From: an uncultured Pelagibacteraceae bacterium | GTDB taxonomy: Bacteria; Pseudomonadota; Alphaproteobacteria; Pelagibacterales; Pelagibacteraceae | Assembly: GCA_902611405.1 (NCBI GenBank) | Contig: CACLZL010000006.1 | Span: 1 to 64,000 of the forward strand | DNA length: 64,000 nucleotides | Reading direction: 5' to 3' | Shown here: positions 1 to 64,000 of the stretch, in pieces | Position numbering within the stretch: the first letter of the stretch is position 1 | Layout: each line of letters starts with the position of its first letter | The notes under the pieces: model-generated | What the model was told of the DNA's origin: nothing | Databases searched by the model: none | What the model saw: the letters and a program-made list of their open reading frames with translations, nothing else | Position numbers and translations under genes: made by a program

Positions 1-1458
1 ATTTATTTTGGTGATTTTAATCTTTCTATTCCAAATGATTTTGAGAAAACTAATTTTGAAAAGTTGAGTATAATATTTAATAAAAATAAAAATGAACCCT
101 ATTCTATTAATGCAGTTGAAGAGATATTGGGTACTATAGATGATATAACATTAAATGAAGAATACAGATCAATAAGTGCAAGTGTAGAAGAAAACATTAT
201 ACAAAACAAAATTAATTTAAATTTTATAATAAAAGAAACCAACAAGTTTTTTGTAGAAAAAATTAATATTTTTGGAAATAATATAACTCGTGAAAATGTA
301 ATTCGTAATCAATTAGAATTAGATGAGGGAGATCCCTATAATTCAATCTTACAAAAAAAATCTGAGAATAATTTAAAAAGTTTAAATTTTTTTAAATCAG
401 TTAAATTAGAGACTATTGACAGTATTAATCAAAATAATAAAATTATAAACATTAATGTTGAAGAAAAAGCTACTGGCGAAATATCTGCTGGAGCAGGTTT
501 TGGGACATCTGGTAGCACATTTACCTTTGGAGTAAGAGAAAATAACTACCTAGGAAAAGGTTTAGCAGTTGATGCAAATGCATCTATAAGCACAGATAGT
601 TTTAAAGGTAAATTGGGTATAAAAAATCCAAATTATAAAAATAGTGATAAGTCAGTTTTTGCTAATATACAAGCTATTGAAATAGATCGTACAAAAAATT
701 TTGGTTACAAATCAAACAAAACAGGTTTTGAAATTGGTACAAATTTTGAGTATTTAAGAAAACTAAATTTAGGTTTTTCAGGAAGATCTTTTTATGAAAA
801 AATTGAGACAGATTCAACTGCTTCAGCTACACAGCAGAAACAAGAAGGTGATTATTTTGATACATTTGTAAATTTAAATTTTGATTATGACAAAAGAAAT
901 CAAAGATTTAAAACTACTAAAGGTTTTAGATCATTCTATGGTATTGACGTTCCAGTGATCAGTGAAACAAACACTTTGACCAATACATACAATTATAAAG
1001 TTTTTAAAGAGCTTTATGAAAATAATATTTCGTCAATGTCATTATATTTAAAGGCAGCTAATTCAGTTACCGGTGATGATATTAAACTTTCAGAGAGATT
1101 GTCCATTCCTGGATCAAGATTAAGAGGTTTTGAGGTTGGTAGAATAGGCCCTAAAGATGGTGCTGATTATGTTGGTGGCAACTACGCTACTGTCCTGAAC
1201 TTCACTTCGACTCTGCCAAATGTTTTAGAAAATGCACAAAATTTAGACATTTTAATCTTTCTTGATATGGCTAATCTTTGGGGTGTTGATTATGATGACT
1301 CATTAGATGATGGAAGTAAATTAAGAAGTTCTGTAGGTATAGGTGTTGATTGGTTTACACCTATAGGACCATTAAATTTTTCAATTAGTGAAACATTATC
1401 TAAATCTGATTCGGATGTAACGGAGTCTTTTAGATTTAATTTAGGCACAACATTTTAA
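1..1458 (+). CDS. bamA: BamA, outer membrane protein assembly factor (5' end missing)
   Basis: Omp85-family beta-barrel that inserts outer membrane proteins. The frame is open from base 1 with no stop, so the gene begins upstream; the TTG at 64 is only an internal codon. The visible part has POTRA-like segments (the last one around bases 250-460, with FFVEKINIFGNN), then a C-terminal barrel. The barrel carries the family's conserved loop motif LRGFEVGRIGP (near base 1120) and ends in an aromatic residue (FRFNLGTTF), the usual beta-signal. The stop overlaps the start of the skp-like gene by one base, and the lpx genes follow, the classical bamA neighbourhood. The N-terminal signal peptide and first POTRA domains lie outside the window. 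Confidence 0.95.
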   Translation: MYFGDFNLSIPNDFEKTNFEKLSIIFNKNKNEPYSINAVEEILGTIDDITLNEEYRSISASVEENIIQNKINLNFIIKETNKFFVEKINIFGNNITRENVIRNQLELDEGDPYNSILQKKSENNLKSLNFFKSVKLETIDSINQNNKIININVEEKATGEISAGAGFGTSGSTFTFGVRENNYLGKGLAVDANASISTDSFKGKLGIKNPNYKNSDKSVFANIQAIEIDRTKNFGYKSNKTGFEIGTNFEYLRKLNLGFSGRSFYEKIETDSTASATQQKQEGDYFDTFVNLNFDYDKRNQRFKTTKGFRSFYGIDVPVISETNTLTNTYNYKVFKELYENNISSMSLYLKAANSVTGDDIKLSERLSIPGSRLRGFEVGRIGPKDGADYVGGNYATVLNFTSTLPNVLENAQNLDILIFLDMANLWGVDYDDSLDDGSKLRSSVGIGVDWFTPIGPLNFSISETLSKSDSDVTESFRFNLGTTF

Positions 1459-1961
1459 TGTCTATATTTAAATATATTTTAATTATATTTTTTCTAATAA
1501 CATCAAAAGTAGATGCAAATACAAAAATTGTATTTATTGATATTGATTATTTGATAAATAATTCTTCTATAGGGAAATCTACTTTAAATAAGTTGGACGA
1601 AATTAATTCAAAAAATATAAAAATATTAGATGATAATGAAAAAAAACTTCGAGATTTGGAGGAAAAAATTAAGAATAAAAAAAATGTAATTTCAGAGGAA
1701 GAATTAAAAAAGGAAATTGAGGACTTTAAAAAAAAAGTAAATTTATATAATTTGGAAAAAAAAAATTACACAGAAGAATTCAAAAAAACACAAGCAGTTG
1801 AATTAAATAAACTTTTAGATAAATTTAATTCTATAATAAATGATCACATTAGTGCAAATTCTATCGATATCGTTCTTAATAAAAAAAACTTATATATGGG
1901 AAAACTTTCTTCTGATATAACAAATGAAATTTTGAAAAAAATTAATAAACAGTTTCAATAA
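1458..1961 (+). CDS. OmpH/Skp-like periplasmic chaperone
   Basis: A 167-residue protein with an N-terminal hydrophobic signal (residues 1-20, cleavage plausible after KVDA), then a short beta segment (TKIVFIDIDYLINNS). A long lysine/glutamate-rich coiled-coil helix spans about residues 40-120, followed by a return to a beta segment near IDIVLNKKNLYMG. This is the layout of Skp, the trimeric holdase that escorts unfolded outer membrane proteins to BamA. It overlaps the bamA stop codon by one base (TAATG), so the two are translationally coupled. Sequence conservation in Skp is low, so the call rests on architecture and position between bamA and the lpx block. Confidence 0.82.
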   Translation: MSIFKYILIIFFLITSKVDANTKIVFIDIDYLINNSSIGKSTLNKLDEINSKNIKILDDNEKKLRDLEEKIKNKKNVISEEELKKEIEDFKKKVNLYNLEKKNYTEEFKKTQAVELNKLLDKFNSIINDHISANSIDIVLNKKNLYMGKLSSDITNEILKKINKQFQ

Positions 1962-1965
1962 ATTA

Positions 1966-2412
1966 ATGACAAAATTGAATAAACAACAAATTGTTGATCT
2001 TTTACCTCACAGAGAACCAATGTTATTGATTGATGAACTATATAATATCAAAAAATTATCTTCAGCAACAGCTATAGTTAATGTTCGAAGAGATAGCTTT
2101 TTTGTCCAAGGTCATTTTCCAGGACAACCAGTTATGCCAGGTGTTCTCATCGTAGAGTCATTTGGTCAAGCTGCGGCTGCACTTACAGCACATGGATTAG
2201 ACAAATCAACTTATGAGAATAAATTAGTCTTTCTGATGAGTGTAGAAAAGGCAAGATTTAGGAGTCCTGTTATACCAGACTGTAAATTAGAATTAAACAT
2301 TGAGGCTATCAGATCGCATGGAAGAGTTTGGAAATATAAGGGTGATGCATTTGTAGATGGAAAAAAAATGGCTGATGCTCAATGGTCTGCAACTATAGTA
2401 GATAGAAAATAA
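1966..2412 (+). CDS. fabZ: 3-hydroxyacyl-[ACP] dehydratase FabZ
   Basis: A 148-residue hot-dog-fold dehydratase that removes water from beta-hydroxyacyl-ACP in fatty-acid synthesis. The start LLPHREPMLLID and the active-site segment GHFPGQPVMPGVLIVE (catalytic His and downstream Glu) are diagnostic for FabZ rather than FabA. Length is normal. It lies four bases after the skp-like gene and before lpxD. In most proteobacteria fabZ sits between lpxD and lpxA, so the order here (fabZ-lpxD-lpxA) is rearranged. FabZ and LpxA/LpxD share the hydroxyacyl-ACP pool, which explains the cluster. Confidence 0.96.
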   Translation: MTKLNKQQIVDLLPHREPMLLIDELYNIKKLSSATAIVNVRRDSFFVQGHFPGQPVMPGVLIVESFGQAAAALTAHGLDKSTYENKLVFLMSVEKARFRSPVIPDCKLELNIEAIRSHGRVWKYKGDAFVDGKKMADAQWSATIVDRK

Positions 2413-2465
2413 TTAGTAATATTTATTGATAAGTATTTAATAATTGTTTTGATAAAAAACGATTA

Positions 2466-3446
2466 ATGATAAATCCATTTTTTGAGAACAAAGGTCCTTT
2501 TAAGATTAATAAAATTTTAAATAATATTAATTCTGAAATCAATGTAACAAATCTTGAAACAAATATTTTAGATATTAAGGATTTGGTCGAAGCAAATAAT
2601 AATGAAATAACTTTTTTTCACTCAAAAAAATATGATTCTTTAGCTTCAACCACAAAAGCCTCATTCTGTGTAACTACAAAACAATTATCTCATATATTAC
2701 CAAAAAATTGTAAACCAATTGAGGTTAAAAATGTTCTTGTTGCAACTGCAATGATTACTAAAATGTTTTATCCAGATTCTATTACAGATGATTTTGATGT
2801 TCATGCTTTAAATATTAAAAAAACATTATTTAAAAATTCAGTCAATCACGGTCAAAATGTTATTGTTGGAAAAAATATTAAAATAGGATCAAATTGTTCT
2901 ATTGGTCACAATACAATTATTGAAAGCAATGTTGTCATTGGTGATAATTGCTCAATAGGGTCAAATGTTATTATTAGAAATACTTTAATCAAAAATAATG
3001 TTTCAATATTAGATGGATGTGTTATTGGCAAAAAAGGTTTTGGTTTTTTTCCTAATAAAAATAAAAACATAAGATACCCTCATATAGGTATTGTAATAAT
3101 TGAAGATAATTGTGAAATTGGTTCTGGATCAACAATTGATAGAGGCTCTTTATCGAATACAATTATTGGTAAAAATACATTTATAGATAATCAAGTTCAT
3201 ATAGCTCATAATAATAAAATAGGTGAAAACTGTATTATTGCAGGACAAGTTGGATTTGCTGGAAGTTCTACATTGGGAAATAATGTTATGATAGGTGGTC
3301 AAGCAGGAATATCTGGACATTTAAAAGTAGGAAACAATGTTCAAATAGGTGGTGGATCAGGAGTTATTAAAAGTGTTCGAGATAATTCTAAAGTAATGGG
3401 CTATCCAGCTAAAGATTTAAAAAAATTTATTAAGGAAAATAAATGA
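2466..3446 (+). CDS. lpxD: UDP-3-O-acylglucosamine N-acyltransferase LpxD
   Basis: Transfers the second hydroxyacyl chain from ACP to UDP-3-O-acyl-glucosamine in lipid A synthesis. The 326-residue protein has an N-terminal uridine-binding domain (to about residue 100, including NNNEITFFHSKKY). A left-handed beta-helix of many I-G-x-N hexapeptides follows, with the catalytic-type His segment IAHNNKIGENCIIAG at about residues 243-257, then a C-terminal tail ending in GYPAKDLKKF. It starts 53 bases after fabZ and its stop overlaps the lpxA start by four bases (ATGA), indicating coupled translation. LpxA is distinguished by its shorter length and different C-terminal helices. Confidence 0.95.
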   Translation: MINPFFENKGPFKINKILNNINSEINVTNLETNILDIKDLVEANNNEITFFHSKKYDSLASTTKASFCVTTKQLSHILPKNCKPIEVKNVLVATAMITKMFYPDSITDDFDVHALNIKKTLFKNSVNHGQNVIVGKNIKIGSNCSIGHNTIIESNVVIGDNCSIGSNVIIRNTLIKNNVSILDGCVIGKKGFGFFPNKNKNIRYPHIGIVIIEDNCEIGSGSTIDRGSLSNTIIGKNTFIDNQVHIAHNNKIGENCIIAGQVGFAGSSTLGNNVMIGGQAGISGHLKVGNNVQIGGGSGVIKSVRDNSKVMGYPAKDLKKFIKENK

Positions 3447-4219
3447 TACACAAAACTGCAATAATTGATCCAAAGGCAAAAATTTCTTCAAACGTTGAAA
3501 TAGGTCCTTATTGTGTAATTGGTCCTGATGTTGAAATTGGTGAAAATACAATTATTCAATCACACGTAAATATTTACTGTAATGCTGTTATTGGAAAAAA
3601 AAATAAAATTTATCCTTTCGTGTCAATTAATGAACCACAAGACTTAAAGTATAGTGGTGAACGCACAAATTTAATAATAGGTGACAACAATAAAATTAGA
3701 GAATACGTAACCATTAACCCAGGTACAGAAGGAGGAGGAGGTAAAACTGTTATTGGAAATAATTGTTTATTAATGATTTCGTCTCATATCGCCCATGATT
3801 GTAAAGTAGGAAATAATGTAATAATTGCAAACAATGTTCCTTTAGGTGGACATGTAATCATTGAAGATAATGTTATTATTGGAGGTAATTCTGCAGTTCA
3901 ACAATTTACTAGGATTGGTAAGATGGCTATGATCGGGGGTATGACAGGAGTTTTAAATGACGTAATTCCTTACGGATTATCTACGGGAAATAGAAATTTA
4001 TTAAATGGATTAAATTTAATAGGGCTAAGAAGAGCAAAGTTTGATAATAAAGATATATTAGGGCTATCTGAGGCTTATAAAGTGATCTTTGCTACAAAAA
4101 ATATCAATGAAAATATAATCAAATTGAATGGTTCATTTGAAGAGAATCCATTAGTCAAGAATGTAATTGATTTTATAACCAAAGATAAAAAAAGATCTAT
4201 TTGTACTCCCTTTTCATAA
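3443..4219 (+). CDS. lpxA: UDP-N-acetylglucosamine acyltransferase LpxA
   Basis: First committed acyltransferase of lipid A synthesis. At 258 residues it matches the family length. It opens with a beta-helix (IHKTAIIDPKAKI, then repeated hexapeptides), contains the catalytic His segment SSHIAHDCKVGNN (about residues 113-125) and the typical LNGLNLIGLRRAKF helix entry near residue 190. It overlaps lpxD by four bases and is followed one base later by lpxI. Confidence 0.96.
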   Translation: MIHKTAIIDPKAKISSNVEIGPYCVIGPDVEIGENTIIQSHVNIYCNAVIGKKNKIYPFVSINEPQDLKYSGERTNLIIGDNNKIREYVTINPGTEGGGGKTVIGNNCLLMISSHIAHDCKVGNNVIIANNVPLGGHVIIEDNVIIGGNSAVQQFTRIGKMAMIGGMTGVLNDVIPYGLSTGNRNLLNGLNLIGLRRAKFDNKDILGLSEAYKVIFATKNINENIIKLNGSFEENPLVKNVIDFITKDKKRSICTPFS

Positions 4220-4220
4220 T

Positions 4221-5015
4221 ATGATAGGATTAATTTTTGGCGATACTGATTTTCCAAATGAAATTCTTAAATCTATCAAAAAAAAGAAATTAGAATATTT
4301 AATAATTGATTTATCAAAATCAAAAAAATTTAAAAAAAACAAAAAATCACATACTGTTTCTATAGGTCAATTTGGCAAAATTATTAACATATTGAAAGAA
4401 AATAATTGTAAGAAAGTCTTATTTGCAGGAAAAGTAAATAAACCAAATTTTTCTAAATTAAAATTAGATTTTAAAGGAATTTATTATTTTCCGAAAATAA
4501 TTAAAGCCTCTAAGCTTGGAGACGCAGCTATACTTAAAGAAATTATTAAAATATTAGCTCAAAATAAGATTAAAACTAAAAATTCGCTGACATTTAACCC
4601 TGAATTATCTTTAAAGAAAGGAAATTTTTCAAAGATTAAACCAAACAAGAAAGATCAATTAGATATAAAAAAAGCAATAAAAACTTTAAATAATTTAAGA
4701 CAATACAACTTTAGTCAAGGGGTTGTAGTTAGAAATAAAAAGATAGTTTCTATTGAAGGAAAAGGTGGAACCGAAAAAATGCTTAAAAAAATTAGAAGTA
4801 AAAAATTTAGAAATCATGGCGTTTTGGTAAAGCTTCCAAAAAAGAAACAAGATCTTAGAATCGATTTACCTGCTATTGGATTAAAGACTTTTAAGCAAAG
4901 TAAAGCTGCTGGATTAAAAGGAATTGTTGTTAAAAATAAACAACATATTTTTTTAGATAAAATAAAATGTATTAACTTTGCAAATAAAAATAAGATGTTT
5001 ATCTCGGTAAAATGA
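4221..5015 (+). CDS. lpxI: UDP-2,3-diacylglucosamine pyrophosphatase LpxI (DUF1009 family)
   Basis: A 264-residue protein of the LpxI family, which hydrolyses UDP-2,3-diacylglucosamine to lipid X and replaces LpxH in alphaproteobacteria. It begins MIGLIFGDTDFP, has the conserved segment GDAAILKEI near residue 105, and a C-terminal block with KKKQDLRIDLPAIGLKTF and an AGLKGIVV strand, typical of the catalytic domain. It sits between lpxA and lpxB, where the pathway step belongs. Its presence matters for the metallophosphoesterase at 40698, which has an LpxH-like fold but is not needed for this step. The stop overlaps the lpxB start by four bases. Confidence 0.9.
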   Translation: MIGLIFGDTDFPNEILKSIKKKKLEYLIIDLSKSKKFKKNKKSHTVSIGQFGKIINILKENNCKKVLFAGKVNKPNFSKLKLDFKGIYYFPKIIKASKLGDAAILKEIIKILAQNKIKTKNSLTFNPELSLKKGNFSKIKPNKKDQLDIKKAIKTLNNLRQYNFSQGVVVRNKKIVSIEGKGGTEKMLKKIRSKKFRNHGVLVKLPKKKQDLRIDLPAIGLKTFKQSKAAGLKGIVVKNKQHIFLDKIKCINFANKNKMFISVK

Positions 5016-6148
5016 AAAAGATATTTATAATAACTGGTGAACCTTCTGGAGATAAACTTGCCTCTAAAGTCATATCTAAACTTCAAAAAAATGATCCTAA
5101 TATTAAGTTTTCTTGTGTTGGTGGAAAACACTTAAATTCGTTAGGAATACAATCTATTTTTGATCTTAAAGAAATAACCTACATTGGTTTCACAAGTGTT
5201 TTGTTGAATATTTTTAAAATAAAGAACACAATAAACAAAACTGTAGAAGAGATAATAAAATTTAATCCTGATATTTTGTTTAGTGTAGATAGTCCTGACT
5301 TTACATTAAGAGTTGTTGAAAAAGTTAAAAAATTAAATAGTCAGATCAAGACTGTCCATTATGTAGCTCCTCAAGTATGGGTATGGCGAGAGGGTAGAGT
5401 AAAAAACTTTAAAAAGTTTTTAGATCATATTTTATTATTATTTGATTTTGAAAAAAAATATTTTGATAAAGAAAACATTCCAAATACTTTTGTTGGCCAC
5501 CCATTATTAGAACAAGAAACAAAAAATAGAACAGATCTATCTAATATTATATCAAGTGAAAAAAAAATTATTTCTCTTTTTTGTGGTAGTAGATCATCTG
5601 AAGTAAATTTACTATTACCAATCTTGATTGATTTTATAAATCTAATGAATAAAAAATTTGATAATTTCACTTTTGTTTTTCATGCTACCGATGAAAATAA
5701 AAATTTAATTAATATGAAAATTAATAAAAACAATTTAGAAAATGTTGAAGTTATTTCTGATGAGAATATAAAAAAACAAATATTGAATAATTCTATATTT
5801 GCAGTTACAAAATCTGGAACAATTTCTCTTGAAATTTGTAATGCAAAAGTTCCCTCTATAATTATCTATAAAATGAATTTTTTAAATTTTTTGATTATCA
5901 AAATGTTGGTAAAAATAAAATTTGCTAACATTATCAATATTATTAATAGCAAAGAAATAATTCCAGAATTAATTCAAAAAGAGTGTAATGCTAAAGAGAT
6001 TTACAATTCTGTTGTTTACTTTTTAAAAAATCCAGAATTAATGAAAAAGCAAATTAGTGATTGCGAAGAAACTTTAACTAAAATTAGATCAAAAACTTCA
6101 TCCTCTGATGAAGCTGCCACAGTATTAACTAAGTTTCTTATTAGTTAA
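5012..6148 (+). CDS. lpxB: Lipid-A-disaccharide synthase LpxB
   Basis: GT19 glycosyltransferase joining lipid X to UDP-diacylglucosamine, a membrane-associated step. The 378 residues show the N-terminal signature TGEPSGDKLASKVI and the central block VHYVAPQVWVWREGR (about residues 118-132). A C-terminal nucleotide-binding half contains FCGSRSSEV and VTKSGTISLEICN. It is coupled to lpxI through a four-base overlap. Its 3' end overlaps the convergent gltX by 24 bases, an unusually tight tail-to-tail arrangement that leaves no room for a conventional terminator between the two operons. Confidence 0.95.
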   Translation: MKKIFIITGEPSGDKLASKVISKLQKNDPNIKFSCVGGKHLNSLGIQSIFDLKEITYIGFTSVLLNIFKIKNTINKTVEEIIKFNPDILFSVDSPDFTLRVVEKVKKLNSQIKTVHYVAPQVWVWREGRVKNFKKFLDHILLLFDFEKKYFDKENIPNTFVGHPLLEQETKNRTDLSNIISSEKKIISLFCGSRSSEVNLLLPILIDFINLMNKKFDNFTFVFHATDENKNLINMKINKNNLENVEVISDENIKKQILNNSIFAVTKSGTISLEICNAKVPSIIIYKMNFLNFLIIKMLVKIKFANIINIINSKEIIPELIQKECNAKEIYNSVVYFLKNPELMKKQISDCEETLTKIRSKTSSSDEAATVLTKFLIS

Positions 6149-7525
6149 TCTTTTTGTAACTTCTTCTTTTCCTAGAGAAATAATTATATCATATATTCCA
6201 GGTCCAAATTTTGAACCTGTTAAGGCTATTCTTAAAGGTTGGCCAACACCTTTAAAATTTGTATCGTTTAATTCAATTAGCTCGTTTACTATTGGTTCTA
6301 ATGTTTCTTTACTCATTTTATCAACGGAAGCAAATTTAGTAGTAAATTCAGAAATGACTTTTTTGGCTTTATCATCAATTAACTTAATATCGTCCTGATT
6401 ATAATTTACTTCATCTACCATGATGTATTGACCGTTATTAAATATATCCTGTAATGTTTTAGCTTTATTCTTTAAGAAAGTTAGAGATTTTTTTATCTTA
6501 TCCTTTTTATCTGACTTAATTTCACTCTTATATAATTTACAGTATTCAATTAGTTGATTAAATAAATCATTTTCATGAATATTTTTAATGTAATGCTCAT
6601 TCATTGATAAAATTCTACTCATATCTAACTTAGATGGTGACTTTCCTATACCTTCAATGTTGAAGTGCTTTATACTCTCATCTAAAGTAAATATTTCTTT
6701 ATCCTCATAAGACCAACCTAGTCTAAGCAAATAATTTCTTAATGCATCGGGCATTATACCTATTTTAGAATAATCATCTAATGTTGATGCATTATCTCTC
6801 TTTGATAATTTTTTACCTTCTAAAGTATGAATAAGAGGTATATGAGCAAACTTTGGTAAATCCCAGTTCATTGCTTCATAAATTTGCATTTGCTTAAATG
6901 TATTAATTTTATGATCATCTCCTCTAATTATATGTGTCATTTTCATTTGATGATCATCTACAGTCGCAGACAAATTATATGTCGGTGTGCCATCATTTCT
7001 TAAAATTATAAAATCTTCAATTGTATTATTTTCAATTTCAACATCACCTTGAACTAAATCTTTAAGTATTGTTGATCCTTCTATTTTACTTTTAAATCTT
7101 ATTACTGGTTTTATATCCTCAGGAGCATTAGATTCTGGTATATCTCTCCATTTTCTATTGTAGATATAAGGAAGTTTTTTTTGTCTAGCTCTTTTTTTTT
7201 GCTCTTCTATTTCTTCTGCAGAGCAATAACATTTATACGCATTACCATTTTTAAGTAATTCATTTGCAACCTTAATATGATCATTTATTTTACTTGATTG
7301 AAGGTATTCATCCCCATCATGCTCAATACCAAGCCATTTTAAAGAATTAATAATCTGTTTTTTATGTTCATCTTTAGATCTTTCTTTATCAGTATCTTCA
7401 ATTCTTAGGTGAAAAGTTCCTTTTTGATTTTTAGAGAACAACCAATTAAATAACGCGGTTCTAACTCCTCCAATGTGAAGAGCTCCGGTAGGGGATGGTG
7501 CAAAACGTGTTGCTACTTTAGACAT
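6125..7525 (-). CDS. gltX: Glutamate-tRNA ligase GltX
   Basis: Class I aminoacyl-tRNA synthetase charging tRNA-Glu (and possibly tRNA-Gln, since many alphaproteobacteria use the amidotransferase route). The N-terminus has ATRFAPSPTGALHIGG (HIGH-type motif) and residues near 240 read KLSKRDNAST (KMSKS-type loop). The zinc-site region has CYCSAEE. An in-frame TTG lies one codon upstream, but the ATG at 7525 matches family starts. Length is 466 residues. It begins 22 bases after the lexA stop on the same strand, so it is probably cotranscribed with lexA and could be mildly SOS-linked. Confidence 0.95.
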   Translation of the reverse strand: MSKVATRFAPSPTGALHIGGVRTALFNWLFSKNQKGTFHLRIEDTDKERSKDEHKKQIINSLKWLGIEHDGDEYLQSSKINDHIKVANELLKNGNAYKCYCSAEEIEEQKKRARQKKLPYIYNRKWRDIPESNAPEDIKPVIRFKSKIEGSTILKDLVQGDVEIENNTIEDFIILRNDGTPTYNLSATVDDHQMKMTHIIRGDDHKINTFKQMQIYEAMNWDLPKFAHIPLIHTLEGKKLSKRDNASTLDDYSKIGIMPDALRNYLLRLGWSYEDKEIFTLDESIKHFNIEGIGKSPSKLDMSRILSMNEHYIKNIHENDLFNQLIEYCKLYKSEIKSDKKDKIKKSLTFLKNKAKTLQDIFNNGQYIMVDEVNYNQDDIKLIDDKAKKVISEFTTKFASVDKMSKETLEPIVNELIELNDTNFKGVGQPLRIALTGSKFGPGIYDIIISLGKEEVTKRLTNKKLS

Positions 7526-7547
7526 CAATGTTGTTTAGACTATTTTT

Positions 7548-8225
7548 TTAGAAGTTTCTATATAAAGATACTAAAACTCCTTGAACTTTTACTCTATCAG
7601 GTCCAAAAATCTTAGTTTCATAGTTTCTATTGGCACTTTCAAGGGCTACAACTTTGCCTTTTTTTCGAATTCTTTTTAACATAGCCTCATGCTCATCAAT
7701 CAATGCTACAACAATTTTACCATTATCGGCAGTGTCAGTTCTTTTTATAATAACTGTATCACCTTCATGAATACCTGCATCTATCATAGAGTCACCTTGA
7801 ACTTTCAATCCAAAGTAATCTCCATTTTTTTCTAAATTATTTGGCAGGGGAATTCTAGAAACTTCATTTTGTATTGCTTCAACAGGCGTTCCTGCAGCAA
7901 TTTTTCCAAGAACTGGTACTTCAATTTCATCAGAATTAGTTTGTTCTTCATCTAATCCACCTTTAATTACACTTGGTGAAAAGTTATTATAAATATCATT
8001 TGCAGAAGCGGTTTCTGGTAATTTAATTACCTCTAATGCTCTTGCTTTGTGAGCTAATCTTTTAATAAAACCTCTTTCTTCTAAAGCACTGATCAACCTG
8101 TGAATACCTGATTTAGATTTTAAATTAAGAGACTGTTTCATCTCTTCATATGAAGGAGAGACTCCAGAACTTCTCAACTTCTTGTTGATAAATAAAAGCA
8201 GGTTTTTTTGTTTTTTTGTTAGCAT
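7548..8225 (-). CDS. lexA: LexA, SOS transcriptional repressor
   Basis: A 225-residue self-cleaving repressor. The N-terminal winged helix-turn-helix (residues 1-65, with SPSYEEMKQSLNLKSKSGIHR) binds DNA. The C-terminal S24 peptidase domain shows the Ala-Gly cleavage site in GKIAAGTP (about residue 112), the nucleophile in GDSMIDAGIHEGD, and the catalytic lysine in EAMLKRIRKKG. A GTTC-N7-GTTC operator lies 25 bases upstream of its start (8250-8264), so it very likely represses itself. It lies between trpC and gltX. In many alphaproteobacteria moaC and moeA stand between trpC and lexA, and both are absent here. Confidence 0.96.
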   Translation of the reverse strand: MLTKKQKNLLLFINKKLRSSGVSPSYEEMKQSLNLKSKSGIHRLISALEERGFIKRLAHKARALEVIKLPETASANDIYNNFSPSVIKGGLDEEQTNSDEIEVPVLGKIAAGTPVEAIQNEVSRIPLPNNLEKNGDYFGLKVQGDSMIDAGIHEGDTVIIKRTDTADNGKIVVALIDEHEAMLKRIRKKGKVVALESANRNYETKIFGPDRVKVQGVLVSLYRNF

Positions 8226-8249
8226 AAGAACAAATATCGTACAAATAAT

Positions 8250-8264
8250 GTTCTATAAAAGTTC
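8250..8264 (-). promoter_or_regulatory. LexA operator (alphaproteobacterial SOS box)
   Basis: GTTC, seven bases (TATAAAA), GTTC: an exact match to the alphaproteobacterial SOS box GTTC-N7-GTTC. It lies in the 89-base gap between trpC and lexA, 25-39 bases upstream of the lexA start codon, where it could overlap the promoter. The lexA reading direction is minus; the repeat is written here from the plus strand. This shows that lexA has its own promoter instead of being read only from the trp operon. Confidence 0.85.
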
Positions 8265-8314
8265 TTTTAAATTAACAATACTAAAAAAAACTAGTAAATT
8301 AGGGCTTTATTTGA

Positions 8315-9106
8315 CTATAAAACTGAAAAAATAGAATTTTCATCTAAGTTTTTCAAAAGTGATTCACCAATTAAAAAAGTGTTAATTGATGTTTTTTTAT
8401 TTAGATCTAATAGCTCTTCTTTATTTTTGATACCACTTTCAGATATTAAAGGACCTTTATGATTTTTTATAACATCATAAATATCATAAGTTGTATTTAT
8501 ATCGGTTTTAAGTGTTTTCAAATTTCTATTGTTTATTCCAATTAATGCATTTTTAAAATTTAAAGCTTTTTTTGCTTCTTCTACAGTATGAACTTCAACA
8601 ATAACCGACATATTATATTTCATAGCTTCATCGTATAATTCAGAGGCAAGATCATCTGAAACCCCAGCCAAAATAATTAAAATAGCATCTGCACCATAAC
8701 TTTTTGCTAAAGGTATTTGAAATTTATCAATAAAAAAATCTTTACACAATATAGGTAAATTTATTTTATCTTTTATTTTGCTTATGTGAATTAAATTTCC
8801 TAAAAAATAATCTTCTTCAGTTAAAACTGAAAGACAAGTTGCTTTATTATTTAAATAAATTTGAGCAATATCTACTGGATTGTAATCATCAATTATTATA
8901 CCCGCTGAAGGACTTGCTTTTTTAATTTCAGCAATAATTGAAGTTTTATTATTTTTTAAATTATTTTCTATTTTCTCTTTAAAATTAATATAGCTATTAT
9001 TTTTATCAATTAATTCATCCAAAGTTCTAAGATCTAAGGATTTTTTTAATTTATCAACTTTTTCAATTTTCTTTTGAATGATATTTTGAAGTATATTTTC
9101 AGACAT
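8315..9106 (-). CDS. trpC: Indole-3-glycerol phosphate synthase TrpC
   Basis: Closes the indole ring from carboxyphenylamino-deoxyribulose phosphate in tryptophan synthesis. The TIM-barrel of 263 residues contains AEIKKASPSAGII (catalytic Lys near residue 61), LCKDFFIDKFQI, IGINNRNLKTL and the phosphate-binding end ISESGI. It overlaps the upstream trpD by eight bases. It is monofunctional, not fused to TrpF. No trpF, trpB or trpA follows; the next gene is lexA, so those steps are encoded elsewhere. Confidence 0.95.
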   Translation of the reverse strand: MSENILQNIIQKKIEKVDKLKKSLDLRTLDELIDKNNSYINFKEKIENNLKNNKTSIIAEIKKASPSAGIIIDDYNPVDIAQIYLNNKATCLSVLTEEDYFLGNLIHISKIKDKINLPILCKDFFIDKFQIPLAKSYGADAILIILAGVSDDLASELYDEAMKYNMSVIVEVHTVEEAKKALNFKNALIGINNRNLKTLKTDINTTYDIYDVIKNHKGPLISESGIKNKEELLDLNKKTSINTFLIGESLLKNLDENSIFSVL

Positions 9107-10091
9107 TTTGAATTTTTTCTAGATGTAAAAAAGTTTTTCCAGAAAGGATAAATTCTCTTGTGTGATTATAAGCTTCAGAAAAGTCAGAAAATTTTTCTCC
9201 AACAATTAAACCTGCTGCAGCATTTAAACAAACTGCTTTTGAAAAATCATTATCTTCACCTTTAAATATTTCAATTATCTTATCAGCATTAAATTTAGCA
9301 TCATCACCTATTATATTTTTGAAATTATCTGCATTAACCCCTAAAGCATTTGGATCTATTTTTATTTCAGATATTTGACCATCTTTTAATTGAATAACAT
9401 TAGTGATTGCATATGGAGATATTTCATCTAATCCATCCTTACTATTTACTATCCAAGCAAATTTTAAATTTAAGTTTTTAAGTCCTTCTGCAAAAATTTT
9501 TAGTAATTTTTTATCAAAAACGCCAACAACTTGTCTTTCAACAAGAGCGGGATTACTTAAAGGACCAATCATATTAAAAATTGTTCTTTTTCCAATTTTC
9601 TTTCTAACAGGACCAACAAATCTCATTGCACTATGATAATTGGGCGCGAACATAAAACCAAAATTATTACTACTAATTTCATTTTTAATATCTTTTGGCT
9701 CTAGATCAATTTTAATTTTAAGAGCCTCCAAAACATCACCAGATCCACATTTTGAAGAAACAGCCTTATTTCCATGTTTAGCTACTTTTGTGCCCATACT
9801 TGCTAAAAGTAGAGCAGAGGCTGTTGAAATATTAAGTGTATTCATCCCATCACCACCTGTTCCACAAGTATCAATACAATCACTTACATTCACTCTTTTT
9901 GATTTTTCTCTTAATACAAAAACACCACCAGCTATTTCATCGGCAACTTCACCTTTTTCAGACAATAGTGTTAGAAAGTTAAAAATTTGTTCATCACTGG
10001 CTTTTCCAGTCATTAAAATTTCAAATGCAGACTTACTTTCCTCAAATGTTAAATCCTGTTTTTTTGTTAGTTTTTCTAAAATTTGATCCAT
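9099..10091 (-). CDS. trpD: Anthranilate phosphoribosyltransferase TrpD
   Basis: Adds phosphoribose to anthranilate. The 330-residue protein has the PRPP-binding glycine-rich motif CGTGGDGMNTLNIST (about residues 78-92), KHGNKAVSSKCGSGDVLE and the anthranilate-side GPVRKKIGKRTIFNMIGPL. Length is normal and the enzyme is separate from TrpG, unlike the enterobacterial fusion. It starts four bases after the trpG stop and overlaps trpC by eight bases, consistent with one trpEGDC transcript. Confidence 0.95.
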   Translation of the reverse strand: MDQILEKLTKKQDLTFEESKSAFEILMTGKASDEQIFNFLTLLSEKGEVADEIAGGVFVLREKSKRVNVSDCIDTCGTGGDGMNTLNISTASALLLASMGTKVAKHGNKAVSSKCGSGDVLEALKIKIDLEPKDIKNEISSNNFGFMFAPNYHSAMRFVGPVRKKIGKRTIFNMIGPLSNPALVERQVVGVFDKKLLKIFAEGLKNLNLKFAWIVNSKDGLDEISPYAITNVIQLKDGQISEIKIDPNALGVNADNFKNIIGDDAKFNADKIIEIFKGEDNDFSKAVCLNAAAGLIVGEKFSDFSEAYNHTREFILSGKTFLHLEKIQNV

Positions 10092-10095
10092 AAAT

Positions 10096-10662
10096 TTAAT
10101 AATTTATAAAGTTTCTCAGTATTTTCATCCCAAATTTAGTTTTAATACTTTCAGGATGAAATTGCACACCATGAATGTTGAATTTTTTATGTTGAACGCC
10201 CATTATAACGCCATCTTGTGTTTCAGCTGTAATCACTAACTCTTTTGATAATGTTTTTTTATCAATTACCAAACTATGATATCTGGTAGCTTCAAATGTA
10301 TTTGGGAGATTTTTTAAAATTCCGATTTTTTTAGATTTAATTTTGCTTGTTTTGCCGTGCATTAACTTTCTTGATTGTATAATTTTTGATCCAAAAACTT
10401 GTCCAATTATCTGATGACCCAAACATACTCCTAAAAAAGGTAATTCTTTGTATAATGATTTCAATATTTTAATACAATTGCCAGATTGATTTGGGTTGCC
10501 TGGTCCTGGTGAAATAACAATTTTATCATATTTCCTTTTAATGATTTCTTTAGAATTAATCTTATCATTCCTAATTACTTCAACTTTAATACCTAATGAA
10601 GAGATATAGTGATACAAATTAAAAGTAAAACTATCGTAATTATCTATTAACAATACTTTCAT
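10096..10662 (-). CDS. trpG: Anthranilate synthase glutaminase component TrpG
   Basis: Class I glutamine amidotransferase that supplies ammonia to TrpE. The 188 residues include LIDNYDSFTFNL at the N-terminus, the nucleophile cysteine in GVCLGHQIIGQ (about residue 79) and the catalytic His-Glu in GVQFHPESI near the C-terminus. The start overlaps the trpE stop by one base. It could also serve p-aminobenzoate synthesis as PabA, as a shared subunit, because no separate pabA is visible in the window. Confidence 0.93.
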   Translation of the reverse strand: MKVLLIDNYDSFTFNLYHYISSLGIKVEVIRNDKINSKEIIKRKYDKIVISPGPGNPNQSGNCIKILKSLYKELPFLGVCLGHQIIGQVFGSKIIQSRKLMHGKTSKIKSKKIGILKNLPNTFEATRYHSLVIDKKTLSKELVITAETQDGVIMGVQHKKFNIHGVQFHPESIKTKFGMKILRNFINY

Positions 10663-12122
10663 TATCTTAAAGCATTAATTAAAGCTTTCGCTTTATTAAC
10701 TGTTTCCTCATATTCATTTTTGGGTTTACTATCTGCAACTATACCTGCACCTGCTTGCACATAAAATTTTTTATTTTTAGCAACTGCAGTTCTTAAGGCT
10801 ATACATGTATCAAATTCTCCATTTGCAGAAAAATATCCAATTCCTCCTGCATATACTTTTCTTTTTGTTGTTTCTAATTCATCTATAATTTCCATAGCTC
10901 TAATTTTTGGAGCTCCAGATACGGTACCTGCTGGAAAACCAGCCAAGAGCGATTTAAATTTTGAAAATTTTTTATTATATTCCCCAACTACATTTGAAAC
11001 TATATGCATAACATGAGAATATCTTTCAATAATGAAGCTTTCTGTAACTTTTACTGAATTTATCTTTGAGACTTTACCAGCATCATTTCTACCCAAATCA
11101 AGAAGCATCAAATGCTCTGAAAGCTCTTTTTTATCTTTAAGTAGGTTTCTTTCATAAAAAAGATCTTCTTTTTTAGTTTTACCTCTTGGTCTAGTTCCTG
11201 CAATTGGTCTTACAGTAATTTTATTATCTCTAAGTCTCACAAGTATTTCAGGACTTGCACCGATTATTTGAAAATCCTCAAAATTGAAGAAAAACATAAA
11301 AGGAGAAGGGTTTGTTACTCTAAGTTTTTTATAAATATCTAATGGTTTTTTTGTTAATTTTGCTTCAAATCTTTGGCTTAAAACAACCTGAAAAATATCT
11401 CCTAATTTTATATATTTTTTTGCCTTTTTAACTATTGATAAAAATTTATTTTTTGAAGTGTTAGATTTAACTTTTATATTTTTCGATTTTTGAATTATTT
11501 TTTTATCAATATTTTTAATTGATGACTGAATGAGTAATTTAAACAAATCAGATTTTATTTCTTCATATTTATTTTTATAGCTTGTAATTTTTTCATCTTT
11601 AAAAATGTTAAATATATAAAATATTTCTTTTTTTAAATTGTCATGAATGACTAAAGTTCTTGGACGAAGAAGTCTCACATCAGGTAAATTAAGATCATTT
11701 TTACAATTATCCGGAATTTTTTCTATATATCTGATTGAATCATAAGAAAAATACCCAGAGATTAATGAGCAAATGTTAGGTAAATTTTTAGGAGTTTCAA
11801 ACTTGAAATTTTCAATGATTTTTTCAATTAATTTTTCTGGTTTATCATTTAATTTTCTTTTTTTATTTTTTTGAATTAGATAAGAATTATTATTATTAAA
11901 TTCCCAAATTTTATCAGGATTTTTACCGAATATTGTATATCTACCCTTGATTTTACCTTTCTCTACAGACTCAAATATAAAACTATTTTTTTCTTCTAGG
12001 AAATTATCTATTAAGTTTAATACCTCCTCATCATTTTTTACTTTCTTTTTAGTAAAGATGATTTGATTTTTTTTGCTTCTGTGTCGAAACTTAAAATCTT
12101 TGAAGCTTCGATTAATAATCAT
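10662..12122 (-). CDS. trpE: Anthranilate synthase component I TrpE
   Basis: Chorismate-utilising enzyme making anthranilate with TrpG. The 486 residues show a divergent N-terminal domain with the feedback-site region FIFESVEKGKIKGRYT, then the chorismate-binding domain: FMFFFNFEDFQIIGASPE, RPIAGTRPRG, LMLLDLGRNDAGKVS and the C-terminal AGAGIVADSKP. The D-L-G-R-N-D block is shared by TrpE and PabB, but the ESVE-like element and adjacent trpG/D/C favour TrpE. It overlaps the upstream PpiD-like gene by four bases. No leader peptide rich in Trp codons is seen upstream. Confidence 0.93.
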   Translation of the reverse strand: MIINRSFKDFKFRHRSKKNQIIFTKKKVKNDEEVLNLIDNFLEEKNSFIFESVEKGKIKGRYTIFGKNPDKIWEFNNNNSYLIQKNKKRKLNDKPEKLIEKIIENFKFETPKNLPNICSLISGYFSYDSIRYIEKIPDNCKNDLNLPDVRLLRPRTLVIHDNLKKEIFYIFNIFKDEKITSYKNKYEEIKSDLFKLLIQSSIKNIDKKIIQKSKNIKVKSNTSKNKFLSIVKKAKKYIKLGDIFQVVLSQRFEAKLTKKPLDIYKKLRVTNPSPFMFFFNFEDFQIIGASPEILVRLRDNKITVRPIAGTRPRGKTKKEDLFYERNLLKDKKELSEHLMLLDLGRNDAGKVSKINSVKVTESFIIERYSHVMHIVSNVVGEYNKKFSKFKSLLAGFPAGTVSGAPKIRAMEIIDELETTKRKVYAGGIGYFSANGEFDTCIALRTAVAKNKKFYVQAGAGIVADSKPKNEYEETVNKAKALINALR

Positions 12123-13540
12123 TTGAAATAATTTTTAACTCTATCGATAGTTTTTTGGTTTAATTGTATTTTATATTTGGTAGTTAGCAATTGATCATAA
12201 GCAGCTAAAATACTTTTTCTTGTATTGGTAAATTCACTATTTTCAAAATTTTTATAATCTTCACCTTCTTTGTTTATTAGATTTTTATTAGAGCCTGTAA
12301 TTTTTACTAAATAAATTTTATTTTCACTATTGTTTACTAAAGTAAAAGAATTAACTGGTAATGAGTAGAGCATCTTTACAGAATTTATCTCAAAAACTTT
12401 GTTGTCGTTAATAGAGCTAATTGACATGTATTCTTTGTCAAAATTACTTAACTCATCAAATTTTGTGTTATTAAATTTATTATTTTGAATTTCTTCTAAA
12501 ATTTTTCTGTTGTAATCAAATTTTCCTTTTTGATAAATTAATTCAGCTATTTCACTTTTGATTATTTCATCATCTAAATCTGGAGATAGATCATATTCTT
12601 GATCTATATTATAAAGTAAAAAATTATCACCACTCTCAATTAAATCTAATTTCGTTTCTTTTTTTGAATAAATTAACTCTTCATTTATTTGTTCACTTGA
12701 GCTAGGTGCAAATTTAGAAATATCTATAATATTTACATTAATATTTTCCAAAATATTTTCAAAACTCGTACCTTGTGAAATTTTGTTTTCAATTTCATCA
12801 ATTTTATCAAAAAAGGCTTGATTAAATTCTTCAATACCAATCAAATTTTTAGGATTTAAAATAACGTATCTAAAATCAATGTATTCTCTTTTTAATTGGT
12901 CTTTATTTTCCTCTATAAATACTTTTATTTCATCATCAGTATAATCTGACTTTAATTTATATAGCTTTTCCATATCAAAGTATTCAATATCTAAAGATCT
13001 GTTATTTTCTTCAAATTTTTTATCAATTATAAATTTTGGTGTAATAGTTCCAGCACCAATAAAATCAAATAAATGTTTTTGTAATTCTCTATTTTTTAAT
13101 TTTAATTCAAACATTGGTGCAGACATATTATTTGATAATAAAAATTTTTCATACTTAACTCTTTCAAATTTACCATTTTCATCATGAAAGTTTTTATTCT
13201 CTTTAATATTTTTAAGTATTGTTTTTTCATTAATTGAAATATTAAAATCCTCAATCTCTAGATTAATAAGCGTGGTTGATATAAGTCCTGATAATAGTTC
13301 CTCTATAACATTGTTATCTAAATTATTTCTAATTGCATCTGCTGAAATTCCACTTTGATTAACGTAATCCATAAAATCTTGAGTGGTGACATTTGTTTTA
13401 TTTATTTTTGCAATATTGTTTTGATTATTTGTACTAAATCCACCACCAAAACCACCAAAGCCAAAAGCAATAATAATTATAACAATTAAAACCAATCCAC
13501 CAAATTGTTTCCAGCCTAAGTTTTTTAATTTTTCAATCAT
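12119..13540 (-). CDS. PpiD/SurA-N-like periplasmic folding chaperone
   Basis: A 473-residue protein with a short cytoplasmic N-terminus and one transmembrane helix (about residues 15-30, VLIVIIIIAFGFGGF). A SurA-type N-terminal chaperone domain with NNVIEELLSGLISTTLI near residue 80 follows. The middle region is where PpiD has an inactive parvulin domain; it is poorly conserved here and no clear peptidyl-prolyl isomerase active site can be recognised. It is shorter than enterobacterial PpiD (about 620). This membrane-anchored foldase gene upstream of trpE and divergent from tpiA is a familiar alphaproteobacterial arrangement. The likely role is assisting newly secreted envelope proteins at the translocon. 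Confidence 0.8.
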   Translation of the reverse strand: MIEKLKNLGWKQFGGLVLIVIIIIAFGFGGFGGGFSTNNQNNIAKINKTNVTTQDFMDYVNQSGISADAIRNNLDNNVIEELLSGLISTTLINLEIEDFNISINEKTILKNIKENKNFHDENGKFERVKYEKFLLSNNMSAPMFELKLKNRELQKHLFDFIGAGTITPKFIIDKKFEENNRSLDIEYFDMEKLYKLKSDYTDDEIKVFIEENKDQLKREYIDFRYVILNPKNLIGIEEFNQAFFDKIDEIENKISQGTSFENILENINVNIIDISKFAPSSSEQINEELIYSKKETKLDLIESGDNFLLYNIDQEYDLSPDLDDEIIKSEIAELIYQKGKFDYNRKILEEIQNNKFNNTKFDELSNFDKEYMSISSINDNKVFEINSVKMLYSLPVNSFTLVNNSENKIYLVKITGSNKNLINKEGEDYKNFENSEFTNTRKSILAAYDQLLTTKYKIQLNQKTIDRVKNYFK

Positions 13541-13596
13541 TGCGTTATAAATTTATTGATCTGTAAAAAACAAATCTATAGATTAAAAAGTCAATT

Positions 13597-14337
13597 ATGA
13601 CAAATAAATATATGTATTTTGTAGCTAATTGGAAAATGTTTGGTGATTTAAGAACTCTAAATTCACTTGATAAAGTAATAAAGTTTTCGAAAACTAATAA
13701 AAAAAATAAGTTTAAAATAGTTTATTGTCCACCAAATACATTAATTCGACCTTTATCGAGAAGACTAAAAAAAACAAAAATAGAGGTTGGTGCTCAAAAT
13801 TGTCATCAGAGCTATGATTATGGTGCTTACACTGGCCAAGTAAATTCCACCATGCTTAAAAATGTTGGAGCAAAGTTTGTTATTTTGGGACACTCAGAAA
13901 ATAGACAACTAGGTGAGACAGATAATTTAATTAATTTAAAAATAAAAAGTGCAATTAAATCAGGTCTCAAAATTATATTTTGTATTGGCGAAACTTTGAA
14001 AGAAAGAAGACAAAAAAAAACTAATCAAATTTTAAAAAAACAAATTGAAAAAGGATTAAAATCGATAAAGAACAAATCTAAAATTATTATAGCCTATGAA
14101 CCTGTATGGTCTATTGGAACGGGTGTAATTCCAAAAGAAGCTGATTTAAATAAAACTATTTCATTTATTAAAAGTAGATTTGTAAAAAAATATCCTAAAA
14201 TTTTATATGGTGGATCTGTAAATACTAATAACGTAAGTATATTAAAAAAAATTCCTAGTATTGACGGTTTTTTGATTGGAGGTGCATCGCAAAACCCAAA
14301 AAAATTTATTGATATAATCAAAAAAACCATTAATTAG
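13597..14337 (+). CDS. tpiA: Triosephosphate isomerase
   Basis: Interconverts dihydroxyacetone phosphate and glyceraldehyde-3-phosphate. The 246-residue barrel shows the catalytic lysine in ANWKMFG (near residue 12), the His in ILGHSENR, the catalytic Glu in IAYEPVWSIGTG and the phosphate loop ILYGGSVN. It is divergent from the PpiD-like gene across a 56-base gap that must hold both promoters, and is followed seven bases later by secG. Confidence 0.96.
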   Translation: MTNKYMYFVANWKMFGDLRTLNSLDKVIKFSKTNKKNKFKIVYCPPNTLIRPLSRRLKKTKIEVGAQNCHQSYDYGAYTGQVNSTMLKNVGAKFVILGHSENRQLGETDNLINLKIKSAIKSGLKIIFCIGETLKERRQKKTNQILKKQIEKGLKSIKNKSKIIIAYEPVWSIGTGVIPKEADLNKTISFIKSRFVKKYPKILYGGSVNTNNVSILKKIPSIDGFLIGGASQNPKKFIDIIKKTIN

Positions 14338-14343
14338 ACCCTC

Positions 14344-14643
14344 ATGGAAACTTTATTATTAGTAATCAACATCATACTTGCAGTTATTTTGGTTCTTTTG
14401 GTTTTATTGCAAAAATCAGAAGGAGGTGCTCTTGGTATTGGAGTTTCCCAAGAAAATTTTATGCTCTCTAGATCAGCAGGCAGCTTCATGACAAAAGCCA
14501 CCGCAATCGTGGCAACACTTTTTATCATTTGCAGTTTAGCTCTAACAATTATTTCTAGAGCAGAACTTACTCCTACGGGGTCGGTATTGGATACAGTTGA
14601 AGAAAAAACTGAAGATACACCTTCAATTCCAGAAAATAATTAA
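14344..14643 (+). CDS. secG: Preprotein translocase subunit SecG
   Basis: A 99-residue membrane subunit of the SecYEG channel. It has two transmembrane helices (about residues 2-20 and 48-68) separated by the conserved loop LLQKSEGGALGIG, followed by an acidic soluble tail. The start is seven bases after tpiA, and pyrG follows after 44 bases. tpiA-secG-pyrG is a conserved alphaproteobacterial order. Confidence 0.93.
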   Translation: METLLLVINIILAVILVLLVLLQKSEGGALGIGVSQENFMLSRSAGSFMTKATAIVATLFIICSLALTIISRAELTPTGSVLDTVEEKTEDTPSIPENN

Positions 14644-14687
14644 TTAATCCTTTTCAATTCATTTTTTATTCGCTATAAGATACTTCC

Positions 14688-16304
14688 ATGGCGCGATATA
14701 TATTTGTCACTGGCGGCGTGGTTTCTTCCCTTGGTAAAGGTCTCTCTTCAGCATCTTTAGCTTATTTATTACAATCAAGAGGTTACAAAGTTCGTTTAAG
14801 AAAATTAGATCCTTATTTAAATGTGGATCCGGGAACAATGAGTCCGTTTCAGCATGGAGAAGTTTTTGTAACCGATGATGGGGCTGAAACAGATTTAGAT
14901 CTAGGTCACTATGAAAGATTTTCAGGTGTTACTGCAAAGAAAACAGATAACATTACAACTGGAAAAATTTATAGTGATGTTCTTAGAAAAGAAAGAAAAG
15001 GTCAGTATTTAGGTAAAACTGTTCAAGTTATTCCACATATTACGGATAGAATTAAAGAATTTATAAAACACGATACATCCAAAGAAGATTTTGTCATTAG
15101 TGAAATAGGTGGAATAGTAGGGGACATAGAAAGTTTACCATTTGTAGAAGCTATAAGACAATTTTCGAATGATATTGGTAAAAAAAATGCATTATTTATT
15201 CATTTAACTTTAGTTCCTTTTTTAAAAGCATCGGATGAAATAAAAACCAAACCAACACAACATTCTGTAAAAGAATTAAGAAGTATTGGTATTCAACCTG
15301 ATATTATAATTTGCAGATCAGAAAGACCTATTCCTTTAGAACATAGAAAAAAAATATCTTTGTTTTGTAATGTTGATATTAAAAATGTAATTGAAACTGT
15401 CGATGTTAAAACTATTTACGAGGCACCGATTAGTTTTGCTAAAGAAAAATTAGATGTTCAAGTTTTAAATTATTTCAAAATAAAATCTAAAAAATCAAAT
15501 AATTTAACACCATGGAAGAAAATAACTAAAATCACTCTTAATACTAAAAGAAATGTTAACATTGCAATTATTGGAAAATACGTTGAATTAAAGGATGCTT
15601 ATAAATCTTTAGATGAAGCACTTACTCATGGAGGAATATCCAATAATCTTAAAGTTAATTTGGTTAGAATAGATTCTGAAAAATTAAAAGTTTCAGAAAT
15701 CAAAAATAAACTTAAAAATGTTTCAGGAATTCTAATTCCAGGTGGGTTTGGTAAAAGGGGAACTGAAGGTAAAATTGAAGCGATAAGGTATGCAAGAATA
15801 AATAAAATTCCATTCCTTGGAATTTGTTATGGAATGCAAATGGCAATAATTGAATTTGCTAGAAATCAATTAAAGATTAAAAAAGCAACTTCATCTGAGT
15901 TTGATAAAGGCGGTGTTCATATTATTGGCTTGATGCATGAATGGGAAAAAAGTGGCAGAAAAGTTAAAGGAACAGATAAAGACTTAGGAGGCACCATGAG
16001 ACTTGGTTCTTATGATGCAATTTTAAAAGATAAATCAAAAATTAGAGATATTTATAAATCTAGATTAATCAAAGAAAGACATAGGCATAGATATGAAGTG
16101 GATATTTCATATAAAGAAAAATTTGAGAAGAAAGGATTAATATTTTCAGGTTTATCTCCAGATCATAAGCTTCCTGAGATAATAGAACTTAAAAATCATC
16201 CTTGGTTTATAGGAGTTCAGTTCCATCCAGAATTTAAATCTAGACCTTTGAACCCACATCCTTTATTCTCTTCTTTTATCAAAGCAGCAAAAAATCATAG
16301 ATGA
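14688..16304 (+). CDS. pyrG: CTP synthase
   Basis: Converts UTP to CTP with glutamine as amino donor. The 538-residue protein has an N-terminal synthase domain ([37 protein letters not shown]) and a C-terminal class I amidotransferase domain. The latter has the nucleophile in [11 protein letters not shown] (near residue 385) and the His-Glu pair in [12 protein letters not shown]. Full length for the family. It overlaps kdsA by four bases, and CTP is consumed by KdsB after KdsA. Confidence 0.97.
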
Positions 16305-17125
16305 GCGCGATTAAAGTAAATTGTGAAAATATAGAAATTTCAAACAATAATAAGATTTGTATTATTGCAGGTCCATGCCAACTTGAGACTGAGCAACATG
16401 CACTCGATATGGCTGGAAAAATTAAGGAAATTACCTCAAAATTTGGCCTTGGATTTATTTACAAAACTTCATTTGATAAAGCGAACAGAACAAGCTTAAA
16501 AGGCAAAAGGGGAGCAGGATTAGATGCATCACTTCCTGTATTTGATAAAATTAAAAAGGAATTAAATGTTCCTATTTTAACAGACATTCATAGTGCAGAA
16601 CAATGTGAAGTTGTTTCGAAGCATGTCGATGTTTTGCAAATTCCAGCTTTTTTATGTCGACAAACAGACCTGTTAATTGCTGCAGCTAAAACAAATAAAA
16701 TTATTAATGTTAAAAAAGGTCAGTTCTTAGCACCATGGGACATGGTTAATGTAACTAAAAAAATTTCAGAGTCTGGAAATGATAAAATATTAGTAACTGA
16801 AAGAGGTGCAAGTTTTGGATATAACACTTTAGTTTCTGACATGAGATCATTACCTATAATGGCAAAGAATGGTTATCCAGTTATTTTTGATGCTACTCAC
16901 TCTGTTCAGCAACCAGGTGGACAAGGAGAATCTTCTGGTGGTCAAAGAGAATTTGTTGAATATTTAGCAAGAGCAGCAGTTGCAGTTGGAGTTGCCGGTG
17001 TATTTATTGAAACTCATCAAGATCCAGACAATGCACCTTCTGATGGACCAAACATGGTACCATTGAATAAATTAGAAAATTTATTAAAACAATTACACGA
17101 TATTGATAATCTAATTAAAAAATAG
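16301..17125 (+). CDS. kdsA: 3-deoxy-D-manno-octulosonate 8-phosphate synthase
   Basis: Condenses phosphoenolpyruvate with arabinose-5-phosphate to give Kdo-8-phosphate for the lipopolysaccharide inner core. The 274-residue barrel contains [22 protein letters not shown]-like (here [13 protein letters not shown]), [15 protein letters not shown] and [19 protein letters not shown]. The neighbours pyrG and eno supply CTP and PEP respectively, a metabolic grouping seen widely. It overlaps pyrG by four bases and eno by one. Confidence 0.96.
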
Positions 17126-18381
17126 TGAGCAAAATTTTAAAAGTAAAAGCACGTCAAGTTTTTGACAGTAGAGGAAATCCAACAGTAGAGGCAGAGGTTT
17201 ATATAAAAAATAACAGCGCATCTGCTATTTGTCCTTCAGGTGCTTCCACAGGAACTTTTGAAGCTTTTGAAAAAAGAGATAAAAATAATAAACGGTATTT
17301 AGGAAAAAGTGTTTTAAGTGCAGTTAACTTAGTTAACACAAAGATTTCAAAAAAATTAAAAGGACAAAGTATCCATAATCAAGAAAGAATTGATGCTTTG
17401 TTAATTAACTTGGATGGTACAAGACAAAAAACTAACTTAGGAGCTAATGCAATGTTAGCTGTTTCAATGGCTGTTAAAAAACTGTCTGCAAAAGCAAAAA
17501 AACTACCTTTGTATAAAACTTTTTCTCAAAAAAATAATTTTCAATTACCTTATCCATTAATGAATATTATTAATGGTGGAGCACATGCAAATAACGGTCT
17601 TAGAATTCAAGAGTTTATGATCAGACCCGATCGAGCAAAAAGTTTTTCTGAGGCTATGCGGATTTGTTTTGTTGTTATTAAAAACTTAAATAAATTAATT
17701 AAAGCTAGAGGTTTATCAACTTCTGTGGGTGATGAAGGTGGGTTCGCACCGATGATTAGTAGTAATAACCAAGCTTTAGATTTAATTGTGAATGCAATTA
17801 AAAAATCAGGATTTATTAATGGTAAAGATGTTTCAATTTGCCTAGATGTGGCTGCTAATGAATTATTTAAAAAGAACAAATACTCTATTCATTCAAAAAA
17901 TTATATTTCAGCAGAGAAATCCATTAAAGAATATCAAAAAATTATTCAAAAATATAAAATTAAGTCTATTGAAGACCCATTTGCTGAAAATGATTGGTTG
18001 GCATGGAATAAATTAATGAAATCAATAAAAAAAGTTCAGATTGTCGGAGATGATTTATATGTAACAAACCTTGAAAGATTAAAGAAAGGTTTTTTAAATA
18101 TTTCTTCAAATTCTATTTTAATAAAGTTAAATCAAATTGGCACTGTTTCAGAAACTCTAGATGTAATCAAATTTGCTCAAACCATTGGATATAAAACAAT
18201 TATATCTCACCGATCAGGTGACAGTGAAGATACGTTTATTGCTGATTTAGCAGTGGGTACTAATTCAAATCAGATTAAAACCGGATCTCTAGCTAGATCT
18301 GAAAGGGTTGCAAAATATAATCAATTAATCCGTATTGAGGAAGAACTTGGAAAAAAAGCGAGGATGAATAAGATCAATTAA
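17125..18381 (+). CDS. eno: Enolase
   Basis: Interconverts 2-phosphoglycerate and phosphoenolpyruvate. It starts with GTG at 17125, overlapping the kdsA stop by one base. The 418 residues show ARQVFDSRGNPTVE at the N-terminus, PSGASTGTFEAFEKRD, SVGDEGGFAP (about residues 200-209), SIEDPFAENDW and the metal/catalytic loop ISHRSGDSEDTFIADLAVG. It is slightly shorter than typical (about 425-430). The following ftsB-like gene overlaps its stop by one base. Confidence 0.96.
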   Translation: MSKILKVKARQVFDSRGNPTVEAEVYIKNNSASAICPSGASTGTFEAFEKRDKNNKRYLGKSVLSAVNLVNTKISKKLKGQSIHNQERIDALLINLDGTRQKTNLGANAMLAVSMAVKKLSAKAKKLPLYKTFSQKNNFQLPYPLMNIINGGAHANNGLRIQEFMIRPDRAKSFSEAMRICFVVIKNLNKLIKARGLSTSVGDEGGFAPMISSNNQALDLIVNAIKKSGFINGKDVSICLDVAANELFKKNKYSIHSKNYISAEKSIKEYQKIIQKYKIKSIEDPFAENDWLAWNKLMKSIKKVQIVGDDLYVTNLERLKKGFLNISSNSILIKLNQIGTVSETLDVIKFAQTIGYKTIISHRSGDSEDTFIADLAVGTNSNQIKTGSLARSERVAKYNQLIRIEEELGKKARMNKIN

Positions 18382-18683
18382 TGCTTCGATTAATAAAAAA
18401 AAATTATTTTTTATTAATTTCTATTTTTCTTATTTTCTATTTTGTTTTTAACTTAGTATCTGGAGAAAGGGGTCTTTTTTCGTATATGGAAAAAAAGGAA
18501 CTTTTGTCTAACTTGAAAAAAGAAGAATTAACCCTAACTAGTAAAATAGAAGATATGGATCATAAAAATTCACTTCTAAGTACTAATTTAGATCTTGATT
18601 ATATTGAGACTTTAATTAGAGAACGTTTTTTGTTTGGTAAAAAAGATGAGACAATTTATATAATTAAAAAAGATGAAAAGTAG
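18381..18683 (+). CDS. FtsB/DivIC-like septum formation initiator
   Basis: A 100-residue bitopic membrane protein with a transmembrane helix at about residues 8-28, then a predicted periplasmic coiled coil ([19 protein letters not shown]). The end [20 protein letters not shown] contains the R-E-R-x-x-x-x-x-K-x-x-E pattern characteristic of FtsB-type septum proteins. It follows eno directly, as ftsB does in many proteobacteria. Inferred role: linking FtsL/FtsQ in the divisome. Its 3' end overlaps lipA by 11 bases. Confidence 0.85.
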
Positions 18684-19593
18684 ACATCCAGAAAAAGAAA
18701 ACAAACCGATTAATCCAATTAAAAAAAAACCTGAGTGGATTAGATCAAAACTTACAAACAGTAAGGAATTCTTTTTAACCAAAACAATTGTAAATAATAA
18801 TAATCTTGTAACTGTTTGTCAGGAAGCAAACTGTCCTAATATAACTGAATGTTGGAGTAAGCGACATGCAACTTTTATGATTATGGGAGACACCTGCACA
18901 AGAGCCTGTGCTTTTTGTGATGTTAAAACTGGTGTACCAGGAAAATTAGATCAACTTGAACCTGTTAAGATTGCAGAAGCAGTAAAAAAATTAAATTTAA
19001 AACATGTTGTGATTACTTCGGTGGACAGAGACGATTTAGATGATGGTGGATCAGAACATTTTTTTGAAGTGATTAATCAAACTAGAAAATCAAACCCAAA
19101 TACTACTATTGAAGTTCTTACTCCTGATTTTTTAAGAAAAGGAGATGCATATAAAAAAGTTTTAGCTGCCAAACCTGATGTTTTTAATCATAATATTGAA
19201 ACTGTCCCTAGTCTTTATTTAAAAGTTCGACCCGGATCTAGATACTTTGCATCTTTAGAACTTTTGAAAAATGCAAAAAAAGTAAACAAAAATATTTTTA
19301 CTAAATCAGGAATAATGGTTGGCTTAGGGGAGACAAGAGACGAAATTTTACAAGTCATGGATGATTTAAGAGCTGCAGATGTTGATTTCATAACGATTGG
19401 TCAATATTTACAACCTTCAACTAAACATTATCCATTAGATCGATATTACACGCCAAAAGAATTTGAAGATTTAGGTACAATAGCAAAAGCCAAAGGATTT
19501 TTGTTAGTTTCTTCATCCCCTTTAACAAGATCCTCATATCATGCTGATGAAGATTTTGCGAAACTTCAACAAAACAGATTAAAAGATAATTAA
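18673..19593 (+). CDS. lipA: Lipoyl synthase
   Basis: Radical-SAM enzyme inserting two sulfurs into octanoyl groups of lipoyl domains. The auxiliary cluster ligands are visible as [13 protein letters not shown] (C-x4-C-x5-C) and the SAM cluster as CTRACAFC (C-x3-C-x2-C). The C-terminal RSSYHADE provides the serine ligand. The 306-residue length is normal. Starting at 18673 it overlaps the ftsB-like gene, so translation is likely coupled. Confidence 0.96.
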
Positions 19594-20048
19594 TGCCAAA
19601 AGCATCAGTTAAGCGATTAATTGATAACAGAAAAGATAAACTAATCGAGTTTGTTTTAGATATTGAAAAATACCCAGAATTTATTCCTTTCTGTGATAAT
19701 TCCAAAGTTTATGAGAGAAGTGATAACGGAGATACAATAAATATAATTGCTGATCTTACAATAGGTAAAGGACCGTTTAAAGATACATTTAAAAGTGATG
19801 TTAAATTAAATAAAAAAAAAGATCATATTCATGTTGTTAATTTAGGTGGACCATTAAATCATTTAGAAAATAATTGGAAATTTATTGAAGTAGGAAATGA
19901 TACTGATGGTTACAAAACACAGGTTATGTTTGATATTGATTTTGAAATCGAAAATAAGTTTTTAAATATTTTAATGACCAAATCTTTTCAATTTGGTTTG
20001 GAAAAGATAGCAGACGCGTTTCAAAAAAGAGCTGAAAGTATTAAATAA
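19593..20048 (+). CDS. COQ10/RatA-family START-domain protein
   Basis: A 151-residue polyketide-cyclase/START-like domain protein. [43 protein letters not shown] matches, piece by piece, the COQ10/RatA pattern of an N-terminal strand, helix and the YPEFIPFC segment. Such proteins bind ubiquinone or act in respiratory-chain function in alphaproteobacteria and mitochondria; a ribosome-targeting role has been proposed for RatA in E. coli. The position after lipA is the usual alphaproteobacterial one. The start overlaps the lipA stop by one base and the end overlaps the convergent pncC-like gene by eight. Confidence 0.85.
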   Translation: MPKASVKRLIDNRKDKLIEFVLDIEKYPEFIPFCDNSKVYERSDNGDTINIIADLTIGKGPFKDTFKSDVKLNKKKDHIHVVNLGGPLNHLENNWKFIEVGNDTDGYKTQVMFDIDFEIENKFLNILMTKSFQFGLEKIADAFQKRAESIK

Positions 20049-20505
20049 TTTTACTAATTATCTTAATTACAGTACGAACTGTTGATTTTTGAATTGAATT
20101 ACGATTTTTTGATTTAAATTTATTTTCTTTAATAATTAAATTTTTTCCTTTTTTGACCCCAATATAAACAAGTCCAACTGGTTTTTCTTTTGATCCACCT
20201 CCTGGTCCAGCAATCCCTGTTATGGAAACGTTGATTTTACTCTTTGAAATTTTAGATAAATTTTGAACCATTGACTTACAGCATTCGCCACTTACTGCGC
20301 CATATTTTTTAATAATATTTTTATTAACCTTTAATATTTTTATTTTAGCTTGATTAGAGTAAGTAGTTAGACCCATTTGAAAGTATTTTGACGAATTAGC
20401 TAATTTGGTAAAATTATGAGCCAATAACCCGCCTGTGCATGACTCGGCTACTGATATAGTTAATTTTTTTTTAATTAATTTTTTATGAAGTAATTGAATA
20501 CTCAT
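20041..20505 (-). CDS. CinA C-terminal domain protein / nicotinamide-nucleotide amidase
   Basis: A 154-residue standalone CinA-C domain that deamidates nicotinamide mononucleotide (PncC activity) for NAD recycling. Recognisable blocks are SVAESCTGGLLAHN (catalytic Ser region near residue 20), YGAVSGECCKSMVQ and SITGIAGPGGGSKEKPVGLVYIG. The N-terminal molybdopterin-binding-like half of full CinA is absent, as in most alphaproteobacterial forms. It abuts pgpA, with a one-base overlap of coordinates at 20505. Confidence 0.9.
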   Translation of the reverse strand: MSIQLLHKKLIKKKLTISVAESCTGGLLAHNFTKLANSSKYFQMGLTTYSNQAKIKILKVNKNIIKKYGAVSGECCKSMVQNLSKISKSKINVSITGIAGPGGGSKEKPVGLVYIGVKKGKNLIIKENKFKSKNRNSIQKSTVRTVIKIISKII

Positions 20506-20996
20506 TAGAATTTTAAACTTATTAAATATATTAATATCATTGAATATAACCCTGCCATTATATCATCCATAATTATTCCAAAATAGTTCTTATGGTTTAT
20601 ATCAAAGTAACTTACAGGAAAAGGTTTTAGAATGTCAAAAAATCTAAAAAATACAAAAGATAAAAAATAATAAATTTCAATTGAAATACTTATTTGATTA
20701 GTTTGATTTAAATATAAAAGTAAAATTAAAGGCATGGATTGCCCTAAAACTTCATCAATTACTATTTGCCGTGGATCTTTATTTTTAAATTCAGTTTCGG
20801 AATCTTTTACTGCATAAAATGAATAAAAGAATAAAAATATAAAAAAAATAATTGAAAATTTAAGATCTGTATATCCTAAAATTTCATAAGCAATATAAAT
20901 AAAAACAGTTGTTACCGCAGAGGTTACAGTGCCAGGAATTTTGGTTAAATATCCATAACCAAAGAAAGTAGATAGCAAAACATTTATTTTTTTCAT
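20505..20996 (-). CDS. pgpA: Phosphatidylglycerophosphatase A
   Basis: Membrane phosphatase converting phosphatidylglycerophosphate to phosphatidylglycerol. From the ATG at 20996 it has 163 residues. The N-terminal segment FFGYGYLTKIPGTVTSAVTT, the acidic segments DPRQIVIDEVLGQ (about residues 73-85) and FRFFDILKPFPVSYFD, and IMDDIMAGLYS are all PgpA hallmarks, along with about four hydrophobic helices. A TTG five codons upstream is open in frame. The ATG was preferred because it overlaps the ispDF stop as ATGA, a coupled start. Confidence 0.92.
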   Translation of the reverse strand: MKKINVLLSTFFGYGYLTKIPGTVTSAVTTVFIYIAYEILGYTDLKFSIIFFIFLFFYSFYAVKDSETEFKNKDPRQIVIDEVLGQSMPLILLLYLNQTNQISISIEIYYFLSFVFFRFFDILKPFPVSYFDINHKNYFGIIMDDIMAGLYSMILIYLISLKF

Positions 20997-22093
20997 TGTG
21001 TTATTGAGCAAATAACTTCACAAGCTATCGCTTTTTCCTTTCCAATTAATCCTAGTTTTTCTGCTGTTTTACCTTTCAGGTTAATTAATTCTTTATCAAT
21101 ATTTAATAAATTAGATAGAGATTTGATTATTTTATCACGATACTTTGAAACTTTTGGTTGCTCACATATTAAATTTATATCTAAATTATTTATAAAATAG
21201 TTATTATTATTTAGTATTTCAACAATAGGTTTGAGCATTTTGGGTGATCTAATATTTTTATATTTTTTTTGATTATCTGGAAAAAAAGTACCAATATCTT
21301 TTTTTCTCATTGCTCCAAGAAGGGAGTCAATGATCGAATGAATAATCACATCTCCGTCTGAATGTCCTTTAAGTCCTGAGTGATAAGGAATTTTTATACC
21401 ACCTAAAAAAAGTTTTTTACCTCTTATTAATCTATGAATATCAAAACCTATACCATAATAAGTTTTATTTGTTTCGATATCTTCTTTAAATGTAATTTTG
21501 TTATTTAAATTTTCTCCTTTAATAAATTTAATTTTTAGATTGTTTTCGATAAATAATGTTGCTTCATCAGTAATTTTATTTTTTTGTTTAATCGAAAGAT
21601 TATACAAATTTTTAAATTTAAATGCTTGAGGGGTTTGAGTTAAAATTGCATTGTTTCGATTTAAATTAAAAAGTTGTTTTTTTACTTTGTATTTAATGGA
21701 ATCTTTTGAATTTATGAAAGGTATTACTGCTTTATTTTTTTTAAGAGATTTAATTAATGTTTTTAAAAGCTTGATTGTGAAACTAGGTCTAGCAGCATCG
21801 TGAATTAGAACATTACTAGGTTTAAATCTATTTATATATTTTAAGGCTATTAAAGAAGAATCGGATCTTTCTTTACCGCCTTTTATAATTGAAATATTTT
21901 TAGGAAATTTTTCTTTAATACTTTTTTTATTATTTACGACCAATATGATTTTTTTAAATAGCTTTGATTTTATAGCTTTTTCTAAAGAATGTTTAAAAAG
22001 AGCCTTGTTTTTATAAATATTGAATTGCTTTGGTTTTTTTTTATTAAATCTTTTGCTTTGTCCAGATGCTAGTATTATAAAATAATTATTCAT
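20993..22093 (-). CDS. ispDF: Bifunctional IspD/IspF (MEP-pathway cytidylyltransferase and cyclodiphosphate synthase)
   Basis: A 366-residue fusion. Residues 1 to about 210 form the IspD cytidylyltransferase (ILASGQSKRFNKKKPKQF; VLIHDAARPSFT; DEATLFIENN). Residues about 215-366 form IspF, with the zinc ligands in GIGFDIHRLIRG and GHSDGDVIIHSIIDSLLGA. The fusion joins two non-consecutive isoprenoid steps (IspE lies between) and is common in alphaproteobacteria. It is divergent from ntrY over 25 bases. In related genomes dusB, ntrB and ntrC usually lie between ispDF and ntrY; they are missing here. Confidence 0.96.
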   Translation of the reverse strand: MNNYFIILASGQSKRFNKKKPKQFNIYKNKALFKHSLEKAIKSKLFKKIILVVNNKKSIKEKFPKNISIIKGGKERSDSSLIALKYINRFKPSNVLIHDAARPSFTIKLLKTLIKSLKKNKAVIPFINSKDSIKYKVKKQLFNLNRNNAILTQTPQAFKFKNLYNLSIKQKNKITDEATLFIENNLKIKFIKGENLNNKITFKEDIETNKTYYGIGFDIHRLIRGKKLFLGGIKIPYHSGLKGHSDGDVIIHSIIDSLLGAMRKKDIGTFFPDNQKKYKNIRSPKMLKPIVEILNNNNYFINNLDINLICEQPKVSKYRDKIIKSLSNLLNIDKELINLKGKTAEKLGLIGKEKAIACEVICSITQ

Positions 22094-22118
22094 TTATATT
22101 GGTAGTTTTTATATTCAA

Positions 22119-23900
22119 ATGTTCGAATTTATTAAAAAAAATATATATCTTATAATATTATTTATTATCACATTATCGATAGGTTTTTTAACTTTTTTAA
22201 CTTTTATTGACAAAGGATTTATTAAGTTAACAGATCAAAATTTACAAATTTTGTTAGTTCTTAACATTTTCCTTTTAATTGTATTATTTGTTTTTATTTT
22301 TATAGAAATTAAAAGTGCAATTAAAAATGATATTGATAAAGATGGATTAAAATCAAATGTAAAATATATTACTTATTTTGGTTTATTCACTTTAATTCCA
22401 TCAGTATTAATTTCTATATTTTCCTTATTTTTATTTTCTTTTGCTTTGGAAAAATATTTTGATAAAAAAGTTACCACTGTTGTTAACAATTCTTATGAAC
22501 TAGCAAGAAATTACGTTGAAGAAATAAGAAATAAAATTCAATCAGAAATTATTTTGATAGCATTTGACACAAATAAGAGTAAAAAATTTTTAAATGATAA
22601 TAAAAATGAATATAAAAGATTTTTAGATACACAAAAAATTATTAGAAATGTAGATGAAATACATATAATTGATATTAATAAAAAACTTTTATTTACAACC
22701 TTAAGAGATGATCAACCATACATACCACCTGTTGATAGAGCTTTAAATCTAGTCCTAGATGATGATAGACCTTTAAAAATCATCAATGCACCTGAAAATA
22801 TTTCAGCAGCAATAATGAGATTACAAAATTTTAATGACAGATTTTTATATGTAGTGAAATATTTGGATAAAGATATATCAAGGTATTTGACTGAGTCCGA
22901 GGAGGCAATTAATTTTTATTATACAGTTCAGGAAAAAAGCACTGGTATAAAAATTTCATTTGCAATAATTTACATTATAGTCGTAAGTGTTTTGTTATTT
23001 TTATCAATATCAATAGCTATTAGATTTTCCTCAAGATTTTTTAGATCTATAAATAATTTAATTTATGCATCTTCTTCAATTGGTGAAGGTAATTTTGATG
23101 CAAAAGTACCTGAAGTCAAAACTGATAAAGATTTGGAAAAATTAAATAAGAATTTCAATCTTATGATTGATAGACTTAAAAGTCAGCAAGAAAAATTAAT
23201 TATAAATGAAAGACATGAAGCTTGGGGAAGTTTAGCAAGAAAACTTGCTCACGAAATTAAAAATCCTCTCACACCTATTCAATTAACCATAGATAGATTA
23301 AAAAATAAATACTCAGATCAGTTAAATGAAAATAATTCTGAAAATTTCAAAGAAAATCTTAAAATAATAAACAATCAAATTAAACAGATAGAAAAATTAG
23401 TTAATGAATTTTCAGATTTTGCTAGAATGCCAAAACCTGTATTTAGACAAAATAATTTAGTCAATATAATAAATGAAAATATTAAATTATTAAATGAACT
23501 TGGTAGTAATATTGAAATAAATTTCAAAAAAAGTTCTCAAAAAATTTTGTTAGAAAGTGACAAGGAACAATTAAGTAGAGTTTTTTTAAATTTAATCAAA
23601 AATTCTATAGAAAGCATTAATCAAAAAAGTGAAAATATTAATGTTTTCAACAAAAAAATTGGTATTGAACTTGTTGAAAAGGATAACCACATCAGTGCTA
23701 TTATCGAAGATAATGGTGTAGGATTTAGTGAATTAACAAAAAATATTAAAGAAATTTTGAACCCTTATTTTACAACTAAAAAAAATGGAACTGGATTAGG
23801 ATTATCAATCGTAAATAAAATTGTTAATGACCATAATGGAAAAATTGAATTTATCCCAATTAAAAATGGAGCTAAAGTAAAAATTGATTTTATAAAATAA
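22119..23900 (+). CDS. ntrY: NtrY-like membrane sensor histidine kinase
   Basis: A 593-residue sensor with three N-terminal transmembrane helices (about residues 10-30, 40-62, 82-110), a periplasmic sensing region to about 280, a fourth helix (285-305) and a HAMP segment. The H-box is ARKLAHEIKNPLTPIQL (about residue 380) and the ATPase has IEDNGVGF and GTGLGLSI. It is shorter than typical NtrY (about 750); no PAS domain is recognisable between HAMP and the H-box. It partners with ntrX four bases downstream. NtrYX controls nitrogen metabolism, redox or envelope traits in other alphaproteobacteria; the signal here is unknown. Confidence 0.9.
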   Translation: MFEFIKKNIYLIILFIITLSIGFLTFLTFIDKGFIKLTDQNLQILLVLNIFLLIVLFVFIFIEIKSAIKNDIDKDGLKSNVKYITYFGLFTLIPSVLISIFSLFLFSFALEKYFDKKVTTVVNNSYELARNYVEEIRNKIQSEIILIAFDTNKSKKFLNDNKNEYKRFLDTQKIIRNVDEIHIIDINKKLLFTTLRDDQPYIPPVDRALNLVLDDDRPLKIINAPENISAAIMRLQNFNDRFLYVVKYLDKDISRYLTESEEAINFYYTVQEKSTGIKISFAIIYIIVVSVLLFLSISIAIRFSSRFFRSINNLIYASSSIGEGNFDAKVPEVKTDKDLEKLNKNFNLMIDRLKSQQEKLIINERHEAWGSLARKLAHEIKNPLTPIQLTIDRLKNKYSDQLNENNSENFKENLKIINNQIKQIEKLVNEFSDFARMPKPVFRQNNLVNIINENIKLLNELGSNIEINFKKSSQKILLESDKEQLSRVFLNLIKNSIESINQKSENINVFNKKIGIELVEKDNHISAIIEDNGVGFSELTKNIKEILNPYFTTKKNGTGLGLSIVNKIVNDHNGKIEFIPIKNGAKVKIDFIK

Positions 23901-23904
23901 AGAG

Positions 23905-25260
23905 ATGAGTGAAGAAATTTTAATAGTAGATGATAATGCTGATATAAGAAATATTATCAATGAATTGATATTAGACTCAGGATACAAAACACGATTAGCT
24001 GCAAATTATAATCAAGCACTGGCTGAGATAGACAAAAAACTTCCAGATGTGGCTATACTTGATGTTAAGTTAGACAAAGGTGATAATGATGGGATTGAGC
24101 TTCTTTCTCATATTAAATCTAAAAATAAAGATGTACCAGTTATAATAATATCTGGACATGCAAATATTGAAATGGCTGTAAAATCCCTTCAACATGGAGC
24201 TTTTGAATTTATTGAAAAACCATTTGATCAAGAAAGATTACTAAATTTTGTTAAAAGAGCAGTAGAAAATTTTAATTTAAAAAAACAAAATAAAGAATAT
24301 GAAAGCAAATTGTTTTCTTCTTATGAATTAGTTGGGAAAAGTAAAAATATTATTAATATTATTGATCAAATTAAAAAGATTTCAATAACAGAGAGCAGAG
24401 TATTTATTAATGGTCCCTCTGGTTCAGGAAAAGAACTAATAGCTAGAAAGATACATAAATCATCAAAGAGAAGTAAAAATCCATTTGTCGTACTTAATGG
24501 TGCTCTTTTAGATTTTAATAAATATGAGTTAGAATTATTTGGTGAGGAGAAAGAAAATGGTTCTATTGCTTATGGTGCTTTAGAAAAAGCAAATAAAGGT
24601 ACATTATTGATAGATCAAGTTTCAGAAATTCCTTTAGATATTCAATCTAAAATATTAAGAGTTTTAACAGATCAAAAGTTTAAAAGAGTAAATGGAACTA
24701 ATGATGTTACTGTAGATGTAAGATTAATATGTTCCTCAAGTAAAGACTTAAAAACAGAAATTGAAATTGGAAATTTTAGAGAGGATTTATTCCACAGAAT
24801 AAATGTTTTTGAAATTAATATTGAACCCTTAAATCAAAGAATTTCTGATATCCCAATTTTAATTAAATATTTTTCAAAGAAAATCTCAGAAAATTATAAA
24901 ATGAAACAATTAGAAATAGATGAAAATAATAGCTATATTTTAAATCATAATTGGCATGGAAATGTTAGAGAATTGAGAAATTTAATTGAAAGAATTGCTA
25001 TTTTACAACCTGACACTAAAGAAAAAATTTCAAATATAATTAAAGAATCGCTTAAAAATAATAATTTTGATGACCAACTGGCTGAAAATAGCCTTTCTGT
25101 ACCATTAAAAGAAGCTAGAGAAAAATTTGAAAAGGAGTATTTAACTATTCAATTAAAAAAATTTAACGGAAATATTTCAAAAACGGCAAATTTTGTTGGC
25201 ATGGAAAGAAGTGCATTGCATCGAAAATTAAAAGGCTTAGGGATTAAAGAATTTAATTAA
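23905..25260 (+). CDS. ntrX: NtrX-like response regulator with degenerate AAA+ domain
   Basis: A 451-residue regulator with three parts. The receiver (residues 1-125) has its phosphoacceptor in AILDVKLDKGDNDG. An AAA+ domain follows (about 140-370), with Walker A GPSGSGKE and the arginine-finger block FREDLFHRINVFEI. A C-terminal Fis-type helix-turn-helix (SKTANFVGMERSALHRKL) ends the protein. Two departures are visible: the sigma-54 contact loop expected as ELFGHEKGAFTGA reads ELFGEEKENGSIAYGALEKA, so GAFTGA is absent, and Walker B reads LLIDQVSEI with Gln replacing the catalytic Glu. It therefore probably acts as a DNA-binding regulator at sigma-70 promoters, not as a sigma-54 ATPase (inference). 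Confidence 0.9.
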   Translation: MSEEILIVDDNADIRNIINELILDSGYKTRLAANYNQALAEIDKKLPDVAILDVKLDKGDNDGIELLSHIKSKNKDVPVIIISGHANIEMAVKSLQHGAFEFIEKPFDQERLLNFVKRAVENFNLKKQNKEYESKLFSSYELVGKSKNIINIIDQIKKISITESRVFINGPSGSGKELIARKIHKSSKRSKNPFVVLNGALLDFNKYELELFGEEKENGSIAYGALEKANKGTLLIDQVSEIPLDIQSKILRVLTDQKFKRVNGTNDVTVDVRLICSSSKDLKTEIEIGNFREDLFHRINVFEINIEPLNQRISDIPILIKYFSKKISENYKMKQLEIDENNSYILNHNWHGNVRELRNLIERIAILQPDTKEKISNIIKESLKNNNFDDQLAENSLSVPLKEAREKFEKEYLTIQLKKFNGNISKTANFVGMERSALHRKLKGLGIKEFN

Positions 25261-26652
25261 ATGAACATTATCATTTGTGGTGCTGGTAGAGTTGGATTTA
25301 CTATAGCTAAACAGCTGAGTGATCAAGGTCATTCTATAACTGTTATTGATCCTTCGAGTGAAGATATTCAAAAAATTGATGAAGCACTAGATGTTAAGGC
25401 AATAGTTGGAAAAGGAACCTATCCATCAATACTTGAAAAAGCAAATGCAGCCGAGACAGATATGATAATTGCGGTGACAAGAAATGATGAAATTAACATG
25501 CTTATTTGTCAAATAGCATTTTCAATTTTTAATATTCAAAAAAAAATTGCAAGAATTAGATCTCAAGATTATCTTAATCCTAAATTTACCAGGGTATATA
25601 ATAAAGAAAATTTACCGATAGACGTAATTATTTCTCCAGAAATCGAAATTGCAAAATCAATTCTGAGAAAACTTGAAGCACCAGGTGCCTTAGACAGTGT
25701 TCCATTTGCAGAAAATAAAATAAGATTATTAGAAATTTTAATCAACGAAAATTGTAAATTAAGTAATATCAAACTGAATGACTTAACAAAAAAACACCCT
25801 AATTTAGATGCAAACATTATTGGAATTATAAGAGATGAAAAATTTTTAATTCCAAAGAAAAATGATGAAATTAGACAAAATGATAAAATCTATGTAATAA
25901 TAAACTCTTCACAAATGTCAGAAACCTTAGAAGTTTTTGGTCATGATGAAAAAATATCTAAAAATATTCTAATTGTTGGTGGTGGAAATATAGGTTTTAA
26001 CCTAGCTAAAAATATTGAAGAAAACTTGGATGCAGCGAGAGTTAAAATTATTGAGAAAAATAAAGAAAGAGCAGAATTTCTTGCTAGCGAATTAAACAAT
26101 ACAATTGTCATTAATGGAGATGCTTTAGATGAAGAAGTGCTTGTAGAGGCTAATTTACAAGAAGCCGAAACAGTACTTGCTTTAACAAATGATGATGAAG
26201 ATAATTTGATGGTAAGTGTTCTTGTTGAAAAATTTGCTAAAGATGAAAAAAATATTGATGACAAAAGAACAATGGCTTTAATTAATAAGCCTAATTATTC
26301 TTTGTTGCAAAATTCTTTAAAAATCGATGATCTTATCGATCCAAGAATGAATACAGTATCAAGTATTTTAAAACATATTCATAAAGGTACAATTGAAACA
26401 GCTTATACAATTATGAATGGTGAATATGAGGTAATAGAGGCTGAAATTATAGAAACTTCAGAGTTAATTAATAAAGAATTAAAAAATTCTAACTTACCAG
26501 ATGAAATAAGAATTGGTGCAGTTTTAAGAGAAAACAAAGTTATTATACCTCGATCAAATTTTGTTTTTGAAAAAGAAGATAAAGTTGTTTTATTAGCTAA
26601 AAAGGATTCGATTTCAGTAGTAGAAAATATATTTAGAATTAGTTCTATTTAA
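25261..26652 (+). CDS. trkA: TrkA, NAD-binding regulatory subunit of Trk potassium uptake
   Basis: A 463-residue cytoplasmic protein with two tandem RCK units, each with a Rossmann glycine motif: GAGRVGFTIAKQL at residue 5 and GGGNIGFNLAKNI at about 240. Each is followed by a TrkA-C domain (about 140-220 and 375-463). These bind nucleotides and gate the TrkH channel. It begins on the base after the ntrX stop, so it is in the same transcript, and trkH follows after four bases. ntrX-trkA is a conserved alphaproteobacterial adjacency. Confidence 0.95.
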   Translation: MNIIICGAGRVGFTIAKQLSDQGHSITVIDPSSEDIQKIDEALDVKAIVGKGTYPSILEKANAAETDMIIAVTRNDEINMLICQIAFSIFNIQKKIARIRSQDYLNPKFTRVYNKENLPIDVIISPEIEIAKSILRKLEAPGALDSVPFAENKIRLLEILINENCKLSNIKLNDLTKKHPNLDANIIGIIRDEKFLIPKKNDEIRQNDKIYVIINSSQMSETLEVFGHDEKISKNILIVGGGNIGFNLAKNIEENLDAARVKIIEKNKERAEFLASELNNTIVINGDALDEEVLVEANLQEAETVLALTNDDEDNLMVSVLVEKFAKDEKNIDDKRTMALINKPNYSLLQNSLKIDDLIDPRMNTVSSILKHIHKGTIETAYTIMNGEYEVIEAEIIETSELINKELKNSNLPDEIRIGAVLRENKVIIPRSNFVFEKEDKVVLLAKKDSISVVENIFRISSI

Positions 26653-26656
26653 TCAA

Positions 26657-28063
26657 ATGTCATTTTTTAGAGTAAAATATTTAAGTTTTTTTTTTATATT
26701 AATTTCTTTCTTTTCTTTTTTAAATATTATTTATTCATATTATTTCAATTTATATCTCAACCTTAATACTTATTATTTTAGTTTTATTGTATCTGCTGTA
26801 ATTGGATTGTTATTTTATAAAATTAAAAATAATGAGAGGAAATCAACAATATTTGAAAAAATAGCAACAGTATTATTAGGCTATGTATTAATGCCTTTGG
26901 TTTTATCAATACCTTTTTATTTTAGTATTTACAATTTGACTTTTCTAAATGCTGTTTTTGAGGCTGTATCTGGATTTACATCAACTGGTTTTACTATTTT
27001 TGAAAATATAAAACATATTGATCAAGGCTTAATTCTGTGGAGATCATCTATTCAGTGGATTGGAGGTTTATATTTTTTATATTCTATTATTTTTTTAATT
27101 GATATTTATGATGAAAGTTTAAAAAAATCTTTAACTAATTTTTTATCTTTTAATTCTTCTGAAATAATAAAACAATCAGTAAAAATTTTATTATTATACT
27201 CAGGATTAACTCTATCAATTTTTATTATTTTAAATATTTTTGGTATAAGATCATTTAACTCACTAAATTTAGCAATGACAATAATATCATCAGGTGGATT
27301 TCTTCCTGTAAATGATCTTTCATCAATTTTAACTAATGATTTTCAGATAATTATATTTTCTATTTTAATGCTGATTTCTTTTTTTAGTATTTTTTTTACA
27401 TACAATTTAATTTTTCTTAGAAATAAAAATTTAAATTTTTTTTATGAAGATATACATTTATTTTTATATTTTATTATAGTGGTAAGTATTTTTTTTGTTT
27501 TTTTTAGCTATGATACAAATTTCACATATAGTTTTTTATCTTTAGTGAGTAGTATAACTAATATAGGTATTTCACTTGAAGTTAATGAAACTAATTTAAA
27601 CTTTATTTATATATTGCTTGTGATTGTTGGTGGATCTTTTTTTTCTACAAGTTCAGGTTTAAGATTTTTAAAAATATATTCTTTAACCAAATATTCTATT
27701 AATCAAATTCTATCTTTTAGCAGGCCAAAAAATGTATATATGAATAAATTAGTTTTTTCTAAAATCAATTTTGATTCAAAAGACATAGATAAATATTTTT
27801 TAACAATATTAATTTTTGTTGTTTCTCTTTTTTTTTTAACAATTCTTTTGTCTTTATCAAATATTCAATTTGAATTTTCATTTAAATTAGCAGTATTAAC
27901 CTTGATGAACACAGTTAATTCCTCTGCTTATGGTATTTCTGACTTTGATTTTCAAAATTTACACTTTTTAACCAAATATTTTCTTATATTTTTTATGATA
28001 ATCGGAAGAGTTGAAATGTTATCTTTATTATTAATAGCCAAAAAATTTCTTTTTAAAAATTAA
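26657..28063 (+). CDS. trkH: TrkH-family potassium uptake channel
   Basis: A 468-residue integral membrane protein with about ten hydrophobic helices. The four selectivity-filter-like loops are recognisable: SGFTSTGFTIF (about residue 103), ISSGGFLP (about 212), SITNIGISLE (about 303) and NTVNSSAYGIS (about 418). It pairs with TrkA four bases upstream for potassium uptake. It is very rich in Phe, Ile and Leu encoded by T-rich codons. tRNA-Arg follows 28 bases later. Confidence 0.93.
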   Translation: MSFFRVKYLSFFFILISFFSFLNIIYSYYFNLYLNLNTYYFSFIVSAVIGLLFYKIKNNERKSTIFEKIATVLLGYVLMPLVLSIPFYFSIYNLTFLNAVFEAVSGFTSTGFTIFENIKHIDQGLILWRSSIQWIGGLYFLYSIIFLIDIYDESLKKSLTNFLSFNSSEIIKQSVKILLLYSGLTLSIFIILNIFGIRSFNSLNLAMTIISSGGFLPVNDLSSILTNDFQIIIFSILMLISFFSIFFTYNLIFLRNKNLNFFYEDIHLFLYFIIVVSIFFVFFSYDTNFTYSFLSLVSSITNIGISLEVNETNLNFIYILLVIVGGSFFSTSSGLRFLKIYSLTKYSINQILSFSRPKNVYMNKLVFSKINFDSKDIDKYFLTILIFVVSLFFLTILLSLSNIQFEFSFKLAVLTLMNTVNSSAYGISDFDFQNLHFLTKYFLIFFMIIGRVEMLSLLLIAKKFLFKN

Positions 28064-28091
28064 TTTAGTATTATATATATCAATTAATTTT

Positions 28092-28168
28092 GCGCCCTTA
28101 GCTCAGCTGGATAGAGCATCGGTTTTCTAAACCGAGGGTCGGAGGTTCGAATCCTCCAGGGCGCGCCA
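28092..28168 (+). tRNA. tRNA-Arg (anticodon TCT)
   Basis: A complete 77-base cloverleaf: acceptor stem GCGCCCT pairing with AGGGCGC, D-arm AGCTCAGCTGGATAGAGC, anticodon stem TCGGT/ACCGA enclosing loop TTTCTAA (anticodon TCT at 28126-28128), and a T-arm with GGTTCGAATCC. The 3' CCA is encoded. It reads AGA/AGG codons, and AGA is the dominant arginine codon in this AT-rich genome. Confidence 0.97.
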
Positions 28169-28306
28169 TTTCCTCATTTTTTATTGCTATTATTTAAATA
28201 TTTGTCCTTGACTAGAATTCATCTAAATAAGGTTTTACTAATTAATTTTTCTTGAAGAGTATTTTCTTACATGCTTAAATTAAAGATATTCAAAAGTAAT
28301 TTTGAA

Positions 28307-28324
28307 TTATTTGTTAACAAATAA
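28307..28324. promoter_or_regulatory. 18-base perfect palindrome upstream of aapJ
   Basis: TTATTTGTTAACAAATAA is a perfect inverted repeat centred on GTTAAC, 21 bases before the aapJ start. It could be an operator for a dimeric regulator or a small hairpin in the leader just before the ribosome binding site. The rest of the 177-base gap from tRNA-Arg to aapJ shows no recognisable riboswitch or gene. AT-rich sequence makes chance palindromes more likely, so a function is not established. Confidence 0.4.
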
Positions 28325-28345
28325 AAATAACTAAAAGGAAGAATA

Positions 28346-29386
28346 ATGTTTAAATACTTAAAACAATTAACTTCTTTAGTTGCTATGGTAGCTGTGTTGT
28401 TTACTTTTACAACAGAGACTATGGCTGCTAAAAAATCTAAAACACTTAAAAACACTCAAAAAAAGGGTTTTGTAAGATGTGGAGTATCTCAAGGTCTTCC
28501 AGGATTTTCTAATGCTGACGCTGCAGGAAATTGGACTGGTGTTGATGTTGATGTATGCAGAGCTGTTGCTGCTGCAGTACTAGGTGATGCAAACAAAGTT
28601 AAGTTTACACCACTAAGTGCTAAAGAAAGATTTACAGCTTTAACTTCTAATGAGATTGATATCTTATCAAGAAACACAACTTGGACTCTTTCTAGGGATG
28701 CTGACATCGGACTAACTTTCGTAGGAGTAAACTTCTATGATGGTCAAGGTTTTATGGTTAGAAAAAATTCTGGATATTCATCTGTGAATGATTTCAAAAA
28801 CGGTATTTCTGCATGTACAAACTTAGGAACAACAACCGAGCTTAATATGAGAGACTTCTTTAATTCAAAAGGAATTTCTTATGAGCCAGTAACTTTTGAA
28901 AAAGCTGACGAAGTTGTTGCTGCGTATGATGCTGGAAGATGTGATACATATACAACTGACAAATCTGGTTTAGCTGCTCAAAGAATTAAATTGAGTTCTC
29001 CAGATGACCACATAGTCTTACCTGAAACTATTTCAAAAGAGCCTTTAGGCCCTGTTGTTAGACAAGGTGATTCTGTATGGGAAGATATCGTAAGATGGTC
29101 TCTTAACACTATGATCGAAGCAGAAGAGTATGGAGTTACTTCTGCTAATGCAGATTCAATGAAAACTTCAGATAACCCAGCTGTAAAAAGATTAGTTGGA
29201 GCTGAAGGAGAATTAGGAGCTGCTTTAGGGTTAGATAATGATTGGAGTTTAAGAATTATCAAGCAAGTTGGTAACTACGGTGAAAGCTACAAAAGAAATA
29301 TTGCTGACACTGGAATTCTACCTGATAGAGGTCCAAATGAATTATGGACTAAAGGTGGAATCCTTTACGTACCACCAGCAAGATAA
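28346..29386 (+). CDS. aapJ: AapJ, periplasmic general L-amino-acid-binding protein
   Basis: Substrate-binding component of the broad-specificity L-amino-acid ABC transporter (Aap/YhdW type). The 346 residues begin with a signal peptide (to about residue 27, TTETMAA). The mature protein has FVRCGVSQGLPGFSNADAAGNWTGVDVDVCRAVAAA at its start (given here for the family's GVDVDVCRA motif), two conserved cysteines (ISACTNLGTT, AGRCDTYTTD) and the C-terminal NRDTGILPDRGPNELW-like NIADTGILPDRGPN. A strong AAGGAAG ribosome site precedes it. Codon use is richer in C than its neighbours, suggesting high expression. A terminator separates it from aapQ. Confidence 0.94.
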   Translation: MFKYLKQLTSLVAMVAVLFTFTTETMAAKKSKTLKNTQKKGFVRCGVSQGLPGFSNADAAGNWTGVDVDVCRAVAAAVLGDANKVKFTPLSAKERFTALTSNEIDILSRNTTWTLSRDADIGLTFVGVNFYDGQGFMVRKNSGYSSVNDFKNGISACTNLGTTTELNMRDFFNSKGISYEPVTFEKADEVVAAYDAGRCDTYTTDKSGLAAQRIKLSSPDDHIVLPETISKEPLGPVVRQGDSVWEDIVRWSLNTMIEAEEYGVTSANADSMKTSDNPAVKRLVGAEGELGAALGLDNDWSLRIIKQVGNYGESYKRNIADTGILPDRGPNELWTKGGILYVPPAR

Positions 29387-29410
29387 TTTGTATCTTTAAA
29401 TAAAACTTAA

Positions 29411-29441
29411 AAAGGGCTAGATTTTTCTAGCCCTTTTTTTT
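29411..29441 (+). terminator. Intercistronic rho-independent terminator after aapJ
   Basis: A perfect stem GGGCTAGA/TCTAGCCC with loop TTTT, extendable by A-T pairs and followed by eight T residues. It lies 27 bases after the aapJ stop and before aapQ. Partial read-through here would give excess binding protein over membrane components, the usual stoichiometry for ABC importers. Confidence 0.9.
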
Positions 29442-29458
29442 ATAAGTCTTGAATTATT

Positions 29459-30604
29459 GTGAATATTAAAAAAATATTACCCCAAGTACTTACACTTCTG
29501 GTTGTAATTCTAATATTTGGTTTTTTTTCATATAACGCACAAGTCAATATGGAGAATAGAGGAATTACTTTTGGGTATGGTTTTTTATCTCAAGAGTCTT
29601 CATTTGATGTTCAGTTTTCTTTAATTGAATTTGATGGCTCACATTCATATTTTAGAGCTTATCTAGTAGGATTATTAAATACTATTTTAGTTTCTGTTAT
29701 TGGAATTATATTTGCAACTATTATTGGAGTTGTTGTTGGAATTGCAAGATTATCAAACAACTATCTTATTAATAGAACTGCTGCAGTTTACGTAGAATTT
29801 TTTAGAAATATTCCTTTGTTATTACAAATATTTTTTTGGTATTTTGCTGCTTTAAGAGCTTTACCACTCCCTCAAGATACAGAAGCTATGTTTGGAGTTT
29901 TTTTTCTGACCATAAAAGGTTTTTTTGTTCCTGCTTTTGTTTGGAATAATTTAGATATTTTTATTTATTCATTAATGGCTGCAATAATCTCAATTATTGT
30001 AATTAGAATTTACGCAAAAAAAAAACAAGAAAATTATGGTATTCAAACACCAGTTTTATCTATTTCTTTAGGATTATTAATAATTTTACCTTTGTTAAGT
30101 TTTTTAGTAGGTGGAGTGAATGCATCAGTTGAAATACCTGTTATTAAGCAATTATCTCAATCTGGTTACACTTATGAAGGAGGAATTAAATTACCACCTG
30201 AACTAATTTCTCTAGCATTAGCTTTATCATTGTATACCGCAACTTTCATTGCTGAATGTGTTAGAGCAGGAGTTCAGGGTGTTAGCAAAGGACAAAAAGA
30301 GGCAGCAGCATCTATTGGTTTAACACCAAACCAAGTGCTTAAATTAGTAGTGATGCCACAAGCTCTGAGAATAATAATTCCACCAACAACAAATCAATAT
30401 TTAAATTTAACAAAAAACTCATCACTTGCAGCTGCAATTGCTTACCCTGATCTAGTTCTTGTATTTGCTGGTACTGCATTAATGCAAACGGGAAGAGCGA
30501 TAGAAATTGTTTCTATAACAATGTTAACGTATCTATCATTGAGTATATCAATTTCAATTTTTATGAATTGGTATAATAAAAAAATAGCAATTAAAGAAAA
30601 ATAA
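29459..30604 (+). CDS. aapQ: AapQ, amino-acid ABC transporter permease
   Basis: A 381-residue inner-membrane permease of the HisM/GlnP type, starting with GTG. A first helix (residues 8-25) is followed by a periplasmic loop, the VEFFRNIPLLLQIFFWYFAAL segment (conserved core ARNIPLL-like RNIPLL) and several further helices. The EAA loop contacting the ATPase reads EAAASIGLTPNQVLKLVVMPQA (core EAAASIGL at about residue 280). Longer than simple permeases, as usual for AapQ. It is one base overlapped with aapM. Confidence 0.93.
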   Translation: MNIKKILPQVLTLLVVILIFGFFSYNAQVNMENRGITFGYGFLSQESSFDVQFSLIEFDGSHSYFRAYLVGLLNTILVSVIGIIFATIIGVVVGIARLSNNYLINRTAAVYVEFFRNIPLLLQIFFWYFAALRALPLPQDTEAMFGVFFLTIKGFFVPAFVWNNLDIFIYSLMAAIISIIVIRIYAKKKQENYGIQTPVLSISLGLLIILPLLSFLVGGVNASVEIPVIKQLSQSGYTYEGGIKLPPELISLALALSLYTATFIAECVRAGVQGVSKGQKEAAASIGLTPNQVLKLVVMPQALRIIIPPTTNQYLNLTKNSSLAAAIAYPDLVLVFAGTALMQTGRAIEIVSITMLTYLSLSISISIFMNWYNKKIAIKEK

Positions 30605-32046
30605 TGAATAAATTAAATTTTTTAAAACCAGATATAAATAATCTTAGTACTTATCTATATACAGGAGTAGTTTTAGTTACACTAAGTATATTTATAGTTT
30701 TTATAAATTCATTTTTTAATAAAGATTTAATTTCTTTTTTACCTGGAACAATTAGTTTCTTTTTACCATTAATTTTAGGTTTCATAGGACTTCATTTAAT
30801 TAGAATTGATTATTCAGGGTTAAAGTTTTTAGATAAAGTTAATAAAAATATTAATACCAACAATTTTAATGCTTTTTTATCATTATTAATTGTATTCGTT
30901 ATTATTAAATCGCTCCCACCATTATTAAGTTGGTTTATTTTAGATGCAAATATTGCTGGAGACTCAAAAGACGTATGTACAGGTAGCGGTGCTTGTTGGA
31001 CTTATATTAAAATTTGGTTTAACAGATTTATGTATGGAATGTACCCAAATGCTGAGCAATGGCGTATTAACTTATCTTTTATAGCTTTAGCTTTTCTTGG
31101 CACTATTGGTTTCTTTGCTACTGAAAAATTTAAAAAATATTTGACACTTTATTATGTAGTTGTTTATCCTGTAATTGCTTTTTTCTTTATTTTCTTTTTT
31201 ATATCAGGTGGTCCAATATTTTTTGATTTTTCATATGGAATTATTGCAGCTGTAATTTCAATTATAATAGGATTTTTTATTCCTTCAAAATTTAAAATGT
31301 ATTATTTTATTATAGTTCCAATCACACTTTATATATTACTGAAATATGTATTTTTTTATGAAGAGCTTATTGAACTTGGTAAATTAGAGGCATTGGAGTG
31401 GGTAGAGACGGGTGCCTGGGGAGGATTATCTTTAACTTTTATAGTATCTTTTTTTTGTTTGATTTTTTGTTTTCCTATAGGCTTGTTTTTATCTTTGGGT
31501 AGAAGGTCTGATTTTCCAATAATTAAATATTTTTCAATAGGTATGATTGAATTTTGGAGAGGTGTTCCATTGATTACAGTATTATTTATGTCCTCAGTAA
31601 TGTTTCCAATGTTTTTACCTGAAGATATGTTTATTGATAAATTAGTAAGGGTAATTATTGCAATCTCATTATTTGAAGCTGCTTATGTAGCAGAAGTTAT
31701 TAGAGGTGGTTTGCAAGCATTACCAAGAGGCCAGTATGATGCTGCTAAATCTTTAGGAATGGGTTATTGGAAAATGCATATTTTAGTGATTTTACCTCAG
31801 GCACTTAAACTTGTTATACCTGGCATTGCCAATACCTTTTTAGCGCTTGTAAAAGATACTCCTCTTATTTTTGTTGTTGGACTTTTAGAAATTGTTGGAA
31901 TGTTAAATCTTGCTAAAACAAACCCTGAGTGGTTAGGTTTTGCGATGGAAGGATATGTGTTTGCATCAGTACTATTCTTTATTATTTGCTATGCAATGAG
32001 TAAATATAGTTATAATTTAGAGCAAAAATATAAAACGGAAAGATAA
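30604..32046 (+). CDS. aapM: AapM, amino-acid ABC transporter permease
   Basis: A 480-residue second permease of the Aap system. The N-terminal half holds several extra hydrophobic helices and a periplasmic stretch with the [15 protein letters not shown] segment typical of AapM. The C-terminal half is the standard HisM-like domain with [14 protein letters not shown] and the EAA loop [17 protein letters not shown] (about residue 380). It overlaps aapQ and aapP by one base each, so the three membrane/ATPase genes form one translational unit. Confidence 0.93.
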
Positions 32047-32780
32047 TGTCAGATAAAATAATACAGATTACAGAAATGAATAAGTGGTTTGGTGATTTCC
32101 AAGTTTTAAAAAATATTAATTTAGAAGTCGAAAAGAATAAAAAAATTGTTGTGTGTGGACCTTCAGGATCAGGTAAATCAACACTAATTAGATGTATAAA
32201 TAGACTTGAAGAACATCAGCAAGGTTCAATTATAGTTGACGGAAACGAATTAACTGAGGACACTAAAGACATAGAAAAAATTAGAGCTGAAGTTGGAATG
32301 GTATTTCAACAATTTAATTTATTTCCACATCTTTCTATTTTAGATAATTGCACGCTGGCGCCAATCTGGGTAAAAAAAATGCCAAAAAAAGAAGCAGAAG
32401 ATTTAGCTCTTCAGCATTTAGAAAAAGTACAAATTGCAGATCAAGCTAATAAATATCCAGGACAACTTTCAGGTGGTCAACAACAACGATGTGCAATTGC
32501 TAGAGCATTATGTATGGAGCCAAAAATAATGTTATTTGATGAACCAACTTCAGCTCTAGACCCAGAAATGATTAAAGAAGTGTTAGATGCAATGGTTAAC
32601 TTAGCAAAAGCAGGAATGACTATGATTGTGGTAACACATGAGATGGGATTTGCAAAAGAGGTTGCAGATGAAGTTATTTTTATGGATGAAGGTATGATAG
32701 TTGAGAGGGCTGAAACTAAAGAGTTTTTTGCAAACCCAAAAAGTGATAGAACTAAGCTATTTTTAAGTCAAATCTTATAA
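32046..32780 (+). CDS. aapP: AapP, amino-acid ABC transporter ATP-binding protein
   Basis: A 244-residue ATPase of the polar-amino-acid class. Walker A is GPSGSGKST (about residue 38), the Q-loop region is [11 protein letters not shown], the signature is [15 protein letters not shown] and Walker B is [13 protein letters not shown], followed by the switch His in VVTHEMGFA. It completes aapJQMP. No terminator with a T-tract was recognised in the 190 bases downstream. Confidence 0.95.
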
Positions 32781-32955
32781 AAAATATAACTACTATAAGG
32801 CAAAATATAAGATTTAAACAATCTAAATATGTTAATTTTATATCTAAGTAATGCTTGACAATGTTTTGATATTTTCAATTTTCTTTCAAAAAAAAATAAA
32901 TTTTTCTATTGCAGTAACTTTAATAAATAGGTTCAATAGCCAAAATAAAATTTAA

Positions 32956-32971
32956 TTAAGAGGGGTCTTAA
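32956..32971 (+). promoter_or_regulatory. Hairpin holding the ribosome binding site of the XRE regulator
   Basis: TTAAGA-GGGG-TCTTAA: a six-base-pair inverted repeat with the purine-rich Shine-Dalgarno bases in the four-base loop; the last base is the A of the ATG at 32971. Either a small RNA hairpin modulating translation initiation or a short operator for autoregulation is possible. Confidence 0.35.
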
Positions 32972-33342
32972 TGGAAGATAATTTCAACAAACACTTGGGC
33001 AACAAGCTTAAGCTAAGAAGATTAGCTTTAGGTCTAACACAGACTAAAGTAGCAAAAGCAATTAATGTAACATTTCAACAAATTCAAAAATATGAAAAAG
33101 GGACTAACGGTGTGAGTTCGATAAGATTACTTCAACTTGCAAATTATTTAAAAGTGCCTATTAATTATTTTTTTGAAGATTTTTCAGAATATTTATTAAA
33201 CTTAGAAAAATCTCAAGAAGGTCATATGAGTGTAAATTATAATTTTTTAGTAAAATTATATTCAGAACTTAATGCTGATCAAAAGTTAAAATTTAATAAA
33301 TCTTTACAAATTTCAGGTTCAGGAATTTCAAAAGCAGTTTAA
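32971..33342 (+). CDS. XRE-family helix-turn-helix transcriptional regulator
   Basis: A 123-residue protein with a Cro/CI-type helix-turn-helix at residues 7-65: GNKLKLRRLALGLTQTKVAKA, then VTFQQIQKYEKGTNGVSS with the recognition helix, then LLQLANYLKVPINYFFED. A short acidic/helical tail follows. This small XRE type is widespread in alphaproteobacteria and typically autoregulated. The target genes are unknown. It stands alone between aapP and two tRNA genes, behind a 190-base upstream gap. An AGGGG ribosome site sits inside a small inverted repeat at its start. Confidence 0.9.
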   Translation: MEDNFNKHLGNKLKLRRLALGLTQTKVAKAINVTFQQIQKYEKGTNGVSSIRLLQLANYLKVPINYFFEDFSEYLLNLEKSQEGHMSVNYNFLVKLYSELNADQKLKFNKSLQISGSGISKAV

Positions 33343-33397
33343 TTAAATTTTAATTAAGACCCTTTAAAATTTTTAATAAAATTTTTTTTATTTTTTT

Positions 33398-33473
33398 TGG
33401 CTCCTCGGGCAGGACTCGAACCTGCGACCAATTGATTAACAGTCAACTGCTCTACCAACTGAGCTACCGAGGA
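33398..33473 (-). tRNA. tRNA-Asn (anticodon GTT)
   Basis: A 76-base cloverleaf on the minus strand: acceptor TCCTCGG pairing with CCGAGGA, D-arm TAGCTCAGTTGGTAGAGC, anticodon loop CTGTTAA (anticodon at 33438-33440), T-arm GGTTCGAGTCC, discriminator G and encoded CCA. Confidence 0.97.
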
Positions 33474-33522
33474 ATGTAAAAAGTCAACTTACTTTTTTTT
33501 ATAACTAAAACAAGAATTTTTT

Positions 33523-33596
33523 TGGAGGCAACGCCCGGAATCGAACCGGGATACAAGGATTTGCAATCCTCTGCGTAACCATTCCGCCACGTTGCC
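33523..33596 (-). tRNA. tRNA-Cys (anticodon GCA)
   Basis: A 74-base cloverleaf on the minus strand: acceptor GGCAACG pairing with CGTTGCC, anticodon stem-loop GAGGA-TTGCAAA-TCCTT (anticodon at 33562-33564), T-arm CGGTTCGATTCCG, discriminator T and encoded CCA. It lies 49 bases upstream of tRNA-Asn on the same strand, so the two are probably cotranscribed. Confidence 0.97.
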
Positions 33597-33720
33597 ATCT
33601 TATTTTTAGCTAATAGCTACAGATGCCTTTTTATATTAAATTTTTTCTATTAGTCTATTAAATAACGATCCAAATTGATTATTGTTAATTTAAATTATTA
33701 AATTATAAACTTTAACATCA

Positions 33721-36348
33721 ATGAGTAGCGATAAATATATACATTCTGATGTAGAAAATAGAATTTATTCTTATTGGGAAAAAAATGGTCTTTTTAAACC
33801 TAAGGAAAATTCAAAAAAATTCTCAATTGTAATTCCTCCTCCAAATGTAACCGGCAGTTTACATATGGGTCATGCACTAAACAACTCAATTCAAGATTTA
33901 TTAGTTCGTTATCATAGAATGAATAATTTTGAAACTTTATGGCAACCAGGTACAGACCATGCTGGAATTGCTACACAGGCCTTAGTAGAGAAAAAATTAA
34001 CATCTGAAAAAATTGATAAAAATGAAATTGGTAGAGAAAAATTTATTAAAAAGGTATGGGAATGGAAAGAACAATATGGAGACATAATAATTAATCAATT
34101 AAAAAAACTTGGTTGTTCTTGTGATTGGTCAAGAAATGCCTTCACCATGGATAAGAATTTATCTAAATCAGTAATTAAGGTTTTTGTAGATCTTTACAAC
34201 AAAGGTCTAATCTATAAAGATAAGAAATTAGTTAACTGGGATACAGTTTTAAAAACTGCTATTTCAGATCTTGAGGTAGATCAAAGAGAAGTAAATTCTA
34301 AAATTTATTACATCAGATATCCAATAGATGGGACTGAAGAATTTATTACAATTGCAACGACAAGACCCGAAACTATGCTTGGTGATACAGCTATAGCTGT
34401 AAATCCAAAAGATGAACGATTTAAATCCTTTGCTGGAAAAACAGTTACCATTCCAATTGTAGGAAGAAAGATAAAAATTATTGAAGATGATTATGCAGAT
34501 CCTGAACAAGGAACAGGAGCATTAAAAATAACTCCCGCACATGATTTCAATGACTATGATGTTGGTCAAAGAAACAATCTTGAAATCATAAATATTTTTA
34601 CTGAGTCAGGAAAAATAAATGAAAACGCTCCAGAACATTACATAGGTCTTGATCGTTCTGAAGCAAGAAAACAAATTTTAAAAGAGCTTAAAGAAAAAGA
34701 ATTTTTTGTAAAAGAAGAGAATATTAAAAATAAAGTTCCATACGGAGATAGATCCAATTCAATAATTGAACCTTTCCTAACAGAACAATGGTTTGCTGAT
34801 GCAGGTAAATTATCTATTAAAGCTAAAGAAGTTGTTAATTCTAAAAAGACTAATTTCTTTCCTGAGAATTGGTCTAAAACTTATTTTCAATGGATGGATA
34901 ATATTGAGCCATGGTGTATTTCAAGGCAACTTTGGTGGGGACATCAAATACCCGCCTGGTATGGACCTGATGAAAAAATTTTTGTTGCAGAAAATGAAGA
35001 TGACGCAAAACAACAAGCAAAAAAACATTACGGTAAAGATGTTGAATTAAATCGTGATCCAGATGTTTTAGACACTTGGTTTTCATCTGGCTTATGGCCT
35101 TTTGCTACACTTGGTTGGCCTGATGATAAAAAATACGTAGATAAATTTTATCCAACATCAGTATTAGTTACAGGTTTTGATATAATATTTTTCTGGGTTG
35201 CTAGAATGATAATGTTTGGAACAGAATTTTTAAACAAAGAACCATTTAAAGATATTTATGTTCACGCGTTAGTTAGAGATGAAAAGGGGCAGAAAATGTC
35301 TAAATCGAAAGGTAATGTAATTGATCCTTTAGATTTAATTGAAAAATATAGTGCAGATGCACTTAGATTTACTTTGTTATCAATGGCATCACCAGGCACA
35401 GATGTTAAGCTTTCTGAAGATAGAGTTAAAGGTTATAGAAATTTTTTAAATAAATTATGGAATGCAAATAATTTTTTAATCACTAATGAATGTGATTTTA
35501 ATGATATAGATCAAGTTCCAAGTTTGAATGTAAATATAAACAAATGGATATATTCTGAACTTGTTGAAACTAAAAATAAGATAGAAAAAAACCTTGATGA
35601 TTATAGATTTGACGAAGCAGCTAAAAATGTTTATCAATTTACATGGCATTCATATTGTGATTGGTATTTAGAATTATCTAAAACAATACTATTTTCAGAA
35701 GATGATAAAGCTAAAGAGGAGGTTAAAAAAGTATCATCTTTTGTATTCAAACAAATTTTGATTTTACTACATCCTTTTATTCCTTTTGTTACTGAAGAAA
35801 TTTGGCTTAAAAACAAATTTGATAATGACGGTAGTGATTATTTGATGCTAAAAAATTGGTTATCTGGTGAAATAAATAAGGACAGTAGCACTGAACAGGT
35901 TGAAAATATCATAAACATCATTTCAGAGATTAGATCATTCAAAAATGAGCTAAATGTAAGCCCAGGCTCATTTATTGATTTATCAATAAGTAATATTAAT
36001 AAAAATCAAAAAGACTTCATTAATACAAATGAAATTATTCTAAAAAAACTAGGAAGAATAAACAGCATATTAGATAAGGATTTAGATAAACCAGCTGCGA
36101 CAATGGTTGTTTCTGGTGATTTGTTTAAGATTTATTTTGATAAAGATGTTGATTTAAAATTAATTAAAGAAAATTTAATAAATAAACAAAGTAGATTAGA
36201 GCAAGAAATGAATAAAATATCTCAAAGATTGGAAAATAAGAGTTTTGTAGACCGAGCTCCAAAAGAGATTGTTGAACAAGAAAAAAATAATTATAATAAT
36301 TTAAAGAGTGATATTGAGAAAATATCAGTAACAATAAAGGGTATATAA
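33721..36348 (+). CDS. valS: Valine-tRNA ligase
   Basis: An 875-residue class I synthetase. HIGH motif: [17 protein letters not shown] (about residue 45). The editing domain follows, with [12 protein letters not shown] and DFNDYDVG. The [10 protein letters not shown] block comes next, then KMSKS motif [14 protein letters not shown] (about residue 525), and a helical anticodon domain. A C-terminal coiled coil (about 810-875, [19 protein letters not shown]) is the tRNA-binding arm specific to ValRS. The start is ATG at 33721 following an AT-rich 124-base gap after tRNA-Cys. Its stop overlaps ilvD by one base; both genes serve valine, supply and charging. Confidence 0.97.
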
Positions 36349-38066
36349 TGGCTAAATTTAACAAAAAGAAACTTCCAAGCAGACACACATCATTAGGGGC
36401 AGATAGAGCTCCACACAGATCATTTTATTATGCAATGGGAGAAACAGAGAAAGACGTAGCAAAACCCTTTGTTGGCGTGGTTTCTACCTGGAATGAGGCA
36501 GCCCCTTGTAACATTGCTTTAATGAGACAAGCTCAATCAGTTAAAAAAGGAGTTAGAACAAATGGCGGAACCCCAAGAGAATTTTGTACAATTACTGTTA
36601 CAGATGGTATCGCAATGGGTCATGAAGGAATGAAGTCTTCATTGATATCTAGAGAAGTAATCGCTGATTCAGCTGAACTTACGGTTAGAGGTCATTGTTA
36701 TGATGCGTTAGTAGGGATTGCTGGATGTGATAAATCCTTACCAGGTTTAATGATGTCTATGGTTAGATTGAATGTACCAAGTGTATTTATATACGGTGGA
36801 TCAATCCTTCCAGGCAAATATAAAGGAAAAGACGTAACAGTTGTAGATGTATTTGAGGCGGTTGGAAAACATTCCACAGGTCAAATGTCTGCTGCAGAAC
36901 TTAGAAAACTAGAATTAGTTGCTTGTCCTAGTGCAGGTGCCTGTGGAGGTCAATTTACTGCAAATACAATGGCATGTGTATCTGAAGCAATTGGATTAGC
37001 ACTTCCTTATTCAGCAGGAACACCGGCTCCATATGAAGAAAGAGATAAATACGCTAAAGCTAGTGGTAAAACAGTTATGAACCTTTTGAAAAAAGGAATT
37101 AAACCAAGAGATATTGTTACAAGAAAAGCATTAGAAAATGCTGCAACAGTTGTTGCTGCAACAGGTGGTTCTACAAATGCAGGTTTACACTTACCTGCTA
37201 TTGCAAATGAAGCAGGTATTAAATTTGACTTAATGGATGTTGCTAAAATTTTTAAAAAAACACCTTATCTTGCAGATTTAAAACCAGGTGGAAAATATGT
37301 TGCAAAAGATATGTGGTTAGCAGGTGGTGTTCCAATGTTATTAAAAACTTTATATGAAGGCGGATATATTCATGGTGATTGCATGACGGTTACTGGAAAA
37401 ACTATGAAGGAAAATTTAAAAGGAATTAAATTTAATCCAAAACAAAAAGTAATGAGATCTTATAAAAATCCATTATCACAAACAGGTGGCGTTGTTGGAT
37501 TAAAAGGAAACTTAGCACCAGAAGGTGCAATTGTTAAAGTTGCAGGACTTAAAAAATTACAATTTACTGGAAAAGCAAGATGCTTTGAAAATGAGGAAAG
37601 TGCAATGAAAGCTGTTCAAAGTAGAAAGTATAATGATGGTGATGTAATTATAATTAGATACGAAGGACCAGTTGGAGGTCCTGGTATGAGAGAAATGTTA
37701 TCAACAACAAGTGCAATTTATGGACAGGGAAAAGGGGAGAAAGTAGCCCTTATTACTGACGGTAGGTTCTCTGGGGCTACAAGAGGCTTTTGTGTCGGTC
37801 ATGTGGGCCCTGAGGCCGCTCTAGGGGGTCCTATAGGCCTTTTACGTACAGGAGATATCATTGATATCGATGCTAAAAAAGGAACGATCAACGTAAGACT
37901 TTCTAAAAAAGAAATGGCTGCAAGAAAAAGAAAATGGAAAGCTAGAAAATCAGATTTTGGTTCAGGTACTTTATGGAAATATGCACAAACAGTTGGACCT
38001 GCATATTTAGGAGCACCAACTCATCCAGGTAAGAAAAAAGAAGTTAAGGATTATTCAGAAATTTAA
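36348..38066 (+). CDS. ilvD: Dihydroxy-acid dehydratase
   Basis: Iron-sulfur dehydratase in valine, isoleucine and pantothenate synthesis. The 572 residues include the cluster-ligand segments [11 protein letters not shown] (about residue 125) and [18 protein letters not shown] (about residue 190). [15 protein letters not shown], the [16 protein letters not shown] block and the C-terminal [18 protein letters not shown] are also present. Full length. GC is locally higher in 37,700-37,850 because of the Gly/Arg/Pro-rich motif, not transfer. Confidence 0.96.
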
Positions 38067-39271
38067 TGAAAATTCGTCCAGTCATTTTATGTGGAGGTGC
38101 TGGAACTCGACTTTGGCCAAATTCTAAAAATCATCAAGCAAAACAGTTTATTGATTTTGGTAATTGGACTTTGCTTGGAAAAACACTTGAGAGAACAAAA
38201 GCCTCAATTTATGATCCTCCAATTATTAGTACCAATAAGAAATACTTAAGCAAAGTAAAACAGCATTTAAGAAAAAACAAAATAAGCAAATATAAAATAG
38301 TTGTAGAACCAGCTAAAAGAAACACAGCACCAGCGATATTAAGTACAGCTTTAATTAAAGATATTCCAGGCAATCAACCGTTAATGTTTTTTACAGCAGA
38401 CCATTTGATTGAAAAAATGAATATTTTTAATGAGGCGATAAACAAAAATAAATCAAATCTTAATGAAGAAAATATATTTGTTTTTGGAATTAAACCTAAA
38501 TCTCCAACTAGTGATTATGGTTATTTTTTAACTAAAAAAATTAGAGGTAATATCAATAAAGTAACAAGATTTATTGAAAAACCCAAAGAAGCTAAAGCAA
38601 AACAAATTATAAGGAAAAAAGGTTATTGGAATTCAGGAATGTTTTATCTTCGAAAAGATTCCATTATTAATAACTTTAAAAAATATCAGCCTAAAACTTA
38701 TAGAAATTGTTTAAATGCAGTTAATAAAGCAAAATATAAGGCTAATACATATTATCTAAACAAAGCTTCATTTATAAAAGCAACCGCCAAATCATTTGAT
38801 TATGCAATTCTTGAAAAAACCAAACAAATTAACGCTATCAAATTAGACATTCCTTGGTCAGATCTTGGTAGTTGGAAAGAAATTCTGAAGATGTATGACA
38901 AAAATAAAAACAAATATATTAAGAAAAAAAATGTCTATTACCGTCCATGGGGCAGATACACGAATTTATTTGAGGGAAAAGAGTTTTTAATTAAAGAGTT
39001 ATATGTAAAACCAAAAGGCATTCTAAGTTTACAAAAACATCATCATAGAGCTGAACATTGGTTAGTTACACAAGGTAATGCCAAAATAACACTTAATAAG
39101 GATATTATAAATAAAAAACCTGGTGAACATATATTTATTCCATTAGAGGCCATTCATAGAGTTCAAAATCCAGGAAAAAAACCAGTTAAAATTGTCGAAG
39201 CTCAAGTTGGCTCAATTTTGAAAGAAAGTGATATTGTAAGATATCAAGATGTTTATGGAAGAGTTCGTTAA
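38066..39271 (+). CDS. manC: Mannose-1-phosphate guanylyltransferase / mannose-6-phosphate isomerase
   Basis: A 401-residue bifunctional-type enzyme for GDP-mannose supply. The N-terminal nucleotidyltransferase domain has ILCGGAGTRLWPNSK, the FTADHLI site and FIEKPKEAKA. The C-terminal cupin domain (about residues 290-395: YRPWGRYTNLFEG, LSLQKHHHRAEHW, GEHIFIPLEAIHRVQNPG) is the type II isomerase part. It is shorter than typical ManC (about 470), mainly in linkers. The start overlaps the ilvD stop by one base. It is the only sugar-nucleotide gene in this part of the window; the product may go to surface polysaccharide. Confidence 0.9.
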   Translation: MKIRPVILCGGAGTRLWPNSKNHQAKQFIDFGNWTLLGKTLERTKASIYDPPIISTNKKYLSKVKQHLRKNKISKYKIVVEPAKRNTAPAILSTALIKDIPGNQPLMFFTADHLIEKMNIFNEAINKNKSNLNEENIFVFGIKPKSPTSDYGYFLTKKIRGNINKVTRFIEKPKEAKAKQIIRKKGYWNSGMFYLRKDSIINNFKKYQPKTYRNCLNAVNKAKYKANTYYLNKASFIKATAKSFDYAILEKTKQINAIKLDIPWSDLGSWKEILKMYDKNKNKYIKKKNVYYRPWGRYTNLFEGKEFLIKELYVKPKGILSLQKHHHRAEHWLVTQGNAKITLNKDIINKKPGEHIFIPLEAIHRVQNPGKKPVKIVEAQVGSILKESDIVRYQDVYGRVR

Positions 39272-39397
39272 ATTAACTGAATTGTAATATTAGATAAATA
39301 TTTCTGTAATTAAAATTATCTAAAAATTGCTTACAAAATTTATATTTTAATAATCAATTATTCTTCCCTAATTTTTATAAATTTTGTTAATTAACTA

Positions 39398-39431
39398 CTT
39401 TCTCTCTTTTCATAATTGAGAAGAGAGAAAG
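39398..39431. repeat. 11-base perfect inverted repeat (hairpin) between manC and a small basic gene
   Basis: CTTTCTCTCTT and AAGAGAGAAAG separated by 12 bases. No T-tract follows on either strand, so it is not a canonical rho-independent terminator, but it can form a stable stem at the 3' end of the manC transcript or of the small gene converging from 39445. The remainder of the 173-base gap 39272-39444 is featureless AT-rich sequence. Confidence 0.6.
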
Positions 39432-39444
39432 CCGAATTTAGATA

Positions 39445-39654
39445 TTAATTATTTACAGATGCTGAGGTTTCACTAGCTTGTTTCTTAGCTATTTTTTTTG
39501 CTCTTTTTTCAGCAGCTTTTTTTTCTAAACTTGCAATTTTTATATTAATTTTAGATAGCTTTTTTTCTTTTAAATTTATCTTATTTTTGAACTTATTAAT
39601 TGATTTACTAATTTTTTGTTTCTTTTTTGCAAAGTTTTTAAGTTTTTTTTTCAT
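39445..39654 (-). CDS. Small lysine-rich coiled-coil protein, unknown function
   Basis: A 69-residue, strongly basic, almost entirely helical protein (MKKKLKNFAKKKQKISKS at the start). It has heptad-like leucine/isoleucine spacing and an Ala-Lys-rich end finishing in Ser/Ala/Asn. An in-frame ATG lies seven codons upstream at 39675. The start at 39654 is preferred because a perfect GGAGG ribosome site (39660-39664) sits five bases before it. The composition suggests nucleic-acid or membrane-surface binding, but no family is recognised. Low-complexity genes of this kind can be over-called; the strong ribosome site argues that it is real. Confidence 0.6.
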   Translation of the reverse strand: MKKKLKNFAKKKQKISKSINKFKNKINLKEKKLSKINIKIASLEKKAAEKRAKKIAKKQASETSASVNN

Positions 39655-39723
39655 CTCAACCTCCAATTGTATCAATTTAATAATTTATTATCGCAAACTA
39701 TCAAAATTAAGTAAATGAAATAT

Positions 39724-40614
39724 TTAAGCTGCTTTTAGAATGTTAAATTCTTGTTTTGAAGACGAAATAGTTATTTTTTTGTGCTCACCGAAATTATCAC
39801 CATCAATTTGTACAGGAATACTATTCCCCAAACCGTCAAACTTAATTTCATCTACATTTACTGTAATCACAGATTTAGATTTATTCAAATTTCCATATAC
39901 AGCTATTAAATAAATATAATAAAGTAATTTATATCTTTTGAGATCCTTAAAAATATAGGTAGTAAATTTTTTATCAAATATATCTGTATCGGTAATTTTA
40001 TGGTGCCCAGCATAGTATTTGCTATTTGAGCAAAGAACCCAATCAGCGAATATATCTTTTTTATCTATCGACACTTTAATTTTTTTATTATTCATTGATA
40101 AAAATTTTTGGAAACCTTTTATACCGAAAATAACTTTTCCTAGAATTTTCTTTAAATAAGAGTCAATTGAATTTACAATTTGAGCGTCCCATCCAATACC
40201 TGCCATTAAAATAAAATGCTTGTCATTAATTTTAACCAAACATGTTTTGTCATAATTATTTGAAGTAAGTGTATTAGCTATATGTTTTATATTTTTGGTC
40301 ATACCTAATTCTGCTTGCAAAATATTAGCTGTACCAGCTGGAATATATCCAATTGCAAAATTCTCAGGGAGATTGAAATTATTTTTTATTAATTCATTAA
40401 TTGCAAAAGAAACAGAGCCATCTCCACCTGCAACTAACAATCTATCGTATTTGTTTATCTCAAAGTTTTTTATTATTTCAGAGGCTTCAGACTCACTCGA
40501 TGTTTCAAATAAATCAACTTTGTGGTGATTCGATATTTCTTCAAGTATTTTTTTGATAAATTTTGACTTTCTTCCACCTGCTGATTTCTTATTATATATT
40601 AGACAAAATTTCAT
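39724..40614 (-). CDS. Diacylglycerol/lipid kinase (DagK/YegS family)
   Basis: A 296-residue kinase with the N-terminal LIYNKKSAGGRKSK, the nucleotide-binding motif VAGGDGSVSFAINEL (about residue 59) and GYIPAGTANILQAEL (about residue 89), and a C-terminal beta-rich domain ending VQIDGDNFG. This family phosphorylates diacylglycerol or related lipids. It is divergent from the PlcP-like gene over 83 bases. In the lipid-renovation context it could return diacylglycerol released by PlcP to phosphatidate when phosphate returns (inference). The exact substrate cannot be read from sequence. Confidence 0.85.
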   Translation of the reverse strand: MKFCLIYNKKSAGGRKSKFIKKILEEISNHHKVDLFETSSESEASEIIKNFEINKYDRLLVAGGDGSVSFAINELIKNNFNLPENFAIGYIPAGTANILQAELGMTKNIKHIANTLTSNNYDKTCLVKINDKHFILMAGIGWDAQIVNSIDSYLKKILGKVIFGIKGFQKFLSMNNKKIKVSIDKKDIFADWVLCSNSKYYAGHHKITDTDIFDKKFTTYIFKDLKRYKLLYYIYLIAVYGNLNKSKSVITVNVDEIKFDGLGNSIPVQIDGDNFGEHKKITISSSKQEFNILKAA

Positions 40615-40697
40615 ATTTAATAAAAGTGTAACATAAAAATGTAGTATTGAGTAAATGATTCTACTTATAATAGAATCAATAATTTAAACAAGAAAAT

Positions 40698-41531
40698 ATG
40701 GAATTAAAAAAATCTTTAATAACTTACAAAAGCTTATTTATATCTGATGTCCATTTAGGTACTAAAGGGTGTCAGGCTAATAAATTGCTAGAGTTTTTTA
40801 AATTTTCAAGGTCTGAAAATTTATATCTTGTAGGAGACATTATTGATGTGTGGGCTATGCAGAAAACCTTTTATTGGCCTCAACAACACAATGACGTAAT
40901 CCAAAAAATTTTAAGAAAAGCAAGGCACGGTACTAAAGTATTTTATATAATTGGAAATCACGACGAGGTTTTTAGAAAATTTATACCAATGCATTTTGGA
41001 GATATCAATATTGTTAACAGGGTTATTCACGAAACTCAGCTTGGAAAAAAATATCTTGTAGTCCATGGTGATGCTTGGGACGGTGTAATGAAATATGCAA
41101 AATGGTTATCTAAGTTGGGATCAATTGCATACGGAGCATTACTTAGATTAAATATTGTGATAAATTTCTTCAGAAAATTAAGAGGAAAAAGCTACTGGTC
41201 TCTAGCAAAATTTTTAAAATATAAAGTTAAGAATGCAGTTAAATATATAGGTGAATATGAAAGAACAGTTTCAGAGTATGCTAAAAGAAAAAAATATGAT
41301 GGTATAATTTGTGGACATATTCATCATGCTGAAGATCAAAATTTTGATGGAATTAATTATTTAAACTGTGGGGACTGGGTAGAGTCCTGCACTGCTTTAG
41401 CAGAGAAATATGATGGAACATTTGAAATTATTTATTGGGATAATGTTAGGAAAGAATTCGTAACAGAGGACAAAGAGAAAAAAGAAATAGATAAAAAAGA
41501 TAACGTAGAAGATTTAAAGCGAGCTTCATAA
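40698..41531 (+). CDS. plcP: PlcP-like phospholipase C (metallophosphoesterase) for phospholipid turnover
   Basis: A 277-residue calcineurin-type phosphoesterase with all metal motifs: FISDVHLGTKG (residue 16), VGDIIDVW, IGNHDEVF, VVHGDAWDG and CGHIHHAED. The fold resembles LpxH, but the window already encodes LpxI for that lipid A step. The gene is followed two bases later by a diacylglycerol-glycosyltransferase candidate. PlcP-Agt pairs are established as the phosphorus-starvation lipid-remodelling module of marine bacteria and rhizobia, where PlcP releases diacylglycerol from phospholipids. The C-terminal tail is charged (Lys/Glu/Asp). LpxH activity remains a less likely alternative. Confidence 0.82.
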   Translation: MELKKSLITYKSLFISDVHLGTKGCQANKLLEFFKFSRSENLYLVGDIIDVWAMQKTFYWPQQHNDVIQKILRKARHGTKVFYIIGNHDEVFRKFIPMHFGDINIVNRVIHETQLGKKYLVVHGDAWDGVMKYAKWLSKLGSIAYGALLRLNIVINFFRKLRGKSYWSLAKFLKYKVKNAVKYIGEYERTVSEYAKRKKYDGIICGHIHHAEDQNFDGINYLNCGDWVESCTALAEKYDGTFEIIYWDNVRKEFVTEDKEKKEIDKKDNVEDLKRAS

Positions 41532-41533
41532 GC

Positions 41534-42538
41534 GTGAAAATTCTAATCGTAACAGATGCATATTATCCTCAAGTGAATGGTGTAGTTAGAACTTTGCACG
41601 AAACTGGAGAAATATTAAAATCTCAAGGTCACACAATTGAATACATTACTCCTCAACAATTTCTTACTGTACCGATGCCCAAATATAATGAAATTAGATT
41701 GTCATTAAATGTTTGGCCTCGTGTAAGTAATTTAATAAATTCAATAAAACCTGATGCAATACATATTGCTACAGAAGGACCTCTTGGTTTTATGGCAAGA
41801 AGACATTGTATTAAAAAAGGTTTAAAATTTACAACAAGCTTTCATACTAGATTTGATAAATACATGAAACTTTATATGCCTATCATTCCAGCTAAATGGT
41901 CAGAAAAATTTTTATGTAATTTCCACAACAAAGCTGAAAGAATTTTAGTGACAACAGAATCCATGCGAGAAGAGCTTGTTGCATTAGGTGTTGATAATAA
42001 TAAAATGGTTACATGGACTAGGGGTGGTAACCATGGTGCTTTTAAAAATCCAATTAAAAGAGATTTACCTTATAAAAGACCTATATGGATATATGTTGGT
42101 AGGGTTGCAGTTGAAAAAAATATTAAAGCATTTTTAGATTTAGATCTTGAAGGTACAAAGGTTATTATTGGAAAAGGTCCAGACTTGAACAATTTGAAAA
42201 AAAAATTTCCAAATGACATTTTTTTAGGTGAAAAAACCAATGGAGAATTAGCATCTCATTTTGCATCATCAGACGTTTTTGTATTCCCTAGCAAAACCGA
42301 TACTTTTGGTATTGTGGTTTTGGAGTCTTTAAATTGTGGAACACCTGTGGCTGCATATCCAGTTCCTGGTCCTAAGGATATTTTAGGTGGGTCTAAAATA
42401 GATACATTAGATCAAGACCTTAAAACCTCCGCACTTAAGGCACTTAAGGTAAATAGAGAAGATTGTCTAGAATTTGCTAAAAAATATAGTTGGGAAGAAA
42501 CAGCAAAGATATTTTATAACAATATATCACCTAATTAA
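41534..42538 (+). CDS. Agt-like GT4 glycosyltransferase (probable diacylglycerol glycosyltransferase)
   Basis: A 334-residue GT-B glycosyltransferase starting with GTG. N-terminal acceptor domain: DAYYPQVNGVVRTLHETG, IATEGPLGFMARR and TTSFHTRFDKYM. C-terminal nucleotide-sugar domain: IYVGRVAVEKNI, VIIGKGPDL and the E-x7-E element in FPSKTDTFGIVVLESLNCG (near residue 255). Two bases after the PlcP-like gene. The inferred reaction adds glucose or glucuronate to diacylglycerol, giving phosphorus-free membrane lipids. GT4 enzymes also make mannosides, so substrate specificity is inferred from context only. It overlaps the convergent olsA by eight bases. Confidence 0.8.
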   Translation: MKILIVTDAYYPQVNGVVRTLHETGEILKSQGHTIEYITPQQFLTVPMPKYNEIRLSLNVWPRVSNLINSIKPDAIHIATEGPLGFMARRHCIKKGLKFTTSFHTRFDKYMKLYMPIIPAKWSEKFLCNFHNKAERILVTTESMREELVALGVDNNKMVTWTRGGNHGAFKNPIKRDLPYKRPIWIYVGRVAVEKNIKAFLDLDLEGTKVIIGKGPDLNNLKKKFPNDIFLGEKTNGELASHFASSDVFVFPSKTDTFGIVVLESLNCGTPVAAYPVPGPKDILGGSKIDTLDQDLKTSALKALKVNREDCLEFAKKYSWEETAKIFYNNISPN

Positions 42539-43268
42539 TATTTAATACAATTGATCTAAGTTTCTCAACTATTTGCCTGTTACTCAGTTTTTCTTTTTGA
42601 AGTAAAGTAATTCTTTTTCCAATACTTAGATTAAATTTTTTGTTTTTTTTATTAAAAAGCTCTCTAATGAATAAAACTCTTCTTAGATTATTGTTTATAA
42701 AGCCTATTGTGTGAAAAAATAAACTATTCTTCCCAAAAAAACGAACAGGAACAATATCTGCTTTTGTTTTATTAATTATAGAGCCTATTAAAGGCTTCCA
42801 TTCTCTTTCATTAGCTTCATTAAAAATTAATGAAGAAGTAGCAACTTCTCCCGAGGGAAAAGTAATTAAAATTCCATTTGAATTTAAATGTTCAATTGCT
42901 TTTTTTTTAGTAATTATGTTTTTTTTAATATCTGCTGTAACACTAGAAAATTTTATTGGTAACAAATATTCTCTTATTTGATCAATTTGTGACACTTCTT
43001 CATTAATTAAAATTTTATAATCTTTTCTGATATCACAAATTATAGAACAAATTATTAATCCATCTAATAATCCAAAAGGATGATTAGCAACAACTATAGC
43101 CGAACCTGTTTTTGGAATATTGGTTATATTTTCTGCGTAGTAATCGATATTTAAAATATCTAATGTTTTTTTCCAAAAATTTGATGACTCTTTTAAATCT
43201 ACATAATTAATTTTATACAAAGATTTTATTTCATCAACTTTAGATATTTTATTAAAAATTTTTTCCAT
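42531..43268 (-). CDS. olsA: OlsA-like 1-acyl-glycerol/lyso-ornithine-lipid O-acyltransferase
   Basis: A 245-residue PlsC-family acyltransferase with the catalytic box VVANHPFGLLDGLI (H-x4-D, about residue 67) and the FPSGEVATS box (FPEG-type). It starts at the ATG overlapping the olsB stop by one base; an in-frame TTG lies one codon upstream. Paired with OlsB, it is assigned the second step of ornithine-lipid synthesis, acylation of lyso-ornithine lipid. Activity as a phosphatidate acyltransferase cannot be excluded by sequence, but pairing with olsB and the neighbouring phosphate genes makes OlsA most likely. Confidence 0.85.
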   Translation of the reverse strand: MEKIFNKISKVDEIKSLYKINYVDLKESSNFWKKTLDILNIDYYAENITNIPKTGSAIVVANHPFGLLDGLIICSIICDIRKDYKILINEEVSQIDQIREYLLPIKFSSVTADIKKNIITKKKAIEHLNSNGILITFPSGEVATSSLIFNEANEREWKPLIGSIINKTKADIVPVRFFGKNSLFFHTIGFINNNLRRVLFIRELFNKKNKKFNLSIGKRITLLQKEKLSNRQIVEKLRSIVLNIN

Positions 43269-44095
43269 CAATCTATAATTTTATTAACATAATCTTTGCT
43301 TATTTCTTCAATAGGTAAAAAAACAAAAACATCGGTTGTTTTAAACCTGTTGTCTACTACTGCGCCTTCCCCAATTGATGCATTAAATTTTAAGTAAGCT
43401 TTAATTAAGGTTGGCAGCTTTGAAACCAATTTAAGATTTATGTCAATTGGTTTTTCATAATCAACTTTGACTTTATAATTTGCTAATGCATTAACTTTAA
43501 TATTATCTGACATTTTGTGGTTATTATTTAGATAAATTAACTGATCCTCAATCTTATTAATATTAGTGTCTAAAAAACTAGCTGTGCCAAATAAAGCATC
43601 TATATTATTTTTATTAATATAACGATATATTTCATTCCACATTAATTTTAGTACATTTTTATTTCTAAATTTTTGAGATATACATGAACGACTTAATTCA
43701 AGCATGTTGTTATAAATTTTTGAATTCAATAGATTGTCTAGATTAAATTCATCGCAACTATAAAAACCTGATTTTTTTTCTGCTACAGATTGTTTAAGTA
43801 AACGATAGGTGCCAATTACTCTAGTTTTTGAAAATTTATTTTTTCTAAATTTAACAATTATATGGTCTGCATAATTATCAAATTTATCAGAATCCCTCCT
43901 AAAATTTCCAATATTTAATATAGGACTGTGTATCCTTTCTGAAAAAAAAACTTTGTATCTGAGTTTTTGAGCAAGTTTGATCTCACTTCTGCTTTCAGCT
44001 AGCTTAACATCAAAAACAGGTTTAAAAAAATCATGAGTATTAATATTAAATTTTTTAGTAATATTATTTTTTCTTAATATATTGTTTATTGTCAT
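43268..44095 (-). CDS. olsB: OlsB-like ornithine N-acyltransferase (hemolysin-like GNAT)
   Basis: A 275-residue protein of the OlsB/hemolysin-like acyltransferase family. Conserved blocks are VKLAESRSEIKLAQKLRYKVFF (core LAESRSEIKLAQKLRY), FDNYADHIIV, VIGTYRLLKQ and ELSRSCISQKFRNK. OlsB transfers 3-hydroxyacyl groups from ACP to ornithine, the first step of phosphorus-free ornithine lipid. Three 11-bp-spaced Pho-box-like half-sites lie 34-62 bases upstream of the start (44129-44157), so phosphate-starvation induction is likely. olsA is coupled downstream. The divergent gene is phoR. Confidence 0.87.
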   Translation of the reverse strand: MTINNILRKNNITKKFNINTHDFFKPVFDVKLAESRSEIKLAQKLRYKVFFSERIHSPILNIGNFRRDSDKFDNYADHIIVKFRKNKFSKTRVIGTYRLLKQSVAEKKSGFYSCDEFNLDNLLNSKIYNNMLELSRSCISQKFRNKNVLKLMWNEIYRYINKNNIDALFGTASFLDTNINKIEDQLIYLNNNHKMSDNIKVNALANYKVKVDYEKPIDINLKLVSKLPTLIKAYLKFNASIGEGAVVDNRFKTTDVFVFLPIEEISKDYVNKIID

Positions 44096-44128
44096 GAAAC
44101 TTTGATAAAAGATTCACATGTATTTAAA

Positions 44129-44157
44129 GTTAAAAAATTATTTCAAATTTGTTACAT
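44129..44157 (-). promoter_or_regulatory. Pho-box-like triple repeat between olsB and phoR
   Basis: Reading the minus strand, three seven-base half-sites ATGTAAC, TTGAAAT and TTTTAAC lie with four-base spacers (AAAT, AATT), i.e. 11-bp period. This resembles the CTGTCAT-type Pho box in layout and the pstS repeats in sequence. It points toward olsB (start at 44095) and also lies just before phoR (start at 44167), so one PhoB site might serve both. Confidence 0.55.
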
Positions 44158-44166
44158 TAAAATAGT

Positions 44167-45315
44167 ATGGATTTTATTATTTATTTTCTGTTAATTATAA
44201 TAATCGTACTATTTTACCTCTTAATTAAAAAAAATATTAAACCAATAAATACTGCTCCCACTATCAATAAAACAAACAAAGACGATTTAGGTAAACGTGT
44301 AATAATTGAGGAATTGGAAGATCAATTTTTTGCTTTAGATAAATATAATTTAATTAAATATTTAAACAAAAGTGCAAAACAACGGTTTGGCGAAAATTTA
44401 ATTGATAAAAATATATCAAGTGTAATAAGAGATACAAAATTATTAGAAACAATTGATGAAGCTATTAAAGATCAGGTAACAAAATATGTGAATGTTGAAA
44501 TTAATTTACCATCATATCAATTGTATAAAATTTATATTATTCCTGGTCCTACTCATTTATTTCCAGAGACAGATTCTGTTGTTTTATTTCTTAAAGATTT
44601 TACAGAAATAACTAAAGCACAAAAATTAAAAACTGACTTTGTTGCTAATGTTAGTCACGAGCTAAGAACTCCTTTGGTTTCAATTAAAGGTTCTTTAGAA
44701 ACTATTCTTGGACCAGCTTCAGATGATAAAGTTGCACAAAAAAAGTTTATGAAGATTATGTCTGATCAGGTTTTTAGAATGGAAAACCTTATTAATGATT
44801 TATTGATTTTAAGTAGAATAGAATTAGAAGAACATATTAAGCCAAACAAAATTGTGAACTTAAATGATATTTTTACAAATATTAAAAGTAACTTTGAATT
44901 AATTCTTAAAAAAAAGAAAATTAATTTACATATTGAGCTTATTGAACCAACTTTAGTTTTTGGTGATAATGATAAATTGTTAACTGTATTTTCAAATTTA
45001 ATTGATAATGCAATTAAATACTCTAATGATGAAAAAAATATTTATGTCAAAAGTCAAAATAGTGAGGGTAAATTAATTGGTAAAAATATGTTAATTTGTA
45101 TTAAAGACGAAGGCATAGGTATTCCTCAAGATTTAATTCCAAGAATAACAGAAAGATTTTTTAGGGTTGACACAGAAAAAAGTAAAAAAGTTGGTGGTAC
45201 AGGATTAGGTTTAGCTATAATGAAACACATAATTGCTCAACATAGGGGAGATTATGAGATTCTAAGTAAAATTAATGATGGTACTGAAATTAAAATTTAT
45301 CTTCCAACAAATTAA
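44167..45315 (+). CDS. phoR: PhoR, phosphate-regulon sensor histidine kinase
   Basis: A 382-residue kinase with one N-terminal transmembrane helix (residues 2-20) and no periplasmic domain. A PAS-like domain follows (about 45-145: LEDQFFALDKYNLIKYLN), then the DHp box DFVANVSHELRTPLVSIKGS (about residue 160) and an ATPase domain with NLIDNAIKYS, DEGIGIP and GTGLGLAI. Length and layout match PhoR, which senses Pst/PhoU status and phosphorylates PhoB. phoB lies 6 kb downstream after pstSCAB-phoU; the sensor is thus separated from its regulator by the transporter and one unknown gene. Confidence 0.9.
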   Translation: MDFIIYFLLIIIIVLFYLLIKKNIKPINTAPTINKTNKDDLGKRVIIEELEDQFFALDKYNLIKYLNKSAKQRFGENLIDKNISSVIRDTKLLETIDEAIKDQVTKYVNVEINLPSYQLYKIYIIPGPTHLFPETDSVVLFLKDFTEITKAQKLKTDFVANVSHELRTPLVSIKGSLETILGPASDDKVAQKKFMKIMSDQVFRMENLINDLLILSRIELEEHIKPNKIVNLNDIFTNIKSNFELILKKKKINLHIELIEPTLVFGDNDKLLTVFSNLIDNAIKYSNDEKNIYVKSQNSEGKLIGKNMLICIKDEGIGIPQDLIPRITERFFRVDTEKSKKVGGTGLGLAIMKHIIAQHRGDYEILSKINDGTEIKIYLPTN

Positions 45316-45358
45316 CTAATTAAAAAAATTGTTTAAAATTAACCTTTATTGACTAAAT

Positions 45359-45387
45359 ATTTAACAAATCTTTTATTGATTTGCATC
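45359..45387 (+). promoter_or_regulatory. Pho-box-like repeat upstream of the unknown secreted gene
   Basis: Half-sites ATTTAAC (45359), CTTTTAT (45370) and TTGCATC (45381) with four-base spacers, the same 11-bp period as the pstS box, ending 22 bases before the start at 45410. The match is weaker than at pstS. Confidence 0.4.
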
Positions 45388-45409
45388 CTGGTTAAATTAA
45401 AATTTTAAT

Positions 45410-46027
45410 ATGGTTAAAGTATTAAATGGTATTTTAATTATTATATTTGTTTTGATGTCGATGATTACTAAAAGTATATCATCAGATATTTCTACAATTT
45501 TAAGAAATCAGCAATTAACTGTATTCGATATTGGTATTTTTAGATTACAAGAGGATATGAAATCAGCGATACCACAAGTTCAAAAGCATTTTCCTGATAA
45601 AGAAATTGAAATTTCTGATGTTTATACTGATGTAGTTTCATCACTTTGGAGAAATACAATTGATTTAATTGTGTCTGTACCAATGAGCGAAACATTAACA
45701 AAAACTAACTATTTTTCAGATATGTACAGATGTAAGAATATTTTTTTTTCTGTAAGAGATCATCTGTTAAGAAATCAAAACGAGAGTAATTATAATTTTT
45801 CAAGAGCCTCATCTTATGTCGTTTCAACGTTTTCAACTCCTACAAGCTGGCCTTCATGGAAATATGAGCATAAAAAGATTAAAGAACTAGTATCAATGAT
45901 ACAACTAGAAGTTACTTTAAGACCTTCAAATGAGCTTGCTTTTAAAGAAGGTGTTAGCCCCATCAATTGCAAAGGAAGTCTTGCTGATGATTTTGATACA
46001 ATTGTTGTAACTAAAAATTTCAATTAA
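45410..46027 (+). CDS. Secreted protein of unknown function in the pho-pst cluster
   Basis: A 205-residue protein with a clear signal peptide (residues 1-24, VLNGILIIIFVLMSMITKSISS). The mature part begins DISTILRNQQLTVFDIGIFRLQEDM and is of mixed alpha/beta composition, with two cysteines (YRCKNIFF at about 105, PINCKGSL near 185) that could form a disulfide. A C-terminal DDFDTIVVTKNF ends it. No family is recognised. It lies between phoR and pstS, with Pho-box-like repeats upstream and the strong pstS box just downstream. A periplasmic role in phosphorus acquisition or signalling is inferred only from context. Confidence 0.8.
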   Translation: MVKVLNGILIIIFVLMSMITKSISSDISTILRNQQLTVFDIGIFRLQEDMKSAIPQVQKHFPDKEIEISDVYTDVVSSLWRNTIDLIVSVPMSETLTKTNYFSDMYRCKNIFFSVRDHLLRNQNESNYNFSRASSYVVSTFSTPTSWPSWKYEHKKIKELVSMIQLEVTLRPSNELAFKEGVSPINCKGSLADDFDTIVVTKNFN

Positions 46028-46037
46028 AAAGTTAGGT

Positions 46038-46066
46038 TTTTAACAAAACTGTAACAAATCTGTAAT
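46038..46066 (+). promoter_or_regulatory. Pho box of pstS
   Basis: Half-sites TTTTAAC (46038), CTGTAAC (46049) and CTGTAAT (46060) with four-base spacers AAAA and AAAT. The last two form CTGTAAC-AAAT-CTGTAAT, close to the enterobacterial consensus of two CTGTCAT-like repeats separated by four bases. The site ends 67 bases before the pstS start, the expected place for PhoB activation. Confidence 0.8.
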
Positions 46067-46133
46067 ATTAACATCCACATTCAAATCTAATAAGCGAGTC
46101 GTTGATTAAATTTAATTACGAAAGGAAATATCA

Positions 46134-47168
46134 ATGAAAAAACTAACTACTATCCTTGCTTCGTTTTTAGTGCTTGCTCTAAGTACTGTAACGTCACAAG
46201 CGAGAGATCAAATTACAATCGTTGGTTCTTCAACTGTATTCCCATACGCAACAGTAGTTGCTGAGAGATTCGGTAAACAAGGATTTAAAACTCCTATCAT
46301 CGAGTCAACTGGAACAGGTGGTGGAGCTAAATTATTTTGCGCAGGTGTAGGTGAAGCTCACCCTGATATCACTAACGCTTCAAGAGCTATGAAAGATAAA
46401 GAAAAAGCTCTTTGTGCAAAAAATGGTATTACTGATATTGTAGAAATTATTATTGGTAACGACGGTATAACATTAGCTTACAGTTTAGATGCAGAGCCAG
46501 TTAACTTTACAAAAGAACATTTGTATTTAGCACTTGCTAAACATACAGTTGTTGATGGTAAATTAGTTGATAACATTTACAAAAACTGGAATGAGATCGA
46601 TTCAAGCTTACCAAATAAGCCAATTAAAGTAATGATTCCTCCAGGAACTTCTGGAACAAGAGATGCTTGGAATTCTTTAGTAATGAAAAAAGGTATGACT
46701 AAAGAGGCTAAAGCTCTTTATAAAGCTGGTTTTGAAGCTGGAAATAAAAAATACAAAAAACCTCAAAAACTTTACAGAGAAGATGGATTAGCAATTGAAG
46801 TTGGAGAAAACGATAGCTTAATCATTCAAAAACTAGTTGAAGATAAAGATATGTTTGGTTTCTTCGGTTTTAGTTATTACTTAGCAGCTAAAGATAAATT
46901 ACAAGCAGCAAGTATTGATGGAGGACAACCTTCATTAGAGTCTATTCAAGATTATAGCTATGCAGTTGCAAGACCTTTATTCTTCTATGTGAAAAAAGCT
47001 CACGTAGGTGTAATTCCAGGTTTACATGAATTTGTAAAAGAATTTACAAAAACTGGAACAATTGGAAAAAGAGGTTACTTAGCTGACATTGGTTTAGTAC
47101 CATTGGATAAAGCAATGTACAGAACTACAAGAGATAACGCTATAGATCTTGTAGCAATGAGCGAGTAA
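46134..47168 (+). CDS. pstS: PstS, periplasmic phosphate-binding protein
   Basis: A 344-residue substrate-binding protein of the high-affinity phosphate importer. The signal peptide ends near VTSQA (residue 23). The mature protein starts RDQITIVGSSTVFPYA, the family's first phosphate-binding loop (G-S-S-T), and contains ESTGTGGGAKLFCAG and PPGTSGTRDAWNS, further phosphate contacts. A Pho box lies 67 bases upstream and an AAAGGAAA ribosome site directly before the start. A terminator follows. Codon use is biased toward preferred codons, as in aapJ, consistent with very high expression under phosphate limitation. Confidence 0.96.
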   Translation: MKKLTTILASFLVLALSTVTSQARDQITIVGSSTVFPYATVVAERFGKQGFKTPIIESTGTGGGAKLFCAGVGEAHPDITNASRAMKDKEKALCAKNGITDIVEIIIGNDGITLAYSLDAEPVNFTKEHLYLALAKHTVVDGKLVDNIYKNWNEIDSSLPNKPIKVMIPPGTSGTRDAWNSLVMKKGMTKEAKALYKAGFEAGNKKYKKPQKLYREDGLAIEVGENDSLIIQKLVEDKDMFGFFGFSYYLAAKDKLQAASIDGGQPSLESIQDYSYAVARPLFFYVKKAHVGVIPGLHEFVKEFTKTGTIGKRGYLADIGLVPLDKAMYRTTRDNAIDLVAMSE

Positions 47169-47190
47169 TTTTGATTTGTTAACAAATTTA

Positions 47191-47220
47191 AAAAGGCCCT
47201 TTCATTAGGGCCTTTTTTTT
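47191..47220 (+). terminator. Intercistronic rho-independent terminator after pstS
   Basis: Stem AGGCCCT/AGGGCCT with loop TTCATT, flanked by A-tract and eight T residues, lying 22 bases after the pstS stop and 22 before pstC. Partial termination would keep PstS in excess over the membrane complex. Confidence 0.9.
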
Positions 47221-47242
47221 AATACAAGATTAAATCTACATA

Positions 47243-48628
47243 ATGAACTCGATAATATTCTTAACCATCGTCCTACTAGCGTTATCGAGTTATTTTTTCG
47301 GCCGTAAAAAAGCATTAGCCATAAGATCCACAAATACAAGACTTACAGCGTTACCGAGATTTTATGGTTATTATTTAGCAATATGGTGCGCAGCTCCTGC
47401 ATTTATTATTTTTTCATTATGGTCTGTTTTTGAACCAACCGTAGTAAAATATATAGTTTTACAATATTTTAGTGATCAAGGATTATTAGAAGGAGAACTA
47501 AATCTTATATTTGAAAAAGCTAAGTCACTTTCAAGAGGACAATTTAGTGGAGAGGTCACTACAGCACTACAAGGAGCGGCAAATAAATATGCATCACTTA
47601 GAAGTACAGCTTCAGCCTCTAAAGCAGTTATTGTGTTATGTTTGCTGATTGCTTCGATTGCATATGCTTATAATAGACTATCAAAAAATTCACGAACAAG
47701 AGAACCTGTAGAAATTTTTTTACAATGGTTATTTTTCTTTGCATCATTAGGCGCAATTTTAACTACTGTTGGAATTGTTTTTTCACTTTTATTTCAGACA
47801 ATTGAATTTTTTAAAATTATTCCATTTTTTGATTATTTGTTTGGAATGCATTGGTATCCAGCAAAAGCTTTTGTTAGAGACGCTAGTGAAGCTTTAGATC
47901 CATCAATGTATAGCAATACATTTGGTGCAGTACCAGTTTTTGCTGGTACTTTTTTTATAGCATTTATTGCTATGTGTGTTGCAATTCCTATAGGATTGTT
48001 AAGTGGAATTTATCTTGCTGAGTATGCGTCAAAAAAATTTAGACAATTTGCAAAACCAATTATTGAAATATTAGCAGGTATACCGACGGTAGTTTATGGT
48101 TTCTTTGCAGCTTTAACAGTTGGTCCTTTTTTAAAAGATATTGGTAATGCCGTTGGCTTAGATGTCTCTGCAGAAAGCGCTCTTGCAGCAGGAGCAGTTA
48201 TGGGAGTGATGATTATACCATTTGTATCAAGTCTGAGTGACGATGTAATAAATAGTGTACCTCAAAGTTTAAGAGATGGTAGTTATGCGATGGGTGCAAC
48301 AAAATCTGAAACTATCAAAAGAGTAATTTTTCCTGCAGCATTACCGGGTATAGTTGGCGCTATTCTTTTAGCAGTATCAAGAGCCATTGGTGAAACTATG
48401 ATTGTTGTTATGGCATCAGGTTTAGCTGCAAACTTAACTTTAAACCCTTTAGAATCTACATCAACTATAACCGCACAAATTGTAGTTATACTAATTGGAG
48501 ATCAACAATTTGAAGATCCTAAAACACAAGCAGCTTTTGCATTAGGACTTACATTATTCGTTGTTACATTAATTTTAAACGTAATAGCTTTATCAGTTGT
48601 TAAAAAATATAGAGAAAAATATGATTAA
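47243..48628 (+). CDS. pstC: PstC, phosphate ABC transporter permease
   Basis: A 461-residue permease, longer than E. coli PstC (319). Extra N-terminal sequence includes a helix at residues 1-15, one near 45-60, a soluble stretch to about 120 and a helix pair. The C-terminal transport core (from about 225) has the EAA loop YAMGATKSETIKRVIFPAA and the AIGETMIVVMASG segment typical of PstC. The extended form is usual in alphaproteobacteria. It overlaps pstA by eight bases. Confidence 0.93.
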   Translation: MNSIIFLTIVLLALSSYFFGRKKALAIRSTNTRLTALPRFYGYYLAIWCAAPAFIIFSLWSVFEPTVVKYIVLQYFSDQGLLEGELNLIFEKAKSLSRGQFSGEVTTALQGAANKYASLRSTASASKAVIVLCLLIASIAYAYNRLSKNSRTREPVEIFLQWLFFFASLGAILTTVGIVFSLLFQTIEFFKIIPFFDYLFGMHWYPAKAFVRDASEALDPSMYSNTFGAVPVFAGTFFIAFIAMCVAIPIGLLSGIYLAEYASKKFRQFAKPIIEILAGIPTVVYGFFAALTVGPFLKDIGNAVGLDVSAESALAAGAVMGVMIIPFVSSLSDDVINSVPQSLRDGSYAMGATKSETIKRVIFPAALPGIVGAILLAVSRAIGETMIVVMASGLAANLTLNPLESTSTITAQIVVILIGDQQFEDPKTQAAFALGLTLFVVTLILNVIALSVVKKYREKYD

Positions 48629-49892
48629 TAGAGAAGAATTTCTAAACAAAAGATACAAATCAGAAAAGCGTTTTCAATTTTACGGTAAATCAGCAATAGT
48701 TTTAGCTTTATTGTTTTTAGCTGTATTTTTGTTTAAAATTTTTTCTACTGGCTATACAGCATTTCAAAAAACTTGGATAACAATTCCTATAAATTACGAT
48801 CCTGAATTCATGTATTTAGATGCAGATCAAAAACCCTCAATTCAAGATCTTGAAGATTCTGAGTACTTTGATGTCGGTATTGAAAGTTTTGCTGCATTAG
48901 ATCAAAACGCTAACGAAGATCAAATTACAGATATCAAAAGAATGTTTGCTTTTATATTTGAAGAAGAAATAAAATATCACATTCTTTCAAATCCAGATGA
49001 TTTTGGAAAAATTGTTGAAGTTAAGTTGACAGCATCTGATGATCTGGATCAGGTCTTTAAGGGAAATTATCCAAGGGAATTACCAGAGGAACGAAGACGA
49101 GTTACTGATTATCAGTTAAAAATTTTTGATAAATTAAATGCTGAAGGAAAAGTTGAAAGTAATTTTAATTTTAGCTTTTTTACCAACGCAGACTCAAGAG
49201 AAGCGGAATTGGCTGGTATTGCAAGTTCATTCATGGGTTCATTGTTTAGTATATTAGTTTGTTTAGCTGTATCATTCCCAGTTGCATTACTAGCTGCAAT
49301 TTATTTAGAGGAATTTGCACCAAAAAATCGACTTACAGATTTTATTGAGGTTAATATTAATAATTTAGCAGCAGTACCATCAATAGTATTTGGATTATTG
49401 GGTCTTGGTGTGTTACTTGCGGTGTTTGGTTTACCTAGATCTACTCCTTTGGTTGGTGGAATAACGTTGTCCTTAATGACCTTACCTACGATCATTATAG
49501 CGGCTAGAGCATCTTTGAAAGCTGTACCACCAAGTATAAGAGAAGCCGCCCTTGCAATGGGAGCTAGTCGAATGCAAACAACTCTTCACCATACAGTTCC
49601 ATTATCTTTACCAGGCACATTATCTGGAACAATAATTGGTCTTGCTCAAGCTTTAGGTGAAACTGCACCTTTGATTTTAATTGGAATGGTTGCATTTGTT
49701 AATACTATTCCAGGTTCTCCCATGGATCCAGCTGCCTCTTTACCAGTTCAAATTTATATTTGGGCTGAAAGTGCTGAAAGAGGTTTTGTTGAAAAAGTAT
49801 CAGCTTGTATAATGGTCTTGTTGATATTTTTAGTATTAATGAACTTAGCAGCACAAATGATACGACATAAATTTGAAAAGAAATGGAACTAA
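48621..49892 (+). CDS. pstA: PstA, phosphate ABC transporter permease
   Basis: A 423-residue permease; the ATG at 48621 (MINREEFLNKRY) is chosen over an in-frame TTG at 48597 because it gives a short overlap with pstC. It has a first transmembrane helix (about 20-40), then a long acidic periplasmic segment (about 60-190) absent from E. coli PstA. The transport core contains the EAA loop LAMGASRMQTTLHHTVPLS (about residue 308) and LAQALGETAPLILIG. The acidic insert is a notable family extension in alphaproteobacteria. Confidence 0.93.
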   Translation: MINREEFLNKRYKSEKRFQFYGKSAIVLALLFLAVFLFKIFSTGYTAFQKTWITIPINYDPEFMYLDADQKPSIQDLEDSEYFDVGIESFAALDQNANEDQITDIKRMFAFIFEEEIKYHILSNPDDFGKIVEVKLTASDDLDQVFKGNYPRELPEERRRVTDYQLKIFDKLNAEGKVESNFNFSFFTNADSREAELAGIASSFMGSLFSILVCLAVSFPVALLAAIYLEEFAPKNRLTDFIEVNINNLAAVPSIVFGLLGLGVLLAVFGLPRSTPLVGGITLSLMTLPTIIIAARASLKAVPPSIREAALAMGASRMQTTLHHTVPLSLPGTLSGTIIGLAQALGETAPLILIGMVAFVNTIPGSPMDPAASLPVQIYIWAESAERGFVEKVSACIMVLLIFLVLMNLAAQMIRHKFEKKWN

Positions 49893-49895
49893 AAT

Positions 49896-50651
49896 ATGAA
49901 TAAAATAGAAGCAAAAAATGTAAATGTTTTTTATGGAGAAAAACAAGCTCTCTTTGATATCAATATGGATATTCAAGAAAAACAAGTGACAGCTTTAATT
50001 GGTCCATCTGGTTGCGGTAAATCTACTTTTTTAAGATGCTTAAATAGAATGAACGATGTTATTGAAATCTGCAAAGTTGAAGGAGAAATCAAAATAAACG
50101 ATTACAATATTAATCAAAAAGGTACTGATGTTGTTAGATTGAGAGAAAAAATTGGAATGGTTTTTCAAAAACCTAATCCATTTCCTAAAACTTTATATGA
50201 AAATATTTCTTATGGACCTGAAATCCATGGTATGGCTCAGTCAAAGGATGAGCTTGATCAAATCGTAGAAGATAGTTTAAAAAAGGCAGCTCTTTGGAAC
50301 GAAGTTAAAGATCGACTTAATGAACCTGGAACAGGTTTATCAGGTGGTCAGCAACAAAGACTATGTATAGCTAGAGCTATTTCAGTAAAACCTGAGGTAA
50401 TTTTAATGGATGAACCATGTTCAGCATTAGACCCTATTGCAACAGCACAAATAGAGGAATTAATTGATGAACTGAAAAAAGAACATACCATTGTTATTGT
50501 AACTCACTCAATGTCACAAGCGGCACGTGTATCACAACAAACAGGGTTTTTTCACTTGGGTAAATTGATTGAGGTTGGTTCTACTGATAAGATATTTAAG
50601 AATCCTGACCAACAACAAACTCAGGATTATATAACAGGGAGGTTTGGATAA
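49896..50651 (+). CDS. pstB: PstB, phosphate ABC transporter ATP-binding protein
   Basis: A 251-residue ATPase: Walker [10 protein letters not shown] (residue 36), [12 protein letters not shown] typical of PstB, Q-loop [16 protein letters not shown], signature [14 protein letters not shown], Walker [14 protein letters not shown] and switch His in [13 protein letters not shown]. It starts three bases after pstA and overlaps phoU by one base. It energises PstSCA and forms the signalling complex with PhoU/PhoR. Confidence 0.96.
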
Positions 50652-51358
50652 TGACTGAAGCACCGCACACAGTTAAGTCTTACGAAGAAGAGCTTAAAAA
50701 TTTAAACAGCAATATAATTAAAATGGGTGGATTTTGTGAAGAGGCTCTAGGTAAAGCTATTCAAGCTATTACTACAAGAAATAGTGATAATGCCGAGAGT
50801 GTTATTCAAGAGGATGAAAAAATTGATAAAATTGAAACAATGATAGAGCAACAAGTAGTAAATCTAATCGCCTTAAGACAACCAATGGCGATAGACCTTC
50901 GTGAAACAGTTACGGCCTTAAAAATTTCTTCTGACCTTGAGAGGATAGGAGACCTAGCAAAAAATATTTCTAAGAGAACTCTTTTATTAAATGAAAATTT
51001 GCCAAAAAATCTAGTTGATGCGCTTATTAGAGTATCAACAAATGTTCAAAAACAACTAAAAGCAGTTCTAGATGCATATTTAGAAAGATCATCTGCTGTA
51101 GCAATAAAAGTTTGGGAAAGTGATGAGCAAATTGATGATCTAACTAACTTATGTATGAATGAAGTAATTAGTTATTTAAAAGATAACGAAAAAAATTTAG
51201 AAGACGGCACCCATTTACTTTTTGTAACTAAAAATATTGAAAGAATTGGTGATCATACTACCAATGTTGCAGAACAAGTTTATTTTTTAGTTACTGGTGA
51301 ATATTTAGAAGGCGATCGTCCAAAAGGAACAGAGCCAATAGTAACAGGAGAAAAGTAA
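50651..51358 (+). CDS. phoU: PhoU, phosphate signalling protein
   Basis: A 235-residue helical protein with two PhoU repeats, each ending in the metal-binding motif: SSDLERIGDLAKNISKR (about residue 98) and TKNIERIGDHTTNVAEQVYF (about residue 197). PhoU links Pst activity to PhoR and dampens the response when phosphate is sufficient. Located between pstB (one-base overlap) and phoB (three bases), as in many bacteria. Confidence 0.95.
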   Translation: MTEAPHTVKSYEEELKNLNSNIIKMGGFCEEALGKAIQAITTRNSDNAESVIQEDEKIDKIETMIEQQVVNLIALRQPMAIDLRETVTALKISSDLERIGDLAKNISKRTLLLNENLPKNLVDALIRVSTNVQKQLKAVLDAYLERSSAVAIKVWESDEQIDDLTNLCMNEVISYLKDNEKNLEDGTHLLFVTKNIERIGDHTTNVAEQVYFLVTGEYLEGDRPKGTEPIVTGEK

Positions 51359-51361
51359 TAA

Positions 51362-52045
51362 ATGTCAGCTCATGTTTTTATAGCTGAAGATGAAACCTCT
51401 ATAGTTACTCTTTTAAAATATAACTTAGAGAAAGAAGGTCATAAAGTTAGCTTCTGTGAAAATGGAGAGGAAGCGCTCAAACAAATTAAAGACAAGCAAC
51501 CTGATCTAATTTTAATGGACTGGATGCTTCCAGACTTATCAGGTGTTGATATCTGTAAAAATTTAAAAAAAGATAAAAAGTTTAATGACATCCCAATAAT
51601 AATGCTTACAGCAAAAGGTGAAGAGGAAGATAAATTAAAAGCATTCGATACAGGTGCGGATGATTATGTAACCAAACCATTTAGTCAAAAAGAATTGAAC
51701 GCAAGAATAAAATCACTTCTTAGAAGATCAAAACCACAGTCTTCAGTTGATGTTGTTGAGTTTACAGATTTAAAAATAGATAGAATTACTAAACGTGTAT
51801 ACAGAAATAATACTGAAATTTCATTAGGACCTACAGAATTTAAACTACTTGATTTTTTTATTAAAAATCCAAAAAGAGTTTATTCGCGTGAGCAGCTCCT
51901 GAATAATGTTTGGGGAGAAAATATTTATGTAGAGTCAAGAACTGTTGATGTTCATATAAGAAGACTTAGACAAGCAATAAATATTGAAAATACTAAGCCA
52001 TTAATTAGAACAGTTAGATCAGCTGGTTATTCTTTAGAATCTTGA
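51362..52045 (+). CDS. phoB: PhoB, phosphate-regulon response regulator
   Basis: A 227-residue OmpR-family regulator. The receiver domain (1-120) has acidic residues AEDET, the phosphoacceptor in LMDWMLPDLSG (about residue 54), the Thr in MLTAKGEE and the Lys in DYVTKPFS. The winged-helix domain (130-227) has SLGPTEFKLLDFFI, REQLLNNVWG and VDVHIRRLRQAI. It would bind the repeats upstream of pstS, olsB, phnX and phnZ. Its end overlaps the convergent sixA-like gene by 19 bases. Confidence 0.95.
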   Translation: MSAHVFIAEDETSIVTLLKYNLEKEGHKVSFCENGEEALKQIKDKQPDLILMDWMLPDLSGVDICKNLKKDKKFNDIPIIMLTAKGEEEDKLKAFDTGADDYVTKPFSQKELNARIKSLLRRSKPQSSVDVVEFTDLKIDRITKRVYRNNTEISLGPTEFKLLDFFIKNPKRVYSREQLLNNVWGENIYVESRTVDVHIRRLRQAINIENTKPLIRTVRSAGYSLES

Positions 52046-52551
52046 AGGTCTTTGGGTCTGATAAACTCTTTAATCAATCCTTTTTTATCTATGTGATTCC
52101 AACTATTAAAATTAAAATTAATTTTTGCAAATGCAGCAGTAGGAAATTTATAATTCAATAATTTAAAATGATTACTGTTTTGATTTTTACTTACAAGCCT
52201 GACAAGATTTCTTACAGTAGGCTCGTGGTTTATTAACAGAACTGATTTAAATTTTTTAGGTATTTTTTTTATAATATTGATAATTTTATCTTCACTTGTT
52301 AGATACAGTTTTTTTGTTGAAATAATTTTTTTAGGTTTATCAATTTTTTTTAACAAGATTTTTAATGTTTTCACTGTTCTTTTTGATGATGAAACCAGTA
52401 TGTAGTCAAAATAATATTTTTTTTTAACAAAAAATTCACAAATCATTTTAGCATTTTTCTTTCCACGCTTATTTAAAGGTCGCTTGTAGTCTTCTAAATT
52501 TATATCTTCCCAACTAGATTTTGCATGTCGCATGACGTATAATTCGAGCAT
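52027..52551 (-). CDS. SixA-like histidine phosphatase
   Basis: A 174-residue member of the phosphoglycerate-mutase-like superfamily with the catalytic RHA motif in LELYVMRHAKSSWED, the KRPLNKRG segment, VSSSKRTVKT and the second His in LLINHEPTVRN. SixA enzymes remove phosphate from phosphohistidine domains. The frame stays open a further 41 codons upstream, but that extension would lie inside ppk, so the ATG at 52551 is used. It is divergent from ppk with only 13 bases between start codons. Confidence 0.85.
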   Translation of the reverse strand: MLELYVMRHAKSSWEDINLEDYKRPLNKRGKKNAKMICEFFVKKKYYFDYILVSSSKRTVKTLKILLKKIDKPKKIISTKKLYLTSEDKIINIIKKIPKKFKSVLLINHEPTVRNLVRLVSKNQNSNHFKLLNYKFPTAAFAKINFNFNSWNHIDKKGLIKEFIRPKDLQDSKE

Positions 52552-52564
52552 AAGGCGTAAATAT

Positions 52565-54724
52565 ATGACTGCATTAAAAAAACAAGACAAAGAAGAGCTA
52601 AAATCTAAATATATTAACAGAGAACTATCTTGGCTTAAATTTAATGAAAGAGTACTTTTAGAGGCCCAAAACATAGAAAACCCTCTTTATGAAAGAGTAA
52701 AATTTTTATCAATAGCTGGTTCAAATTTAGACGAATTTTTCATGGTTCGTGTTGCAGGACTATATAGCCAAATAAAACAAGAAGTAGAATCTCTAAGCTC
52801 TGATGGTTTAACTCCAGATGAGCAAATGAATGAAGTTGTGATAGAAACTAAAACTTTACTTAATAAGCAAAACAAAATTTATAAAAATCTAATATCTCAA
52901 TTACAAAAAGTAAATATACGTTTGACAAGACCTGAAAATCTTAAAAAAGCAGATCAAAAGAAACTGTTACAAATTTTTAATGAAGAGATATACCCATTAC
53001 TAACACCATCCGCAATAGATCCTGCTCATCCATTTCCTTTTATTGTAAATCAAGGGAGAGCCCTTGTCATGAAATTAAAAAAGAAGAATAAAAAAAGAGT
53101 TTTAAATTCTATAATCGTTATCCCTAAAGCTTTACCTAGATTTATTGAAATTGACACTGGTAAAAATTTTAAAAAATTTGTCATTATTGATGATGTCATA
53201 AATTTTTTTGCATCAGAAATATTCCCTGATCATGATTTGGAAATGAAAATGTTATTTAGAGTTATTAGGGATAGTGATGTTGAAATTCAAGAAGAAGCTG
53301 AAGATTTGGTAAGATCTTTTGAATTAGCACTTAAAAGAAGAAGAACAGGTGATATTGTTCGGTTAGAAATATTAAGAAACAGTAATAAAGAATTAGTTAA
53401 CTTTATTACAAACAAACTACTTGTTAATTCTGATTACATATATGAAGTAGAAGGACTTGTAGGAATTCAAGATATTGATCAAATTTGCAAAATTAAAAAT
53501 CCAAAATTAAGATTTAAACATTTTAATCCAAGAGAAGTTGAAAGATTAAAAGAATTTAATAATAATTTTTTTGATACTATTAAAAAAAAAGATTTAATTG
53601 TTCACCATCCATTTGAGACTTTTGATGCCGTAATCGAGTTTTTGAATCAGGCTGCTCATGATAATAAAGTAATCGCTATAAAACAGACTTTGTATAGAAC
53701 CACCTTAGATTCTCCAATTGTTAAAACTTTAATATCAGCAGCTGAAAATGGAAAAACTGTAACCGCTTTAATAGAAATTAAAGCAAGATTTGATGAGGAA
53801 GCAAACATACAGCTTTCAAGAAGTTTAGAAAAAGCAGGTGTCCAAATTGTCTATGGATTTGCAAAATATAAAACACATGCAAAATCATCTTTAATCTTAA
53901 GAAGGGAACATGGTAAAATTCAAACTTATATTCATTTAGGAACAGGGAATTATCACCCTGTTAATGCAAAAATTTATACCGATTTGTCATTGTTTAGTAC
54001 AGATAAAAAATTAGCTTCTGATGTTGAAAAATTTTTTAATTATGTAACTGGATATGCGAAACCTCGAAATCTTAATAAAATATCTATATCCCCTGTTAAT
54101 CTTAGAGATACCTTAAACAATTGTATTGAGCACGAGATTTCTAACGCTAAAAAAGGTAAAGATGCTGAAATATGGGCCAAAATGAATTCTTTAGTTGATC
54201 CAAATATAATTGATAAATTCTATGAAGCCTCAAACGCCGGTGTAAAAATATTTTTATTTGTTAGAGGAGTTTGTTGTTTGAGGCCTGGAATTAAAAACAG
54301 ATCAGAAAATATAATTGTCAAAAGTATTATTGGAAGATTTTTGGAGCACTCAAGAATTTATTGCTTTGCAAATGGAAATTCTATGCCAAGCAGAGAAGCT
54401 AAAGTTTATATTTCATCAGCTGACCTAATGCCAAGAAATTTAAACCGAAGAGTTGAACTTCTAGTTCCAATTGAAAATCAAACTGTTCATGAACAAGTTC
54501 TTGATCAAATTATGCTAGCTAATTATTTAGATCAGAGTCAAAGCTGGATGCTTGATATGAATGGAAATTATAAAAAAATTAAATATAGTGGAAACGATTC
54601 TTTTTCAGCTCATGATTATTTTATGAATAATCCTAGTTTATCTGGAAGAGGAAAGGCTAAATTAAATTTAAAACCAAAAAAATTAAATTTGAGATTAATT
54701 AAAAGTGGAAATAAAAGTATTTAA
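52565..54724 (+). CDS. ppk: Polyphosphate kinase PPK1
   Basis: A 719-residue enzyme making polyphosphate from ATP. N-terminal domain YINRELSWLKFNERVLLEA, then GSNLDEFFMVRVAGL, DPAHPFPFIVNQGRAL, the catalytic block FAKYKTHAKSSLILRRE with the phosphorylated-His region (about residue 440), HLGTGNYHPVNAKIYTD, and the C-terminal SADLMPRNLNRRVELL. The start at 52565 matches the family; an ATG 11 codons upstream would overlap sixA. Its 3' end overlaps ppx by 20 bases. With ppx it sets the polyphosphate store linked to the Pho system. Confidence 0.95.
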   Translation: MTALKKQDKEELKSKYINRELSWLKFNERVLLEAQNIENPLYERVKFLSIAGSNLDEFFMVRVAGLYSQIKQEVESLSSDGLTPDEQMNEVVIETKTLLNKQNKIYKNLISQLQKVNIRLTRPENLKKADQKKLLQIFNEEIYPLLTPSAIDPAHPFPFIVNQGRALVMKLKKKNKKRVLNSIIVIPKALPRFIEIDTGKNFKKFVIIDDVINFFASEIFPDHDLEMKMLFRVIRDSDVEIQEEAEDLVRSFELALKRRRTGDIVRLEILRNSNKELVNFITNKLLVNSDYIYEVEGLVGIQDIDQICKIKNPKLRFKHFNPREVERLKEFNNNFFDTIKKKDLIVHHPFETFDAVIEFLNQAAHDNKVIAIKQTLYRTTLDSPIVKTLISAAENGKTVTALIEIKARFDEEANIQLSRSLEKAGVQIVYGFAKYKTHAKSSLILRREHGKIQTYIHLGTGNYHPVNAKIYTDLSLFSTDKKLASDVEKFFNYVTGYAKPRNLNKISISPVNLRDTLNNCIEHEISNAKKGKDAEIWAKMNSLVDPNIIDKFYEASNAGVKIFLFVRGVCCLRPGIKNRSENIIVKSIIGRFLEHSRIYCFANGNSMPSREAKVYISSADLMPRNLNRRVELLVPIENQTVHEQVLDQIMLANYLDQSQSWMLDMNGNYKKIKYSGNDSFSAHDYFMNNPSLSGRGKAKLNLKPKKLNLRLIKSGNKSI

Positions 54725-56213
54725 AAACAAGCAGAATTTAAAATTAAAACAAGCTAAACTGGCTGTAATTGATATTGGTTCTAATTCAATAAGAATGCTA
54801 ATTTATGATGATTTTAGTTCATCAAGAGTGCCTTTTTTTAATGAAAAAGCGGTCTGTGAATTAGGAAAAAATTTAGATAAATCACGTAAGCTCCACAAAT
54901 CTGGTGTTGAATATGCTTATCGTATTTTAAAAAGATTTTCTGAAATATTAAACGTTTCAAAAATTTCCAATGTAAAAATTATTGCTACAGCTGTATTAAG
55001 GGAAGCTACTGATGCTCAACCTTTTGTTGAAAATATAGAAAGATTATTTAAAAAAAAAATTGAAATTTTAAGTGGTGAAGAAGAAGCCTTATGTTCAGCT
55101 GAAGGAGTTAAAATTGGATTTGACAATGTAGATGGATTAGTAGCAGATTTAGGTGGTGGTAGTTTAGAATTAGCTAGAGTAGAAAATGGAGATATTACAA
55201 ATAAAACCTCTTTACCTCTAGGTGTTTTAAGATTGCTTAATAACCCTATTGTAAAGAAAAGAAATCTTTCTAAGTATATTAAAAAATTATTAAGAGATGA
55301 AAAATGGTTGTCAAAAAAGAAATTTGAAAACTTGTATTTAGTTGGTGGAACTTGGAGAGCACTTTTTAAATTACATTTATTTCAAAATGAACATCCGGTT
55401 CATATTATTCATCAGTATTCTGTTAATTACGAAACGATATCAAAATTTGTAGAAAAAATTTCTTCTTTTAATAAAGCAAAACTTAAAACAGTTGAATATA
55501 TATCTAAATCAAGAACACCATATTTGCCTTACAGTTCAATAATTTTAGGTGAAATCATGAATGTAACAAATCCCAAAAATGTAATATGTTCTATCAGCGG
55601 TATTAGAGAGGGGTCGTTAGCAAAAGATCACTTTAAAAATGTTGATGATACTCAGGTTTTTGAAAAATCATTAGAGTTTATTTCTAAGAAACGAGGAGAT
55701 TTAGGATTAACTTTTAAAAAGTATTATGATTTTATAAAACCAGTTTTTGATGGAAATGAACATTTCAATGAAAAATTACTTAATCTAGCCTGTGTGTTAA
55801 GCCATATGGATTGGGGTTTAGGTGCTTTTCAAAAAGCAGAATTAGTTTTCCAAGAAACATTAAACACACCTTTATTAAGACTGTCCCACAAAGAAAGAAT
55901 ACAAATAGCTTTATCTTGCTATTGGAGGTATTGCAGTATTAAATATAATCCTAAAATTGAATATTTAAGTTTTTTAAATAACAACGAAATCTTCTCAAGT
56001 AAACAGGTAGGTTCTGCATTAAGATTTGCCCATTCTTTAACTTCTATCTCTACAATATTCCTTGAAGAATTTAAACTATACCGAAGAGGAAATTCTGTTT
56101 TTTTAAAAATTCCATCCCAACATCAAGAAATTATCTCCAAGCAAGTTACTAAAAAATTCAAGGCACTAGCGAGAGAATTATTTTTAGAGCCTCGAGTTAT
56201 TTATTCAAATTAA
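54705..56213 (+). CDS. ppx: Exopolyphosphatase Ppx/GppA family
   Basis: A 502-residue member of the ASKHA fold: phosphate-binding loop AVIDIGSNSIRMLIYDDF (core DIGSNSIRMLI, residue 22), second glycine-rich loop VADLGGGSLELARVENG (about residue 147), and a C-terminal HD-like helical domain. It degrades polyphosphate or guanosine pentaphosphate. The first 15 or so residues lie within the 3' end of ppk. Pairing with ppk favours exopolyphosphatase. Confidence 0.92.
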   Translation: MEIKVFKNKQNLKLKQAKLAVIDIGSNSIRMLIYDDFSSSRVPFFNEKAVCELGKNLDKSRKLHKSGVEYAYRILKRFSEILNVSKISNVKIIATAVLREATDAQPFVENIERLFKKKIEILSGEEEALCSAEGVKIGFDNVDGLVADLGGGSLELARVENGDITNKTSLPLGVLRLLNNPIVKKRNLSKYIKKLLRDEKWLSKKKFENLYLVGGTWRALFKLHLFQNEHPVHIIHQYSVNYETISKFVEKISSFNKAKLKTVEYISKSRTPYLPYSSIILGEIMNVTNPKNVICSISGIREGSLAKDHFKNVDDTQVFEKSLEFISKKRGDLGLTFKKYYDFIKPVFDGNEHFNEKLLNLACVLSHMDWGLGAFQKAELVFQETLNTPLLRLSHKERIQIALSCYWRYCSIKYNPKIEYLSFLNNNEIFSSKQVGSALRFAHSLTSISTIFLEEFKLYRRGNSVFLKIPSQHQEIISKQVTKKFKALARELFLEPRVIYSN

Positions 56214-56308
56214 TTTAATATTTATTTAATTTAGATTTAATATTTTCATTACTAAAAGACAATATTTAGCTATTAATTTAATTTATAGTTTTTTATTTCT
56301 CTCTTTTT

Positions 56309-56333
56309 GAGGTGCTTACTTTGTAGGCACCTC
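56309..56333. other. Hairpin downstream of ppx, at the end of the Nudix gene
   Basis: Perfect seven-base arms GAGGTGC and GCACCTC with an 11-base loop. It covers the stop codon of the Nudix gene and lies about 95 bases after ppx. Neither strand has a T-tract after the stem, so termination is doubtful; it may stabilise transcript 3' ends. Confidence 0.45.
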
Positions 56334-56816
56334 AATAACTTTTAAAAATGATGCGATATGAGATGCATTACAAAACTTTTTTTGAAAAATTAATTTATTT
56401 ATTTTGTCTTTAGAAACTAAATAAGTCTTTATGCCTTTCTCTGATTTTTTTAATTTAGTTATTTTTTTTGTATAATAGCAGTGAATTTTGGTTGTTAATC
56501 TTCCTGGTTCGCAGTTTATAGTGAATATTTTTCTTGGTTTATCTAATATTTTGTAACCAGTTTCTTCATAAAATTCTCGGCATGCAGCATCGATAGATTT
56601 TTCACTTTTATCAATTATACCAGATGGAAATTCATATGTAATTTTTTTTACTGGAATTCTTTTTTGACTAACTACAATAAAAACGTTCTTCTTAATTTCC
56701 GCAACCATCAAAGATAAATCAGATGTTTTTAAGAAATGATAATACTCTTTTTTTTTGAAGGGCTTATTAATTAAAGTTATATTATTTGTAAGCTTAATAT
56801 TTTTTAAAAAATTCAT
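56316..56816 (-). CDS. Nudix hydrolase (ADP-ribose pyrophosphatase-like)
   Basis: A 166-residue enzyme with a complete Nudix box: G-I-I-D-K-S-E, seven residues, then REFYEETGYKI (about residues 68-90). The FPSGIIDK lead-in and the later ITINCEPGRLTTKIHCYY-type segment (here FTINCEPGRLTTK) resemble ADP-sugar pyrophosphatases. It hydrolyses a nucleoside diphosphate linked to another moiety; the substrate is not readable. It lies alone between ppx and the TPR gene. Confidence 0.88.
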   Translation of the reverse strand: MNFLKNIKLTNNITLINKPFKKKEYYHFLKTSDLSLMVAEIKKNVFIVVSQKRIPVKKITYEFPSGIIDKSEKSIDAACREFYEETGYKILDKPRKIFTINCEPGRLTTKIHCYYTKKITKLKKSEKGIKTYLVSKDKINKLIFQKKFCNASHIASFLKVIEVPTK

Positions 56817-56864
56817 AGCTTATTATATTTTAATAATATTAAAGATATTTTACAGATAAAATTA

Positions 56865-57416
56865 TTATATTGTTTTTTCTTTAATTAATTTAGAAACTTT
56901 GTTTATTTGATATATTGTGTCAGTATTCATTGGGTTTATATATGAAGATTCTAAATAACTATTATAGGCTTTTTCGTACTCTTTCATTTCCATGTATACT
57001 TGTCCTTTTCCAATTAGAGCTCCAAAATGTCTGCTTTCAAGTTTTAAGACCATATCAATATCGTTAAGTGAATTTTTATACTTACCCATAAAATATAAAG
57101 ATGTTGCACGTCTATTCCAAGCTTCAGCCCAATTAGGATCTTTTTCTATAATTTTACTAAAAATCCCATATGCTTTTATATAATTTCCATTTTGAACCAG
57201 TCTTGTGCCTTCTTTTAAATCAATAGTTAATTGAAAATTAGATGGATGTGTTTCCCACAAATTCCATATGCTTTTTTCTAAAATTTTTGCTTCACTTTGT
57301 GAATTACAATCTTTTAACTTACTTAAAAGTTTGTTTAAGTTTAACTCATCTGTTTTTGCCGCTGAACTCAAACATACTGTTGCAATTATCAATAAGAAAT
57401 TAAGTATTTTTTTCAT
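56865..57416 (-). CDS. Secreted TPR-repeat protein
   Basis: A 183-residue protein with a signal peptide (residues 1-20, LLIIATVCLSSAAKT). Three or so tetratricopeptide repeats follow (about residues 75-175): GNYIKAYGIFSKIIEKDPNWAEAW, YFMGKYKNSLNDIDMVLKLES and MEMKEYEKAYNSYLESSYINP show the helix-pair pattern. It is probably a periplasmic or outer-membrane-facing scaffold, partner unknown. Similar small TPR proteins are common in alphaproteobacteria. Its start codon abuts the triple Pho-box-like repeat that faces phnX. Confidence 0.82.
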   Translation of the reverse strand: MKKILNFLLIIATVCLSSAAKTDELNLNKLLSKLKDCNSQSEAKILEKSIWNLWETHPSNFQLTIDLKEGTRLVQNGNYIKAYGIFSKIIEKDPNWAEAWNRRATSLYFMGKYKNSLNDIDMVLKLESRHFGALIGKGQVYMEMKEYEKAYNSYLESSYINPMNTDTIYQINKVSKLIKEKTI

Positions 57417-57445
57417 CTGTAATAAATTTGTAATATTTTTGTAAC
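57417..57445 (+). promoter_or_regulatory. Pho-box-like triple repeat upstream of phnX
   Basis: Half-sites CTGTAAT (57417), TTGTAAT (57428) and TTGTAAC (57439), spacers AAAT and ATTT: three near-identical units at exact 11-bp period, the best-conserved copy in the window. It faces phnX (start 57560, 114 bases downstream) and immediately precedes the divergent TPR gene's start codon. The remainder of the 143-base gap is AT-rich with no other signal. Confidence 0.75.
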
Positions 57446-57559
57446 ATTAATAAAAAAAGTTAAAATCTAAAAAAATTGCAATAAAATCAGTGTTTTTACT
57501 CAATTAAAGTTATAATTAAGTTTAATTATTAAATTCAAATCAAAGATTCGAAAAAACAT

Positions 57560-58357
57560 ATGAAAAATTCCAAAGTAGAGGCAATAATATTTGATTTAGC
57601 AGGTACATTAATAGATTTTGGAAGCCTTGCACCATCTCAAGTTCTTATTGAAATATTTAACAGGTTTGGAATTAAAATTTCTCGAAAACAAGCCATAGGA
57701 CCAATGGGTATCGAAAAACGAGCTCATATAAAAGCATTACTAACAACAAGAATAATTAATTTACAGTGGAAAAAAAAATTTAAATCAAAACCAACAGATA
57801 AAGATATTGATAAATTGTTTAAACTTTTTAATCCAGAATTAAAAAAAATAATTAAGAAACATTCAAAATTTATATCAGGAAGTAAAAATACTATAGATTT
57901 TATAAAAAAAAAAAAAATAAAAATAGGAGTCAATACTGGATATTCAGAAGAAATTCTAAAAGTTATATTGCCGGAATTAAAAAAACAAAGATTTATACCT
58001 GATGTATCATATAGTTCTTCTTACACCAAAATTGGAAGACCTTCTGCAGAAATAATTTATAGGATTTTTTCTGATTTAAATATAACCAAGGGATCAAATT
58101 GTATTAAAGTAGATGATACTATTCCTGGTTTACAAGAAGGATTAAATGCTGGAATGTGGGTAATAGGAGTAATATTTTCTGGAAATGAATTTGGCAAAAA
58201 TGAATATGAATTTAATAAATTAACCGACAAAGAAAAATTAAAAATTAGAAAAAAAATCTCTCATAAGTTTAAGAAAATAGGCGCACATTACGTAATTGAT
58301 ACAATTAAGGATTTACCGAAAATAATTGAAAAGATTGAAAATAAAATTATTTCGTAA
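57560..58357 (+). CDS. phnX: Phosphonoacetaldehyde hydrolase (phosphonatase) PhnX
   Basis: A 265-residue HAD-superfamily enzyme that splits the C-P bond of phosphonoacetaldehyde to acetaldehyde and phosphate. The nucleophile Asp12 is in IIFDLAGTLIDFG. The Schiff-base lysine specific to phosphonatases is at residue 53 in GPMGIEKRAHIKAL, the same number as in the characterised Bacillus enzyme. SGSKNTIDFI, VNTGYSEEI, GRPSAEIIY and KVDDTIPGLQEGLNAG complete the HAD motifs. The usual supplier PhnW (2-aminoethylphosphonate transaminase) is not in the window. A triple Pho-box-like repeat lies upstream. Confidence 0.9.
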   Translation: MKNSKVEAIIFDLAGTLIDFGSLAPSQVLIEIFNRFGIKISRKQAIGPMGIEKRAHIKALLTTRIINLQWKKKFKSKPTDKDIDKLFKLFNPELKKIIKKHSKFISGSKNTIDFIKKKKIKIGVNTGYSEEILKVILPELKKQRFIPDVSYSSSYTKIGRPSAEIIYRIFSDLNITKGSNCIKVDDTIPGLQEGLNAGMWVIGVIFSGNEFGKNEYEFNKLTDKEKLKIRKKISHKFKKIGAHYVIDTIKDLPKIIEKIENKIIS

Positions 58358-59006
58358 AAAGCATTTTTTTTATTACAAATATTGCTAGCAGTGCTCCTAA
58401 TAGCTCTGCAATTATAAAGAAAGGTGTATTTAAATAATTTATTCCGGTGAATGTATCTGTAAAAGTTCTAGCTATTGCAACAGCAGGATTTGCAAATGAA
58501 GTTGATGAAGTGAACCAATATCCAGCTGTAATGTAAAAACCGACACATGCAGCGGTTACAACTTTTCCACTTTTCATTGATCCAAATATAATTAAAATTA
58601 ATCCAAAAGTTGCTACTACTTCAGCAACAAATATATAAACTCCATCTCTTGTTTTAGATGATAACTCATAAATAGGTAATTCAAAAAAAAAATTTGCTAA
58701 ACCTACACCTGCTAGGCAACCTAATATTTGTGAAAAGATATAAATATGAATTAATTTTGATTTTAATCTTCCTGTAAAAAACATACTTAATGTTACAAAT
58801 GGATTAAAATGTGCTCCTGATATATCTGAAAATACAGTTATCAGAACAAATAAACCAGCTCCTGTTGCAATTGTATTTGCTAATAACATAACAGCAGTAT
58901 CGTTGGTAAGATTTTGAGCCATGATACCTGAACCAACAACTATCATTACTAAGAAGCAACTTCCTATGAATTCACTATAAATTATTTTTTTTTTACTATT
59001 TTTCAT
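58347..59006 (-). CDS. MIP-family aquaglyceroporin associated with arsenic (AqpS-like)
   Basis: A 219-residue channel (start ATG at 59006; an ATG six codons upstream would overlap arsC by 29 bases). About six transmembrane helices and two half-helix loops: the first pore box reads GAHFNPFVTLS, with NPF in place of NPA, the second SFANPAVAIARTFTDTF with a regular NPA and the conserved Arg. Coupling to arsC matches the aqpS-arsC arrangement known from rhizobia, where the channel lets arsenite out after arsenate reduction. Its 3' end overlaps the convergent phnX by 11 bases. Confidence 0.87.
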   Translation of the reverse strand: MKNSKKKIIYSEFIGSCFLVMIVVGSGIMAQNLTNDTAVMLLANTIATGAGLFVLITVFSDISGAHFNPFVTLSMFFTGRLKSKLIHIYIFSQILGCLAGVGLANFFFELPIYELSSKTRDGVYIFVAEVVATFGLILIIFGSMKSGKVVTAACVGFYITAGYWFTSSTSFANPAVAIARTFTDTFTGINYLNTPFFIIAELLGALLAIFVIKKMLFTK

Positions 59007-59451
59007 AGTTTTTAATCCAATCATTTATTCTGGTTTCTAAATTGGAATAAGTTTTATGTATTTCTGTTGAAATCAATTCCTCTTTATTTGGTTTATCACT
59101 ATTTTCTAACTCATTAATGATATGAACAGGATCTTCAATATCCCAATGTACTATCTTTTCAGGCGATGGCCAGACTGGACAAACTTCATTGCTAGCATTG
59201 TTACATACAGTAAACACCTGATCAAATGATGTTTTCTCATTCAAGAATTTGTTAAAGTTTTTTGATGACAGATTTTTTGTATCAAAATTATTTTCATTTA
59301 GATACTTAATGACATATTTATTAATTATACCTGATGGTTTGCTTCCTGCACTATAACCAATAAATCTATCCTTGTGATATTTGTTAACCACACTTTCAGC
59401 TAATATACTTCTATGAGAATTTCCAGTACAAACAAATAAAAGTTTTTTCAT
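58996..59451 (-). CDS. arsC: Arsenate reductase ArsC (low-molecular-weight phosphatase type)
   Basis: A 151-residue enzyme with the P-loop FVCTGNSHRSILAE (C-x5-R at residues 8-14) and the further redox cysteines in TVCNNASNEVCPVWP (about residue 82 and 90), the thioredoxin-coupled ArsC relay. It reduces arsenate to arsenite. It overlaps the downstream aquaporin and is divergent from the phnZ-like gene. Arsenate enters through phosphate transporters, which explains its place in a phosphorus-limitation island. Confidence 0.9.
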   Translation of the reverse strand: MKKLLFVCTGNSHRSILAESVVNKYHKDRFIGYSAGSKPSGIINKYVIKYLNENNFDTKNLSSKNFNKFLNEKTSFDQVFTVCNNASNEVCPVWPSPEKIVHWDIEDPVHIINELENSDKPNKEELISTEIHKTYSNLETRINDWIKNYEK

Positions 59452-59509
59452 TATTAACTTTTATTATTATAAATCATTTTTGCTAGACTTAATGAACACT
59501 AAATCTAAA

Positions 59510-59527
59510 TTGTAACAAAACTGAAAC
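59510..59527 (+). promoter_or_regulatory. Pho-box-like repeat upstream of the phnZ-like gene
   Basis: TTGTAAC-AAAA-CTGAAAC: two half-sites with a four-base spacer, ending 22 bases before the start at 59550; a further TTGTAAT follows out of phase by two bases. It lies in the 98-base divergent gap with arsC. Confidence 0.55.
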
Positions 59528-59549
59528 ATTTGTAATTTAAAAGAATAAA

Positions 59550-60101
59550 ATGGATATTAAGTCAAATATTATCAATTTATTTAAAATTATAGAAGATATT
59601 GGGTCGGACAAACAATATGGAAATGAAAAAGTTTCACAATTCGAACACGCAATTCAATGTGCTTTATTGGCAAAAAAAAATAATGAGAACCATTTTTTCA
59701 TCACCGCAGCTCTATTCCATGATATTGGTCACTTAATTAATAATGATAAAGAAGCCATCAAAAAAGGAGTAGATAAAAAGCATGAGAATTTAGGATCCCT
59801 TTTTCTTTCTAAATTTTTTCCAGAGGATGTCACAAGACTAATTAAAGGGCATGTACCGGCTAAAAGATATTTAGTTTATTATGAGAAAGGATATTATGAG
59901 ACTTTATCTATTGCTTCAAAACGAAGTTTGGATGTTCAAGGTGGTAGTTTTTCTGAAGAAGAGGCAAACGAATTTATTAAACAACCTTTTATGCAAGATG
60001 CAGTTAGACTAAGGAAATATGATGATCTAGCTAAAGTTAAAAATTTAGAAATTCCAAATATAAATTTTTTTTATAAACATGTAGAAAGCAGTTTTAAATA
60101 A
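59550..60101 (+). CDS. phnZ: PhnZ-like HD-domain oxygenase for phosphonate cleavage
   Basis: A 183-residue mixed-valent di-iron HD protein. The Tyr-x-x-Glu pair of PhnZ substrate recognition appears as QYGNE. Metal ligands are in QFEHAIQCA, ALFHDIGHLI, KKHENLG and IKGHVPAKRYLV, followed by SIASKRSLDVQGGSFSEEE and RLRKYDDLAKV, all matching PhnZ and its relatives. PhnZ cleaves 2-amino-1-hydroxyethylphosphonate to glycine and phosphate; related enzymes act on hydroxymethylphosphonate or trimethylated substrates. The hydroxylating partner PhnY is not in the window. It ends with an eight-base overlap with the MFS gene. Confidence 0.85.
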   Translation: MDIKSNIINLFKIIEDIGSDKQYGNEKVSQFEHAIQCALLAKKNNENHFFITAALFHDIGHLINNDKEAIKKGVDKKHENLGSLFLSKFFPEDVTRLIKGHVPAKRYLVYYEKGYYETLSIASKRSLDVQGGSFSEEEANEFIKQPFMQDAVRLRKYDDLAKVKNLEIPNINFFYKHVESSFK

Positions 60102-61266
60102 ATTTTTTTTTGTTTAGAAAAATTGCAGTTACGTTTCCAAATATTGCCAATATAAAAAATATAAATATTAACAAGTCATATCCCCCTACATTCCATATCA
60201 AGGAACCTATCCATGGCCCCAAAATACTCCCTATCATGTATAGCAAGGCTAAAATACCATGAACATTACCAAAGTTTTTTTGACCAAAAGCATCATTTTG
60301 AACTAAAGGTTTTAAAATAGCCATACTTCCATATGCTGCACTATTAAACAAAACAAATAAAAATGCTAAATAATGATTAAAATTTATGAAATACAAAAAA
60401 ATTGTTCCAAGTATGAGGGAGTAAAAACAAATTACAAATAATTTTATATTTGCTTTATTTCCCCCAAATATCATAACTAAAATTCTTCCCAAAACCTGTC
60501 CAGGTCCAAACATCGAAGCTGTCAGCACAGCTAGTGCTAGACTCAATCCTTTATCCTGTAGCATTGGAATTATATGGGTTGTAATAGCACCTGCATTAAA
60601 TCCAACAACAAATAATGAAAAACTAAATAACCAAAATCTATTGTCTTTAAGTATTATTAGAAGTCTGGAATTTTTATAAGTTTGTTTTTTAATTATTTTA
60701 AACTCTTTTTTAATTATATTTTTGAAACCAAAATAATTGGCTGGTGAACTAATCAATATGTTTAATAATCCAAAAATCAATACAGTAAACCTCCAATCAT
60801 ATTGTTCTGTTAAATAGGTTGCGGTAGGAAATGTATATGTGCTTGCAAATCCAGCAAACAAAGTAATTATTGCAATAGATGTTTTGGCCTTTGACTTTAA
60901 ATTAATAGTAATAAAACTAAATAGCATTGTATAAAGACATCCACCGGAGGTTCCGCTTACAAGCAACCAAGCAACTAAAAATTCAGTATATGTGTTAGCT
61001 AATGATAGATAAATTACACTTAATCCTAACAATATAGGACTTGCCCACATCATTTGAAAGCCAAGGTTTTTATCAACAAACTTACCAAGAATGGGTAACA
61101 ACAAGCTATGTAAAACAAGGCCAAGAGAGTAAATAAAAGTTAAATTGTTTCTTGAAATACCAAGTTCATTTTCCCAAGTTAATAACAGTGCTGAAAATAA
61201 GTACATACAGCTGCTGTAACAAAAGGTAACAGAAATACCTATTAAAAATGCTGGATAATATTTCAT
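60094..61266 (-). CDS. MFS transporter, substrate unknown
   Basis: A 390-residue carrier with twelve predicted transmembrane helices in two six-helix halves separated by a basic loop (about residues 190-208, KNIIKKEFKIIKKQ). The GKFVDKNLG segment after helix 2 fits the MFS loop motif loosely, and MFGPGQVLGRIL in the second half resembles the monocarboxylate/oxalate-type branch. It does not resemble ArsJ as I recall it. The position between phosphonate genes suggests import or export of a phosphonate-derived or arsenic compound, but that is only context. Confidence 0.82.
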   Translation of the reverse strand: MKYYPAFLIGISVTFCYSSCMYLFSALLLTWENELGISRNNLTFIYSLGLVLHSLLLPILGKFVDKNLGFQMMWASPILLGLSVIYLSLANTYTEFLVAWLLVSGTSGGCLYTMLFSFITINLKSKAKTSIAIITLFAGFASTYTFPTATYLTEQYDWRFTVLIFGLLNILISSPANYFGFKNIIKKEFKIIKKQTYKNSRLLIILKDNRFWLFSFSLFVVGFNAGAITTHIIPMLQDKGLSLALAVLTASMFGPGQVLGRILVMIFGGNKANIKLFVICFYSLILGTIFLYFINFNHYLAFLFVLFNSAAYGSMAILKPLVQNDAFGQKNFGNVHGILALLYMIGSILGPWIGSLIWNVGGYDLLIFIFFILAIFGNVTAIFLNKKKFI

Positions 61267-61280
61267 AAAAATTATTATTT

Positions 61281-61298
61281 CTTTAACATTTATTTAAC
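61281..61298 (+). promoter_or_regulatory. Weak Pho-box-like repeat upstream of the small secreted protein
   Basis: CTTTAAC-ATTT-ATTTAAC: correct 11-bp period and spacer, but the half-sites lack the TGTAA core, ending 22 bases before the start at 61321. Listed because spacing to the start codon equals that of the sites at 45359 and 59510. Confidence 0.3.
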
Positions 61299-61320
61299 AA
61301 ACCTAAGTTAAAAAAATATT

Positions 61321-61743
61321 ATGAACAAAATTTTATTTTCTTTTATATTTACTTTATCCACAATCACGTTTGCTCAAGCTGACAATCACGTAAAAATAAC
61401 AGAACAACAAGCTGGGAGTAGTTACTCGCAAAATACTGAGGATACATTTAAAAATGAGATAGGTAATTGTGAAGACCCTGGTGTACTTATGTTAAGAGCG
61501 ACTGTTAAAAATGATATATCAAGATCAAGTCCTGAAAATGCATTAGAAGCCGAAACATTAATGAAAGAGGGCATGAAGTTGTGTAATGAAAATAGAGTTT
61601 TTGAAGCAAAACTAAAATTAGAAGACGCTAAAACAACCGCTAGAGCAGGATTAGTAGATGGAGAGGATCCATCTGTAGCTAAAGTTATTGTTGACAATGA
61701 TGAGACACCAAAAGAAGAAAAACCTTGGTGGAAATTCTGGTAA
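61321..61743 (+). CDS. Small secreted protein of unknown function
   Basis: A 140-residue protein with a signal peptide (residues 1-20, cleavage near FAQADNH). The mature part is acidic and mostly helical with two cysteines (IGNCEDPG and MKLCNENR). A KEGMKLCNENRVFEAKLKLEDAKT-type helix resembles a single TPR-like hairpin. The C-terminus is a short charged linker ending PWWKFW, an unusual aromatic tail that could anchor to a membrane or partner. No family recognised. It stands alone between the MFS carrier and phnE genes on the opposite strand. Confidence 0.75.
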   Translation: MNKILFSFIFTLSTITFAQADNHVKITEQQAGSSYSQNTEDTFKNEIGNCEDPGVLMLRATVKNDISRSSPENALEAETLMKEGMKLCNENRVFEAKLKLEDAKTTARAGLVDGEDPSVAKVIVDNDETPKEEKPWWKFW

Positions 61744-61817
61744 AATAGATTTGTATCTTTTTAGATTCTTAAATTAAAATTTTATTAAAATATTTGATAA
61801 AATTATTTGAAATTTTT

Positions 61818-63218
61818 TTACCTTACAATTAATTGATCAGATCCAATCAATATTCTTCTAAGCCAAGCAGATAATCTGTCCATAAATATTACAACAGCTA
61901 AAACTAAAATTGCCATGTAGGCTACATTTTCAAAATCATTTCCAGTAGCTAGCGCACCTAAAAATTGTAACCCAATTCCTCCTGCACCCATTGCACCTAT
62001 AATTACAGCACCTCTAGTATTTGACTCTAAATAGTACAAGGATTGAGATACAAAAATTGGAAGTATTTGAGGAATTATACCAAATCTATGTTGTAGAAAC
62101 TTATTAGCTCCCGTAGATACAACTCCTTCTTGTTGTTTCTTCTCAGTATTCTCAATTGCTTCAGAATACAATTTACCTAAAGTACCCGTATCGGTAAAAC
62201 CAATTGCAAAAATTCCAGTGAAGGGTCCTGGACCAAAAGCTCTTAAAAATATTAAACTCCAAATTAAAAAATCTATTCCTCTTAAAGTATCAAATAATCT
62301 TCTCAACATAAATCTCAGAGTTTTAATTGGGGTAACGTTGTATGCCGCAAGAAAAGATAAGGGAAGAGCCATAACTGTAGCAAACATTGTCCCTAATACA
62401 GCCATAACAATTGTTTCAAGCATAGCCCACCAAACTCTACCGTGCATAAATGCGTCATTGTCTTTAATTTCTGTAAAGAAAAGTTTTAAATTAGACATTT
62501 CAGGAACAACTCTCTCATTAGAAAAAGTCAAACCTAGTGCTTCGAAAAAGGTATATGGTTCTAACGGACTTGAGAAATCAAACCAAAAATATTTCCATCC
62601 GATACTGTAACGATGAATTTCAACTTTTTTTGGATATACTTGAATTCTCTCATACAAAGTTGGTCTAAATTCAACTCTATTTTCTGTGATTCTAAAACCT
62701 TTTAAATCTTCTATGACCAAATCCTCTGAACCTACAAGGTAAGGTTTACCATTAGAATTTAATTTTATGGTAAAATCTCTCTCATATTTTGGAAAATTTA
62801 CAATCTCGACTTTATCTTTGTATAATATTGCCTTACCTTTATTATTAAACTCAACTACATTGCCAACATTATCAGAATTTTTGTAAAACCAATCTGGAAT
62901 TGATTTATCAAGATTATCTCTTCCATAAACACTTCTATAATTTCCTTCAAAAGCTATTTTAATATCCTCATGATTTTCCCATTTCATTGTTACATGATCT
63001 TTGTGTGCATATGTGTCTAAGACAAACATAGCAGCATTTTGTGGTTTCCATTTTTTTGGGATATCAACAACATCTAAAGTAAAAAAACCTACTATTAAAT
63101 ATACTAAGACGAGAAAAAAAATTATTTGGCCTCTTAATCTACTCTTTCTGGCTTGTTTAAATGTGTCAGGAAATAATTTACGAATATTTTCTCTTTGAAT
63201 AGCTAAACTAGAACTCAT
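61818..63218 (-). CDS. phnE: Phosphonate ABC transporter permease PhnE (long form)
   Basis: A 466-residue permease. After a cytoplasmic N-terminus and one transmembrane helix (about 31-49) comes a long beta-rich soluble segment (about 60-245) with no transmembrane helix. The transport core follows: MLETIVMAVLGTMFATVMALPLSFLAAYN, RGIDFLIWSLIFLRAFGPG, the EAA-type loop and the hallmark GAMGAGGIGLQFLGAL (about residue 420). Simple PhnE proteins are about 260 residues; long versions occur as the second PhnE in alphaproteobacteria. It overlaps the upstream phnE by four bases. Confidence 0.92.
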   Translation of the reverse strand: MSSSLAIQRENIRKLFPDTFKQARKSRLRGQIIFFLVLVYLIVGFFTLDVVDIPKKWKPQNAAMFVLDTYAHKDHVTMKWENHEDIKIAFEGNYRSVYGRDNLDKSIPDWFYKNSDNVGNVVEFNNKGKAILYKDKVEIVNFPKYERDFTIKLNSNGKPYLVGSEDLVIEDLKGFRITENRVEFRPTLYERIQVYPKKVEIHRYSIGWKYFWFDFSSPLEPYTFFEALGLTFSNERVVPEMSNLKLFFTEIKDNDAFMHGRVWWAMLETIVMAVLGTMFATVMALPLSFLAAYNVTPIKTLRFMLRRLFDTLRGIDFLIWSLIFLRAFGPGPFTGIFAIGFTDTGTLGKLYSEAIENTEKKQQEGVVSTGANKFLQHRFGIIPQILPIFVSQSLYYLESNTRGAVIIGAMGAGGIGLQFLGALATGNDFENVAYMAILVLAVVIFMDRLSAWLRRILIGSDQLIVR

Positions 63219-64000
63219 TGATTTGCTCCAATTAATTTATGTCTCCAATATGCAGACAAATAATCTAATGCAATTATCGTACCAACCAGTAAGAACATAC
63301 ACGCTAAAACATCAGCTCCATAATTCCACTGAATTAGAGCCGCTAACATTTCTCCAATTCCACCTGCACCAACAAAACCTAATATTGTAGATTCTCTAAC
63401 ATTAATTTCTAACCTCAATATTCCATAACTTAAAAACAAAGGTAGTACCTGGGGAAGAACTGAAAATCTTATCTTCTGTGTCCAAGTTGCACCAACAGAA
63501 CTTAAACCTTCAATAGGTTTTCCATCACAATTTTCTATAGCCTCTGTAAATAATTTACCAAGTGCTCCAGCAGTATGTATTGTTATAGCAATTACAGCTG
63601 GTAAAGATGATTTACCCATTAGATATAAAAACACCATTGCTATTATTAATGTTGGAAATGATCTTGTCACATCCATTAAAAATTTTGTAAATTGAATAAC
63701 TCTTTTGTTTCTAATTAGGTTCCTACTTGAAAAAATTGCAAATATAATTGCTAAAATAAAACCTATAGAAGTTGAAAATAAAGCAATATTTAAAGTAATA
63801 ATTAATTCAGGAATATACTTAATAACTCTTGGCCAATATTTCCATCCCATCTCAAAAGTGTCTACAAATAAATCTCTAGGGTAGTTAAAAAAATTAGCTA
63901 TACCTCTTCCAAAAGACCCTGCATTTGCTTCTAACGATACCAAGGTACCACCAAAAAAAATTAATATTAGAATTGCAATTCCAAGTAGCGAGGACCTAGT
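63215..64000 (-). CDS. phnE: Phosphonate ABC transporter permease PhnE (first copy, 5' end beyond window)
   Basis: The frame is open to the end of the window; the TTG at 63943 is an internal codon inside a transmembrane segment, so the true start lies beyond base 64000. The visible 261 codons include a first helix (ILILIFFGG), the WKYWPRVIKYIPELIITLNIALFST entry (core PELIITLNIA), TRSFPTLIIAMVFLYLMG, LFTEAIENCDGKPIEGLSSVGA (EAA loop) and FVGAGGIGEMLAALIQWNYG. Binding protein PhnD and ATPase PhnC are expected further along on this strand, outside the window. Confidence 0.92.
   Translation of the reverse strand, partial: TRSSLLGIAILILIFFGGTLVSLEANAGSFGRGIANFFNYPRDLFVDTFEMGWKYWPRVIKYIPELIITLNIALFSTSIGFILAIIFAIFSSRNLIRNKRVIQFTKFLMDVTRSFPTLIIAMVFLYLMGKSSLPAVIAITIHTAGALGKLFTEAIENCDGKPIEGLSSVGATWTQKIRFSVLPQVLPLFLSYGILRLEINVRESTILGFVGAGGIGEMLAALIQWNYGADVLACMFLLVGTIIALDYLSAYWRHKLIGANQ

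Follow-up and report, generated by a model that had tools for sequence, protein, structure and literature searches.

Genes for PhnX and a PhnZ-like HD oxygenase beside C-P lyase genes in a SAR11 bacterium, with no PhnW or methylphosphonate-type PhnY found

The phosphonatase PhnX is normally fed with phosphonoacetaldehyde by PhnW, and the oxygenase PhnZ receives its hydroxylated phosphonate from PhnY. The described systems closest to the HD oxygenase gene studied here are PhnZ (4mlm) with PhnY, TmpB (6npa) with TmpA, and Gimesia maris PhnZ1 with its own PhnY. HD mixed-valent diiron oxygenases share an H...HD...H...H...D ligand motif, and a Tyr-x-x-Glu pair is reported for both PhnZ and TmpB (PMC8177086); the pair does not single out a substrate. 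GmPhnZ is reported to cleave both HMP and HAEP, and PbfD is proposed as a possible stand-in for PhnW where phnW is absent (PMC10574752). A further setting is offered by HD genes that lie within C-P lyase operons, such as those on a Nostoc plasmid (NZ_CP046705) and a Variovorax plasmid (NZ_LR594669).

We analysed a stretch of 64 kb, hereafter the window, on contig C6 of a SAR11 genome (G000) that is 88% complete (Table 1). A preliminary description of this DNA had reported phnX with the phosphonatase Lys53 and, 1.2 kb away, a gene for a PhnZ-like HD oxygenase with the Tyr-x-x-Glu pair, each behind a Pho-box-like repeat; these observations, the spacing included, held up under the alignments, model searches and comparisons presented below. 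We refer to this HD gene as HD_A and to the other SAR11 type of Phn-HD gene as HD_B. Gene neighbourhoods were compared across 43 SAR11 loci carrying HD_A, PhnW was searched for in 45 distinct HD_A genomes, and 197 genomes made up a survey of the family.

Table 1. Features of the window on contig C6 (scores and cut-offs in bits)
Feature	Position	Strand	Basis
Pho-box-like repeat before pstS-like ORF 46134-47168 (yardstick)	46049..46066	+	
Pho-box-like repeats, 11-bp spacing, before phnX	57417..57445	+	
phnX, phosphonoacetaldehyde hydrolase family	57560..58357	+	ORF, 265 aa; TIGR01422; B. cereus alignment
Aquaporin-family gene (MIP)	58347..59024	-	PF00230 92.8, cut-off 25
arsC, LMWP-type arsenate reductase-like	58996..59451	-	PF01451 57.4, cut-off 23.2; TIGR02691 67.2, below cut-off 174.3
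Pho-box-like repeat before HD_A, in intergenic space shared with divergent arsC	59510..59527	+	
HD_A, predicted PhnZ-like HD oxygenase	59550..60101	+	ORF, 183 aa; TIGR03276; PhnZ/TmpB matches; ligands and loop
MFS transporter, weakly ArsK-like	60094..61266	-	NF033733 125.9, below cut-off 400
Small conserved protein, 140 aa	61321..61743	+	No NCBIfam match; in 42/43 relatives
phnE1, phosphonate ABC permease	61818..63218	-	TIGR01097 228.9, cut-off 216.7
phnE2, phosphonate ABC permease	63215..64000, continues to C6:64069	-	TIGR01097 227.5, cut-off 216.7

PhnX is a phosphonatase-family enzyme, for which hydrolysis of phosphonoacetaldehyde is predicted. It scores 278.8 bits on the equivalog model TIGR01422 (cut-off 220), and both its nucleophile, Asp12, and its Schiff-base residue, Lys53, occupy positions identical to those in the aligned B. 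cereus phosphonatase chains (e.g., 2iof). It differs from the known PhnX systems in that no PhnW was found in its genome or in the relatives searched, and in its placement within a Pho-type island adjoining C-P lyase genes.

HD_A belongs to the PhnZ-like family of HD mixed-valent diiron oxygenases, with a predicted diiron cofactor and predicted oxygenase activity. Its sequence matches PhnZ (3e-27) and TmpB (1.5e-26), all six metal ligands are present (H33, H57-D58, H78, H101, D158), and Y23 and E26 form the Tyr-x-x-Glu pair. The loop reads YGNE in HD_A and YIGE in PhnZ, and the score on the Phn-HD model TIGR03276 (202.1 bits) stays below the cut-off of 214.6, a value that none of the 197 survey genomes reaches. 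Of the two models for characterised subtypes, that of Gimesia maris PhnZ1, an HMP dioxygenase, scores better (NF052439, 159.7 bits) than that of TmpB (NF049941, 137.2 bits), both below their cut-offs of 300; HD_A falls outside the TmpB clade, has no adjoining TmpA gene and, unlike the Gimesia maris enzyme, has no hydroxylase partner that we could find. Compared with three relatives, dN/dS amounted to 0.07-0.09 for HD_A and 0.12-0.19 for phnX, and both genes look to be under purifying selection. PF13023, used as the first HD probe of the genome, gave no matches at an E threshold of 0.001, and a third HD match (C1:173985) was set aside as it covers only positions 3-60 of 179 and adjoins a purF-like ORF. 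Relatives of HD_A were absent from viral contigs in one scan; a single phage record carries a 42% match, and 28 plasmid records match HD_A, two of the three inspected lying with C-P lyase genes.

The final 2.2 kb of the window hold two phosphonate permease genes, absent from the preliminary description, and these lead into a C-P lyase operon: after phnE2 follow, up to C6:73692, phnD, phnC, phnF, phnGHIJKL-N, a TIGR03223-type gene and phnM. Of the 43 loci, all have the MFS gene, 42 have arsC adjoining HD_A (the remaining locus begins at the edge of a contig), 42 have phnE1 (here the remaining locus stops at a contig edge) and 33 have phnX. HD_A keeps the company of arsC, the MFS gene and the phn genes, and not strictly that of phnX. 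The search pattern YTGWAAYN4YTGWAAY occurs four times in the window, at three places (before the pstS-like ORF, phnX and HD_A), against a mean of 0.29 in shuffled sequences, a count that is not independent since the pattern was drawn up after the sites had been seen. The repeat before HD_A recurs in 43/43 relatives, 39 to 52 bases ahead of the matched start. These tandem repeats fit a candidate membership of phnX and HD_A in the PhoB regulon. Both enzyme families, the Pho-box-like sites, the linked importer and C-P lyase genes and the signs of purifying selection can be read from the DNA itself.

Genome-wide profile searches gave no PhnW or PhyH match in the window; the preliminary description had seen neither PhnW nor PhnY there. 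One of its two explanations, partners just beyond position 64000, did not survive: C6 runs for another 15.8 kb to its end at 79757 without phnW. This stretch also holds WD40-, CobW- and zinc-uptake-like genes (by ORF reading), and its only PhyH gene (C6:74017-74901) scores 28.7 bits on the model of the methylphosphonate hydroxylase PhnY (NF052437). Its other explanation, alternative enzymes or substrates, stands in sharpened form; a hydroxylase may also be encoded elsewhere in the genome. A search of the rest of the source genome, which it had proposed, revealed no PhnW over the cut-off. Beyond this genome, PhnW was found in none of the 45 distinct HD_A genomes, one of which (G035) is a single contig at 99% completeness, and once in the survey of 197 genomes, in a member of a different genus whose assembly is 73% complete. 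A weak PhnW match of 33 bits in the source genome (C1:218535) lies inside a 405-aa ORF in an apparent suf cluster and was therefore taken, by ORF reading, as a cysteine desulfurase. Seven further weak matches in HD_A genomes, in 400-aa frames with 23-25% identity, are our guess at another class-V aminotransferase. An FAD enzyme encoded next to phnX in one locus (L045) was considered as a Pbf enzyme and rejected; it is a glycerol-3-phosphate dehydrogenase. With PhnW and a methylphosphonate-type PhnY not found, HD_A and PhnX probably use other substrates or helpers.

A comparison with 97 related HD loci (24 linked to C-P lyase genes, 60 other non-SAR11 loci and 13 SAR11 HD_B loci) places HD_A in a wider context. 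As judged with small models (22 SAR11 PhyH seeds; a TauD/TmpA model built from the HD loci themselves), genes of the PhyH or TauD/TmpA type occur no farther than 1.5 kb from the HD gene in 0/24, 20/60 and 9/13 of these groups, respectively, and no farther than 4 kb in 1/24, 22/60 and 10/13. The difference between the first two groups (Fisher p of 0.0005 at 1.5 kb and 0.0023 at 4 kb) is overstated by these p values, as the loci are related to one another. It cannot be explained by a shortage of space next to phn genes, since a hydroxylase gene, where present beside the HD gene, nearly always lies within 300 bp. Glycine follows the loop tyrosine in HD_A, in 21 of the 24 C-P-lyase-linked sequences, in 4/30 hydroxylase-linked ones and in 33/43 of the remainder. 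This last count, and the 38 of 60 other non-SAR11 loci that likewise have no hydroxylase gene within 4 kb, mean that neither mark is confined to loci with C-P lyase genes. HD_A shares the linkage, the missing close hydroxylase and the glycine with what we group here as a C-P-lyase-linked, partnerless HD type, whose members resemble it in their C-P lyase setting, in the Y-G-x-E loop (17/24) and in having no hydroxylase gene within 4 kb (23/24); SAR11 HD_A differs in that it is not part of the phnG-M operon and is oriented divergently to arsC. Common descent with these genes has weak tree support: the position of HD_A in the tree is itself weakly supported, its nearest outside relative (51%, G399) adjoins phnW and not C-P lyase genes, and its joining with HD_B, which is AT-rich, may reflect long branches or base composition.

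These data lend themselves to a model to which we give about an even chance: HD_A would be a partnerless, PhoB-controlled accessory to C-P lyase that uses ready-made α-hydroxyphosphonates, and PhnX would obtain its phosphonoacetaldehyde by a route that does not involve PhnW. Both genes would be parts of one PhoB-controlled SAR11 phosphorus-scavenging island around C-P lyase. The substrates, which we infer, would in the case of HD_A be α-hydroxyphosphonates, compounds perhaps poorly handled by C-P lyase, that enter the cell already hydroxylated via PhnCDE. Acting as an accessory oxygenase without a partner, HD_A would then release their phosphate, converting, for example, hydroxymethylphosphonate into formate and phosphate, or 1-hydroxy-2-aminoethylphosphonate into glycine and phosphate. 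The phosphonoacetaldehyde for PhnX might stem from direct uptake, from an unlinked PbfA-, PbfB-, PbfC- or PbfD-like enzyme, or from the side activity of some other aminotransferase. We found no description of a partnerless SAR11 HD gene in the titles and abstract openings of the literature searched, which is not proof that it is unpublished.

A dispersed oxidative pathway, in which an unlinked 2-oxoglutarate hydroxylase of the PhyH, TauD or γ-butyrobetaine-hydroxylase type acts first and HD_A finishes, is possible, yet appears to us distinctly less probable than the partnerless model. Candidates exist: the source genome has four PhyH-family genes and G035 three, among which an aminoethylphosphonate-type PhnY may be encoded, contig C4 carries a TauD gene and a TmpA/γ-butyrobetaine-hydroxylase-like gene (272.8 bits on the TmpA model, below the cut-off of 400), and another locus (L162) has, downstream of phn importer genes, an HD gene that overlaps with a PhyH gene. 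However, none of the seven PhyH proteins resembles the methylphosphonate-type PhnY, all scoring 28.7 bits or less on NF052437, on which the L162 neighbour, taken as a control, reaches 193.2 bits, itself below the cut-off of 500. No PhyH match lies close to the phn genes of G035, no PhyH group is common to all ten HD_A genomes compared (the largest spans six, some genomes being incomplete and some ORFs extracted short), and the C4 TauD gene directly adjoins HD_B.

We consider it improbable that 1-hydroxy-2-aminoethylphosphonate serves as a shared feed, with HD_A yielding glycine and a PbfA-like lyase yielding phosphonoacetaldehyde for PhnX. PbfA is reported to make phosphonoacetaldehyde from (R)-HAEP (PMC10574752), and the 4 of 197 survey genomes that have the HD_A type are also those with a phnX scoring over the cut-off, but phnX was not found in 7/43 HD_A genomes, the assemblies of which are incomplete.

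Least of all do we expect a role in arsenic metabolism, in which HD_A, as a PhoB-controlled oxygenase of the SAR11 arsenic cycle within the arsC/aquaporin/MFS block, would split hydroxylated methylarsenicals at their C-As bond, giving formate and arsenate, beside its own arsenate reductase and exporters: the tight linkage to arsC and the MFS gene, the cohesion of aqp-arsC-HD_A-MFS in loci with about 8 kb beside phnX, and an ArsC type particular to the four HD_A survey genomes (identity of 93% or more; 37-58% in the 94 other matching genomes) speak for it, but phnE1 is linked equally tightly, an ArsC-like ORF occurs in 1/98 fetched HD loci of other kinds (L152), and the MFS protein is weakly ArsK-like. 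Strain HTCC7211 is reported to oxidise the methyl groups of dimethylarsenate to CO2, with MMA and arsenate appearing, but an ATP response to DMA, though a smaller one, is reported for HTCC1062 as well, a strain in which no arsenic genes are known (PMC6426599). If true, the arsenic reading would explain why the methyl carbon of dimethylarsenate is recovered as CO2 and not as the methane expected of a C-P-lyase-like reaction.

The partnerless model bears on how phosphonate use in the ocean is assessed, as phnX and phnZ serve surveys as markers of phosphonate breakdown, mostly that of 2-aminoethylphosphonate. One survey reports that 45% of marine phnZ sequences belong to Pelagibacterales (PMC9381506). 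HD_A would be a minority of such phnZ-type counts, given that 22 of the 26 survey genomes with a Phn-HD gene carry HD_B only. If the SAR11 genes described here work without PhnW and PhnY, marker counts would misjudge which phosphonates are used by SAR11 bacteria in phosphate-poor seas. At the same time, HD_A and PhnX yield a short list of substrates that can be tested in a group of bacteria abundant in the ocean, of which strain HTCC7211 is in culture (PMC6426599).

The preliminary description placed PhnW and PhnY, usual suppliers of the PhnX and PhnZ substrates, possibly just beyond position 64,000, with alternative enzymes or substrates as the other option. The phn transport and C-P lyase genes follow the window on its contig (79,757 bases), and PhnW had zero matches over the cut-off in the whole source genome (1.217 Mb, 39 contigs, 88% complete). 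PhnD (254.2 versus a cut-off of 261.1), PhnF (145.7 versus 156.8) and the TIGR03223-type gene (174.5 versus 248.95) scored below their thresholds; phnI and phnJ had zero NCBIfam matches at 1e-10, and phnI, phnJ and phnL take their names from gene order and from similarity to C-P lyase loci elsewhere that are annotated or evident as such.

Features of the window, of its flank and of related loci
Feature	Position	Remark
pstS-like gene, pstC, pstA, pstB, phoU, phoB, ppk, ppx	upstream of phnX	names from reading of ORFs
phnX	window 57560-58357(+)	phosphonatase family
arsC	window 58996-59451
HD_A	window 59550-60101(+)	predicted PhnZ-like HD oxygenase
MFS gene, small conserved ORF, two phnE genes	downstream of HD_A, in window
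phnD, phnC, phnF, phnG, phnH, phnI, phnJ, phnK, phnL, phnN, TIGR03223-type gene, phnM	past window end
glycerol-3-phosphate dehydrogenase gene, ugp-type transport genes	L045:7063-14968	between phnX and aquaporin; ugp-type by reading
phnX in two frames	L070:6743-7536 (SAR11 relative)	HD gene open; gene loss or assembly error
ArsC-like stretch	L167:14379-14540 (G035)	48% identity; between znuA-like gene and phnM; perhaps a remnant
HD_B (YIGE loop), TauD-type dioxygenase, choline-dehydrogenase-like gene	L006:8922-11872 (source genome, contig C4:13921-16871)	packed; carnitine-type genes near
phnD-phnC-phnE-type importer genes, then PhyH gene overlapping HD gene	L162:2351-6380 (another genome of the class)	compact PhnY-PhnZ-type cassette
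~210-aa protein	L152:7841-8470 (G399)	by phnW; weak ureidoglycolate-lyase similarity
~210-aa protein	L047:872-1513 (G130)	between phnX and phnW; weak ureidoglycolate-lyase similarity

Beyond the source genome, PhnW was found in one of 197 family genomes (the carrier, 73% complete, belongs to a different genus) and in none of the 47 genome entries with HD_A, seven of which gave weak matches at 23-25% identity; these entries represent 45 distinct genomes because contigs are common to G166 and G210 and to G140 and G231. The relative G035 is a single contig of 1,456,888 bases with 99% completeness, and the absence of PhnW there is therefore not due to incompleteness. The PhyH proteins encoded by the source genome (four genes) and by G035 (three genes) reached at most 28.7 bits on the methylphosphonate-hydroxylase model, which covers the methylphosphonate type alone; the PhyH gene at L162, our control, scored 193.2 (cut-off 500). 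Zero PhyH matches lie near the phn genes of G035, and no PhyH group is common to all 10 HD_A genomes tested, the largest reaching 6 of 10, with group sizes that are rough as some ORFs are short.

The enzyme assignments themselves stood. As proposed, phnX encodes a phosphonatase-family protein (equivalog 278.8 bits versus a cut-off of 220; Asp12 and Lys53 present), and HD_A is PhnZ-like, with its six ligands and Tyr-x-x-Glu loop kept and PDB chains of PhnZ and TmpB matching it. Its score on Phn-HD (202.1) is slightly below the curated cut-off of 214.6, and those on the Gimesia hydroxymethylphosphonate (HMP) dioxygenase (159.7) and TmpB (137.2) models do not reach the cut-off of 300. Since passages of PMC8177086 report the loop in both PhnZ and TmpB, it does not tell the substrate of HD_A. 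Against three relatives, dN/dS ranges from 0.07 to 0.09 for HD_A and from 0.12 to 0.19 for phnX. The Pho-box-like tandem repeats described upstream of both genes were also recovered: the pattern, drawn up after the sites were seen, has four window matches versus 0.29 in shuffles, and the repeat upstream of HD_A is kept in 43 of 43 relatives. The same exact pattern has 0 matches in 19.8 kb of the fetched locus L005, C-P lyase operon included.

By their titles, the HD_A relatives are Pelagibacteraceae or Pelagibacterales (SAR11). phnX exceeds its cut-off in four of the 197 family genomes, and the 200-bit HD type occurs in the identical four. Among 43 HD_A loci, the MFS gene is present in all, arsC adjoins HD_A in 42 (L079 begins 191 bases upstream of HD_A), phnE1 accompanies it in 42 (L062 stops at the MFS gene), aquaporin in 35 and phnX in 33. 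phnX and aquaporin are both missing from seven loci that extend far to the left, phnX lying elsewhere in two of those genomes; phnX was not found in seven of the 43 HD_A genomes, which are incomplete assemblies, five of them among the long-left-flank loci. In many loci ~8 kb separates phnX from the aquaporin-arsC-HD-MFS block. The locus counts thus tie HD_A to an arsC-HD-MFS-phn block rather than to phnX.

ArsC of the four HD_A survey genomes shares at least 93% identity with that of the window, and the matches in 94 other survey genomes share 37-58%; SAR11 carries two or more ArsC types, and within the 197-genome survey the window type is confined to HD_A genomes. This constant neighbour could suggest that HD_A serves arsenic metabolism, and passages of PMC6426599 state that HTCC7211 converts the methyl carbon of dimethylarsenate to CO2 by an unidentified enzyme. 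The authors there identified no arsenic genes other than arsC and aquaporin, and they propose CsdB or C-P lyase. However, only L152 of 98 other HD loci carries an ArsC-like ORF, and we regard an arsenic role as very improbable.

For relatives of HD_A we turned to the class, where 87 of 385 genomes, source included, have a match, at 100 places (98 outside the source). We fetched 81 of these 98 (17 among the weaker were omitted), 14 loci of HD_B, the other HD type of SAR11, and three of 28 plasmid records; of these 98 loci, L240 was removed because the HD ORF picked there is a third, unrelated type. C-P lyase genes occur at 24 of the remaining 97, with the HD gene within 350 bp of phnM in 16. 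With a small PhyH model (22 seeds, SAR11 alone) that still detected the L162 partner, a gene of the PhyH or TauD/TmpA type is found no farther than 1.5 kb away at 0/24 C-P lyase loci, 20/60 other non-SAR11 loci and 9/13 SAR11 HD_B loci; within 4 kb at 1/24, 22/60 and 10/13; and anywhere fetched at 2/24, 24/60 and 11/13. As 38 of the 60 other loci also lack a hydroxylase within 4 kb, a lone HD gene is not peculiar to C-P lyase loci. Outside SAR11, the closest relative of HD_A (G399, 51%) adjoins phnW, which counts against a simple C-P lyase story. A weakly supported tree position groups HD_A with G399 close to the C-P-lyase-linked rows; HD_A does not fall in the TmpB clade.

Gly follows the loop Tyr in HD_A, as it does in 21 of the 24 C-P-lyase-linked rows (Glu kept in 17 of the 21), versus 4 of 30 hydroxylase-linked rows, 25 of which read Tyr-[Leu/Ile/Met]-Gly-Glu as in PhnZ and TmpB. 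It is also present in 33 of the 43 remaining rows, and the mark therefore separates the hydroxylase-linked type but does not name the C-P lyase type. Replacement of the loop Glu by Ser, Ala, Thr or Gln in 16 of 101 alignment rows may point to substrates that lack an amino group. The dehydrogenase-like neighbour of HD_B is seen again in 10 further SAR11 loci of the fetched set, with TauD in 8 of the 10; this cluster is possibly a TmpAB-like route for a trimethylated aminophosphonate. The two ~210-aa proteins share 65% identity and are possible candidates for a novel phosphonate gene.

The most economical reading is a PhoB-controlled island of C-P lyase, HD oxygenase and PhnX. C-P lyase would act on many phosphonates, the HD oxygenase presumably on alpha-hydroxyphosphonates imported ready-made, and PhnX on phosphonoacetaldehyde, presumably from a supplier other than PhnW. 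The literature permits each step: according to passages of PMC10574752 and PMC10590968, Gimesia maris PhnZ cleaves both HMP and 1-hydroxy-2-aminoethylphosphonate, phosphonoacetaldehyde is made by PbfA and by the PbfB, PbfC and PbfD groups, pbfD often adjoins phnX alone, and PbfD may substitute for PhnW. Passages of PMC9381506 already report that some C-P lyase operons contain a substrate-specific gene, that phnZ co-occurs with phnX or phnA, and that Pelagibacterales are a main source of marine phnZ; passages of PMC8316502 report phnZ subclades differing in substrate. Our analysis adds three points to this: the SAR11 genomes searched yielded neither PhnW nor a methylphosphonate-type PhnY, HD_A is carried in an arsC-HD-MFS-phn block, and HD genes linked to C-P lyase contrast with those linked to a hydroxylase.
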